A stretch of DNA of 64,000 nucleotides from Flammula alnicola. Lineage: Eukaryota > Basidiomycota > Agaricomycetes > Agaricales > Strophariaceae. Below the pieces are notes generated by a model. The model did no database searches. It was not told the origin of the DNA and saw nothing but the letters and a program-made list of their open reading frames with translations. Shown here in pieces: positions 1-64,000 of this stretch (its first letter is position 1; every line of letters starts with the position of its first letter). The stretch spans positions 248,001-312,000 of the forward strand of contig JADNRV010000035.1 in the NCBI GenBank assembly GCA_015499995.1. The letters run 5' to 3'. The translations under genes were made by a program, and so were the position numbers.

Positions 1-346
1 CTTCTTCTTCTACACTCAGGGGCTCGATCGACACTCTTCACCATCTTGCTATCGTTTAGCTTCGAAGCTCTGTTCTAATTTTCAGCTCAAAACAACTTGA
101 AGACTTCCAAAGCCGACGAATATGTTACGGGGAATGTGTTACATGATATTGTGGTATATACATTATCTAGGAAGTAGTGGACGCAGAAAACCTCTTTCCT
201 AGGTACAAACTTCAAAGCATAGCTAGCTAGGACCTTGAAACATAGATGTCGGGGTCATGTTAGTTCCAATTAGTGTTACCAATTCGAACGAGGATGCCCA
301 CCAATAATCGGTACTATCGGCTTTGACCTGTGTGGTGGTCTTCATC
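1..346. other. window edge, no gene seen
   Basis: No reading frame of note and no recognisable motif. The stretch lies 3' of the DUF6534 gene on the minus strand and opens with a short CTT-rich run. It may hold the 3' UTR of that gene. Confidence 0.4.
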
Positions 347-1892
347 TCAATAGATATCACGTTGTTGTACTAAAATTTCGCAATGAGCCTTCAGGGACGG
401 ATATCGACGCCAAAAGTAATGACGCACCGCTTCACGATCAGGGGAAAGACCTTTAGAAGAAGTTGCTCGATGAGTTCCAATTCGCGGAACTTCCACGGAA
501 AGCGACTTCGACACTGTATCCCTCAAGGAGCTCCGCGCGTTGAGCCTATAGCAAATAAAACGAGTCCAGAAATGATCCAACACTGGACAAAATACTCTTA
601 CGCAGAAAGAAGAGAGTTTGAATATACTGAAATAGTTATGTGTCAGCTCCCGGTAGACGGAGTTGCATGGAAGGGGACGTACATTTCGCAAGCGGCAAGT
701 ATGCACCTAAGTAAATGACTTTGTTGATCAGAGGCGGTGAGCCATCTGTGAATCGAGTGGAAGATAAGGCTAGTGAGACTTACAGTTCACGGGCATGGTT
801 CGGTACTGCGAAGTATGTAAGAAATTACTACTTATGATTCGGGGGTGGAATAGACCCACAAGGATGAGGACCGAAACAGCGGCAATACTGCGAGAGTAGG
901 AGATTGGAATCGAGAAAGAATCGGACCAAAATAAAGTGACAAACCTGGTGACCAGACCAGTTCCTAAATGCATTAAAGAGTGGTATGTACCGGTGAGAAT
1001 GTAAATGTAGCGGTGCAAGTCTACATGTAACTCACGGACGGAGAATCCAATCAAGCGATCAATAAGCTTTGTCACCCTAAAAGCGACATAACAATCAGTA
1101 GGATATCTGGAGCAAAGAAGAAAAGGGTATCGAGTCGCACCTGTTGAGAGACTTTTCCCGCTTGTGAGTCAAGAAGTACACCATGGATATGGCGATAGTG
1201 ACATCGATTGAAGCCCCCATCACAAAGAGAGCGGTGGTCAGCGGTTGCGTATCAAGGGCAAACGCGAATGCACTCGGCAGGACAATAACTTCTATCCCAT
1301 CGTATATGCACATGACAGCCCTCGCAAACGCAGCGAGCGCACACATCAATCCCACATAGCGCCATGGACTGGGGAGAACGCTCCACAGGCGGTAGGAGAA
1401 GAACCACTATTCAGTTGAAACACGCAAGGGGTAAGCGCTTAAGCCGCCGTCACCAAGAAGAGCCGGCAGACTCACCTGAACGAGAGCTGTTATAAGTCCA
1501 CCCAAGATCGTCGCTCCACCAAAACCCGGAAATTTGACCGCGCCATAAGGCTGTCCGTACAATAGAATCGTTGAGCGGTAGACTTCATATAACACAGCGA
1601 CCGTTTGTCCCAATTCCAGAAGCCTTGCAAATTATGATAATGCCACGTCGAGAATATGCAAAGATACTACTAAAACATACCAAACAGTGACGACCTACAA
1701 GAAAGAGTTATCTCCGTTAGGTATTGGTCGAGGCAAAACTTAGAGACTAACCAGTGCTTTGAATGAGAGTCGATCGTCGTCAAAACGTGAAAAATAGAGG
1801 TAGCATTGCAATGTAACAACGCCAAAGAGGAATACCGCGACGCTTGACCCGATTTCAAGCGCACCAACGGTGTTTGAGATAGTGATCTCCAT
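347..1892 (-). CDS. DUF6534-family multi-pass membrane protein
   Basis: The gene was pieced together from about eight short exons with GT-AG introns. The start at 1892 gives MEITISNTVGALEIGSSVAV, followed by a hydrophobic stretch and LQCYLYFSRFDDDRLSFKAL. This is the usual N-terminus of fungal DUF6534 proteins (a G-A-L-x-I-G helix, then LQ.Y.YF.RF..DR..). Later exons supply ASIDVTIAISMVYFLTHKR, RLIGFSVRTGLVTSIAAVSV and KLYSNSLLSALNARSSLRD, all family signatures in the expected order. The tail of about 40 residues is variable and ends at 347. DUF6534 proteins are predicted seven-helix membrane proteins of Agaricomycetes with no assigned role. No stop or frame break was seen inside the recognised parts, so the gene looks intact, although not every exon border was verified. 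Family confidence is high; function is unknown. Confidence 0.8.
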
Positions 1893-4417
1893 CGGAGGAA
1901 ACTGGAGGGCGATGTCTTCACATGGTGCGAGTTATTTATAAGTAAAAAAGTGTAGTCGCACTCAATTCTATAGCTTATTTCCCCAGATTTATTTCTGTTG
2001 GCCTCAGCGCTGTGCCTAGAATTTGATACCGAGCTCACATGGCACTGCTGTCAGAGAGGTTGCGGAGATTGAATCAGGACTTTGAACGACTATTGCAGAA
2101 AAGGAGGCTCCACTTGCGAAATCCATTGCTGTCGACTGTAGGGTCGTGAGGGCCTTACAACGAAAAACGATCAAAGGGTTTGTGGTGTTTATGGCACTGC
2201 TCACGACCAGTTCGTGAGCTTGGTGCGGCGTGCCGTGCAACGGCGGCTTCATATTCAAGCTCAGTGAACTATTTGGTATTAAACCCTTAGGCTCGTGACT
2301 AACCCTTTCCTTCTGAACATCACAGAAGGATGGTCGCGAGTCCAATCAAACCCTGCGCCACATGTATCTCGGGAAATAAATGGAACTTGCCGACAAGGGG
2401 CGGTAATGGAGATCGTGGAGCCGCGAGGCAGGTGGACCCACGTAGATGTAGACGTATAATCGGGGATCAAAGAACTAGAGTTGGAAGGGTATTTCTTCGA
2501 CAACGAATCGATCCTGGGCATTGATTATCTGAGCAAGGAGTGCCTTCCTGTTGTTCTATGGTTTGCAGCCCGACTGAAGGCTGTATGAGACTTAGTCGAG
2601 TCAAAATAGAATTGGTTAGGACCAACGTCGAGAACGAGATTTTTATCTTACGGCTTGACAAGAGATGACGCGTTGCTTGATACCATGATCTCCCACTTGG
2701 TGCCTCGGACTTTTCTGGTCGCAGCCCCTGATGAGCGTCGCTCGAAATCGTCATGTTACTAATGTAGCAGGTATAGTTGACCACCTGAATTTACCTCTTG
2801 TTACAGTAAAATGTCATGTTCGAATTGGTGACCGCATTTGTGCAATAAAATACCATTCAGTGGAGGAGGATAAGTCTCCTCGAGGGCCCGAAGAAAATGG
2901 GAGCTACGTCGATCTTTATCCGGCAAAAAGATAGCCGGTTATACCGTCCACGACCCTGAAACGCAACTGTCAGTGTAAGAGACCAGAAAGACAGAAGCGT
3001 CCGGTACCGAGCTCAATTGAATTTGGCCTCAACATGATACACGACCGCGGTGGCAGCTGGCTTTCCCTACATTCCGGTTGCTAATAGCTGAAAGTGGTGT
3101 CTGGTGGCGCTAGGAGAATAGTAGGGAGAGTGGAGACAGATTTTCAAATGCTTATGAGAAACGTCCATAAGCATCCCATGATCATCGACGGTCATCCGAC
3201 GTTCTGTGCTTTCCACAAGATCCTGACATGCCCTGAAAATTTTCCAGAATACGAGAAAACATCCTCGGTAATTCCCGAATCCCTGGTCAAATCGAACAAG
3301 GAAAATCAAAACTTGTGGCATCGCTCAATGATGGTGCGTATTCGGCAGCAGTGTTGCCTTTGCTACGAGGTTCTGTGGTTCGATGGCGATGGCGATGGCG
3401 ATGGGCATGTGCATTTTTGGACTTGCGCGAGATGTGGCTTAATAGAAGTTTACCTGCTGGTCAACGTAAGTTTTTCTTGCTGCACGCGACACCTGAGACA
3501 TGATCTTGTGACGCAGAATAAACGTATGACTCGCTGGACCTGCGACGTGTGAGAGTTGGGGTTGGTAGTCGCCGGCAAGAGAAACGTAGTCAATTTAGAC
3601 GTACTGCAGAGGCACGTAAGAGACTTGTTTCGGTGTGATGGAATACATTCAATCGATTAGCCCGCCCGTATCCATTGCTTCGAGAATAGCGGCCGTTCTG
3701 GATCTCCAAGTTTTGCAAGATATGTTCTGCCTAATATCAGGGAGGAATAGATGCGTGTCGTTCAGCGCGTACGATCTAGAAGAATGGGGAGGTGAGAGTC
3801 GTATATCAAGCGCTATGATGCATAATCTTGCATCGATCATCAGTGGCTGTGTTACGGTGCCCGATTACAAACACACATCGTCTTCTCTTGCAACGTTAAC
3901 TCTTCTGAGTCTTCACATGCACTTGACATGCACATTCTCTTTCCAACCTCTCTCGAGTCTCGATTCTTTCCATTGCAAGGTTCCGCGTTTCCTTAGCGTT
4001 TCGTCAGCTTCCGCTATAGCTTCGTCTACCACTCAGCCGAACGAAACTGCGCCTTCCTACGTCCATTCATACACTGTTTTGAGAATAGTGAGTCGTCACC
4101 TTGCCGGGCTTGCCCGGGTCCCACTTGCACCGAAGTACAAATCTCTGGCATGGCGCCCGGAATTCCACCGAGTATAAGCGACAAAAAATAAGGTAGAACG
4201 GTGAATATAGGTTACAGCAACAAGATGAGAAGGTTGGGCCCCGGTGCACGTAGAGTTAGGATTGATGTCAAAATCTACATGCGCGGATAACCCCTGCATT
4301 GATAACTGGAAAAAATGACGACTCGGAAATCGTGGCAATAAATCTGTATCTCGATCCCACTAGCGCACCTCTAGATCTGTGTCGCCCTCGCACGAATTTC
4401 GTGTTATCTATGCGTGC
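1893..4417. other. 2.5 kb without an assignable gene
   Basis: Several open stretches exist but none could be joined into a recognised protein. Minus-strand frames at 2016-2345, 2279-2521 and 2467-2784 overlap in a chain that could be a decayed gene. A plus frame at 3094-3552 (152 codons, Cys-rich end) and another at 3635-4177 (180 codons, Ser-rich) have no family signature that I recognise. A 6-base repeat of GATGGC sits at about 3382-3405 inside the first of these. Most likely this is a mix of intergenic DNA and gene remnants. Confidence 0.35.
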
Positions 4418-5951
4418 CTATACAAGCCCCCCAATCCAACTCTGGATCTTCGCAAACGCCTCCGGTGCCCCGAAGTGCAAGTTGATTGCATGCCCAACGT
4501 TAGCCGGTATAAAGAAATCGAACGTCTGGATGGCGGGGAACAAACCCCTGGTGGGCGCAATGAGGTTCAGGGATCCGTTCAGGGATTGGTAGCAGTTTCC
4601 GCCGCAGAAGAGGCTGAAAGCATGACAAGGATAATAAGTCGGTTGATGAGCGAACTTGGATTGGAGAAAAGAAAAGAAGGGAGGAGCATACAAGTCGTGT
4701 TCGCCTGTGACGACGAAGACTGGGTTGGTGTAATTGACGGCCGGTGAGGCACCGAGGGATATTAGTTCGCCCAGTGTGATGGTACCCTTCGTGTCCGATG
4801 CGAGTTGTAGGACCTCTGCATAGCACGGAATCCAGTTCGAATGAGAAATGCTGCACAGCGGGTGAATGTGGGAGAAAAAAAGACTTTCGTACTTGGGTCA
4901 AAGAATGGGAAGTCAAAGAAATCCAGCTGGTCGTTGATGATTGCGAGATATGAATTGCTCAAGGAACCTAGAAATGTGTGGTATTAGCGAGAGCGCTTGG
5001 AACATGCGCGATGGGAACACGGGGGAACGTACCAAATCTACTGGGGTTCTGGTGGGAAGCTATGGTAAGACCCAAAGCAGCGACGGCGGTGTGCAGGCCC
5101 CCAGAAAACGGCGAGAATCCGGTGATAACGGTCGCGTCCAACAGATTGCCGTACTTGGCGGCAAGGCCGATTAACTGGAGACTGGAGACACGTCAGAGGT
5201 CCGAGGTGAGGAGATACATGCGTATGATGAGACATGTGTACAGTACATATTACATACCTGCCGAAAGAATGCCCAATGCCAACGAAGCGACTAAATTTAT
5301 GGCCGGATTTTCCGCTCTTTAGGTAGGTAATGAGCTGTGCGGCGATTTCGATCTCTGTCGCTTGCTGCACTTCTTTGATGCCGTCGGGTTTACTGGATTG
5401 GCCGACGCCTATGTAGGAAATATGAGCGTTAAGATTCAGAATCATGTATCGCCGGATAACTCGCCTAGACGGTCGTAGATGAAGATAGCATGCCCAGATT
5501 TGATTGCGGCATCGACATAGCTGTTCGGTGAACCGTCGCCGCCAAAGTTCCAATATGTATGATCAAAGTTGAGTCTAAGGGTGACAGGGTGAGCATGAGC
5601 AGACAGTTATCACGAGGCGTAGAGGTCAGAAACGTACCCATGAATCGCGAACTCAACAGTACTGGCTGTGCTGTTAGATGGAAGGCACAAGAGCGTCCAA
5701 ATTTTATACGTCGCGTTCAAAGATGTTTGTCCTTGAATGTCGTCCTTCGTCACATTAGAAGTTAGACTCGTGAATTTGGTGATCAACCCCGTAAGCTCTG
5801 ATTGGTTCGCGGGCGTAGGGATGTTGATAATGAAGGGATTGGCCGTGATGCTAACAGGTATGGTAAGTTGTTGGCAGTGGGGCGAAGAGCTGGGCAGAAG
5901 AGCAAAAGCAGTAGTGGACAGTGCGAGAAGGAGGATTGAGTCTGAGCGCAT
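4418..5951 (-). CDS. secreted alpha/beta-hydrolase (lipase/esterase-like)
   Basis: The protein begins with a signal peptide (MRSDSILLLALSTTAFALL) and the early motif QQLTIPVSI usual in fungal secreted alpha/beta hydrolases. The strand after the first intron reads LNFDHTYWNF...YVDAAIKSGHAIFIYDRLG. The nucleophile elbow is GIGHSFG (Ser in G-H-S-F-G), the acid is probably the Asp in VFVVTGEHD, and the catalytic His lies in ANVGHAINLHFGA near the C-terminus. Order and spacing fit the fold, with a length of roughly 380-400 aa. Exons run 5638-5951, 5465-5574, 5258-5408, 5033-5181, from 4967, and two more. The intron at about 5409-5464 appears to use a GC donor. The enzyme should be exported and hydrolyse an ester or similar bond; the substrate cannot be told. 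No internal stop was seen. Confidence 0.85.
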
Positions 5952-6578
5952 CTTTGAAACTGAGGCGAGGAGAGACAGAAGGACTGGTCTTTATAACGTG
6001 CACTGTATAAGCCTGAATGGCGATAGGTTTTGAATGCGCCATCCCCCGGCGAGTTCTCGTCTTAACACGGACATGGCAGGAATACGGCTTGATTACGGGA
6101 ATCGAAGCAGTAGAAGCTCGGTCATCTGGCAATATGAAAAAATGTCAGCCGACTCTGCCAAATCTCCATGCTCTCTCTTCTGAATAAAGGCAAAAGGAGA
6201 GTCAGATAGCCATCGAGGTCTGCGAATGGTAGCTCTGAGTGCACTTGTTAAATGTGTTTGCCCAAGAGAGAACGGTGGGCGTCGGTTTTGACTGCAGATA
6301 AAAAGCGAAATCCATCGCATCTCACCACGCCTTCTCTCCTAAGAGTTCTACCTGTAAGATTGCAATTCCGTGGATACAATCAAGAGAGAGGCTACCAAGC
6401 TTGGTACCAAAAAGTTGTTCCGTCGTACGCCATGATGTTGTTGCCAAGAAGTTGCCTAAGGACGATTTTTGGAGACTCTGAACCTCATTCACTAGCGTAA
6501 TGGGGCTACACCTTGTGTAAAAAAGAGTCCTTACGGGCTGCTGAGGCTTCGAGGTGCTAATGATCCTGGCAAAAATAG
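5952..6578. other. intergenic, no gene seen
   Basis: This stretch lies between the hydrolase start (minus strand) and the tail of the NACHT pseudogene. It should hold the hydrolase promoter. Open frames here are short, overlap on both strands and show no motif. Lost C-terminal NACHT sequence would be expected here, but I could not recognise any. Confidence 0.4.
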
Positions 6579-7512
6579 TTACTCGCACTTGACTCTCACG
6601 ACGTCCGACCCGCACGGCAGAAGAATTACGTCATGGTGGCTGTGTTTCTGTGCCTGATTACGACACGGCTTCGCACTCTCCTCCTCAGCGAGTCTTTTCG
6701 CAACCACTTTAATTGGCGTCTTGAAAACGGATGTACGGGTCAGGGGAATCGAAGAGTGTTTGACGGCTGCTGAGAGGGCGGAAAGAATTTCACTGTGCGA
6801 GCTGCTGTCGTTGCATTCGTCCAAGCCGTCGACAATGATCACTCGAGGTCGAAAATTGGGAGATTCTTGAGTTTTCCGATCGACGGCGCTTAGATTGAGC
6901 GGCTTGACGAGCAGTGCCTGTGTCTGAGATGCGACGGAGCGGGAAAAGAGGGATGGATCGAGCTCCACTACCGTCGCCACATGGACACGCATTTGGGGGA
7001 TTGACACGCATAACTGATAGACGAGACTTAGTATCAAATGTGTTTTATTGTTGCGGCCTGGTACGGTGCGGGAGAAAAAGAACGAGGCAGCGAGAAGCCC
7101 GGCTTCCGCACACATCTCATCGATGGTTTGCGCAATGGCCGATTTTCCACGTCCCGCTGGGCCGTACATCTACAGGAAATACTGCAAATTATCGGGATCC
7201 TCGATCCATTCTATGATTTTCTGGATGGTGGCTTGTCGTGTCCGAGGGTGACATTTAGGCGGATCGAAACGTTCAGCGGAGTCGTGGAATGCACCTGAAG
7301 CGATATTTTGGCGCAATACCTCCATAGCTAACAGATATTCGGTTAGGTTTTGTTGCGACGACTGCCTTTAGCCAGATAGACACACCTCTAGTGTGTCTAT
7401 CTTCGACGCTGCCCGCCATATTGAAGTTGTACTGGACGTGATTGATGTCCCCGCCTTCTACGTTCATAAACCTTCCACCTGTGATTGCGATACCCTTGGC
7501 GTCGGAGAACAT
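6579..7512 (-). pseudogene. NACHT NTPase pseudogene, truncated
   Basis: This is a paralogue of the intact NACHT gene at 8252, in opposite orientation. The first exon (start 7512) gives MFSDAKGIAITGGRFMNVEG, matching the other copy's N-terminus. After an intron come the pre-NACHT block and the P-loop MYGPAGRGKSAIAQT. The Walker B region is VIIVDGLDECND. Two defects are clear. The Trp codon just before the P-loop Met is a TAG stop (7170-7172), where the intact gene has TGG. Homology also ends abruptly after the Walker B block, near 6740, so the rest of the NTPase and the whole C-terminal part are missing. The gene is therefore not functional as an NLR-like protein, although an ORF from the P-loop Met remains open for 196 codons. 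Confidence 0.85.
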
Positions 7513-8251
7513 GTTTGGCATTGGATAACACTGAGCAGAAGGAGTAAAGAGGCGGAGGACGTGAGCACGAGGGAAGGGAGGCGCAGAGATATAGTGCGTG
7601 TTTACATCGTGGGTTGTGCTCGTGGGAATTCGGGGAGGCTGTGCACGCATGTCTAGCGAAGTACATTATTCCTTACATAGACGCCTTCACATCATTGACT
7701 TTGTACTTACACTTCCAGGCATTCTGAATGACAAGGATCGAGGTCAGAAATATGTAAATAATATGGTCTATGTGCAGCGCACCAAACACAGGACGTCCTC
7801 AAGAAATATTCGCAGATGAGAGTAAAGAGAAGACGGCGTGATGTCGAACGACTCTGGCGTCCAGGCCTCAGGCTCAGAGTGCGAAATCCATACAGTAACA
7901 GCTCCTCGAGCCGCCGCCATGTTTTACGGAGGACCCAGGACTTTCCAGAATCAAGTACCATCCTTGCGCCAAATGATGAATCTCTGTCCCTGTTCCATAG
8001 ATTTCATCCACCTCATGTTCGAATCCGTTCAAAGCTCCCGGATTTTTCACCCGCTTGCTAGTTTCGCATGCGTGAGATACTTGCAGAGCGTGTTCCGGTA
8101 ACACAGCCACCGTCATTTCAACTTCGACATCATGCGTCTCTCGCTTTGCTCTGTCACTCTTGCCTTAAAGCTCCTCGTTTGCATCTGATGACAACGAGCT
8201 TGGATATTTTCACCTAGATTGCTTCCTAATCACCACAATCCAACGCAGACC
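7513..8251. other. divergent intergenic region between NACHT copies
   Basis: About 740 bp separate the two divergent NACHT start codons, so promoters for both would lie here. ORFs present are short and overlap on both strands without motifs. I see no clear TATA box or shared palindrome. Confidence 0.4.
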
Positions 8252-11177
8252 ATGTTCTCTCAAGCTCAAGAGTTCTCGATCAATGGGGGACAGTTTACAA
8301 ACGTCGAACGGGGCGATGTGAGCAATTTTCATGTCTATAACATGGAGACCGATGCCAGGCATGGTAGAGGTAAGTCAAACAGGCGAAACAACTCGAGGAC
8401 AGGCAAACACTGACGAAATCTCTGTTAGCCATGAACATACTGCGGCAAAATATCGCCTCTGGCGCTTTCTACGACTCGGCGGAGCGTTTCGACCCGCCCA
8501 AATGCCACCCCCAAACCCGAAAGGCCATCATCAGAAAGATCATGGAATGGATCGAGGATCCCGAAAATCTTCGCTACTTCCTGTGGATGTACGGTCCAGC
8601 CGGAGCAGGAAAATCAGCCATAGCACAGACCGTTGCCGAGATGTGCGCGAAGGCTGGGATTCTTGCTGCTTCGTTCTTTTTCTCTCGCACGTCGCCAGGT
8701 CGCAACAACAAAACCCACTTCATAGCAAGTCTTTCCTATCAGCTCTCCTTGTCGATACCCGGAATGCGGGTCCACGTTGCGACAGCCGTAGAACATGACC
8801 CATCTATCTTTTCTCGCTCTCTCTTCTCACAAATGCAAGCGCTCATCATCAACCCTCTCAAGCAAACCACCGTCGGGGAGGAAACTCAAGGGCCTCTCAG
8901 CTCCCGACCCAGATTCATTATCATCGACGGCTTAGATGAATGTGATAACGCAAACACAAGCTCGCAAACGGAGATACTGGACGCGCTCGCTGCGTCCGTC
9001 AATGAACTGACTACTCCGCTACTTTTCCTCATCGCCAGCCGCCCAGAACATGACATCCGTCAGGCGTTTAATAGCTCATCGATGCGGTCTCTAATGACAG
9101 GAATGCCATTGGACGATTCATACAAGCCCGATGCCGACATCTGTGTCTTTTTAAAAGCAAAATTTGCTGAGATCAAAGAGAAGCATCCATCGCGCGCCTA
9201 CCTTCCCGCCGAGTGGCCCAGTGTCCATGACATTAATCACCTCGTCTACAAATCCTCTGGACAGTTTATTTATGCCGTTACTGTCATGAAGTATATTGAC
9301 TCGCGTCATATCCTGCCCACGCTCAGATTGAAGGTCGTTCTAGGCCTATTGTCTGCGGAAAACGATGCGGATAGACCATTCGGGCAATTAGATGCACTGT
9401 ACCATCACATCCTGTCCTCTGTCTATGACGCGAATCTCCCGAAGGCCCTTGAGATACTCAGTTGGTCCATCCTCGATTCAAAAAATTGTAGTTGGCCACT
9501 GGCTTTCGCTGATAACCTCTTTTCACACCACTCTGGGGATACACTGTTGATAATGAGCGATCTACATGCGCTCCTCCATATTCCAGAAGTTGACTCTACC
9601 GACCAACGGCTTCGCATTCTTCATGCATCTTTTTCTGATTTTCTTCTCGACCAGTCGCGGTCGGGAAGGTTCATCATCGACACTATAAGTGCTCACACTA
9701 ACCTTGCGCGACGATGGCTGAGCTACTATAGAAACCACATGTCTAATCTCCTCAAGGCCGGAGATCATATCGATAACCGTGAGGGTTATGATCGAATCTT
9801 ATGAAACACGCGCCGCTGACTCGTATCCTAGACGTTCCTAATGGCCTGCGTAGCGCTTGTGTCGCTGAAGCAATCTTTCGACATTGCAGATGTGCATACC
9901 TGACCGCTGAACTCCAGGCCGATCTCTACAATTTCGAGGTCAATATGAGTTTGTCAATCACTGGTTCGGACAAGGACGGGATGTGGAATCACCTTGCTCG
10001 CATTCTCAATTTTATAGCATGGCTAGAACATAAGGTGTGTCATTTTATATCCGGTTACTGTTTATTCGCTAATTCGAGTGCTTGATAGATGCTTCCAGAT
10101 CCCCGCAAGGACGTTTATCATCACCTATTACTCTCCATTCAAAACGAGGTTTATTCACACTTCTCGCAGTACCCAGAAATTTTGCAGCGCCATTTACCGA
10201 CGGCATTAACATTGTCACCTCTTTATCTATCAAAAAACACCCATGTCGTCATTTCGAAGGTACTTTTTGAGTATTTAATACACTCAAACAGTGCTTCCGA
10301 ACAGGCCCACATCCAAGCAAAAGATCAAGCTCTGTTTCATTTTCATGAATTTTATCACCTTTGGGCGTTTGATTTTGGTGATAGAACATTTCATATGCCT
10401 AATTCCTTGCTTTGTTCGCTTCTGGAAAATGCTGCGCTGCCTATGGCCGGAGGTTATTTCGTCGACCAAAGCAAGTACACTGATCTTGCCATCCAAATTG
10501 CAGGATTTCTGTTCCCTACGTGAGTTCGAAATTTGTGGTCGAACGGTCATAGACACGTCTAATAACTCACGTGTTTTTACGGTGTAGGGAAGGCCGCCCA
10601 TGTATGGCGCAGAGATCGTTCAATGCTTCGGATGGCAGATATATTGCTTCCAAATTTCTCGCTGTCACTCTGTCAAAATCCTCGCCAGCCGCAAAACTGG
10701 CTGAGGTTCTGCGGGATAATGTCCTTCGATTCAATACTTCATCTGTGCCTGCTGAAGAGTACCGTTCCGAAATATACAAGGAAGCCTTAACTGAGTTAGC
10801 CATTGCTAGTCTGGTTTACATCAAGGTGTGCTTTAATCTGTTTCTAACTGTATTCATTCTGATCTACGCCAAAGCAATGCAACATAACTTTTCAAGAACA
10901 TTCGCACAAAAATGGGGATGACGTCTGCTACGTGTGCCTATCGCAAGAATGGGAGGACGAGTTATCGGTGGAGCCGGTTGCCGAGAGAGTCGAGGAAGTC
11001 GTCCCACTGCCGCCGCAGAGGCTTCTCCCTCTTGTCTTATTCGCCTGGTTCGTCCGATTGCTAGAGTTCCTAATGCGGGTACGTAATAGTTGATGTTCTT
11101 CCCGCACTCTTCTCCCTTACTTACCACCTAACATGTTGCTTCGCATATAGGATATTCGTTACATGTATCCTATTTAA
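8252..11177 (+). CDS. NACHT-domain NTPase (fungal NLR-like), intact
   Basis: Seven exons fit exactly: 8252-8369, 8429-9778, 9832-10034, 10089-10519, 10588-10825, 10875-11078 and 11151-11177. They sum to 857 codons (856 aa) with correct phase at every junction. The short N-terminus carries FSINGGQFTNV, a glycine motif common ahead of basidiomycete NACHT domains. Next come a pre-NACHT block (ERFDPPKCHPQTRKAIIRKI), the P-loop MYGPAGAGKSAIAQT, the sensor-type segment ASFFFSRTSPGRNNKTHFI, Walker B FIIIDGLDECDN and LLFLIASRPEHDIRQAF. The 350-residue C-terminal region has no WD40, ankyrin or TPR repeats that I can recognise. The family is a STAND NTPase, a class tied in fungi to non-self recognition and programmed cell death; that role here is inferred. 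The divergent copy at 6579-7512 is a broken paralogue. Confidence 0.9.
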
Positions 11178-13379
11178 TGGTCTACCGAGAATAATTTACC
11201 CCCACACGACTCTGTACTTTCATATTGATGTTATTTCCTTCTCCATTTCATGTCCCTCGTGATCATGAAGCTGATAGATCTTTCGATCTCGTTCTAAACG
11301 CCATCGTTAATGGAACGTGAGAGTTACCCTCGAAATACGACCGCGCTTACCACGTATTTCAAATGACCACCGATGGCAAGCTCCTGTCGAACGCCAAAGT
11401 ATTGACAGTCCAAAGCTTGAACTCATATGGGCGCGCCATTTACGGTATCAAAGAAAAACTGGCCGATCCTTCATTCGCGCCTCCGGCAGTTCATCACAAG
11501 TTGTAGAGCTTGCCCGAAATCGTTCCAATACAATCTAATACAATACTATAAAGACTTATGGAATGACCACCGCACACTTCAATGTGGCGTGAGCACGTGC
11601 ACGCCGTTCCTCGGCGACCAATCGGAGTTCCAATATTACTTTCCGCATCACTGCACTCCCATTCTTCGCCATTCGACATTTCTCAGTGCTGGATTCAGAG
11701 AGTGTCGCTCATTCTGGACGCGAGAAGTCCTCTAGCTGGCCGCGCATCCACTCTGGTTAGCTCTGTGATCGTTGTAAGCGTGAGTCTCGAACCTCATTTA
11801 CTATCACACTAACTCACGCTATGTTCCCTAGTTCGCCAACGTTTCATCGCAACATGATCTCTTAATGCGCCGATAAATTTATATCGACCTTTCCTTTTGG
11901 TCTACTCGTTGATACCTGTGATCGACCGCGCCAGGAGTTTCGTTGAAGTGGGATCATATCGAACACTTCCGCTGTTTTTCTCACATCTTGCCTTGACTTC
12001 TCCTGCCCTTGTCACTGTGGACATTACTCGGCCATGTCAGTCTCAACTGTTCACACTTACCCGCCTTCAGAGCCAGGGTCCGAGAATGCCGCTTATTCTC
12101 GACTTGGTCAATCGGTCGGTCAGTCACGCATGGGGTGGGTGCAGGACAAATAGCAGGAAGCAAGACATCGTTGCAGCAAATAAATCTACCTCCGGCTGCC
12201 AGTACACACCCAGCTCTCTCGTTCACTCCCCATGCGTAGCTCTACTCTGTCGTCGTTGTAAGTCTCCTTTTGCCCCAGAACCTTAATGTCAAATTATTTT
12301 CTTATTGACGCCTACCTCATTTCCGTCTCTCGCTACTTAGTGGGCGTATGCCCAGCTCTTCTTTCCACAATTGTGCCAACACCAACGCCGGACATCTCCT
12401 CTCTTGTGGAGTCGTTTGTATTCAACTCCTCCCGTTTCATCTCCTGGCCGTTATCGTTTGCCACGTGTCAACTTTTCTGTCCTTGCGGTCACAGTAGTTT
12501 TTACCGATTTCCAGCTCGCTCCACCCGGCATCGGGGGTTGGAGTTTCTGACGTCGGAGGGATACGTGGGCGGAGTGCGTACTTGGATGGAAGGATAGCGA
12601 GGATCATGGGCCGCAGTGGAGAGCGCTGTGTCTGTGTGTTTGTGGGCTCGCCCTGGGGGCGGAGCTGGAGTGGTGAAGTGGGCGTGATTGTAGAAATAAG
12701 GAGAAGTGATGCTGGAGGAGCCTACTGCAGGGATATGATCCAAGACGGGAAGCTGGACATCGTAACCACATGAGGAGTGGGCGAATAATCGCTTAGATAG
12801 CGCTTCTGTGGGCCAATCAACTCTGTTATCATATCTCATGAAATCAAATTCAAAGACAGGATGTGAGATATCAGAATTCAAATTCGCTTCGGCCAGGCAT
12901 GAGACTCAACATGAGGCGACGTCGGCCCGAAAGCCCCAAACAGAGACGGCGGCGAGTCATTTACATGTCAGATGAATACGGTGTTCGTGTGATTTTCGAT
13001 AATAGCTGTCGTGGACTTATCACCTCGCTGGCCTTCCACTTAAGGACAAAATGCAAGATAAGCAGCAGTCCAACAAGCTATAAACATTCGACTGAGCAAA
13101 CCGGTTGCATCAGAGGAGTCTTCCCCGCTCAGCTCTGCTTTCACGAGGGTAAACATCGTTTTAAATTTTCGATGGGGATTTACTGACGGTCGAGGAGCGT
13201 AGTTCCCACCCAGGATCACTGCCAAAAAGCCTTTGTCATGACATCCCGGGCGGTCCTGACATGGCTTGACATTTTCGGTGCCGTTGTTCGTAATAGCTAC
13301 CAAGGACATGACTACCAGAGACTTATGCAGCCTTTACTAGATCACCCATCTGTGGTTCAGAAATCACGAGCCAACGTCT
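11178..13379. other. 2.2 kb, possible transcription-factor remnant, otherwise no gene
   Basis: A plus-strand stretch at about 11370-11500 reads KLLSNAKVLTVQSLNSYGRA followed by IYGIKEKLADPS. This resembles the 'H/SYGRAL..LR..LADP' segment of fungal Zn2Cys6 transcription factors, but stops follow on both sides, so at best it is a remnant (weak). Frames at 11897-12286, 12286-12597 and 12863-13186 show no motif. The last part must contain the promoter of the P450 gene. Confidence 0.25.
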
Positions 13380-15440
13380 ATGGTGGCGTTGTTCGTTCCG
13401 CTCTTGGCCATTTCCAGCTCTATCGCCCTCCTCTGGGCCTCGTCTTTGGGCGCACATTCCATCTGGAATGCCTATGTTTTGTTTTTCGTGACGCTGCTGG
13501 GATCCATCACTCTCTATCGGATCTCACCATTTCACCCACTTGCTCTATATCCCGGTCCTGTCTTATATAAAGTGTCCAAATTATGGACGGCCTTTGCATC
13601 GTACCAAGGTAAACTCCAGGAATACCATCAGCAATTGCATGAGGAATATGGTCCCATTGTTCGCGTCGGTATGACATTTATTGTCCTTTGTTATCTTTTG
13701 TGGAAGACTAATAATTATGCTCAGGTCCCAATGAACTTTCGGTAACCAATAAAGAGTTTATTCCTCTTGTATTAGGTTCTTCTGGGCTGCCGACGGGCCC
13801 TCGTACGTTTCCCTTACTCGCCGCGACTTGCTTTCATTATATTCACCACGACATTGACAGTTTGGGAAGGACGAATCATTACTCCCCCAGACGACAAGAC
13901 TAAGAACTACATTCTTACAAGGCCTCCTGATCTACAAGGCCACGCACGATTGCGAAAGTCGTGGAATAAGGCTTTTGGAACTGGTCCTCTGAACGATTAT
14001 GCCGATCTTCTAATCTCGAAGGCTTCACAACTCGATGAACATTTCATGGGACTTTGTACATCTTCCCCGGAAAATGATGCTCATATTGATTTCGCGAAAT
14101 GGATGAGCTTTTTCTCGTGAGCGTTTTATTCACTAATCGAAGCCTGTTCTCGCCTGACATTGTGCAGTTTGGATTTTATGGGAGATATGGCGTGAGTTGG
14201 GCATCTTCTTGATCTGCTGCATACGTTTTATTTCACTTCGATAGCTTTGGCGGCGGATTCGACTTCATGGGTGATGGAGATAAAGACGGTTTATGGCGTG
14301 GTTTGGAATCAGCGCTTGTGTATGAACAGTTCTTAAATTTCCACGTCCATTAACTTAACGTTCACGACATTTGATCTATCATCTTCGGCAGCGCCGGATC
14401 AATTACCCAGCACGTTCCATGGCTCAGTCGTATCCTCTTGGCCATTTCGTTCACGGAAGATAGCTCGAAGAATTTCCGACTGTTTGCTCTCAAACAAGCC
14501 CAACTGCGATCCGTCAAGGAAGTTCAGAAAAAAGATCTCTTCTACCACCTGGTCAGCCTTTTCAGAACATGTATTTTGAGTGTTATTGACTGATATGGGT
14601 CGCGTTTTATATAGCTGAATGCCACAGATCCTGATTCTACCACAGATCCATTCCTCAGTGTATCAGAGTCTGTCCTAACGATCCTCGCTGGATCGGATAC
14701 AACTGCCACTGTCTTACGCAACATCATGTATTACCTTCTCGCATATCCGGACTATTTTCAAGCTGTACGAAAGGAGATCGACGAGAATTTTTCATTCAAG
14801 GAACGAGGTTCAATTGAATTGGCCAAGCTGCCTTCAATGAAATTGCTAAATGCCATCATGTAAGTGCCCTGATTGCACCGACATATTTTGTACCATTCCC
14901 TATTCTCTCGTCATTTTTTTTAGAAATGAAACGCTTCGAATGCTACCAGCCTTATCGACTTCCATTCAACGTGCTCCTCCTAAAGGTGGCGGTGGAAAAC
15001 GTTTGGCAAATATGTCAGTAGCTGTAGACCGTATAAGTAATCGATGGAGCTAACTGTTTGCCTTCGTGACCAGATTCATTCCAGAAGGCACAGGCATTAC
15101 CATCCCACCCTATTGCCTGCACCGCGATCCGCGCTACTTCTCGCCTCGCGCCGACGAATTCTGGCCCGACCGCTGGTTAATGGGAAAGAAGACCGACGAC
15201 AAGGACTTCATTCTGGACCTAGCGGCGTTCATCCCATTTTCCTACGGGCCAGCCAACTGTGTTGGCAAATCTTTGGCCATGCTTGAACTGCGGTATATCA
15301 CCGCGATGCTCGTGCGACAGTTCGATATCTCTTTTCAGTCAGGATTCAAGGTGGCGATGCAGGAGAAAGGCCTGGGCGATAGATTCATTCTTTCCGGGGG
15401 GCCTTTACCTGTGGTAATTACCCCAAGAGCGTCAGGCTGA
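13380..15440 (+). CDS. cytochrome P450 monooxygenase
   Basis: About nine short introns break the gene. The start at 13380 gives a membrane anchor (MVALFVPLLAISSSIALLWA) and then the proline hinge FHPLALYPGP. The I-helix oxygen-binding motif is AGSDTT (from ILAGSDTTATVLRNIMYYLL). The K-helix ExxR is in NETLRMLPAL, the PERF-like region is DEFWPDRWL, and the heme-binding loop is FSYGPANCVGKSLAMLE with the axial Cys (F-x-x-G-x-x-x-C-x-G). The C-terminus ends GGPLPVVITPRASG. All key residues are present and no frame break was seen, so it appears functional, about 530 aa. It would be an ER-bound class II P450 using a separate reductase. The substrate and CYP family cannot be set from sequence alone. 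It converges on the FAD oxidase at 15834. Confidence 0.9.
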
Positions 15441-15833
15441 TCACGATTGTTCTCTCTTAGCCCTTATAGACATAAATTACTCTCCGCCGACGTATTCGTC
15501 CCATGTGGGTGCAAAACTCGCGACAATAATAGTAGCGCTCAATCGAGCGGTTGGAAAATGAACCGGACGCTCAAAATAGGTCTGCCACGACTTTGGACTC
15601 TTGAAAGTATTACGTTGCCTGACGAGTGTTCCGCTCGTGAGAAGATCATTGTATTATACAGTCATACTTTGCAAGTACTGTATTGGATGTGATATCAGCA
15701 GCCAAATCAGCCCACTGTAGGAATGCCCAAGTCGTGTCTTTGCACATTGAAAGATGATACCAAACGAGGCATTGAATATACAAAATTCAGATCTTTGTCT
15801 TATTTTCCAACAAAGCCATTCACAATCCCAGTC
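15441..15833. other. convergent intergenic region, no gene
   Basis: 393 bp between the stop codons of the P450 and the FAD oxidase; it should hold both 3' UTRs. No further coding sequence was seen. Confidence 0.5.
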
Positions 15834-18031
15834 TCAATTCTGTATAGACGTAGGAAACGAGAACGTGTCCCGCGGATCGTATAGGTCCTTCAAGCGACGC
15901 AGGCGGGGGTAGTTCTGCGCATAGTATCGTTTTTGCCCTGTATCACGGAGGAAATGAAGAAACCAAAACATTTCATCAGCATGATGGGTGAAAGAGAAAA
16001 ACAGGGACGCACAATCGACCAGTCGGTCGTCGACGTAGTTAGTGTAGGCACTGCAAGAAAAGAACACAGTATCAGACCCGAGTTCGATATGCGGCGCTCC
16101 AACAACGTGAATGGAGGGCAGGAACAGGATAAGTTCTTTGTTTGACACGCACCCATAATCCCAGTTCGGAGGGCTATTCGTAACGATAGCATTGACAGTA
16201 TCTTCATACAAAAAACAAACAAGGATGCGTTGGCAAGTTGGACACGGGCATGACATAAACCAGGAATAGGCCTACCATCGAGGAACATAAATCCAGCTTC
16301 AGGATACGGGGGCACACTCCCCGGAGACGAGGCATAAAACTGGATAGTAAACAACGAATCTCGGCGGGCGAACGCCGTGTCCTCCGCTTTCACTGCGTTG
16401 ATGGCCGAGTTTCGTCCGCCAAAGAGCTCAACTTGAAAGAACCAGACCTAAGAAAGGCACAAGAATGCAGAAATGCGTAAGTAAGACGAAACATAGAACA
16501 TATCAGCAGCAAAATCCGCCACTTTCCCAACACACATGCACGAACGAGACAAAAAAAGATGCAAACACTTACCACAGAGGTAGCAAACCCCTCATTCGCA
16601 ATAACCTCCATAAGCGCCTCCAACGCTCGATCCGACATCGGCTGGCTCTCCGGCGTCATCAAACTCTTCGCATAAAACGTATCCGTATTATCCGGCTGGC
16701 TCGTCGTATCCAAACTGCCCCCAGCAAGATTAACAGCGCTATGCAAATAATCCCCGGTATCGAAGCTCTCCGCCCTCGGCGGCGGCATGCGATCGAAGAA
16801 CGGCTTCAGCGTCGCGTTGAGCTGCTCGAACGGGGCGTACCACCCGCCCGCGAGCCCCACGGTGACGTTGCCCTGCACGTTGCCCCGCGTGAGCACGATT
16901 TCGGCACCGAACTCGGGTGGGAGGTTGGCTGTCAGCACGAAGTCTTGGTATGAAGAGAGGGCGGCTGCCGCGCCGGCAGCGGTGAATTGCCAGTTGTATG
17001 AGAAGATCGTCGCGGTGGGGGGTGCGGCGAAGGTCTGCACGGTTATGGCAGTAGCGATGCCGAAGGAGGCTCCGGACCCGCGCATGGCCTGTGTGCGTTA
17101 TTTTTGGTGATGAGCATGTGATTCTGGGGTACCGACGTGGGAGAGACAGCGGAAAAAATGAACATAAAAGAAAGAAGGAGGATGGCTAAATATAAGTTAT
17201 AGACAAGATTGACGTACAAAGAAAAGGTCTGGGCTCTGATTTTTTGAAGCAGTCGTGATGGTGCCGTTGGCCAGGACGAGGTCGATAGAGGTTATAGCAT
17301 CGACGGTAAGGCCCCAGAGACGTGACGTGAATCCGAATCCTCCATATGCTACGCAGAAGCAAGGATATTCAGCGCACAAATTGTGCATTCAAAAAGACTT
17401 GACTGAATAGATGTACGTACCAGCATGTCCTCCAATGCCCACGTAGGGACATGTTCCATGCGGCATTGCTCTCCCGTGAGCCACAAGCGCTGTCACGATA
17501 TCCCCCAACCGATTACCCGTCTCGATGACAGCTGTGCCCGCTTTATCATCTACAGTGATCTTCTGGAAGTTTCGCATGTCGATGACGAGGACACCGTCTT
17601 TGCCTCCGAGGCCATTGGCAATGTAGCTGTGCTACGTAGATGTTAGGACACGAAGGGTGGAAACTTGTGATGTAAAGAACGTACTCCTCCGCTGCGAGCG
17701 ACGACTTGGTGGTTGATTTTCTCGCCTAGCTTCACGAGTTGGGAGATCTCTTGGATGCTGGTTGGGAATGCGACGGCAGCTGGCTCGAAGTCGAAGCGAA
17801 GGTTGACTAGTGTCGAGAATAAGTTAATTATTCGAATGACACAATAAAAAAGTTGAAACTGGACTTACAAGGTTTCGTGGCGTTTACGTAGTCCGGCTCC
17901 CCAGGTAGGACGATGGATACATTAAACCCAGGATCTTCGCTGCCAAACAGTGTCCTCAAGTCCTCACCTTGGACAGCGATGACACATCTCAATATGACGG
18001 CGACAACATGTAGAGATTGGATTCCTAACAT
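15834..18031 (-). CDS. secreted FAD-linked oxidase, berberine-bridge (BBE) type
   Basis: The start at 18031 gives a signal peptide (MLGIQSLHVVAVILRCVIAV). The FAD-binding PCMH domain follows: VNLRFDFEPAAVAFPTSIQE, VVARSGGHSYIANGLGG (His for 8-alpha-histidyl FAD), then HGTCPYVGIGGHAGAYGGFG (Cys for a second, 6-S-cysteinyl bond). The substrate half includes AMRGSGASFGIATAI and QVELFGGRNSAINAV. The tail has YYAQNYPRLRRLKDLYDPRD, the usual BBE C-terminus (Y-x-x-N-x-x-R-L...YDP). Eight or so exons; no internal stop seen. Such enzymes oxidise sugars, alkaloids or other small molecules with O2, giving H2O2. The bicovalent pattern resembles gluco-oligosaccharide oxidase-type BBEs. The convergent P450 next door may work in the same pathway (inference). 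Confidence 0.9.
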
Positions 18032-19826
18032 GGGAATCTTCGCTGAACGCGTAGCTGTGTGGTACGATGTCTATGCGCACTGAATTCAAAGACGTCCGGG
18101 TGCGAGTATGCGTTGTGTCCCTGTATAAGTATTCATTTAGCTGCGGCTCCACACCCTTCAAGAAGCATAGTCACCAGCCTGACACCATTGCATGGTACGC
18201 GCTTCTTTGATGATATCCTTTCTATGTTTTGAACTTCGGCATCATTCCCGATTACGTCGGCTGGGAAAGTTCGGGAGGTTGTGACAGATCAACCGTGCAG
18301 ACAAAGTTGGAGAGAGAGAGGAGGCACATATGGTCGTTAAAAGATAGTGGTAGCGAAGAAAGACGAGCCACTTTCCGAGGGCTGCTGGCTGTTGTGAAAA
18401 GATCAGCATGGGAAATGGAATTGAGGATGGAGGTTGTTGGCTGTTGTTGGAAACTGGTTTGTTTGGCACGGACCGGGCGTCCCGCCACCGCACAACCTTT
18501 CTCCTCTCGACCGTCGGCGGCGTCAACACAAAGTATTGCATATGAAGGAAAATATGCTACAATTACCACAAACACAATGCTCAGCGTTCGACGTTCAATG
18601 ATGTCCAACGCAGCGCAAAAACCTATTGTCGCCAAACGAGAGGCTACAGCTGCCTTGTTGGATGTTACCAGAACCCGTGTCGTAGAGGCACTTCGTCGGG
18701 ATAAGTACTAGGATACACTTGTAAGTGGGCCATTGCTTACGCACGGCATATACGAGTCCTTTCTCCTGCTCAGAGCACTGCTCACTGCTCATACATAGAA
18801 TGGCACTACCCACATGTATGTTGACCTGCAATAACGAGGAGGGCCATCCTAAATGCGATGAATGTTGACGACAAGGAGGAGGGCACTTCAGCCGAAGAAA
18901 ATGCGGAGGCTAAAAGCCTGGACTAGAGGGTATAGCATATACGCGTCGCTTATCGGTATGAGTGCGTCGTTGACGTCGAACAGCGTGAGTGGGCGGCCCT
19001 TCACAGTGTCTGTTGCTTTCGTTATGCCAAGTAGTTGGGCGAGGGGACAAACCAGCCCATAACGTTTCTGCTAATCGATAAGGTCCAAAATGGCCATTTC
19101 ATTTTCAAGTTTTTGGGCTTTAGAGAGATATATTCAAAAAAAATCTACCGGTACAAGCCTCCATCCTGGGCGATGATCCTATATTCAGAACACTCTAACC
19201 CAAACCTGATCAACAGAGAAGCATAGATGGCCCCATCTGGATCACCTGTTGGGATGGCATTTATCTTCGCATGGGCCCAGGTCGGCGTTAAGCAATGGTT
19301 TGGCGGGGTGTGGGCGCATTTTGCATGGCTGGCTTCGCCGATATATATATACGTCGGGGCTGGTAGCATCCGGGATGCTTGCAATGTCGAAAGAGCGGCA
19401 AAATGGCGAAGCACGGGGGTTCGTAGCCCAGGAAACTGTGTAGGAGGGTACAGGGTAAGTAGTGCGAGGTTAATGAGCAACCTACCTGCTGGGCCTCCCA
19501 CTGCACGGGTCCCATGTGTTCCTGTTTCCCGTCCCATACTACGTGGCCAACGGAAACTGTCGCGCTATTGCTGAAGGCTGGCAAGTTGGGTCGCGATTGC
19601 TGAGGAGCGATGTGCTGGCTTTCCTCTCGTTGTACATGGGGATCCTTATGGGCCATCGATAAGTATGGGCGGTGGTGGGAGGTAGTGATCGTCCAAACGC
19701 CTGAATCTGAACAGCGGCTGTGAGGTAACTAAAAATAGCCCTCGGAGATAAGCGGCTTACAAATTAATTAAAACAAACATCGGAAGTTACCGGCTGCATA
19801 AACGTTACATGGCCCAAAATTAGCTG
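18032..19826. other. 1.8 kb without an assignable gene
   Basis: Overlapping open frames exist on both strands (for example plus 18229-18711, minus 18252-18635), none with a family motif. The first part is the promoter side of the FAD oxidase. The right border is the flank of the mobile element that begins at 19836. Confidence 0.35.
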
Positions 19827-19835
19827 GGGTGGGCC
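19827..19835 (+). repeat. left 9-bp direct repeat (probable target-site duplication)
   Basis: GGGTGGGCC, repeated in the same orientation at 26684-26692. Each copy directly abuts the element terminus TAGTCT (left) or its complement AGACTA (right). This fits a target-site duplication of 9 bp made on insertion. Confidence 0.75.
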
Positions 19836-19863
19836 TAGTCTAGTCCAACTTCCCGGACCTTTG
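19836..19863 (+). repeat. left terminal inverted repeat, outer part
   Basis: Starts TAGTCTAGTCCAACTTCCCG and runs through GGACCTTTG, where the nested insertion interrupts it. The repeat resumes at 20951-20966 (GTGGGTGGGTCAATTC). It pairs with 26585-26626 plus the terminal AGACTA at 26678-26683. Confidence 0.75.
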
Positions 19864-20947
19864 CACACCGGTGGTTCCAACATTAAAAGCTCCTTTTGAT
19901 GTGTATCAAGTACGTTATCAAGGATTTTAAGTGTAGGAAATTCTACAATCTTATTTCGTATTTAAAATGTCAGATAACGTACAAGAAATTATTCTATTTT
20001 AAATACTCAACACCATGTAGGGATATCTTAGATTTAAAATCTTTGATTACATTGAAAGGTGCTTTATACGAAGTCAAGTATTTTAAGACTAGGATAACAA
20101 TCGGGAATATCTTAAATTTTAAGTATTAAAAATTCCGATACGTTGCTTTATATAATGAATATGTGACAACGTCTTAGAAGTCTTTATACTTCAAATATTA
20201 AGTAACATTTTAAAAAATCTTACACGGTATCCAGCATTTAAAGTATAAAAAAATCCTCAATTAATTGCCCACTCATCGCCCACTCATTACCTGCCTAGCG
20301 CCCGTTATGCGTGCAACGGCTCGCCGTCCCGCTGAAATTAGTGGGCAGATTCGAGTTTCTTAGTTAGTAAGCCGCATCTCCTGAATAAGTACGAGGGAAA
20401 CTTGCTCACTTGGTCTGTAGGATTAAATATTAAATTATCAAGGATTCTCAAGGCTGGGTTGTGCACGTCCGCTTTTTCACCGGGCATGCATTATGTGCCC
20501 AGAAAGTCAGCGACAAGTGGGCAATGAGTGGGCAATGAGTGGGCGATTAATCGAGGATTTTTTTCTACTTGAAATCTTGAATAACATCTTTGATAATTTT
20601 AAATGTTCTTTTATATTTTAAATATGTGTAAATTTTAGATTGTGCTCAATATTTAAAATGGTAACCACGCTATTGGATTTATTTTTATTTTAAGTACTAA
20701 AAGTATTTCTTGCTAAATTAAAATTTTAAATATGGTGGAACATTTTAAATAAATTTCGAGTTAAAATATTTGTTACCGTGGAAAGGAGCTTTATATCTTA
20801 TTCAAGATTTAAAATACGAGAATTTTTAAGACTTAATAAAAGATTTTAAATGCTGAAATATTCAATATGGTAACTAATACTTAAAATCTTTGACAACGTA
20901 CTTGATACACGTCAAAAGGAGCTTTTAATGTTGGAACCGCCGGTGTG
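19864..20947. mobile_element. nested non-autonomous inverted-repeat element (MITE-like), 1,084 bp
   Basis: Perfectly delimited. The left arm 19864-19930 and right arm 20881-20947 are 67-bp inverted repeats starting CACACCGG, with only four mismatches, all transitions. TTG flanks both sides (19861-19863 and 20948-20950). Deleting the insert and one TTG restores an uninterrupted terminal repeat of the host element, which proves the order of insertion. The interior is very AT-rich, codes for nothing recognisable and contains many ATTTAAA-type motifs. A 3-bp duplication and long arms fit a MITE or fold-back element; the autonomous partner is not in this window. Confidence 0.85.
20236..20576. repeat. 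inner inverted repeat within the nested element
   Basis: Arms at about 20236-20290 and 20521-20576 pair over about 50 bp. They contain AAAAAAATCCTC followed by two tandem copies of (C/T)GCCCACTCAT. The mismatches in the core are transitions. The central 230 bp is much more GC-rich than its surroundings. It may be a separate small element inserted inside the larger one, or the tip of one long fold-back. Confidence 0.65.
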
Positions 20948-20950
20948 TTG

Positions 20951-20966
20951 GTGGGTGGGTCAATTC
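20951..20966 (+). repeat. left terminal inverted repeat, inner part
   Basis: GTGGGTGGGTCAATTC continues the left terminal repeat after the nested insertion. It is identical to the inverted complement of 26585-26600. Confidence 0.8.
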
Positions 20967-21091
20967 AGCTCTAACGGAAAAGAAAATCCGATCGGCTTTA
21001 GTTAATACGTAGATCACATGATGTCAACGCGAGACGCGTTCGTAGTTGATCGTATTGTTGATTAAGTCAGAACCCCTTTCCTACCACTTTC

Positions 21092-23341
21092 ATGGCTTCT
21101 GCTGGCTCGACAAATAGCCCAGAGCCTTTCTCATGGATATCACTTGAAGGCCGAACCGTTATTCGAGAAATTGTCGAAGCAGCGGTCCCGCAATGGACAG
21201 CCCCACGAGACACTCAGTTAGACTGCTGGGCTCACATTCTTCAAGGCATTCCGACGATCCTAATAGCGTCGACGGGCTGGGGCAAGACCTCAGCCTTTTT
21301 CATTCCGATCCTCGTCTTGAAGCATCTCCAGAAACATCCCAACCCTCGAGTACCAAAGCTTCCATCTTCACCTGTTGCTCTTGTAGTAACACCCCTGATA
21401 GAGCTCGGAAATGCTCATGTATGTCGCTCATTACCTTCTTCTTTCATTAATAGTTCTTACATTTTATTCTTAGGCACTCGAGATATCACAGTTTGGCCTA
21501 ACCGCTGTCTCATTGAGTGCCGAAAGCTTGGAAACCGCCAAATCAGAGGGCCGTGACCTTCTCCAGGAAGTCCGACAGTGCAAATGGTCTGTTGTTCTTC
21601 TCTCAGCGGAAAGGCTGGCCTCGGACGAAATCGACGCCATCATTCGAGACGAGAAATTTCGCGCAAATCTAATTTTGCTGGGAATCGACGAGGTGCACAT
21701 TTTGGTGCCGTGGGGAAAGGACTTCCATCAAGCTTACCACCAAACCACCATCCTTCGCAAATGCCTTCCAGACAGCACCGCCCTCATTTGTGTCACAGCT
21801 ACCCTATGCCCTGGCTCCGAATTGAACGACCTTACGCGACTTCTTTCCCTCAAACCAAACCAATACCACCTCATCCGCCTATCTAATGAGTGCGAAAATG
21901 TTCGCTTCATATTTAGGCAATTGACCCGTACTCTTGGAGGGTATGAGTTCCCAGATCTTGATTGGATTTTCAAGCCTGGCGTCAAGGCTATCGTTTACTG
22001 CCGCACCATCGACCTTGGATTTCGCGTCGCGCTGTACGGTTGGAGGAGCTACCCGCCTGAATGCCGTCGACTTGAAAATGTGCGCCTGTGGACATCGGTA
22101 ACCTCTGCCAAATATAATACACGTACCCTGGAACTGTTTACGGACAACAACAACACTTCAGGGATCGTCGCATCTGTGGCATTCGGGATGGGCATGAATC
22201 TTCGCAATGTCACAGACGTTGTCAACGTCGGACTTCCCAGCTCATATAGCGGGCTTATCCAACAGAATGGCCATCCAGGGAGGAATCTTAGTATGGAGGC
22301 TCGTGCATGGACATATATAGAACCTTCTATTATTTCTGCTATCAAGGATGACATCGAGAACAATGACTCCGACTCCGACTCCGATGAACTTCCTGTGAAG
22401 ACGAAGACCACAGTGCGCAAGGCTACCGGCTTGGATGCCCTTGACTCTGGTCTTCGGAAGATGGGCCGGGCATTCATCCGCGGATTCTGTCTAATCGCCA
22501 ACAGTAACGTCATTTCGGGGAATCCGGGCCCAAAATCAAGGTTGACGTGTGAACAGGCTGGGCGTCGTTTCCCTTGCAGCAATTGCGAACCTTTCCTTCC
22601 TCCCACCGTCGAGTCCACTCCCTCCTCTACATCCAATGACCCTCCTTCCACATCTAACAATGAGCCCTCAGCTACCACGGCAACTGTCAAGCCTATCACC
22701 AAGAAATATCAAGCAAATGTCTTGCTTTGGCTCGAGAATTTTGCAACAGAACGCTGGAATGCTAAGATGGATGTTTCCGCACACCTTTTTCCTCCACTCA
22801 CGCTTTGGACAGGTATCTCTGCTCAGACAATTGCAGAGAACTTTCATCTTTTCAACTCACAAGAGTCGTTGGGCTCATGTCTCGCACAATGGGAGTATCT
22901 GGACTCTGACGGTGGCGCACTGTTCGACCTCGTTGTAAAGCTGAAACAAAACTTTGAAAAGCATGCCCAACAACAGAAGGACATCAGGAATCGGAAGGCC
23001 GCAGCTACGCGTGCACGGAAAAAAGAAGGTTCGTCTTGTAGATTCAATAACTTATCTAGATATTAACCCATCAAGCAGAACTCGAGAGAACGAACATTTC
23101 CGCACCACCTCCACCTCAAAAGAAGGCTACGGGGAAGGAAAATGCTCAACCAACGGCAGGTCCATCCACCAAACTTATCCTTCGTATACCCGCACGGCCA
23201 ATACAGCCTCCGACCAATGTTTTGGATGACTGGGAACCGCCACCAATCACAGAAGCCTTGAATCTTCGAATCCCCGCTAATCCCAAGCATTGTCTAGAGG
23301 ACCAGGGCAATGATGAAACAGCAGCCAAACGTTCACGGTAA
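21092..23341 (+). CDS. RecQ-like DEVH-box DNA helicase carried by the element
   Basis: Three exons: 21092-21418, 21474-23028 and 23076-23341. They sum to 716 codons (715 aa). Helicase motifs appear in order: the 0-like motif PRDTQLDCWAHIL, I ASTGWGKTSAFF, Ia VVTPLIELG, II LGIDEVHILVPWGKDFH, III VTATL, IV KAIVYCRT, V VASVAFGMGMNLRNVTDVVN and VI QQNGHPGR. Motif V and the DEVH box fit RecQ. Motif VI has His where RecQ usually has the first Arg of QxxGRxGR. A small Cys cluster follows (CEQAGRRFPCSNC). After that come a Ser/Thr/Pro linker and a charged tail instead of a full RQC or HRDC domain. Length is short for cellular RecQ but ordinary for mobile basidiomycete copies. It sits inside the transposon ends and converges on the DUF6589 gene, so a role in transposition is inferred. 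Intact. Confidence 0.88.
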
Positions 23342-23366
23342 GTTAAAGTATTCTTTGAAGATAATA
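23342..23366. other. 25-bp convergent gap inside the element
   Basis: Only 25 bp separate the helicase stop codon from the DUF6589 stop codon. The two transcripts must overlap in their 3' UTRs, or the poly(A) sites lie within the opposite gene. Confidence 0.6.
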
Positions 23367-26300
23367 TCAAAACTTACGGTCGCTGGCTTGTGACATTGTG
23401 TAGATCTGACCATCAATTTCAACCATTTGTGCGTGAAATCTTCCATCTCCTTCGAGTTCCTCCAGACTATCTAGCTCATCTATAAGCTCCATCCCCAGAT
23501 CAGCCAGAACAGATGAATCAGCTGGATCAAAGTTGATGTCATGCATCTTGAGGACGTCCGCGAAGACTGTGCTCTTTCCGAGGAAGTCTTTGATTTTATT
23601 TTTGCGAAGTACCTGCATTCCTTTCGCAAAATCATCACTTACCACCTCTCCTTGTTTGCGTCCGGCTCGATAGCAGTTTGTTTCTTCATCGCGTAGTTCT
23701 TTCATCACAGCTTTAAGCTCGTTGGAAGTGTCTGTTTTTCCATGCATCTTTGATCGCACTTTCAATGCAACAACTTCTTCCATCTCTTCTTTCAACCCGA
23801 GAAATTCTTGCACGTTTGGTGAAATTACTTGACGGTAAAATGGCTCATCGAATTCCTTTCCTTTGTGTTGCGCTAGGTCTTCAAGCCAGAAGTTTGAGTG
23901 TTCTTGAAGTAAGTCCATCTCAATGCAATGTCCTGGTTTGCCTGCTCGGTTAACAACCCAATTCAACAGGATAGCATCGCGTAATTCGGGCTTCACTTCC
24001 CACTTGAGCATACAATACATCTCCAGCAAGAAGTTGCAGTAGTGTGGGTTGCCGCTTCCTCCGAAGGTGAAGATCCAAATCTGTTATCGTTGTTTATTAG
24101 CCATGTAACTAATTCTTTAATAGGATCATCACCTTGAGTATTTCCCATACACGGCCAGGGTCGCCCTCTGCTACTGCTTTACAGACTTCTTTCCACCAGA
24201 TTGCGTCTCGCATAAATAAGGCCGAATTGGCAAGGGTGAAATCTCCATCTTCACGGGATGGAGGCTCGGGCAGGGGCTCCGGCTCATTATCATCACATGC
24301 CATCTCGATGTCTTCATTCTCCTCTTGTTCTGGGTCATGCGGAGGTATCCAGGGCTTCCCAGTCGGTGCGAAATCGTGCGCCCCATGCTCTCGATCTTCT
24401 CCAGGATAACATGCACGGTTATAGGCCTGTGTTGTCGCATGGTGATTTACTAATATCCTAGCTGTGTCTCGAAGTTCATCAAAACTCGGTAAATTCAAGT
24501 TAGGCGAAGAGAAGTATGCTGTGAGGTTGTCCGTCTTAAAGTAAAGCCTGATTTTTGAATATGTGAGTTTAAAATATATTCCAACGATTTGGCTGATCAC
24601 TTACTCCCAACAATTCAGCAGATTCGCATCAAGCGCTAGATTGACAAGATAGGATCCATCGTAGAAATCTACCTTGCGCAAATCACTCGGCGTCGGGCAC
24701 TCCGCAATTCGGGCAATGCTTGCGAGAGAGGATGGGTCGTCTGTTGATCCCCAATGGGCGCGTATATCTCGACTCAGGTCTGTCCATTTCGTATGCCAGA
24801 GTTCGAGCAGAGGGACTAGCCACCTAAATGACTCAAAGTCACCTTCTTCAGCAGCGCATATTTTCTTCAGGAGCAAGAACATGGCATATGTTTTACCGTC
24901 ACCAGACATAATGACAGCCCTGTTGTTTAACGTCTCAGCAGTAACACCCATTTGCGTGGATATGAAATCGAGAACACCGCGCTTCAAGCCCTGGATGTGC
25001 ATTTCGTCTGCGCTATTTGTCGCAAGTGGTGTGATCTTGGAACACCTTGTCTTCGGTATGGGTTTTTTGTCTAGAATCTTTGCGTATTCTGCTAATTCCT
25101 GGTGATAAACGGATAGTTGTTTGACGTGTCCAATAAGTGCTTGAAGAAATTGGATGACTGAAACATTCTCGAGGTGAGTTGGGTCAAGATCATTGAGGAT
25201 AGTATCTGCCGTCAATGTTCTCCTCTCCTGACGAGCCTGTCGCTGAAGAATATCTTGTAGGTTCAAGGCATCTGGATGATAGTCTTGCATCTCGATTGCA
25301 GTTCCAGCCAGGCCAGTAATCATTTTATTCTCTCTGCCAATGCGCCGGTCTCGCTTCCTCGCATACACCTGGACATTATCACTCACAACAATCTTGTCTT
25401 TTCCAGCTTGGACGCTAGCCTTCAACTCCGACTGCTTTTGTTTCGCCATTTCACTGAGGGCCTTATACACGGTCGAATGCGCAACAGACTGGCCAATGCG
25501 ACTTTCAACCCGAAAGACAGTGCGGGCAGTTTTGGTAGCAAACATCCATAGAGCGCGGCATAACTGGTATAGATTCGCGCGGTCTGACCGACCGAACGTG
25601 AGCAACATCAAGGCGTTGGTTACGACCTATTATTATGCATGAGTTATGTTATAAATGACCTGTTCAGAAGCCTACAAGATTTTCCGGGCGGTAGGTGCGC
25701 AGTAAAACAGAATCTCCCGGATCGGCATTTGAGAATTCTGAGTGTGCATACGAGTTCATTAAGAAACTCATGACAGGTGCGTTGGCTTTTGCAATATCCT
25801 CAAGTTTTAGGAAACTGAAAGATTGCACGGCCTCCCAGGCGATTCGGTTCTTTTCATGTCTACTGCCTTCCTTTGCATGTGCTCGGTGATGGAGCCCAGT
25901 TTTCTGGTCAATCATTTTCTTTGCTTCCTCGTTTACAAGCTGGCTAACGAGACGGACCACCCAGGTTGTCATTGCAGGATATGCGTGTCGGATTTCATTG
26001 GGGTCGAGGTCCGGATTGAACATGTTAGTGCCGGGTTTAATTGTTGTATCATTCTTGAGAAATGGAGTTTCCGTGGATGCCACCTTGAACATCTTGGCGA
26101 GAAGAGAGGCCATGTGTGGCTTCGAACTTCCATTGAGCATTGATGCAACAACCCTGGTGCGTTTATCAATTCCTTCAGGATGATTCTGGTTCAATAACTC
26201 CTCTAGAAAACCCGGAACTGTCCAGTTGACTTCATGGAGAGCTCCCAATATATACATTAGCTTCTCGGCAGGAGTGCGCGCTTTTTTTCGCTGCGATCCA

Positions 26301-26425
26301 GGTGTTTTGATTTTCTGGGAACTTGTACTTGGTAAAGGTGTTCTCGTTAAAGGCGTTGTAAAGGCGGCTTGTGGGAAGGGATTTCGAGAGGGAGTTTCTG
26401 GTTGCATCGTGATAGGATTGAACAA
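23367..26425 (-). CDS. DUF6589 protein, probable transposase-like component
   Basis: Four exons: 25676-26425, 24605-25626, 24133-24547 and 23367-24080. They sum to exactly 967 codons (966 aa). The N-terminus is a basic Ser/Thr/Pro region (residues about 1-50). A helical segment with RVVASMLNGSSKP follows. The core has the DUF6589 signatures KIVVSDNVQVYARKRD, VIMSGDGKTYAMFLLL, GSTDDPSSLASIARI, WIFTFGGSGNPHYCNFLLEM and MDLLQEHSNFWLEDL. The Asp in 'SGDGKT' and the early 'VSDN' and late 'EMDLLQEH' acidic residues are candidate catalytic positions, as in RNase H-fold transposases (inference). DUF6589 is a multicopy family of Agaricomycetes with no proven activity. An in-frame ATG at 26407 is an alternative start. 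No stop or frame break: the gene looks recently active. Confidence 0.88.
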
Positions 26426-26584
26426 TATCTATGGCTATCTGTAATATATCTCGAACCACGAGTGGAAACAGTGAAACCCATAAGATATTCGTGCAGGAGC
26501 CAGAGATAAGATAATATTGCGATTAGAACCTGGGAAAACGGACACGTGATGTTCAAAGTGTTCGAATTTTTGTCCGAGATGCCC

Positions 26585-26683
26585 GAATTGACCCACCCAC
26601 CAAAGGTCCGTGAAGTTAGAACAGACCTTATATTATATCAAATCGATTATCATTTGATTTATAAGGTCTGTTTTAAGAGACTA
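26585..26683 (-). repeat. right terminal inverted repeat of the element
   Basis: 26585-26609 is the exact inverted complement of the 25-bp left repeat core. 26610-26626 continues the match with a few mismatches. 26678-26683 (AGACTA) mirrors the left TAGTCT. Between them is a hairpin-forming insert of about 55 bp that the left end lacks. Confidence 0.75.
26616..26675. repeat. palindromic insert in the right terminus
   Basis: Arms TTAGAACAGACCTTATA and TATAAGGTCTGTTTTAA (inverted, one mismatch) with ATCAAAT/ATTTGAT further in. It folds into one long hairpin. It interrupts the right terminal repeat and may be a tiny palindromic insertion or a functional end structure. Confidence 0.65.
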
Positions 26684-26692
26684 GGGTGGGCC
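26684..26692 (+). repeat. right 9-bp direct repeat (probable target-site duplication)
   Basis: GGGTGGGCC, identical to 19827-19835 and directly outside the terminal AGACTA. Confidence 0.75.
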
Positions 26693-29600
26693 GCTATAAG
26701 AAGGAATCCTCATTTCATTCGGACTCGTAACAACACCTCAAGCATAAATCATAACTATGTTTGCCTTTTCTCTTCTTTCTTCCATAAACCCGCCCTCTCG
26801 CCTCGTGTTGTATATTCGTCTTACACCGTTCATCCTTTTTCTCGCAGGCACTGGTCAATTCCACTTGCTCACTGGGGCAAGCTCGCCTCCGACATCCTCA
26901 CTGGTTAATGAGAAGTGGTGCTGAAGGAGCTCAACACTCTACGAGAGCCTTTCGATGCGCGCTGCCCCGGGTCGTCATTGGGTTCGCAACGGCTGCGGCG
27001 CTTGGGAGTGTATCGGAAAATGGATGGATAACGAAGAGCTGCGCACCCCTGCTCTTACGTACCTGCCTCGCCCATTGGTGTCTGTCCGTCTATTTCAACC
27101 ATTTTCAGGGCCGCCTCCTGCTGCTCGAGAGGTTCCTCTACCAGAAGTATCTGAACATTGATCCTGGGTGCGTTTTCCGTCTTTGGTGGTTGTGCTTTTT
27201 GGGGCCAATGAATTTCGTGGGTTTTGTTACGACTCTTTTACGTAAGTAAAAGAGAGTTCTTTTAATCTACAGCAACCAGCAAAAAAACAGGTTTGCAGCG
27301 ACCTTGTTGGCCCCTTATCTTTGATGGCATCACATTTGTAAGCAGCTGCCATGCTGTTCATGATTTAAAAATAGCTTTACAGCTTTCAGCCTGCTGGATA
27401 CTGCACAGAACGGTTTGGCCTCAATTAAATTACATATACATATTCTACTTGTATTTCTGAATAGAATGATACCACTTTTATATGCAAGAGGGAATGGAAA
27501 AGGGTGGATCCATTATTGAGTCTGGATGACATAGCTATTTTTGTTCATGCCGTGATGGCAAACCGGACCGGCAGGGCATTGCGGTAGTTACATCTATTTT
27601 TAGTTCTCATAGCATAGATTTCTGGCACACTAACCATGCAATTTGATATGCGTGGTGATTTCAGGATGTCCATTGGAGCAGTCCGATCTGACCGGATGCT
27701 CAGAAGGAGGAGCTTGGATATGTGTTGAGCACACTGTGTGGTATAGTGTCACAGGCAAAGAGTGGAATCTGTCAGACAAGGAGACGCGCTGGCACACAAG
27801 ACCGTGCACAGCTGCTGATGGAGTCTAATTATGCATTATTAGTTTATTATAGTCTTTCTATGTTCAATAAAGTGCTTACATAAACAGCTATGTAGAAAGT
27901 GGCTGTTTCTTGGTTTCTTGTGTGGTTTATATAGGATTTCAGGCTGATTATTCATAAGAATCTGGGATTTGGAAACACGAGAGCATCCAGGAATTGAAAA
28001 GTCCATCCATGGAATACATGGAGTCCATGGAGTCACGTGCTCTGTGATGCTGTCGATAAATAGATGCCAATAAGCCTTGCGCCTCGCTTTCCTGACCTCT
28101 CTGTTGCCTCTCTGTGTCGAACTGAGGTCAAATAAAATGCCAAAAGGATCATGGAAGGTATTTAGAATACGATTATCGAAGAAATTCGGTATAATATCTA
28201 GATCTAAGACTAAGATCATTGATAAACAAGTGATTTTCAGCGGGAGCACGTGATGCCGACACCTCAACGCGTCTATTCCCTCATTCGGATTCCTGAGTCC
28301 TCAGCGTCGTTGCTGCTCGGTTTTGTTGGAAATAACAATCCCTTTCATTCTTTATATGTGCCTATTGGTTGTGCTAGTGATACAAGCAACGCTACCGCAT
28401 TTTTCCACCCTCCTCGTCGTCTGCGATGCTGATTCCACAGTCCACTGTGCCAGTTGTGTAGCACCCTGTCTTCTCCTAGTCTCCCCGCATCGTATTTGAC
28501 ACCAGACATGCCCATTTGTCCTTCCATTTGTCCGATATTTCCATCGCTTCATTGGTGCGCTCCCAGATAGTACGGCGAGGTCGATGAGGATAACCGTATG
28601 GCTGAGGAAGCGCCGCCGGGGCGCTGTCGGGCGATCATCGGATATGTTGCCGTTGTTTGGCAAAGGCGAGAATTCGAGAATGAAAGGAGCCCCTAGAATC
28701 ACTGAGAAGCCGGTGTTGTGGCAGGATTGGGGGCAGGAACGGTCGGCGGTGGCTGGTGCAATGGTGGTGAGCGGCGGATTTGAGCGCGGCGGACAAAGGC
28801 GGGGCGATGTTTGGCTTTGTGAGCTGGGGAAGACGCCGGCGGGGTGGCATGTGACCGAGTCCATGGAGTCCACAAAAATATGGAGTTCTGAGTTCCTGGA
28901 TGTTCTGGGAAACACCGGCATTGTTCACTGGTGGTGTCGATGGTGGCAAGCCCCGAAGATGACCTAAGCCTTCCATAAGCCTTGTCAGCAGATCAGCAGA
29001 TGTCCAATTTGGTGTAGTGTAGTTCCGTCAGCCGCCCGCCTTGCCCTGCCTGCACAGCGCTCATAGATTTGGACATTCAGCAGGTGCTTTAATTGTTCTC
29101 ACCATATAGAAAAGTTGCCTATTCAATGTAGTAATGTAGCTTCAGTGCCCATGCCATTTTTGGTATGTTTTGTAAAGTTTAAGAGCATCAAACCAAAATT
29201 TACCCAAGCTGCAACCCGCCCACCCATTGCTCGGGCCTTCAAATGCTCAGCGCACTTCTAAAACTTCCCCGCCATATTAAAAAACTATCTTGCTATGTTA
29301 TTAACATAATGCTACCACCAAAAAGCAAAGCGTCTGTGGCAGCAGAAGCTGTCATAAATCACAATTGAGATTATATTTTCCAGTTCCATTTTGATATAAA
29401 ATAAATATACCAACTACTAAAATAGTTGTGTAATATAAATATATTGGCTGTAGTGCCTCTATCTCAGCTGTATGAGGCTTCAATATCTACTGGTCATTGT
29501 TAGCAATGATGAGCTCACGCATCCTGGTGGGGACACGTGCCCCGGTGTTTGCCGCTGGTGTTTGATGGTGTCGATCACCACCGGTGTTTCCAATATACGG

Positions 29601-29700
29601 ATGCCCTCAATTATTCAGGCCAAACTTAAACTTTGGCCTGAAAAATGCGGATATTGCCCAATATGTAGCATCTAATAATAGACTAAAGATCATTCCCGCC
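26693..29700. other. 3 kb gene-poor region with repeat debris
   Basis: No recognisable protein. Open frames at plus 26908-27249, plus 28584-28967 and minus 28352-28921 have no motif. Related sequence occurs inverted at about 27968-28042 and 28848-28918, sharing GCAYGTGAC, a GAGTCCATGGAGTC palindrome and TTCCTGGATGYTCT. This suggests a 0.9-kb decayed inverted-repeat element. A short inverted repeat (CTCTTTTAC/GTAAAAGAG) lies at 27233-27254. Confidence 0.35.
27968..28918. repeat. possible decayed inverted-repeat element
   Basis: Arms at about 27968-28042 and 28848-28918 match in inverted orientation in blocks (GGAAACAC, TTCCTGGATG, GCAYGTGAC), with many differences. No coding capacity and no target duplication were identified. 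Confidence 0.35.
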
Positions 29701-29729
29701 ATCTCGAAGCCTTCTGAAGGCTTCGAGAT
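29701..29729. repeat. near-perfect palindrome, 14-bp arms
   Basis: ATCTCGAAGCCTTC and its exact inverse GAAGGCTTCGAGAT separated by a single T. It could extrude as a cruciform. It lies 81 bp from a second perfect hairpin. Confidence 0.85.
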
Positions 29730-29810
29730 CCTCAGATGCTCCTCTATGTCTTACATATTAAATCACATAACTTAAATTATTTAATTAAAATAATAAATTT
29801 AAATTTGAGT

Positions 29811-29848
29811 GTTTATGTCAGCACTTCGAAAAAAGTGCTGACATAAAC
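29811..29848. repeat. perfect 16-bp hairpin in AT-rich DNA
   Basis: GTTTATGTCAGCACTT pairs exactly with AAGTGCTGACATAAAC across a 6-base loop (CGAAAA). Outside it, ATTATTTAATTAAA is again inverted on the two sides, so the hairpin is the tip of a longer imperfect inverted repeat. Probably a small fold-back element. Confidence 0.85.
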
Positions 29849-31554
29849 AATCATGGTGTTATTTAATTAAATAATGATTTCTAAATTTATACATAAAATT
29901 TATTTATTGTTCAAGTAGACATACTGTAAGTAAAATTAAGTCTGTTTATTTAAAGAATAAAAATAAAAACATCAAAATATCCAAAAGGAAAAGAGTCGTA
30001 CTGCCACGCAAAGCGGTGGCCCGCTAACACAAGTTATAGGAATTTATCTGAGTGATTAAACCTGCTGCGGGAGGAAGGCGAGAAATGAATCATCAACCTC
30101 ATTCGCGAGATGCGGATGGGCCTCGATACGAACGAATCGGAAACGGTTCGTCTCTCTCCTCCCTTCCTCCTAATCTCCCGTCCCTGTTTCCTGCATTCCC
30201 TCTTTCCCTTCCTCTATGTCTATTTTCCTCCTCCCCTTCGTATTTTCTTTCCATCCACATCCAACCTCATATACTGAACTCACCCTTCTACCACAGAGCG
30301 TTGTTGAGATCAACCACCGTCCGCCATTCCCAATCTACCAAACGGACAGTAAGACGATGCGGCAACTCACGGTGCGCACGCAGGCGGTGGCACTACTTAA
30401 TCCTTTGTACTGTACGTCTCTTAAAGGTCGCCCTCGGGGATAAACGACATCACAATTACATAACTGTCAAATTTTCGAACAAAGGAAAAGTGATCATGAC
30501 CAAGGACGTCTTCTTCCTGTAGTAGGCCGCAGTTGATCTGTATCATAATACGGAACGTATCCTCTGGGATCTGTCGAATTTGACTTGGGCTTCATGCGTT
30601 TTTGCCCCGTAGGTTCTTCCTTGCGGTCATACTCGCCCTCAGAACCTTCGTGCCCATTGGTGGTTGATACCTGGTGCCTTTGATCCAGCTTGATATATTC
30701 CAGCAATGATGGAGATTCAATATCTTCTCGACAAAAATATCTACGGCTAGCTGTTGAAGTTCGTTAGTGTCACCGTGAGTTCCATTCAAAATGCCTGTGT
30801 GAGGCAGCACAATCCAAACACAATCAAGCTGCAAAAAGACGGCGCCGAGCTGCCTAAACCGGATGGGCGTTCAACAACACATCGATTTCTCACACGTGTC
30901 TTGTTCTTACTCCATTATCCACCGTCTAGCGGATGCGTCATCACACTACGGGCTTGACCAATCCGCCGCAGGACAAAGCTGTCCTAGTTCCTCAAGACCA
31001 AAATGGGCATTGGGGATAGACCCAATACTCAAGTCTCAAGCAGAAAGCACTGCGCACCGTCGAGAGACATTCGATTTCATTCGCCATCTATCAGATCGTT
31101 ACGGCTTCAATGTTTACGAGCAGATGAATTGTTCCAAGCCAGAGGGGGGCTTAAATACATTTTTTAGCGCTACTATCTCTACGATAGGAAAAAAGGTAGT
31201 AATCTAATCTACTTCGTTATCGAATCCCTATGTAATAATCTTGTTTCGAAGATGAAGCTCAGATCGTGCTCCTGAATCTGACTACGAAGAGATAAGATAG
31301 AATGCGAAACAGATAAGATTTTGATAGACACTGATATAGAGATAAAGAGTCCGTTAATACCTAGTAGTATGTACTCTGCCAGATATACAAGAAGGTTGTT
31401 TAAAAGATAGTAAACGAAAAGGGAGGGTGTTTCTATGGACAAGGGAGATGAGGGAGCTGTATACCTAGATTACATAGTATTCCTGACGTCCTCTCGAAAG
31501 ACGCGGAAGAAAATCATGGGTCACTGCCGCAAAAATCGCAGGATAGACCACATT
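29849..31554. other. 1.7 kb without an assignable gene
   Basis: AT-rich at first, then pyrimidine-rich (30150-30260). Frames at plus 30052-30522, minus 30494-30834 and plus 30863-31207 show no family signature. The minus frame 30494-30706 (charged, 70 codons) could be the end of an unrecognised gene. Confidence 0.3.
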
Positions 31555-32610
31555 TGACACACTCCCCGAATCGGGAAGGTGTGGATCAACGACACATCGA
31601 ACCCGGTCTGCGACACATCGACTACATGTGTCAAATTTGAGCTGAGGATGGTGTGCACCAATGTGTCGCTGATTAATGGAAGTGTGTCGCCGTTCGTATT
31701 CCCTTGAGTCGGTTATTGCTTCTGCTATGACAAGTGGTTGGTCACATGAGACGAGCCGGCTCGTCCAAATCTTGGCGCCTCGATAATCTTGTCAAGTCAA
31801 TAATGTTTATGAGGTGTGAAAATTAAAATGTGAGCTTAACAATCCGGAAATTTCACTTATCGTCTTGGAGTTTTCTTTTTAACAAAGGGCATAAGCTGTT
31901 TATTGAAGCAAGTACTATGGGTACATGATAATTTATGTAGTATATGTGAACGGGCCTACGACTCATCACCCACCTCGGAGGCATCGGCAGGCCCTCTGCG
32001 ATCGCTTCATCACAGTCCCCGTCTGTCTTCGGATCCACTGGGTTGCGAGTCGAGGCTGAGGGGTCATCTACACGACATCTTTCGAGTGGCTGGCGGCTTT
32101 GCGTACATTGTAATGTGGATATCTGGGGGATCTTGGTCTCGATTCGGAGCAAGTGATGAAGCGCAAGGAGCAGGGCCTCTATCCCGGAAATCTGCATGAT
32201 GGGTAAAGGGTTAATAGTTCGGTGCGAGGTTGCTCGAAAACCTACCTGACGCTCCTCCTATTCCCCTTGACCTCACGATCGTATGCATCCCAGGTTGCCG
32301 GATTTGTCGTGTCAGAGGACGGTAACATGGTGGTGCAGCATGATGGCATTCCAAGTCCTACGGCCGTCGTTGTTGTTGTGGTTCTCATGGGTCGTCACCG
32401 CCGCCAGCAGTGACGGTGCATAAGCGGGGTGGTGGTGGGAGGGAAGGAAGAGACGATGCTGCCCGATCCGGACAGCTGAGCCGATTCGCAAGGTCATCAC
32501 GTGGGCGAATGAGTACCGCGACACACATTGTGTCGTGAATTGAAGAAGATTGAGGACGAGTTCAACACTGTGTCGCACTCATCCTCCTTCTAAATATAGG
32601 GAGTGTGTTG
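31555..32610. mobile_element. candidate small element with clustered TGTGTCG motifs near both ends
   Basis: Ends carry the inverted pair TGACACACTCCC (left, 31555) and GGGAGTGTGTTG (right, about 32599-32610). CGACACA/TGTGTCG motifs occur at 31590, 31611, 31661 and 31683 near the left end, and at 32519, 32529 and 32569 near the right end, but not in the middle. Short ends with subterminal motif clusters are usual for hAT-type non-autonomous elements. No target duplication was found, so this is tentative. Confidence 0.35.
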
Positions 32611-32732
32611 CTTTCTGTATATCCTCCAAAAATCGCCCCAGCAGTCGGAGACCCCCGTGAGAATTTCTTTTTCAAACATGTTATGGATAAACGAGAGAAG
32701 GCAGACGCTGTTCCCCCACTCAGACTTTATCA

Positions 32733-33893
32733 CTAACGAGACCGCCGTCCTTCTTCAAGCTCCTGTAAAGGTATACGAGCTGTCTCCCCATCTGTTTGCG
32801 TCTTCGGCAAATCCCGCCAACGCCAGTCTCCTGCAAGACCCGTTCCGAACAATTTTCGCACATTGGCCAAGAGTAAAACAAGAATGGCGAGCCACTCGGG
32901 CAAAGCATGCGTAACGTAAAAGGCAGCTTTTGAACCAGGCGTATCCAGGGAAGTTTGCACTGTCAAGGAGGTGGTTTTGATGCTCAAAACGGAAAGACAA
33001 TATATGGCAACATTGGACTGAGAGTTGATATAATGAGTGAAATTAAATAATATGCCTATGCAATGGTCGGACCTGACGACTTACCATGAGAAAGCAGACA
33101 AACCAGATAATGAACGCCCCCCGTCGACTTGTACGAGGGAATTTTAATCTGCCCCAAGCAGTCGCTGCAGAAAGCAGGATGCACATGAATAACGCGACAG
33201 CTGTGCTCACAAACCTGTATGTTATTTCAATCAGACACCATCGCATGCTAAATGAGGGAAGATAGAAGACATACCGAAATTTTGACGCACCATCGGCCTT
33301 TTGCTGATTATCGAAGGTCTCGCTATAATGCGAAGTGGCCACACTTCCCGGAATAGTAGCTGCCATGAACGCCAGGGCCAGAAATTCCGAAAACCTGCGG
33401 TGCCAAAAGCGCAATTTCGGCTGGTCTGGGGTGCCATCTGGTGGCGGGGTAAATGCCCCTCCTTTCGTGGAAGCAGCTGGGGATTGATAATACATGTCTG
33501 ATCCATAGGTCGGATTTACGAGAATGCATCGCACGATGTTGACCAGATCGTTGGCGATGATTATGAAACCCATAGCGAAACTGACTTGCATGTAAGTCGC
33601 TAATCCGTGAGAGAAGCGGAGAGCTTCGTTGTGGGATTGGACAGCTCGCAACGAGAAGATGACGACTCTATATTCAGAAGGGTAAGATATGCGGAGGGCG
33701 AGGTACGGATCAAAACTTACCTTTCAACAGAAAAGATGATACTTCCAGTGATAAGCAGAGTCCGAGATTGTCTTTTGTAAAGGCGATAGACCGTCAGAGG
33801 CGAAAGCAATGCATAGAGAACGGCAAACAAGACTGAGGGGCCAAAGTCCGCTGGAAGGGCTGTCCCTCCAATGGGAGCTGGAAAGTTCACCAT
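32733..33893 (-). CDS. multi-pass membrane protein of unknown function
   Basis: The start chosen at 33893 gives MVNFPAPIGGTALPADFGPS followed by a hydrophobic helix. Later helices include TYMQVSFAMGFIIIANDLVN, RFSEFLALAFMAATIPGSVA, RFVSTAVALFMCILLSAATA and LPEWLAILVLLLANVRK, giving about seven membrane segments. The first junction (33721 to the next exon) keeps frame as ER/VVIFSLRAVQ. The C-terminus after the last intron (32733-32987) is hydrophilic and ends ELEEGRRSR. I recognise the overall pattern as one repeated in Agaricomycete proteomes, but no named function is known to me. About 350 aa. No frame break seen. Confidence 0.75.
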
Positions 33894-35007
33894 AAGACGG
33901 AAATGGGAAGGCTCGCAATGCAACGCGCCTGGTGACAAGCCAAATGTTAGAAAGCACTAGCAAGCGTCAGGGGCTTATATATACCCACTGCAAGTGACTG
34001 GTAGAGGTCAGAAGCGTTCGGAGGCAGTTTGACTTTGGTTTGACTTGCCTCAACATGATGAGCCAGGCCCACCCTAACGAATGGTAAGAATCATGCGGGC
34101 GAATTATCCTCAAGCGAAGACTGCGTATTGCTGTCCTTGAATATGGCTGCGACTTGTTAGTATAACCCCAAGTAGACCGATCCTTGCAACGAAATAGAAG
34201 AGAACGTTTTGACAACGTTTGGTGCGCAGTTTTGTTGAACGCGGTCGCGATTCAGTTGCCGTTCTCGGTCTCTTGACGCCGGTGACTAATGCAGAATTTG
34301 TTATCATAATGTCAGTAACACAGAATACTAGTAAATCACATAAATAGCTCACGTTATTAACATATCTCACACTCAGTTCCTATCTTCCACACGGAGGGGT
34401 CAAAAAGTGCCTATGAAATACTGTTATTTATTCCGACGAACTACATGGCGTTGAAGGTCTGCAGTTGGGGGCTTTGAGATGACCAAACTGCAGCCTCAAA
34501 ACCGTCGAAAACGGGCAAAGATGAGGCAATTTTGGAGTCTAAAACCGCTATACAACTGGCGCGTGTTCAGTTCCCTTGACTGCTACATAGTAGATTTTCT
34601 AACGCGCTGCGATCAGTGTGACTGATCGCAGCGCTTTCGCAGTCGCCATTTCGCTGCTTTCTGCTATTGAAAAGAGAGGCCATCCTGCCATGGTGTTATA
34701 CTGGTGTTATCTTGCTTTGTTGGCCCCGCACCTGTTACCCGGCTGGAGCCGATATTAGTGTCTGATCGCAGCGCTTTCTCGCTGCTTGATGGTCTGGCTG
34801 CTCGGCATGAGCACATTTGGGCGACGGCGGCTGCTCGGCAACAGATTGACAATCCCCAAATTTTGTCCAAGTCATTTATGAAAGTCGTCTACCTTATCTT
34901 CGCTTCGCTTTGTACTCTCCCGAAGGGGTCAGCTCTAACCCCACCATCACTGATTCTGTACGTCTGTCAAGGCCACCTTACCCCAGGCGTCGTCTGGCTT
35001 CTCCAAG
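33894..35007. other. 1.1 kb intergenic, possible membrane-protein remnant
   Basis: Promoter side of the membrane-protein gene. A minus frame around 34110-34370 contains KRCQNVLFYFVARIGLLGVI, which resembles a helix of fungal DUF6533-type membrane proteins. It is interrupted soon after, so at most it is a remnant. Right of 34400 are a palindrome and a direct repeat, listed separately. Confidence 0.3.
34604..34634. repeat. 14-bp palindrome with a 17-bp direct repeat nearby
   Basis: GCGCTGCGATCAGT and its inverse ACTGATCGCAGCGC surround GTG. The second arm's CTGATCGCAGCGCTTTC recurs directly at 34762-34778, followed in both places by TCGCTGCTT after a different spacing. This looks like a local duplication or a small palindromic element. 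Confidence 0.75.
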
Positions 35008-36157
35008 ATGGACAGCAATTCGGCTCCTCAGCACCTCGTAGGCCAGCTGGAGCTGCGCATTTCTGCCAACTCAGTCGGCTTATACCCTCTGCCACCGACA
35101 AACATCACCAGCGACTTGCTTGCCACTCAAGCAATGTCGCCTCAGCCTCCCCCAAACACCACCGATGTCATCTGCCTCCTTAGCGGGCCCCTCGATGATT
35201 TTCTCAAGTACTCTCGTCAAGAGCAGTCCAAGTGGCTGATCGACATCGCCCATGACATCTGTGATCCTGCTTTTCTGCGCGGCTCTTTGCTTGTTTGGAA
35301 CGGCGCCGTGCAGCAGTGGCGTCCTGTCGCTCATACGGACCCGCTTACCGCGTCAATCTACCTCTATGACGTCCCAGTTGGAGTCATTGTCGGCCTGTCG
35401 AAGATGAGCACTCGTACTGGAAAATCCGTCACCACCACGACGGGATACGCGAGCACCATGGCCGATCGTGTCAACCGCCGCGATGGAGTGTGCTGGGTGA
35501 CGGGAGCACGTACCCGCTTAAAAACAGCCATATATGCCCCAAGCGTATGGGCGACCATCTTGCCCGTATCATATTTCGCGATTTCTCATCAGCATCGCCT
35601 CCCATTCCGAATCTGTCTATCTATGACGAAAGATTCGGCATCAGCCTCTCGAACAACCTCGATGCGTACTTCGACATATACGAACTGGGCCTGCGGTTTG
35701 TGTCTGTGGTGAGTTCATCTTTTCTCATCTCCTAAATCATGTGTCGACGAAATTTTAGAATCAGTACGAGTGCCACGTCTTCAGGGCTGAAATTCCGGGC
35801 TGGGTGCACACAATATTTGGAGAGCTCATGCTCTCGACAACAATCCCCATTATGCATGGACGCACCGCTAGTCCTCCTCAGCCCCAGCTCGCCACCAACC
35901 CCCCGCCCGGCCTCATACGTTGGCACTATCTTCAATGTGTTCTCAAGAAATTTGGGCACGCGGATTACAAGGCGCTCCCGAATATCGATTTTTGGGAGTT
36001 GCCTCTTCGAATGGAAGGGGACTCTGATGATGATGGTACCGACAGCGACGCGGAGTGGCCGTCGGCAGCTTTGGACCGGGGGCGAGCTGTGCAGGCTAGC
36101 ATTGAGGACAATGAACACCGTCACAGGGTCATCACTGATTGGATCGGGACGGTGTAG
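35008..36157 (+). CDS. HNH endonuclease-domain protein, with apparent frameshift
   Basis: The start at 35008 (MDSNSAPQHLVGQLELRISA) leads into the Agaricomycete-type HNH protein. Its body includes RDGVCWVTG (first Cys and core strand), then in another frame NSHICPKRMGDHLARIIF (central His), YDERFGISLSNNLDAYFD and, after an intron at about 35710-35759, NQYECHVF. The tail is LIRWHYLQCVLKKFGHADY and LPLRMEGDSDDDGTDSD. The two halves of the HNH core lie in different frames around a run of five A residues at 35520-35524. One more A would join them. Either the run is a sequencing error or the gene is broken. Such proteins are multicopy in mushrooms and their substrate is unknown. The 3' half is otherwise intact to the TAG at 36157. 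Confidence 0.75.
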
Positions 36158-36290
36158 TCGGATCCTAGTCATTTCCGCGCCTCGTTCTTTTTGTCTTTGT
36201 AAACCTCTAGCCTACTATTATTCTCCGACTAGTAGAGGCCCTAGTGGTGGGGGAATAATATTAGGTACTGATATTCTGCGTGGATACTCC

Positions 36291-36683
36291 TCATGGGTGC
36301 TCTCCACATATTCGTGAACCGCTTAGGTGACGAAGATGCACGATACGCCGATCATGATGAAGGACGAAATTTGCCATAGAACCCATTCGTGGTGCATCGG
36401 GAGCTATAGGGTCCATCCGATACAGTGGATGGCGCCGAAGATTAGGGTGAAACGTGGGTCTGCAAAAGGTCAGCCGTCGTGCGTATTCCTTCACCTGGTA
36501 GCTCTGTCCGGGGACACCACCTATTGTGCCTGCGCAGTACATCGGCACTCGCGTGGCTCCTTTGCGTTGGTGGGAGGGATCCGCGATGCGCACCAGATTT
36601 ACTGCATTTGTTATGGGGGGGATAGGTGTAGCTTGGACGCGACATTGTGGAAGCACGAGGAGCAGGATAATGGCCCAGGACAT
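36291..36683 (-). pseudogene. membrane/secreted protein remnant
   Basis: Starts with a hydrophobic leader (MSWAIILLLVLPQCRVQATP) and continues with ATRVPMYCAGTIGGVPGQSY. After a possible short intron the useful frame reads FTLIFGAIHCIGWTL, then a TAG stop, then LPMHHEWVLWQISSFIM and a second stop. The FGAIHCIGW segment resembles the C-terminal helices of a fungal membrane-protein family, so this is probably an isolated, decayed piece. It lies 250 bp downstream of the permease stop codon. Confidence 0.45.
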
Positions 36684-36932
36684 TTCGGGAGTGTATCGGC
36701 CAAGCTAATTGTGGTGAGTATCATCGATTCAACTATTAGAGATCCTCAAAGCTCATGGCATCCTCCGCTTTATAAGTGTGTTCTGAGGCTGTGTCTGTAC
36801 TTGGAGATATAAATAGGAAGGATATAAGATGGCCAATATGTTTTTCGAAACCACTCTTTCCATGGCCGAGATTGTCTTTTGCACTGCGCTAAAGTTAACC
36901 AGCATCCAATGACTCGTGCCTGATGATCATCG

Positions 36933-39668
36933 ACTATTCCACTTTCTTCCTCGAAAACTAAACATATCCCAGATGTCAGCTAAGACTGATACGACAAAAA
37001 CAATGTATTGCAACCGCAAACATACCACGTTGACTACAGTGCCATCCTCGAGGACCTCCTTCCTCGGGACGAGCTCGTATCCTAAGATTTTTGGGAGGAC
37101 GATACGCCATGCTGCCCAGTAAAGAACACCGACGACCATTATCGCGATACCCACGAGGCAGTACCTGTCAAGTTCGATAAGCTTTGTATGAAGCCTTGAA
37201 ATTATTATACTCGCAAGTAGTACGGCAATGGAGGCGTATCGCCCACTTTGTTCGCAGGTCGCAGGAATGGCGCGACAAGAACTCAAGATCAGAAGTATTA
37301 ACACAGAACACGAGGGAGTGAGAAACATCCCGCTCACGAAAAACAGCAGCCGCACAGAAGAAGACCGCAAATGGTAGCCATACTAGAATCTACACCATTA
37401 AATCCAAATTCGTTGGGATCCGAAAATAGCAGAACGAACCTTTAAACGGACGCTTAATGTGGGGTTTCTTCCATCTCAGCCAAAACAAGCCCTGGACGAA
37501 GGTAAGTCAAAATGACGACAACGAACCACCGAACATGCAGATGCCCACCAGGACGATAAACAGATTGATTATTTGCCCTGGGTAGCCTTCAACATCCAGG
37601 ATGAACGGATACGCCACCGCAGGCGGAGGGCCCAGGATGATGATAACCTATACATTCACAACTTTTAGATCTAACAAGAGACGAGGCCTGAAACGGAGGA
37701 CGTACCGAAGGTATAAGGTGCACGATGAGGCCTGGAAGTGGTGACTTCCCTGTAGGCCAATTGGAGGCCCAGAATTTGTTGCCGAATGGTAGCGGTACAC
37801 CTTCTTTCGCAAGCTCTGAGGTTCAGAAATGATGGAGTTGGTCTTCCTGATAGAAAAAAACGAACTGAGATGACGAAAAAAATGATAAGGCACCTTGGTT
37901 CACTCTAGATGCGGCATAGGTCTATATCCATATTTTTGTTAGCTTTCCACCAACAGTGAAGGTGCCCTCGAGAACACGTACGACGGTGATAACGTTGCCC
38001 AACGCGCTACATATTCGGATTAAACACAATTGGTGATGATCTATACCGCACATAAGACTCACCTAAGCGCGACGAAGACCGAAAGGGCCTTCTCCGCCTT
38101 TGCGCCAAACACATTCCCAAAGAAAAGCGCGGCGACAGTGACACCTGACTTCTTTATCTCCTGCTTCGTAGCCGCACTGCATCACCAGTATTAGAACACC
38201 AAATCTAACATACCAGACGCTTGGAGAAATGTCACATACGCGAAATAGGCCACATTCGCCAACAGGTACAGCACTGCGCATATCCCAAGTCCGAGGGGAC
38301 CTGCGATCTTCAGCGTCCGCACGGGGTCCTTCACCTCATTCATGACGTAGTTGATGTTTGACCATCCCGCGTATGCGTTGAGCACTTTGAATGTGGCCGT
38401 CGCATACTATGCAAAAACCAGCGGTCAATGTCGATATCGGGTGTGGATGCGCATGAGGAATAGGTGAAGTCCAACTACGAAGAAGAGGAAGACGAAAAGA
38501 TGCGTACGTCGTTACTACTATGCGAGCTCCCCGCGAAGGCATTGCGGAAGTTGGCATGTGGGTCCTTGATGTGCGTTTTGCCAGACAGTACAACCCATCC
38601 TGCAGGAAGTAGACAAGAAGAAATATGTAAGTCAGAGATGTTATGAATGAAAAACGTCAATAAGTACCACTGATAACGACGAACAGGAGGATAACGATTT
38701 TGAATACGCTAAGAGCCTGCATGAGAATGCAGAATCAGTTCAGACTCGACGATACAAAGAGCGGCACTTGCATTCATGAGCGCGATTCCGAGTCTTGGGA
38801 CGAGTCCGTGTAGTAGGGTAACGAAAAATATCACTAAGCTTGAGAATGAGCAATGACGGCGAACAAAAAAGAGTATATCCTACTTACCACCTAGCGCGAT
38901 TCCTCGTACCACCCATCTGTCAGCAGCATGTCCCGCAGAGACAAGGATGCTGGATACACGATCAGCTCCCAAGTAAGATATACAAAATGAGCTACAACGC
39001 AACGTACTTGTCAGCGAAGACCTGGGAATACATCAGCCATTTATCCGAAAGATAAAAGGAACACACAAGACGTACGATACATCCTGAAGCTGTGAAACCC
39101 AACAGAATCGCATTCGTCGCAAATATCACCGTAGCCAAAAATTTCGGTTTCTTGTATACTGCTTCCAGATAAACCTTCTCTCCGCCGGAACGAGGGAACA
39201 TTGTCCCGTACTCGAGCCACACGAACAATCCACAGAAAGACAGCACGAATCCGAGGACCCAGAGCATGAGAGATGCGCCGACGGAGCCGACGGAGGAGAG
39301 GATCGAGGAGGGTGTGGAGAAGATGCCGGTGCCGATAATACGACCGACGCTGATGAAAGAGTTAGACGAGAGAGCAATTTGAAAATGAGAAATTGGTGCG
39401 CACATGAGCATGGTACAGCTGAACACGCCGAGATGGCGGCCCATTCCGCCGGCAGCGTCTATAGCATAACATGAGCAGTCGTAGATGGACGTTCATACGT
39501 TCAAAACTTGTGCGCACCTTCTTCGAACGTTAGTTCTCCAGGATTGACCTCATCTTTCCTGATATTCACTTCAGAACTACTTCGCACGCTGACCTCATCT
39601 CCCTTCTCGTTATACCCTACTTTCTTCCCATTCGTAGCGTCTTGTGTCGTTGAAATCGTGTCGGCCAT
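36933..39668 (-). CDS. amino-acid permease, methionine (Mup1)-type
   Basis: The start at 39668 gives a hydrophilic N-terminus (MADTISTTQDATNGKKVGYN). Next comes the first helix with VGRIIGTGIFSTPSSILSSV, the APC-superfamily signature (G-x-G-I-F). Further blocks: GLFVWLEYGTMFPRSGGEKV (helices 2-3), MLNAYAGWSNINYVMNEVKD followed by PVRTLKIAGPLGLG (helices 6-7, typical of Mup1/LAT-type), and the C-terminal LPKILGYELVPRKEVLEDGT ending FSRKKVE. Around ten introns. About 12 membrane helices are expected in the plasma membrane, taking up amino acids in exchange for protons. No internal stop was seen, though several middle exon borders (37400-38900) were not resolved. Methionine as substrate is inferred from family resemblance. 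Confidence 0.85.
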
Positions 39669-40576
39669 CGCGGTTGTGCTCGTCTGGGCGACAAAAAATT
39701 AGAAACGAGACCCGAGAAGCGTGCGAGCTGATAAGGCTGGAGGAGAAGCGGATTTAAAAGACTTCCGTTCGCACTGCACCGCGCCATTCTTCCCGGATAT
39801 GTCGTTTGTTCGCTTCTTTAGCTCCTTCGGACGTGGAGTCGTGCTGCTGTGCTGAACCCATTTGTGACAGGCTAATTTTAGCGTCTCCGGATCCCTGATA
39901 AGCGAACAGAGAAGAACCGACTGAAACAGAGACGAAGAGATGGTAAATACCATATGTAACACCAGACATAGATACTTAAAAGAACTCACCTTGATATCAT
40001 ATATGAAGAAAAAGTCGGACCATATTGCGACCAAGTTGCGATCGTCCGAAGTCGAATCACTCACTTCACTTCACTTCAGCAGGAGAAGAAGCTGCGACTG
40101 AATTCCGAGATGGATTTGTCCGAGGAAGAAGAGGTTGGTTAGCCTGTGCACAGTGGGTGGGAGATGCCCACAAAGAACGACCAACATGTCGATAAGTAAT
40201 GAAGTCAACATCACAGTTGTTGTGGAACGAGTTGGGTTGACCCTTGTTCGGTTATGCGGCCCGGTACTTGGTTGTGTTTGGCTGCGGCTTTAAGTAAACT
40301 ATTCAACCCCACTCGAGCGTTCATCAGCAAAAAGGCCCGGGTCTTGCGTCCCGGACATATCGGCTTGGCATCGGATCACAAGCACTGCCATTGCTCATAA
40401 TCTATAAAATCCTTCATAACCGTCTATGTATACATGTCAGACCTTATAGAAAAATTGTGTCTCGTATACAAGGCAGACAATTGATTATCCATATTATGAT
40501 ATCTAGGATAGTTATACATAATATGAGCTATTTCAATTCCTATAACCAAACTGTGAGCGAGACAGAGTACAACTAC
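39669..40576. other. intergenic, permease promoter side
   Basis: No recognisable gene. A minus frame at 39699-40064 overlaps the probable 5' UTR and promoter of the permease and has no motif. AT-rich after 40380. Confidence 0.4.
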
Positions 40577-40804
40577 TAGCCCGACATGATCTTACTGCAG
40601 CCCACTTAAAATGTCACCTTAATTATATTGTGTTCATTATACAGTGTAACTGTCTCTTTGCTAAAACGTCACCAGAAAGCACCCCTTATTGACCAATGAA
40701 AGAATAAAGATAAGATTATATTGAAAACGAATATGATATAGAATAGGAGTGCTATTATTGTAGGTCAGTGTTGGCAGTGGCTAGCCGCTAAACCACTAAA
40801 CAAC

Positions 40805-42437
40805 TCAGTCCTGCAAAGCCGCAGCTTTGCGTAACCGCTTCTCTTTTGCCTGAGCTCGCATCATCGAAGCCATATTGGTGGCCTGCTCCGCATCATCCTC
40901 GTCGTCGGTCTCGTCAATGTCACCAAACACAGTGCTAAATGGTACCAATCAGGCCATATATTCAAAAACAATGAGCATGAACACGTACTCATTCCACCAA
41001 CCCAACAAATCATCGAGGTCCTCCTCTACCATTTCCTCCATTGTTTTGATTAACGCAGTATAGAATTTGCTGTATGGCCAACGGCCTTTTTCTTGACTAC
41101 CGGCATTGAGTGTTGATTGGTCTGAAAGGACAAAGCGAACCTTTGATTGATATTGTGAGTATAATGCCTGTCATCAAAGACGGAAAGAAAGGATACATAC
41201 AATTGTAGCAGCATAGGCAATTGAATATACACTGACAGCGCGAATGCCATGGATAGCGGCATTACCCTTTCGAGTTGAACGGCCATCGTTAGAGTCGTAA
41301 GCTGAAGTGGGGCCGATGAAGATGTGTAGAAATGCCTGCAACCAAGATACTCGATGTTAATCTAACTATGACATGCCAACATTGAACACGAACCTTTAAA
41401 AGAATCTCGCCTTGCAGAAAGCCATTGAAGACGTCAGTAGAAGAACACTTCTCATCCTTCCACAAAAAAATTGGGAAATCGTGAGGGCTTGCTACAACCG
41501 TACCGTCTTGCAGGCCGCGCCGAATACTGGATAATTGGACATCAGATGAAAACGTGCAAGAACTATAAAAAATGAGAACATACTCGATGTTGTCCCAGTT
41601 TTTGCTCGCGGGACAAAGGAGCCTGCCTGATGACATATTGTGGAATCCCAATAAGTGTCGTTTCGAACCATTGCCCACAATAGGCGGTTCGAATTTACGC
41701 CATTGATGGATATGAGTCTTCATACTGCCAACATCACTTGCACGAGCCTTTGAGCGAGCCTTGTCAAGCTGTAGCATGTCCAATGCAGTGAGTGAAAGAG
41801 GAGAATGGAGAAAGGGAAATAAAACGTACTTGAGATGCAACACGTTGGAGCCCTTGGTCGCCGAAGTTAAGTACAAGGTCAGGAACTAGTGGGGCAAGCG
41901 AAAGCAAGTCCTCATAGTCAGAATTGTCACGGTGGCGTCTAAATGATATCAGAGGCTGTTTACATTGTCAAGCTCAACTCATACCTGCGTTGATTACCAG
42001 CATCGCGCAACAAGCCTTCTTCGAGGATAGGTCGGAAACCTTTCCACATCAGCCGGTATCTGCCAATAATACGACCTTTGCTGGTTAGATATTCATCAGG
42101 GATGCTACAATAGAGAGAAAGTCTTGTCAGTAATCATCGAGAAATGTAGTAGAGTAGAATCAAACCAATTTTCAACCGACGTATCCTTTTCTTGGTCGGA
42201 GTCATCACTATCATGGTTTTCATTGTCATCTTCGAGTCGGTTATGCAGATCCCTGAGGCTGTTGGATCTGGAACTTCCGGAGGGGACAGGACTGGATGAC
42301 CTTGCTCCTGAAGAGGAAGTGTCCGATGACCTTCGGGGAGACACACTTCGCCCATTGCGTACACGACGATCAGCAGCGTGTTGATTGCGTGGACCTACCG
42401 ATGGTCGACCTGTAGCCCGATGAGAGGGAATGGTCAT
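40805..42437 (-). CDS. DUF6698-domain protein
   Basis: The start at 42437 gives a Ser/Arg-rich basic region (MTIPSHRATGRPSVGPRNQH) and an acidic stretch. The domain then follows: YRLMWKGFRPILEEGLLRDA, LLSLAPLVPDLVLNFGD, then LLKAFLHIFIGPTSAYDSND followed by STRKGNAAIHGIRAVSVYSI and AYAATI. These are the core signatures of fungal DUF6698 (I-F-x-G-P-S-S/A, K-G-N-A-x-I-H-G-M/I). The end reads LIKTMEEMVEEDLDDLLGWW and closes with a short acidic-then-basic tail. About seven exons. DUF6698 has no known activity. It lies 233 bp downstream of the Plavaka gene on the same strand and may be element cargo or an accessory transposition protein (inference). Confidence 0.8.
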
Positions 42438-42669
42438 TGCGAATGAGGCAATGAACAGACAAGGAGGGGGAAGGAGGGCAAAAACGAGCTGAAGCCATCA
42501 TGCACAATCTGGTTTCAGTTTAAAAAGCGAGATTGTTGAAAGTTTCCAAACAAAAATAATCACGAAGCATGTGATCACAACGCGACGCGACGTGCATGTC
42601 TATAAATAACCGGGACCAAGAAATAACACTCTTTCAAGTTGTTAAGCGTTAACACATTATAGATATAAA

Positions 42670-45600
42670 TTAAAGTTCGTAAACATCCTCCTGAAAGTCA
42701 TCATCATCCTCGGAACCATCTATACCTTCGTATTCATACTCATTTTCCGAGTCCGAGTCCGAGTTCGAGTTAGCAGAGTTTGGAGGACCTTCAGGCATTT
42801 CCTCGTCTCGAAATGCGGGGTAAAATTCGCCAAACGGGACTCGTTTGAGTTGACCATCCTCTCGTGGAAAGTCTGGAGGTTGGCAATGACCGACTCCAGT
42901 ACCAACGTAGCGCATCATCATGTCACGATCTACAAAACTGGAGAAGAGGTAATAAGTATTCATATCTGCTACATCTCACAGCGAAAAAAAATGTTACCGG
43001 TTAACGTAGTAATTTTCCCAGTCTCCTTTGGACGAGTCTCGTGCTGTCGATGGTCCCAGAAGCCGAATGCTTGTGCCCCAATGGAAAGCAGGGATGAGAT
43101 GACAAGCACGAATAACCAGTGCAGGATCTAGGAACCCAAACGCATCATGGTCCCGACTTGAGACAAATCCGATGCGATCCAGTCGCAGATTGGAAGGGCC
43201 TGAATTCCATTCCATGTCTCGCCCAAGCCATCGAACAAAAAGAAAGTCAACACGCTCTGCCTTGGACTTGCTGTCGAAGAAGACATTGGCATGATAGATA
43301 CCGAGAATTCGGGCATACCAATAGGGGTGATTATCTTGATTATTTTCGTCAGATGAGTCTTCGAAAGAAGGCAGCATCACATCGCGACGTCCTGAATTAA
43401 CATTGATTGTATCTTGATCCCGTCGAACATCGTAGGTTGTGTAATTGAAGGACGCTGTTGCATGCGAAAAGATGAAGTTATTCTGGACGATCACTTGCGA
43501 AAGCTCGCTATTGGTGAATTTAGGATCTTCACCCGGTATTGCATTGCCAGAATTTCGAGACAGAAGGTGGGTTTTGAGGCGCGGGAGGAAGTTCTGTAAT
43601 AGTTGATCAGAGGATTCGAAGAGAAAGCAAAGACGCTCGTACTCGAAAAGCTGGGTCTGATTGATTTACTCGGACAAAGTCTGGAAGATAAATTTTGTTC
43701 TTCTCGTCTCGGGCGATATGAAAGCTCTTCTCCAACTCTTCAAGCTGGACATTATCAGTTTCAGAATCAAAGGCTTTGGAACCACCTCTGCTATGCGACT
43801 CCAGCATTTCAAGCTCGTGAGTCATTCGAGCATGAACCGTCTCTCTGATATCCATGCCGATAATTTGTGGAATTGCGTTATTGAAGTTCGTTCGGTTGTT
43901 ATGGCCCTTGAGACGAGTATGGCGGCTCTCGCCCTAATAAATCATCCAATCAGCTTGGTTTTAGCAGAAATAAATGGATGTGGTTACTCACTACTTTCGT
44001 CGAGAGACTATCTGTTGTACCCAAAAGTTCAATCTGACCCGGGTAATCAGGAAAGAAGTGTGCTTTCGGGGTTGATAAATTGAAAAATTTAGCCCTTTTG
44101 CCGGAACCAGATGCGGAAAATGCAGGGATGCTATCTGATGTTGCTGCTGAAGCGGGCGCTGGCGGTACGGAGACTGAAGCAGCAACTGGTGGGGCGACAA
44201 CTGATGCAGGTGCTGCAACCGGAGCAGGTGCAGCCTGAGGTGCAGCAGCTGGAGCAGGTGCTGGCGGCGCAAGGGCTGGAGCAGGGACTGGAGCCGCAGT
44301 AGGTAAGGGAGCCTTCATCAGGCGTCGAGCTGTAGCACGGTTGCGAGCTTGATATTCCTTGTCGGTCTCAAAGGTCTGGAAGTGTTTACATGTCTCGTTC
44401 GCAAAATAACGCAATGCATCCCCCAATACCGTGGTTGTTTGTCTAAAAATCCGAAGAGTTGTATCTGTATGCATCCGAAGCTTTGCCAGTGAATGCCAAT
44501 AGTTCATGAGATACAAGAGATCGAGAATCGTCTCATTATGAGGGGATGGTAAAAGGCCTTCGAAGCAGGGAATACAGCATTGAAGAATGTCTTCGTAATC
44601 CCGGGCTGCGAGTTTTGTCAAGTCCGCAACATTATAAGGGAACTTTCGAATTGTTGATCGACCGAATGAAGCGACTTGACGAAAGCTGCATTCCACGTCA
44701 GAATATCGAAGGAAAACTCATAAGAATAACTTTATTTACCGAGCGTTAAATTCATGCACTGTGTTTGGCCCATGAGCGTAAAGAATGCGAATAATGTGTT
44801 GAATTAAAGCCTTCCATACACCAAGTTCAACCTCGTGCATAAGGTCCACCACGATCATATCGAAAAAGTTGAACCCAAATTTGGATAGCCGTTCAGAGAA
44901 TGCGTTCTAGAAACATTTGAGAGATCTAAAAATCAAAGAAACGGCAAGGTAAACGCACTTCGGTTGGCACAAGGGAATCCTTTTTGATCAAATCCTCGAC
45001 ATGTGAGCTATTTACGACATATCCTTTGTCATAAATCAAGGATCGAGCAGCGCGAACCCGCTCCCGACGATCCTCATCATCTTTGCGAGCTGTTAGCTTC
45101 CTGATGCTCATGTCCGAACTTGATCCAACGGCACTGATCTGATCTTTCTTGACTTTACATCTTGGACATGGGCATTGACCCATGTCTCTAATTGTAGCGA
45201 CTAACACCCTAGTAAATATATATATAATGAGCATGGAAGGCAACTAGAAGAAAGAAAATAGACAGTACTTCTCTGGATAATCTGCCGAATAAATGAAGAT
45301 TCGGGGATAAATTCGACGGCGTATACCATCTCCACAATCGACAATGATTCCGTGCTCATACGCATGGAGAAATTCATCGTCGAGAATTGTCCTCCAACAT
45401 CCATGGAATAACTCGCGCCGACAATGCGCCAGCAACTGTGCCGTCACCTTTCCTGAAGGATCGTTTCGAATGAAATCCGTGACAGAGTCGGGGAGCTATT
45501 CAGACATAAAGTAAGACATCGGCAACATATTAAACATGTGCACAAAACATACCGATGGCAGGAACGCAACATTGTGCCCTGCATTTGCTGATGGTCGACC

Positions 45601-47138
45601 TCTCTCGTACTTGGATTGGTTTCCAAAGTAAACATATATCGGCCACAATTTTGCTTGACCAAATTGTGCGACATGCGTAGCATCTGAGTAGAGCATAAGC
45701 GCGGCTATAGCACGCGGGAGATCACATCCGGGCTCCGGGGGTAAATCGTGAAGATCACTGTCGGCGTCTAGAAATGCTTTGGACGAGGAAAGATCAGAAT
45801 AAACGCGCTCTTTGAGATGAGGGTCCCACGGCGGACTCCAGTGTTCTTCGAACGGATGCCAATGGAAATCTTTCGAATCCGATCCAGAGCAGGTCTCTTG
45901 AATGATATCGACGAGGCTGCGATGATGGAGATTTGGTACATTGTATCTTCGTCCTGTTGAATATTCCGTCTCTGATTGAGAGTCGTCCTCTGTGTCATCC
46001 GCGCCATGTTGCCTTCTTCGCGTGGCAGCCTCTCGTTTTGATGCCTTTGTCTGCTTCTTACCTGTCGGGATATAGATAGGGACGGTCGAGTTACTCCAGC
46101 CATTGTCCTCTGCCACCCCTCCAGGATTCTTGTCTAATTCCTGATCTAGACGATTGAAGTCAATATCCCGAATGTCGTCGACGTTGAAATCTTTGTGGCC
46201 AATAACTTCTTCAAGAAAATCCTGTCGGCCAGCCTTCGTCTTCTTTCCACCTTTCCAATGCCATCGATTGAATAGGAATGCCGAAATATTTGGGTAAGGA
46301 TGAATGATGCTCGCAACGGTCTTTCTTTCCTTGGATGGAGACGGGTCTGATGCCGTCGTAGAGTTCTCTGCGCGGCGAATGTCCTCCGCTAGAAAATGAG
46401 AGCGATGGGATTTTGGGACGCCGCTTGGACGACCGTGGTATGTCCTCACTAAGCCGAATTTATTGGCGACACTTTTGACGATGCGGCGGATGCGAATACG
46501 AAGAGGAGAGGTTTGCGGCAACGACGAGTCCGAGGTTGCCATATCTCCATCCTCCTCATCTGACTGCAAATCACCAGGCCCTTCAGGCAAGTTGTCCTCA
46601 AGCATGGCTCGCGCACGCTCAGTAGGCCTCCGATTTCGCTTGGTTGGAAGGGCTGCCATAACTTCATCGACATCTAAAGGGAGATAGTTGGGGGGTGGGT
46701 TGCTCTCATCTGTCATTGGTTCGTCATTGGCATTCAGAGAACTTGGAGGATTTTCCTAAAATGAAATAGCATGAATGTCAGCTCAGGATAGTCGAAACGG
46801 TAGTGATGTGTGTGCACCATGAAGTTAAAGCTCGAGGATCCTTCAACTACCACCATCATGTTCTCTTCGGACGGCCCCGCTGCCACTTCTGAAGGGTTTT
46901 GCAGCCGAGACTTCTTGCGTTTTACCCTACCCATGAGACGACTCAATCCTGTCTGCATTTCTGCCGGTTCTTGCTCGACTGGAGGACGCTTGTTGCCCGA
47001 CGTTGACTCTTTTGGTTTCGATATGGCTTCCCAGACGCGTTTGTCGCGTTCCTTGACTGTTGGGCAGGCCGTTTCATGGCTTCGAAGATATTTTGTATCA
47101 GAAAACCGCCGCCCGCAGATGCACTGGGGCTGCGGCAT
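42670..47138 (-). CDS. Plavaka transposase
   Basis: The start at 47138 gives a zinc-finger-like N-terminus (CICGRRFSDTKYLRSHETAC), a basic linker, then the Plavaka core. Signatures are DFHWHPFEEHWSPPWD, ALMLYSDATHVAQFGQAKLW plus PIYVYFGNQSKYERGRPSAN, FFDMIVVDLMHEVELGVWKA, and NSELSQVIVQNNFIFSHATA. At the C-terminus are HPYWYARILGIYHANVFF, VDFLFVRWLGRDMEWNSG, FGFLDPALVIRACHLIPAF and GDWENYYVNRFVDRDMMMRY, with an acidic tail ending at 42670. About eight exons and roughly 1,200 aa. The family belongs to the CACTA/EnSpm group of DDE transposases. An Ala/Pro repeat tract (about 60 residues, 44110-44300) sits between the catalytic core and the C-terminal domain. No internal stop was noticed; activity is possible but unproven. 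Confidence 0.9.
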
Positions 47139-48845
47139 AGCTTGTCGAGATCAACGATATGGGTAGTAATTTAATATGTAACTAAAAGGTTGCTTTATGT
47201 CAGAAACAGGAGGTTTTGTAAGGATATTGGTAGCAACTCACTGAAGATGGCCCGACGTGAAGGTAGTGGCCTACGCAAAAGAGTACTACCGGTAAATTTC
47301 CCGCCCAGACCCCGGCTTATAATCAACCTGTAATCCCATCGTAATCCACTCGCAATTTGTCGATAAGGTGCACAACGTATCTTTTATAATAAAAGAGCTC
47401 AGACTCTTTCCCACGAGACAAAAAACCGTTGTGATTGGTTATTTCTTTCCGGGGACAAAGACAAAGACGTGGTTTGATTGGCTGCGGCACATTCATACTC
47501 CGATTCAGTTCAGCAAGCTCCCGTGCGAAGCACGGGCACGTGCTAGTTGCCAATAAAGCTGGGTGATTTTGGTGGTTGTTATCGATGCGGAAGCAAAATG
47601 GAGGCTTGGTAATATTATGGCGGAGTTACAAGTTGCACATGACTTTCTCCCAGATTATAAACCGCGTGATCGCTCATTGCCAATTACAATTCTCCGGCCT
47701 TTTTGCTGATGTTTCTGTCGCGATGAATAGTCTTGAACAGTGCCCTTTAATCAACCCAGCTCTTGTATGGAAGCAAGTTGCGATGAGAGAACGAGACGAT
47801 TGTGCAGGGCCTTTTATGTGCGAGTTGGAGAGGAGGAGGGAGGGATGAAGGTGACGCTGGAGTTGGAGAGGAATGGGCAGGTGATGTACTCGAAGCCACC
47901 TTGAGTTGTCCATAAATGAATGAATTGCCGGCGGTTGAATTGGCGGAGGACTACCTAAAATCTAGTCAATCACGGTTACCTATGATTTACCGAACTGACG
48001 GAACCTCAAAAACACGTCTGCAAATTGCAATGAGGTTGCTAGAATATGGCCTCTTTGACGTACAGTATATATGTACAGTGCGGCGTCGACAGGTGAGTAC
48101 TCGAGTACTAGTTGCACTTCTTGCCAATAGAAACATGAAGTTCTTAACTAATCATCATGGTTATCTAAAACAGATAAACGAGAACACCGCAACGTTGTTG
48201 AGATTTTGTGCCTTTGCGATGGAAGCTTCAGATAGAACAAAGAATTCGGTACGCACTGAAGGACTCGGCGGTGCAGCGCGTTATACGTCTCCATCTGTTT
48301 CGAAGCAATTTGGAGGCGCAAACTGCCATCCGCATTTGGAAAATAAAATAAAATGAACGGAGGCACTAAAAACCGCTGCATGGCGCGTATGTATTAAAAT
48401 TTAGGCACCGAGGACGCTATAGGAGGGCGTGGCATAACTCCTTAGGGACCTGCACGACACTGGCATAGGGTTCAGTCCGCCGAGCAACAGTGGTCTGACG
48501 CCTATGTATCTCACACATTGACCAGTATTTTAGCAGCGTATTAGAACGACTTTCCGATTGTATATACAAGAAACATCAAATTGTCCACCAAGAAGCCTCA
48601 ATTTAAGGAACATTTGGAACGTTCCAGTTCGCATGCGCCACATCAGGCGCCCATAACATGGCAAACGCGCTTGCGAGATTGATCAAGTTTCTCCGAAATA
48701 CGTATTCGCGCTAAGTATCCAATACAAGAACTGCCAATGAAGGTACTTGGTGGCGTTATTCCGGTCATCAATCATGGCCACCATATCCCCAGTGCCTCTC
48801 GTTTCTGGTGTACAAGCATAGCCTTCAGCAGCCCGAAAATCATGG
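47139..48845. other. 1.7 kb, transposon 5' region and unassigned sequence
   Basis: The first 400 bp should hold the Plavaka promoter and right terminus. Beyond 47550, frames on the plus strand (47576-47848, 47916-48356) show no motif. Confidence 0.4.
47520..47536. repeat. GC-rich hairpin, possible Plavaka end
   Basis: CCCGTGC-GAA-GCACGGG, immediately followed by the palindrome GCACGTGC. Hairpins of this kind are common near the ends of CACTA-group elements, which makes it a candidate terminus. Confidence 0.5.
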
Positions 48846-49025
48846 ATGGGACCCGTTTCGGGTACCTCTGATCAAGTGAAGCCAGACTCCCTGGAAGCGA
48901 ACGAGCGAACAGGGAGAGAAAAGGAAAGCCGCAATGATCCTATTCGCCTCGAGAAGCAGCCAGACACGGCGGCCTGGAGGGCCGCATGGGAGAGGAAGAA
49001 AGCGACGTCGAAGTCGAAGAAATAA
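48846..49025 (+). CDS. small ORF or 3' exon, 59 codons, unknown
   Basis: The frame reads MGPVSGTSDQVKPDSLEANE, continues with charged residues and ends QPDTAAWRAAWERKKATSKS plus KK. The highly charged, Lys-rich end with W-x-x-x-W looks like a real protein C-terminus. The frame stays open further upstream (AARKSW before the Met), so it may be the last exon of an unrecognised gene. No family assigned. Confidence 0.25.
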   Translation: MGPVSGTSDQVKPDSLEANERTGREKESRNDPIRLEKQPDTAAWRAAWERKKATSKSKK

Positions 49026-49525
49026 AAGGAGGGTCCAGATCTATCCGCCAGCGCCTACACGCTGTTCACGCGTGGCCAGAGTCTCGAGCATTCGACTTTA
49101 TAAACTAATGGGGAGGGTGGTATTTTGCGGGTATGTAGGTACATTTTTGAAGTGTTCGAAGGAGCGTGGTATCTTCTGATCGTAAGTCACGTTGGTGATT
49201 GTGGAATGGGTAACTTTAATGCCATAGGTAATGGTGGCAAAGGAGGTGGTGAATTAGGAGGCGGTGGTATGTACAAGAAGGAAGGAATGACGAAGAGGTG
49301 CCGAGTTGCTGTCGTGTGGGTAAATGGATATGGATATAGACATGACGATGGGATACCGAGTAATAGTGCATGTGAAGATGAATCCGTAGGGTATTCTCGG
49401 AACGGAGATGGGGGGTGGGTGCATGATAAAGAAACGAAGGTGCAAGAAAGCGTGTCCCAAGAGAGTGAAAAAAAATGGAGCATGGGGAGGAGGTCGTGGA
49501 TAGTGGAAGGCGTCAAGTTGGTGAC
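49026..49525. other. purine-rich stretch, no gene assigned
   Basis: Strong strand asymmetry: the plus strand is rich in G and A (GGTGG, GAAGG runs). A plus frame at 49125-49634 is open because of this bias and is not convincing. Likely the 3' UTR of the minus-strand gene to the right. Confidence 0.35.
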
Positions 49526-50137
49526 TCAGTCTCCCCAACTGACGGTTAGAGGACCCGTGTCCTGCAATTTGAAAGCAACGGTCGACGCTGGCGAGATAGA
49601 GAGTGTGGGATTCGGAAGGATACCAGAAGGCTGAATTGTCTGTACGCGCGGCGTACCGTCATCGACTGTGCTGTCCAACGACCCCGGCCCTTCCTCCACT
49701 GGAGTTTCCTGTACAGGCTGCTGCTCGACGGGAGAGGGCACCACAGACCCATTGGTGCTGCTATCTCCTCCCTTTCTTTTCGCCCGCCCCCGGCGAGCAG
49801 AGGCCGCACCAGAATGCCCAGAAGGGAGTCCCCGTACGAGGCGGACATTGAGTATGGGACTGCGGATTGACTTGTCGGAATCGTGTGTTGACGTCTCTCG
49901 GGATGCCACAGACGAGGAACGTGACACGTCTGGATGCTGAACAGACGTAAGTGGAGCCCCTACGTGGGCTTGCACCTGGGCGTGGGTGTGCGGTGTTGAA
50001 GATAGTGGAGAAAAGTTGAGCGAGGGGCGGTTATTAGTGGAGGAGGATGCCGACCGTGACGAAGACGAAGGCTCAATGGTGACAGACAATTTTTTGTTGT
50101 GGAGGTTAAAGGGAAGCCGAGAGTTGACATTGACCAT
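49526..50137 (-). CDS. Ser-rich disordered hypothetical protein
   Basis: An uninterrupted frame of 203 codons from MVNVNSRLPFNLHNKKLSVT to PLTVSWGD. It is rich in Ser, Pro and Thr, with a basic patch (SARRGRAKRKGGD, around residue 115). No domain is recognised. The high coding length on one strand and the Met context make it a plausible gene, or one exon of a gene whose rest was not found. The basic patch could be a nuclear localisation signal. Confidence 0.4.
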   Translation of the reverse strand: MVNVNSRLPFNLHNKKLSVTIEPSSSSRSASSSTNNRPSLNFSPLSSTPHTHAQVQAHVGAPLTSVQHPDVSRSSSVASRETSTHDSDKSIRSPILNVRLVRGLPSGHSGAASARRGRAKRKGGDSSTNGSVVPSPVEQQPVQETPVEEGPGSLDSTVDDGTPRVQTIQPSGILPNPTLSISPASTVAFKLQDTGPLTVSWGD

Positions 50138-51098
50138 TTTTCTGTTATAAAATTGGAGCGAGAGGAAGCTTGGTATTCGTGTGAAGGGCTTACCCCTCTT
50201 TTGAGCGTACGATATGCCCCATTCTTTCTTTCAGCTTTTGGTGGTCTACGACGAATGCATTTGGAAGAGACGTGCTACAATGCAGGTAATTCGGTGGTTA
50301 TTGACTCCATTCTCCGCAATTCCGGACAGCAGTTACTCACGGCGTTGAGTCGGTCGAGGCTGGAATGAGGTGAGAGCGCTCGTTCGGTGTTTCCTGGAGT
50401 TCAAGAATAACGTCCATGAGTATTTTCTAGCTGAAGAGGCAAGTTGGAGAGGCTTACCAGATCCCTGGATGGCTTTCTCTGCAAACAGCAAGAGAAAATT
50501 CTGAGCATGGATGCCATCCGTAAACCTGACGGAGGAGAGCTGGAAAGAAAGCAGTGGAAACTTTGTTACTTTATGTTATCGCGTTCCAAACTCGTGACTC
50601 AGGGTTTCAATCATTTTCTCACGTGGACTTTGTTACCTCGACTAGCACCGCGTCATTTGTTTGCCATACTCTTCTTCCCCAAATACCTCCGGGAAAAACT
50701 ATGGACGCGAAATGTATGTACGGGCAGGCTCCTGCAGGCTCCCGTACAGTACGGTAGCCCGACTGGCTTGTTATATCCACGATGTAGTACGTGGCACAAG
50801 TCTAGAACGTCTAAGGGACAAGCGACGTGCGATAACAGACAAACAGAATGATGTCGCGCCCTCGCCTCGACCGAACGACGAAGGTTGTGGAATTCCAGAG
50901 TAAATATGGCATGAATTGGATAATTTAACTAAATGTACAATGAATTGATGCTAAATGGTTCGTGGCGTTTCGTGTGCATGGGTGGCTAAATAGATTCGCG
51001 CGTAAGTATATTGAGGTCGTATCGTCGACGCGAATAAGTTAGTAAGTAGGGGGAAATAATACCAACGAATCAATACAAGAGGGTGTTTTCAAATTGAA
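50138..51098. other. intergenic, no gene seen
   Basis: A plus frame at 50444-50851 has no motif. The right part (50890-51098) is AT-rich and is probably the 3' UTR of the F-box gene. Confidence 0.4.
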
Positions 51099-52687
51099 TC
51101 AGTCCGCAGAAGGCACCTCGACCCAGCGATCGCCTTCGAACTTGCGCTCCCACCGCGTTCGGGAGTTGAGCTGTACATTTCGCAGACACTTGCAGTACCG
51201 GTTCCATCCAATGAGATAATCCTTCAGCTCGGCTTCTTCCAGAGAAGGCGAGAGGCGAGAGACTTCGTGTTCGTGCTCCTCTTCCTCAAAACCGAACGTG
51301 ACAGGCACATGGCCGCCGAAGTGGTGTAGGTTTGATAGCTGACGGTTGGTAACGATGCACGACGTGTCCTGGAGGAGCTTAATCGTGTGCAGTTTAGGAA
51401 GATCGAAAAGAATGTTTGCGCCAAGAGTGACGAAGAAATCCTAAAGTAGATTATGAGAAATGAAAGGTCAATCTTCAGTGTGCGACTTACAGGAGGGAAT
51501 GTTCCTTTGCCATATCGAATGATCAACGAACGGATGTGGGGGAACAGATGACGGATAGCAAAGAGCAACTCCACGTCCCACTTTCGAACTTCAATCTCAA
51601 GGGTCTCGAGGCGATTCGGAAGTTTCTCGAGGCCATCCAGCAGCCCACCAAGGTCAAGCGGCTCATTCATGACAAGGTGCTTCAACGACGACGAGCAACT
51701 ATCAGGGTTGCTTCGCTGTCTGGGGGCGGCGAACGACGCGATGGGCAGGGGACCTGTGTAACTGCACACACCCTTCAACGGCAACTGCACAGCACTTATT
51801 TGCTGATCCGACAGGTTGTGACGCTCGATGCAGAGATTGATGCTGGGGCCCAGAGGGCAATTTTGGGAGAAACTGACCAACGAATCAACAAGGTCTCGCG
51901 TGAGAAGAGGCATGACAACGTCAAGCTGGGTAAGCTGAGGAAGGAGCCACTTCTTCGGCGCGTATGTCACCGCCAGCCCCCCAGTCCAAGTGATTGACAG
52001 CGAAGTGAGATTGGAAGCAGTGATGAGGTTTAGGGGATGGAAGGCCTGGTAATCGTGTTCCTGGGGTATCGTAACCTTGTGCAACGAAAGGTGGGTGATG
52101 GGAAGATCGGCGAACTGGATGTTGAGCGGGTTCTGGGGATCTGAGTTGAGCAGGAAGTTGCGGTAGTCTTTGAATGCCGTGGGTAGGCCGTAGTACGAGC
52201 AGTTGATGAGGCTGAGAGATCGGAGAGTCGGCACCAGTGCAAGGACGGAGTAGGTATATGGTGAGATGGCGGTCGAATCCAGCACTAGCTCGTGAAGCGA
52301 CGTGAAAGACGGGATTTGGAGATGAATCGAATCGTGTAACGACATCTCTGGCGTAAGCTGCAAAATGCTCCCAGTCAGAAATGTAAAGGGTTAGCAAGTG
52401 GCAAAACTTACAGGTTGCATATGTGACCGAGCGTTGGTGAAATCGAACGCTACACTCAGCGTCAATTTACGTGGCAAAGTGACCATGTCCTTGTAGACAC
52501 CCTGCCAGGCCTCGATATTCCTCTCCGTGGACTCCATCTTTCCCCATTTCAGTTCGCGCAACAGTGGTTTGCTGGCCAGATCACGAAATCTGCGGCATGT
52601 ACGGACGAGTACCGCAAGTTGAGCGGGGTCGTCGACGCTCTCGAAGATCTCTATCCAGACATCGTCCGGTATAATGTTGAATTCCAT
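51099..52687 (-). CDS. F-box protein with leucine-rich C-terminal region
   Basis: Exons 52412-52687, 51491-52357 and 51099-51440 sum to 495 codons (494 aa), and each junction keeps phase. The N-terminal F-box is IIPDDVWIEIFESVDDPAQL followed by AVLVRTCRRFRDLASKPLLR, the usual basidiomycete form. The body has leucine-rich, irregular repeats (TSLHELVLDSTAISPYTYSV, PTLRSLSLINCSYYGLP, LPQLTQLDVVMPLLTRDL, NRLETLEIEVRKWDV), as in LRR-type F-box proteins. The last exon ends RKFEGDRWVEVPSAD. An upstream in-frame ATG at 52774 would add a hydrophobic leader and seems less likely. The protein should bind Skp1 in an SCF ubiquitin ligase and choose substrates through its C-terminal half; the target is unknown. 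Confidence 0.9.
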
Positions 52688-53240
52688 GGTATAATGTGAA
52701 TTCCTGCTTCTTGAAAAGGTGAGGAACCGGGTTGAAATAGGTACAAAGAACAAGAAGGAACGAAATGGGAACAAGAGACGGGAACGGTTCGACTTGGTGG
52801 CCCGAAATTTCTATTTGCGGATGTTATTCCGTCACATCTAATCTTATCAGTGTCCACATCTCAACATCGCAACGACCCTGCTTCTAGTTACATTCCGAGC
52901 CAACGGAACAAGAACATTATTGCTAACGAAGAGGCAATGCGGTCAATGCGTATCACTACGTAGGTCCAAGCTGAGCTGAATTTATTGTCCAAGGAGGTCA
53001 CAGCAGATTACAGATATGTATGAATTTGAGTTGGAATAATATTGCGATTGTGTAGGAGACTGGAGTTGTTTGTATGCTAGTAATGGCGACTCATGAAGCG
53101 ACGTAGGACTTCGAAACGATACAGTACAGTAGACAGAGAGATTATAATATAGCGGTAGGAGAAGTGTGATAGATATTTCATAGGAATGTCGTCCGGCTCT
53201 CCTGTTGACGACTCATATGGCGGTCCTGGAAGGCGGAATG
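52688..53240. other. intergenic, no gene seen
   Basis: Promoter side of the F-box gene, then the 3' flank of the DUF6593 gene. Nothing else recognisable. Confidence 0.45.
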
Positions 53241-53964
53241 TCATAGATCGTGGGCGACGATGTGCCTCATAATCATGACAGTGGCCAGCATCTCTGCAAT
53301 TCATTATATGAATATTTATATTGAGGGCAGCAGGACCATCAGTATACGTACCACAAGCCAAATGTCCAAAGTCTTCCAACACCGTGAGCATACACCCCGA
53401 CGAACTGTAATACGGCGGTTCTCCTGGGTGCTTGAGGTTGTAGTGAGCTACTATCTCCGCCCTGCTGTTAGTGCACTATAAAAATTTAAGCAATAAAACG
53501 CGATATCCTGCATGAAAGTAAACTCACCGTCCACTCATTTCCTTCAGCCAGTCGGTACCCCCACCGATATTCATTGCCGTCAGAGGCAAAGAATCGCCTG
53601 AGCCTGGACCTAGAGCAACAGCGTGAGCTGGTTAATGAAAAGGGAATAGGACCAACGAAACTACGCACCCGGCGAATATGCTGACCTCCGAAAGATATCT
53701 GGATATTTGTTTTGGCTGTTGGGAGCGATATTTGATAGTTCCTAGAGAGTTGTCGGCGCCGAAAGATAGAGAGACAACAGGGACTTGAAATGACTCGCTA
53801 GAGCCTGTAGTGGTGTCGTAGATGTCGTAAATTGACCCCGTATCGTCATGAACTCTGCGTCGATAGAGAAGCTTCATGCGGTCGTGTATGTCCAGGAATT
53901 CGGACCCACTCAGTCGGCCAGTCTTGTCTTCAAGGAAGAAAGGGAGCCCGTAACGAACAGCCAT
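53241..53964 (-). CDS. DUF6593-family protein
   Basis: The start at 53964 gives MAVRYGLPFFLEDKTGRLSG. The early part has MKLLYRRRVHDDTGSIYDIY and SLGTIKYRSQ, and the signature RFFASDGNEYRWGYRLAEGN then EWT follows. Next come RAEIVAHYNLKHPGEPPYYS and MLTVLEDFGHLAC. The last exon reads EMLATVMIMRHIVAHDL and stops at 53241. This is the DUF6593 pattern: F-x-G/S-x-D-G-x-x-Y-R-W in a small beta-rich domain, with 'L..FHHLA...LATL.IM' at the end. Four exons, roughly 190 aa. The family is expanded in Agaricomycetes and has no known function. Confidence 0.8.
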
Positions 53965-55737
53965 AGATGATCAAAGAAAATTGTAGGGCAGGAACGAGGA
54001 TAAGAGAAGAGAAATATTCGTCGGAGAGAATGAGATAAACGGGGAGAGGATTACTCACTGTTTTAACGGGTAGCCGGTTCTTTGTACCACGTTGCTATAC
54101 GGAGAACAGATGAAACGATTTGCGAGCCAAGGGACGCCGATCGCAATCTCCTGCTAAGATAATGCATATGAAGATAAATGACTGCTTGTTGCGACCCGGT
54201 GCGCTGCAAGACTCATTTTCATCGTAAGAATTTATGTCCCGATGAGGAACTTAATGATCAATGGCTCAGTGATTCGGAGAGATACGTCGGCAGGTGACGG
54301 CTCCTGGGAGAGACATGAGTCGCTTAGCGCAAAAGAAGGACCTTATTGGTCCTCATGCTTCCTCATGGCACTGCGCGCAATCCAATCATGCAATAAGTGA
54401 TGACAAAAGGCATATAACGCTTTAAATGCCGGGATCAGGAGGTCAGCGGGAGTAATCATATACTTCCGCACGTATCACGTATCTAGAGCGAGATGCGAAC
54501 CCTTGCTTTGCGTGGCTAACGCGTTTAAAATGGTGAACGCCACGCTCATAAGAGCCAATTTATTTCCACCATAGCTTCGGGGCAAACACGAGGTGCTAAA
54601 ATTTCAAGTCCGAAACTAAATATTATGACGTGTCGTGTCGTGTCGTGCTCCCTTTGAACAACCTGCAGTTTCAGGGGGGAAATCAGCCTCGAGTTGCGGC
54701 GCTTTATTGACTTTTCTCATAAACCCGTATGTCGAACGTTTCAGCTGTTCCCATATTTATCGGTGTCTGTGCCTCGAAAATAGAGGTGGAGGGTCGATAT
54801 TAAGCAACTGCTCATCCAGCTAGTTTCAAGTTTAGTAATAAACGTCAACGTTGGCGTCTGCTGTTTCAGAGAAACCGTTTCATACTGGGTAGCTGGATAT
54901 TTACATCTTAAGCGCCTCCTACTTCTAGTGTACATATTAAAAGATGATGAAGACGATGCCCCGATCGCATGATACTATAGATTTAATAAAATCCTACTCA
55001 ACAATCCCAGTGGATGGGGACATTGAGAGTCGCCTAATGTGGCAGAAGACCCAAGGGGAACATTGACCTGCAAGTCAGGGTAAAACCAGGGTGCCGAGTT
55101 GGAAGGACTTATCTCCGTAAGTGTCTATGTCACCGCAATCGTGAAACTGCCAAAACCAATATCCAGTCTGCCAATATGTATCTCCGTTGCTGTGACATTA
55201 TTGTGTAAAGTCTTCTCCTGATGTAAAATGCGACCGCGTTGTCATTTCTTCGCAAACCGTGCTAGGGAGCGTGGTGGTTATATTTTACGCAACTTCTCAG
55301 TGGCTGGCGCTAAAGGCATGCCATTTATGGGCGCGTCTGCCCTGGCCGAAGACCGGCATTCAAATTTCAAAGCCCGAGGTCAACCACGTGCGTCGTGAAG
55401 GAGTCGTGTGCAATTTTGCCACCAAAGAATTTATTTGCTCGACATGCCATTGATGACCTTACATACATATCCTGACAATGACCGGCCGCGTCGATTATAT
55501 TCTCCGAAAAGCATCCTGTACTTGGAGCCCACTGCTTCCTTCTTCTAAAACCTTTCATAGCCCCCAATTCAATACTTCTCGCGGGTGAGTTAAGATCAAA
55601 ATTCCCAGGACGGCTCGCTTCGCTGATGTGTAGTCACAAAGAAGACATAAAGAGACGCTCTCCAGGCGCAGTGTTGCCGTAGCTTGAGTGGACAAGTAAG
55701 ACGCAGGAAAGAGGTATCCTTACGCTGATCGGTCGCC
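53965..55737. other. 1.8 kb without a gene
   Basis: No motif-bearing frame. A four-copy CGTGT repeat (last copy CGTGC) is at 54629-54648. Frames at 54635-54823 and 55259-55453 are short and unconvincing. Confidence 0.4.
54629..54648. repeat. short tandem repeat CGTGT x4
   Basis: Three exact CGTGT units and a fourth CGTGC. An ordinary microsatellite. Confidence 0.8.
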
Positions 55738-58353
55738 CTAATAAATTGCCGTAGTAACTGGGTATGATTGATTTATTGTGTTTCTATCATTTCCGAGATT
55801 GAAAGTCCGAGCAGGGCGCCATCCAGAGCAAGACCTCTGGAACCTCCCGAGAGCCAAAACGTTTATGTCGAGACAAACGTCACACTCAGGGCTATCTCTT
55901 GCATACACTTGCCCGAAAATGAACACAAAAACTTTCCACATAATATTAAAATTTCTTTTCTTTTTTCGAGGATCGTTGTGCCCTATGCAGACCTCAGTTC
56001 CATCTTCGGCAGAGTATACCTGCTGCTGGTGTGGAGAATGCATGGCCAAGAAATCCATCCTCGGAGAAGGCACGATGTGGAAAACCTTATCACCTTCCGT
56101 GCATGGCCACAAATGTATCCATTGACGTGGAAAATCTACCGCCTCCAGGAGCAAGGAAGCGTACCGCCATGGTATTTATCAGTCATCCATCAGACATGCG
56201 TTCGCACTAACCGTCTCCAGTAAAACGGTTTTGTTTTTAAGGTTTCACGTTACTTTGTCACTTTGTAAGCAACAGGAAAATAAACACTCGGGAAGTGCCT
56301 CATGCAGAAGGACAGATCGAGATTCTTTATTCCGTCTCAAAACAACTCATTGGGCCCATACTTCCGGCTGTTCGTACGTACATCTCCCTTAAATAAGCAA
56401 GCACCCCAAAACAAGTTAACCCTCCCGAAAATCACAGATGTGGATATGGCGAACCCATTTTCACCCTACCCCCCATGATCCCGCTGCTGCATTTCGCCAA
56501 CGCTTACACCACGCTCGCCGCCTGTTCGTCCTTTCTGGAAATCCACAGTCCTCGGACGAAATTCGCTCGATTTATTCTCCTTGGACAAGCAAACCATGCA
56601 CGTCTAGCCTTCCAAATCACACGTGTCGTGTCATTGCTTTTACTGCTTGATGGACATATGTTTCTCCAACTTTGCCACCGCCGGAAATCGAATCTCAAGA
56701 ATACCTGCCACCTTACGGCTCCCGAGACCGTAGTCCGACGGTGAGATAAATGCGACACATATGGACCATGGAGCTGGGTGAAAAGAGGATCACATTGTTT
56801 AGAGAGGTGTCAGCTTTGCGACGTAAGTTCGAATGCCGTCTCTGTTTCCCCCTTCTAATTTCCATATTCTCAATCTAGACTCATGAACACGACATCGACA
56901 TATGCACGACAAAGCCTCGCGGCTGAAAGAGCCACCCGAACGATAACTTTATTTATGTGTAACGTGTGCAAGGTGAGCTGCCTTCTATTCACTCGAGTTC
57001 AACCCTTACGTGCCGAACTAGGTTACTGTACTCTGACCGCAGCACCTTTTGAAATAATCTCGTGTTCATGATCTTTTGCGTAACACATTCAGATTCCACG
57101 CCGCAGGAGCATTATTTCCCATGTCGTTGTCGTTTAGGAGTACGTTCTTCCTCGCTAATTCCATTGACAACTAGTGCTGATTGATAAATCTACCGCATTG
57201 CAGATCCCTCTAGCATCGTACCCGGTCGTCTACCGAGTCGGCAGGTCTCCATAGTTGTTGCAGCTTCAGAGTTCATTTAGGCGAGCTTTCTATCCGACGT
57301 CGCACTGTCTTCAGCCAGGAAATAGCGGAGACCGTATTCAGTCTGTTGTTTCCCTCGTTTCACCGCAGCTGCCTGATCATTGGCTCTTCTCTTTTCATGG
57401 AGCCTTGGTCTATCGAATCAATCTAGGTTAATGCAGCCTGGGTATGTTAGAATGCTTACTCTCTCTTCGTGCTTAATTGTGCTCTTACTGTTTTGCAGAC
57501 TGACCCTTTTGTGCGTCGTAGGCGAGCCTACATATCGACTACCCAGAACGAAGTTCATTCTCCAAAAGCGCAGGTCGAACCATGGGACAGGATTTCCCAG
57601 TGACGTAGGCCTAATGTCTGTTGTACCGGAGTTTCGACGATAGTCGTACCCATACAACGAAGTGAGTGTTTCAGGGCGTTATTTGTTACAATTTCCTGGT
57701 CGCGTTTGCTTCTCCGTAGCTTTGGGTCTTTCCTCGTCAATCGGTAGTTTGGCATTAATCGACGTCTCGCGCCGGCATTTTTGGAGTCTCAGTCCGTTTC
57801 TTAGGGTTTGCGGTGACTACACCTGGCTGCAATGTGATCCGCGGGTTGTACTGTACCATTCGATGGTCTCTTTCCTGCATTAGGTGACTCTTCCTTCGGA
57901 TATTTGAGTATGCGACGGACTGATTTCTACAAAGCCATGCATTTCCGTTCCTACCAGTGGAGTTTCCGCTCTTCGTCAACTTTTCGTAAGCGCGCTGCGA
58001 AACCGATTCAGACCCAGTAACAAATACTAAGCTTGAGTACTTGAGTGGTGTACTTAATCTAACTAATGTTATTGCAATATTCGAGTGTTATTGCAATATT
58101 CGATTCCGACTACGGAAAATTTGGTGCTTGGTTTCCCATCTTTTTAGTTTTTCTTTTTCCTTTCTTCCACGATTCTCTAACATTTCTGAGGCTTTTCGAA
58201 CATACCTCGGGCTCGGGGTGCACGGGCCTCATTGTGTTAGTCATGTGACCGGGGATAGCCGAAGCATGTCAGTGTGTCTCGTGCTTCAACAAACTCTTCT
58301 CTTCCGTCCAAACATCCTTGCTTCCGCCCCTTTCTCCTCTCCCGTCCCTCGAC
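55738..58353. other. 2.6 kb with open frames but no recognised gene
   Basis: Overlapping frames occur at 55738-56154 (minus, 138 codons) and 55768-56223 (plus, 151 codons), so at most one is coding. Others lie at 56475-56744, 57380-57643 and 57555-57755. None carries a family signature. The last 150 bp should be the PWWP promoter and contains pyrimidine-rich runs (58140-58180, 58290-58350). Confidence 0.3.
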
Positions 58354-60168
58354 ATGAGCAAGAAAGCCACCAAAATCACCAAGGAAGTACGACAATATGA
58401 GACTGGGGATCCTGTTCTGGGAAAGGTTCGCGGATACCCACCGTGGCCGGGCGTTGTAAGCATCACGTCGCGTAGATTTGCGGCGCCCAATCCTTCGTTT
58501 CAATGTTCGTCTTTTCTGACGGCTTATCGATTATTTTTTCATCTGGATATAGGTTGTTGATCCAGCTGATGCTCCACCTGCCGTGTTGAACCAGCAACCG
58601 CCAGGGAAGAAGGCTATTTGTTACTGTGTTCTTTTCTTCCCGATGGGTGATTAGTGAGTTAACTCGCATGTCGTTCGAAGTGCATTTCCAATCGATTATC
58701 TGCTTCGTAGTGCATGGCTGCCCGCGAAAGAAATGTCAGTCTGAAAAGACACGAGATCGAGGCCTTCCTCGCCGACGATACGAAAAAGCGCAGTGGTGAT
58801 CTGCGCGAAGGCTACAAAATTGCCCTCGACCCGCAACCGTGGATGACCAACCGTGCGGAGATTGCGCAGGCAGCCCAGGAAGCGGAAGAGAATGCCCAGG
58901 TCGACCAGCTGGAAAGCGAGCCTGACGGCGAGGAAGAGGGTGGGTCAACGAAGAAAGTAAAGGCCTTAACATCAAAGAAACGCAAACGCGAGTCGGAAAT
59001 AGAGCCTGCAAAAGTTGCGAAGAAGACCCCGAAGGCAAAGAAAGGCTCTGCCGAACCGGCCAAGAGGAAGTCGAGTTCGACAGGACCCAAAACCAAGAAG
59101 AACGGCGCTAAATCAAAGACATTGGTCGAATCAGAGGATGAGGGTGAGCCTGCCGAGGCAGAGGATGAAGGCGAGGATGAAGGACTTAGTAAGAAGACTT
59201 CGCCGCCTCCAGCGAAGAAGGCCAAACGTGATAAGGACGATGACGGTGATGATTGTGCGTCAGTTTTCCTCGTATACAGGCTACGTGGCAGTCAGCGCTG
59301 GATGCGCGACCCTTCCGCCTTTATCTAGTTTCCTCTCCGGCCTTGCTCCACGCTGATTTTGCTCTTATTTCAGCGAAAGGCTCCGGAGACCCTCAATCCC
59401 TCAAGGTTCGAGATTGGAGACACAGACTCCAGAAAACTTTTCTCAGTAACAAGTCTTTGCCCAAATCAGAAGTACGTTATGTCAGACCTCTTTTTTGGTT
59501 CATGCTGAACGACTTTTCGTAGGCTATGGATGAGATCCATGAACTCTTCACAACCGTGGAGAAATATGACGAGATGTCAATTGAGCAACTCCAAGTAAGC
59601 ACCATACCTTTTCAGCTTTTTACATCTACATTTTCCTGCATTTTCAACCCCACATTCCGATTTTGCACCACTGTCTATCTTGAGAGACGATTACTAACAT
59701 ATCTCATTTCTAGTTCTCGAAGATTGGAAAAGTAATGCGACATATAGCTGCCCTGCCCGAAGAGAAAATTCCACCGCGTGACGAAGAATTCAAATTCCGA
59801 GCACGCGCCAAGGGCCTTGTCGACAAATGGCATCAGATTTTGAACGCCAACAAGCCCGCTAACGGATCTCCTAGTGCCTCGGCTGCAGGGCAGACAAACG
59901 GAAAATCGGAGAAAACGGCGGAGCAGAGCAAGGATGAGGATGAAGTGACGCAGGGGACGAAAACTCTTGATCTGAACGGAAAAGGTGCGTCTTTCTTGAT
60001 GAGCCATCCTTGCGCTGTTGCGGAATGCTAACTGCTGCCCGTTTTCTCCTTCTAGGGTCTGAGTCTCCTACTGTGCTGGCGGCTCCTGTCGCTGAAGGCG
60101 ACGAAGACGCCAAAGCTGAGGCGGAGGATGCCTCGACAATGGCCGACGTGACAATGTCAGAGGCATGA
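58354..60168 (+). CDS. PWWP-domain chromatin protein with LEDGF/TFIIS-N-like domain
   Basis: The start at 58354 gives MSKKATKITKEVRQYETGDP, then VLGKVRGYPPWPG, the PWWP core (here P-P-W-P). After an intron, PGKKAICYCVLFFPMGD and the exon ARERNVSLKRHEIEAFLADD complete the domain. Next is a long Lys/Glu-rich linker with probable nuclear signals (SKKRKRESE, AKKAKRDKDDD) and acidic runs. A second folded part follows: LKVRDWRHRLQKTFLSNKSL, AMDEIHELFTTVEKYDEMSI, FSKIGKVMRHIAALPEEKI and KFRARAKGLVDKWHQIL. It resembles the integrase-binding/TFIIS N-terminal helical bundle. The C-terminus is acidic, stop at 60168. About seven exons. It probably reads methylated histone H3 (H3K36) and recruits partners, as LEDGF- or Ioc4-like proteins do (inference). 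Confidence 0.88.
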
Positions 60169-62617
60169 GGGTTGTCGGTACTGGGCGAGCAGCGGTGACG
60201 AGACCATACGAGCGACGTGTTACTTCTTCTTTCGCCACTTTTAACAAAAATTTCGCTATCCTCATTCCATCCGTCAAACCAAGATAAACTGCAATCACGG
60301 TCTTCACCCAGCCCAGAACTCGTTCGCCTCTTGGCGTCTCCTCCCAATCTTCTTGGTTCTTTGATTTCTCGGACGATTTTTTCGCTTTCGTCGGCGTGGT
60401 TTGAGCCAAAAACAAAACGAAACACGATCCCTGGTATGCCCTTGTCCTTGCCCCTGCTTCACTCTGCCCTATACCATTCGATGAACCCCAATTCACTTCT
60501 TTCGACAAACCTTTGTTCACTTCGTATCTATTATCTTCCCAAATTCAAATTCTGTCCTCAGCGACAATCCCGTTTTTAACCTCCTTTTCTTGTTTCTTTC
60601 CCTACCTGGTGTCGCGCGTTCCACCTTCTCGGTTCGTATCGTACCAGTCATGGTGGTGGACTCGTCTCTCGTACATCATTTTGCTCCATCATGCCACATG
60701 CCCCCCTTTCTGATCAATCGCTTTTCACCTTTCTTTGGTCGCTCGTTGCCTCTTCCTGCCTTCGCACGGTCATAAGTGGGTTATGTACGACCTTCCTTTG
60801 TCTAATGTACATATTTCAAATGTGACTTTACAACCCTTTCTCTCATTCCCGGGGTGATTCATGAAAGTTGTGTCGCTTTCTAGATGGTCTTGTCCTAGGG
60901 TTAGGGTTTGCGCGGCGCTCGTGACTCGTGCCGTCAAAACATGTTCGCTGCAGCATTAACCTGCATTTTCTGCGAACGTCAACAACCACAAGCCAACGAG
61001 CGTAACCGATTGGAGGTCAAGATAATTTTTATGTTCCTCTCGCGTCAATTCCGCGTCGGACCAGGACACCACGGACTCTGAACCCAGATGCTCGCCAGCG
61101 ATCGCCAGAAGTGAACGTAAGGTGATCGTTTTTGTCTCGTAATTGTCATCCCACGTAGATATGTAACTGCAGCTAATAATTTCCACGTAGATCCTAGAGT
61201 ACATTTTGCAGTGTCCTCGGACCGTCAGCCGCGAATCCACCACACATGTCGTGTCATAAATATCGAATCGCGATATTACGACATTAAGATATGCTCCTCT
61301 GCTACCAGTGGAAGCCTCGAGGCGCTCCTGGTTCATCTCTATCGATGGAGTGAAGATAAGGGCCAACTATTGTTATTCTATAGCAATGCGCGATGTTTTT
61401 AAAGACAGAAACCCACGAATTCCAAGGTCGACTAGCTGGATTGTTCTTTGCGTCTAAATGCGGAACGCTGGCAGTACCGGAGAAAATGTCATGGAGCAAC
61501 ACCACAATCCCAAATGGCGGGGAGAATTTGGTACAATTGGTAAGTCAATGCAGATCATGATTACTGCTAGTACCGAGGAAGACCTACGACTAGGTTGTTT
61601 AACAACAACTCTTTGCATGTCGGCTCATGGAACTTCACTCCCAGCTGCATGCCATCCCACTTGACGCACTTGATGAAAGCTTCTGTAATGAAAGCTCCCG
61701 ATAACGTCGCGACTGTCAGGCTATCCTTTGAATCCATTGTCGTAATGTTACCATGGAAGACCTTGCTTCGGAGAGATAAAGTGAACATCGTTCACCAACA
61801 AGCCAGTTATATAACTCAGCGGCGGCAGCGTTGCAACCACGCCGCCGCACAAGATGCTAGACTCGTGTATGGCTCGCCCTCTTCGCGTCTATATAATGAA
61901 CCTGAAACTCAACGCCAACAGACTTCGAGAAGAGTAGAGTTTCAGGTAGTCTGTTAATTCTGCCCAAGCGAAATACGAAGGTTTCTTCGATTTTTTTATA
62001 CGGCCAGTGAATTCCGTATACTTAAAGGAAGACTTCCATGTGCGTACTTGTCCAAGAAGTCCATGGAGGCATTCTTTAATGTGATTCAGGCCCAGTCGAC
62101 TCGGAGGTTATCATTAAATGCAAGGGGAAAATTTGAAGTTCGTCGCAACTTACCAAACTTTACGACATCACGTTGTTCAGTAGACTGGTCGAGGTTATTT
62201 GACTGCGCACTTCCCGTTTTTCGAGGCCACCGCGACGCGCTCTTGCTCGAAGATAGGGGGTCTTGCTCGGGTGGATGACGCCAACATTACCCGATCAATT
62301 TGATTTTCGGAGCTCACACGGAACCAAGCGCTCGTCGCCCATGGGTTAGCTCTCTGCTTGCAATTTGAACCATTCATCAAAGGATGTAGGTCGTCTGCAT
62401 TTCATTTCAAGTTTTCCGTATACTCAAGGTTGTTCTTTCATTCATATGTAGTCGTTAGTTTCGTCTCTCAACATCAGAGGCAAAAGCAATCACAATCAGG
62501 TTCAACGTCCCGATTGCACAACAAACTCACTTCTACCTGTACTTTGCCTTCATCTCTTTAAAGGACGGAGCCCGCGAAAACTGGACTTCCCTCCATTCGA
62601 AGTACACTCTCTACCAG
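60169..62617. other. 2.4 kb without a gene
   Basis: 60190-60780 is strongly pyrimidine-rich on the plus strand, so its open frames are composition effects; it probably holds the PWWP 3' UTR. Two copies of TTAGGG-like sequence occur at 60896-60906. Frames at 60956-61366 (minus) and 61595-61957 (plus) lack motifs. An interleaved inverted-repeat pair at 61901-61955 is listed separately. Confidence 0.4.
61901..61955. repeat. interleaved inverted repeats with pseudoknot topology
   Basis: Stem 1: CCTGAAACTC (61901-61910) pairs with GAGTTTCAGG (61937-61946). Stem 2: AACAGACT (61917-61924) pairs with AGTCTGTT (61948-61955). Both are perfect, and they overlap in the order 1-2-1'-2', which as RNA would make an H-type pseudoknot. 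No gene is assigned around it. Confidence 0.6.
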
Positions 62618-64000
62618 ATGGCAAACCCCGAGAAGGACGCGGCTGTGGCCAACACTTGTTCAAAAACTGGGTCAACAGGACAGCAACCACCACCATCCCA
62701 TTCTTCAGCCCCGCCATACTGCAACTTGAAGATAATGGTTGCCGCGCTAGTCCTTTCGTTTGTTGCATATCATTTGTCATGGCATGAACAAGGTCTTCCC
62801 GAGACGTATGCGCTTTGCTCTGAGGAGGGAAAGAAGATTTACACCGTGGATGAGGATAATGCGTCTGTCGAGTGCCTCCTCATACAGGGCTCGCGTATTG
62901 TTGACTCTGGGGACCTCAGTAAGCATCATGCATCAGTTCTCATGTACCGTAAGTCGTGCATAGCATTCTTCCACTCACTTTCTTCCAGCTGCCATTAAGG
63001 AAAGGTCTAACTCCACCGCTGGTATGACCTCGGTCCCCGTCCGATACGCCCCCAAAGGCTCCATCATTATCCCAGGAATGAGTGGTACGATCTTGAAGCT
63101 TGCTTCGTTTTTATAGCCCTCTCAACGGCCTTTCTTAGATTCTCATTGTCACATTCTTGAATATGGCGCAAGTCGTTTGATTCCCCTCTCCGCAGGAAAA
63201 ACAGTCAAGGGTAAGTAAAGTGTCATGTTTCCTGCCCATGTTGCCCGTCGTCGTCCGCATCCAACTTAACCTTGAAGTTGATCAGAAACCGTGGCATTCG
63301 TGAGAGAGTACATTCAAGGAAACTCGGATCTTGAGCGCAATAAATCACGCGTTATAGAGGGCTGGGGGTGGGACCACGCATCATGGGACATTGCAAAAAT
63401 GCCAACATGGGTACGGATCAACAATCATTTACGACACGGGCGGGCGTCTGACTCTGACGTCTGGTATTTATAGGCCGACCTCGAGGCTGACCCCGTCGTA
63501 GCTGGCCGACCTGTGATTTTGCAAAGTCGTGATGGTCACGCGATTTGGGTGTCTCGGAGGACGCTTGAGGAAAATGCGCCGTTCCCCAATGCAATCGAGG
63601 GAGGCATTATCATACGTGATGGAGAGGGCAATCCAACCGGTAAATATTTTTGCTGTTCCTCATTGGATCCCATCCTTATTTCCGTGAACGATTTCTACGA
63701 TTTATCAGGCGTGTTCATGGATAATGCGCAGGATCTTATTGCTCGGCCGATTATGACCGATGATGACCTTGAACGTCGCTTCCGGATCTCAGTTGAGAGC
63801 GCGCTTGCAGTTGGGCTGACATCTTTACATGATGCTGGGTTAAATCCCGAGTCTCTCGCCTTCTTCAAACGGCGAGTTAACCATCGGGGTGAATTCAATA
63901 TCACTGATACTTTATTGATTTCAGACAAGCGGGAAAAGGGCCACTGCCGGTTCGTAGTCTCTACCTCAAGTAAAGTGAGAGTACCATCATTCAGTGCTGA
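62618..64000 (+). CDS. amidohydrolase (YtcJ-like), membrane-anchored, partial at window end
   Basis: The start at 62618 gives a Ser/Pro-rich cytoplasmic N-terminus and one membrane anchor (MVAALVLSFVAYHLS, residues about 40-54). The small beta domain reads YTVDEDNASVECLLIQGSRI VDSG. Across introns follows GSIIIPGMSDSHCHILEYGA, with the H-x-H metal motif of the amidohydrolase superfamily. Next are GWGWDHASWDIAKMPTWADL, DPVVAGRPVILQSRDGHAIW, FPNAIEGGIIIRDGEGNPT, GVFMDNAQDLIARP and ALAVGLTSLHDAG. The order matches the Amidohydro_3/YtcJ group of metal-dependent hydrolases acting on C-N bonds. The C-terminal half, with the remaining His and Asp ligands, lies beyond 64000. Exons visible so far keep frame. 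The substrate is unknown. Confidence 0.88.

Follow-up and report, generated by a model that had tools for sequence, protein, structure and literature searches.

Two genes in a stretch of Flammula alnicola DNA, one for a RecQ-like helicase and one for a DUF6589 protein, lie between inverted ends, and we asked whether they form one mobile element, which of the two proteins would move it, and whether its kind has already been described. The stretch, hereafter the window, comprises 64,000 nucleotides within contig C279; the genome searched was the 74.4-Mb assembly (861 contigs). The element extends over positions 19836–26683 (6,848 bp). In agreement with the initial annotation, it has a TAGTCT tip at 19836 and an inverted TAGTCT ending at 26683, and GGGTGGGCC directly adjoins both ends as a 9-bp duplication. 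The features are as follows.

19827–19835, no strand: target-site duplication, left copy GGGTGGGCC, present as a single copy in unoccupied sites
19836–19863, plus strand: left terminal inverted repeat, outer part, beginning with TAGTCTAGTCC
19864–20947, no strand: nested independent 1,084-bp repeat, outside the transposon proper
20948–20966, plus strand: left terminal inverted repeat, inner part, where the core resumes past the nested repeat
21092–21418, 21474–23028, 23079–23341, plus strand: exons of the RecQ-like SF2 helicase gene, 714 aa
26407–25676, 25626–24605, 24547–24133, 24080–23367, minus strand: exons of the DUF6589 gene, likely a DDE transposase, 960 aa
26585–26609, minus strand: right terminal inverted repeat, 25-bp core
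26620–26672, minus strand: right-end hairpin (ACAGACC...GGTCTGT), conserved at the right end in other copies and families
26673–26683, minus strand: right tip TAGTCTCTTAA
26684–26692, no strand: target-site duplication, right copy GGGTGGGCC

The 25-bp inverted core, initially described as identical at both ends, runs unbroken at the right end alone; at the left end it is split into 19855–19863 and 20948–20966 by a 1,084-bp insertion. The left terminus is uninterrupted in the copies on contigs C235, C19, C634 and C47. The two genes are indeed convergent, with 25 bp separating the stops, and both exon sums are in frame without internal stops, but the exon model yields 714 and 960 aa for the helicase and the DUF6589 protein, rather than 715 and 966 aa. 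The description of the genes as intact holds for the reading frames, but not for helicase motif VI, which reads QQNGHPGRN in the window versus QQNGRAGRD in C335 and QQNGRAG in C323. Thus, with its left terminus split and motif VI altered, the window copy is probably impaired, or short of full competence, though its frames are open.

The sequence interrupting the left terminus is an insertion separate from the helicase–DUF6589 element. This AT-rich repeat (CACACCGG...CCGGTGTG) is flanked by a TTG duplication and has inverted ends of 69 nt (94%). The genome contains 17 full-length copies of it at 97–100% identity, the window copy counted, which suggests, as far as sequence can tell, recent activity.

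The 9-bp duplication recurs at other copies, although not at all of them. Of the 14 related insertions for which both ends could be read, ten have a perfect adjacent 9-bp duplication (the window, C335, C443, C235/C198, C861/C47, C494, C446, C79, C3 and C1; a slash between contigs marks what appears to be a single insertion present in two haplotypes). The copy on C145 was excluded from the 14, as its other end was not found. The insertion on C19 has a 9-bp repeat with 7 extra bases next to it, and that on C634 an 8-bp repeat with 8 extra bases; in C24 six of the nine flanking bases are common to both sides, and C68 has no duplication. Internal-deletion copies share the junction 313|5275 (C634 and C861/C47) or ~600|5576–5578 (C19 and C235/C198), in coordinates without the nested repeat. 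In a related ~640-bp family, five of the seven copies looked at have perfect 9-bp duplications.

As the initial annotation had anticipated, the termini are shared with other helicase–DUF6589 pairs, but not with every one. In the pairs in C335 (6,867 bp) and C443 (4,900 bp), the tips read TAGTCT and the 9-bp duplications, TAACGTGAC and CGTCCAAGC, respectively, are perfect. The pair in C112, which belongs to a distant, divergently arranged lineage, has TAGGCT/TAGACT ends with CGTTAGCCT on both sides; this duplication is weaker evidence, since it came out of a search directed at duplications of this sort. For the pairs in C323, C114 and C545, ends were not found in the flanking stretches examined. 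The C545 locus (45841–54754) comprises two DUF6589–helicase pairs head to head, with ~520 bp between the helicase matches.

The predicted borders are seen at unoccupied sites, where the 9 bp occur once. A query made of the joined flanks of the window element gave eight matches across the junction at 96–99%, and the counterpart on C388, aligned base by base, contains GGGTGGGCC once and differs at one position out of 139. Four of six aligned joined sites are ungapped at the junction (window/C388, C494/C512, C79/C133 at ~84%, and the C534 tip/C454); in the other two, a small indel falls in or touches the 9-bp target (5 bp deleted in C446/C163, 3 bp inserted in the C712 tip/C557); the unoccupied sites may be allelic or paralogous counterparts of the occupied ones. 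The C163 deletion and the C557 insertion could be excision footprints.

The DUF6589 protein is likely the DDE transposase of the element. Its Pfam match (1.7e-118) covers residues 378–836 of the 960-aa protein, and the public gene model P0001 (BDZ97DRAFT_1658861, Flammula alnicola, 910 aa) corresponds to residues 51–960. The structure model shows the RNase H-like core that the initial annotation had suggested looking for, of the DDE type and interrupted by two helical insertions; the conserved residues D327, D487 and E783 form the putative catalytic triad. Both the predicted fold and these residues support the earlier assignment of DUF6589 as the transposase. When candidates from Foldseek were re-ranked by VIA-align 2, the best fold matches were the hAT/Hermes structures 4d1q, 6dwz and 8sjd, at 7–8% identity over the aligned part, and the A2 profile gave no matches at E ≤ 5 to the sequences of solved structures. 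As in hAT, the RNase H-like core of the model contains a large inserted helical segment ahead of the last acidic residue. However, hAT elements have 8-bp duplications and are not known to carry a helicase, whereas the DUF6589 element has 9 bp at ten clean sites and a helicase in addition.

No animal relative of DUF6589 was among the matches listed in the protein searches (in one of them, 120 of 272), and the named matches were all fungal. DUF6589 genes, which are of unknown function in many mushroom genomes (272 matches in one search), could be re-labelled as transposase genes, and a confident structure model for a DDE-type transposase that is associated with a helicase makes the role of the helicase in a cut-and-paste element testable.

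At an E threshold of 0.001, the helicase matches only two Pfam domains, DEAD (1.1e-15) and Helicase_C (1.8e-6), and its closest solved relatives are RecQ, BLM, WRN and RECQ1. It proved to be a regular partner of DUF6589: out of 36 DUF6589 loci (clustered matches), 22 have a related helicase match within 10 kb (16 convergent, 5 divergent and 1 on the same strand), against a chance expectation of ~0.01 per locus. Some of the 36 loci are allelic, hence the number of independent cases is smaller.

Taken together, the bounded element, its 9-bp duplication, the unoccupied sites, the non-autonomous derivatives with 9-bp duplications at several sites and the repeated DUF6589–helicase pairing lead us to read the locus as a transposon, and the earlier claim of a bounded DNA transposon is upheld by the other pairs, namely C335 and C443 with common TAGTCT termini and C112 in a distant lineage. 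Two genes that happened to fall between unrelated inverted repeats have virtually no chance of accounting for the locus. All that points that way is that the two ends of the window copy have diverged from each other; duplications at other copies argue against it, as do further pairs with ends of this type, and the unoccupied sites refute it. The helicase could also be a passenger, the transposase alone being sufficient and the pairing kept by linkage only. The 14 of 36 DUF6589 loci without a related helicase within 10 kb, three of them with a stop-free 665-aa frame, are in line with this, as is the altered motif VI of the window copy. Nevertheless, we hold a mere passenger to be unlikely, as the pairing at 22 loci, in both convergent and divergent arrangements, suggests selection to keep the two genes together.

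The three helicase-less frames of 665 aa contain equal-scoring DUF6589 matches (C201:145519–146721, C223:365857–367059 and C323:54616–55818), and could belong to a lineage without the helicase or be a host gene that has been retained.

Helitrons are also helicase-bearing elements found in fungi, but they encode a Rep nuclease fused to a Pif1-type helicase (PF14214, PF05970) and are not known to produce a target duplication. The window element, in which a DDE-type transposase is encoded apart from a RecQ-like helicase and the duplications are of 9 bp, is not one of them, in accordance with the initial annotation.

The AcademH elements of the Academ superfamily were reportedly described by Kojima in 2020 (Mob DNA 11:15). 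Their duplications are 9 or 10 bp, as opposed to 3 or 4 bp in AcademX, and the difference seems to be tied to the encoded helicase or nuclease (PMC10045372). AcademH elements are a source of DEAD and Helicase_C domains and have been found, with low copy numbers, in Basidiomycota, Ascomycota and Mucoromycota (PMC10799480). The window element agrees with them in its predicted DDD/E transposase, helicase in the same element, 9-bp duplication and terminal inverted repeats. It is very probably an AcademH-type DNA transposon that moves by cut and paste, an assignment made by design features, with AcademH known by description. The design is less unusual than initially thought, as helicase-plus-DDD/E cut-and-paste elements with 9–10-bp duplications are already in print as AcademH (PMC10045372, PMC10799480). 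In the genome paper of Marasmius oreades, Academ elements were sought with a published profile (PMC8290104, available passages), and this species has a DUF6589 protein, P0170, which is compatible with an Academ link but proves nothing.

Two other assignments would retain the transposon. The element might belong to a superfamily of its own, not yet described, whose DDE transposons carry a helicase and resemble AcademH in design only (helicase, 9-bp duplication), as we found no literature naming DUF6589, and the available passages of the AcademH descriptions (PMC10045372, PMC10799480) mention no one-sided hairpin. We consider this quite improbable, given that the DDD/E transposase, helicase, 9–10-bp target-site duplication and occurrence in Basidiomycota all coincide with AcademH. 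No differing feature emerges from a comparison with AcademH by description, in the available passages of the same two papers. Even more remote is KolobokH, a fungal Kolobok lineage, which in the accessible part of its description has a RecQ helicase beside a DDD/E transposase and is found in fungi only (PMC9587614). The length of the duplication and the termini disfavour it: Kolobok elements have 4-bp TTAA duplications and 5'-RR and YY-3' termini (PMC9587614), whereas the duplications of the window type are 9 bp of varied sequence and the termini are TAGTCT...AGACTA. If the element is of the AcademH kind, the kind itself is already described, and what the analysis adds is a useful identification of DUF6589 as the likely transposase together with two structural details, a hairpin and solo tips; none of the three appears in the available passages on AcademH (PMC10045372, PMC10799480). 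Among the titles listed, none was relevant for PF20231, for RecQ, fungal transposons and 9-bp target sites, or for Academ with a subterminal hairpin.

The hairpin, of ~50 bp, is located just inside TAGTCT at the DUF6589-side (right) end of the window element, and is lacking at the left end. Its folding z-scores are −5.5 in the window, −4.4 in C335 and −2.6 in the ~640-bp family (where 3 of 200 shuffled sequences folded equally well), compared with −0.5 for the left tip of the window element (only 28 nt) and −1.8 for the left end in C335. Its position within the right end is unchanged in the copies in C279, C861, C47, C235 and C68, in the ~640-bp family and in the C335 element.

Pieces of the right tip also occur alone, at ten distinct loci (14 examined, after merging allelic pairs; C146, C124 and C13 lay outside the sample), and the matches end at right-end positions 43–61, in the second arm of the hairpin. 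Five of these solo tips have a flanking duplication of at least 9 bp, three of them with 3–10 extra bases beside TAGTCT; the other five have no duplication, and two of those (C323, C861/C47) also lack the outermost bases. Solo tips ending in the hairpin arm with 9–10-bp duplications can be seen in the stretches L045, L046, L048, L052 and L058 (from position 1501). The solitary occurrence of the right tip might indicate that the hairpin is a separate mini-element, which is not our default interpretation: the hairpin keeps the same place in the right ends of several copies, the ~640-bp family and C335, and the variable inner ends of the solo tips argue against a fixed mini-element. Judging from sequence, it is possible that the solo tips are gap-repair scars.

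For the AcademH-like transposon, we propose that DUF6589 would bind the TAGTCT-tipped inverted ends, cut them using D327, D487 and E783, and join them to target DNA at positions staggered by 9 bp. The RecQ-like helicase would unwind or remodel the ends, or the gap for repair, and the hairpin may mark or stabilise the right end. Solo tips would arise when repair of the excision gap stops in the hairpin. A joint reading, which we put forward tentatively as a possibility of clearly less than even standing, is that the hairpin marks the end, that excision-gap repair stopping in its second arm leaves solo tips of ~43–61 bp between intact target duplications, and that the helicase melts the hairpin, with DUF6589 as the transposase throughout. 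Hairpin melting, if true, would explain the retention of a helicase in a cut-and-paste transposon, and the one-sided hairpin together with the solo tips provides one specific hypothesis for why the element carries it.

In the copies in C634 and C198, further insertions interrupt the right-end hairpin close to its loop, as though this structure were prone to insertion or breakage.
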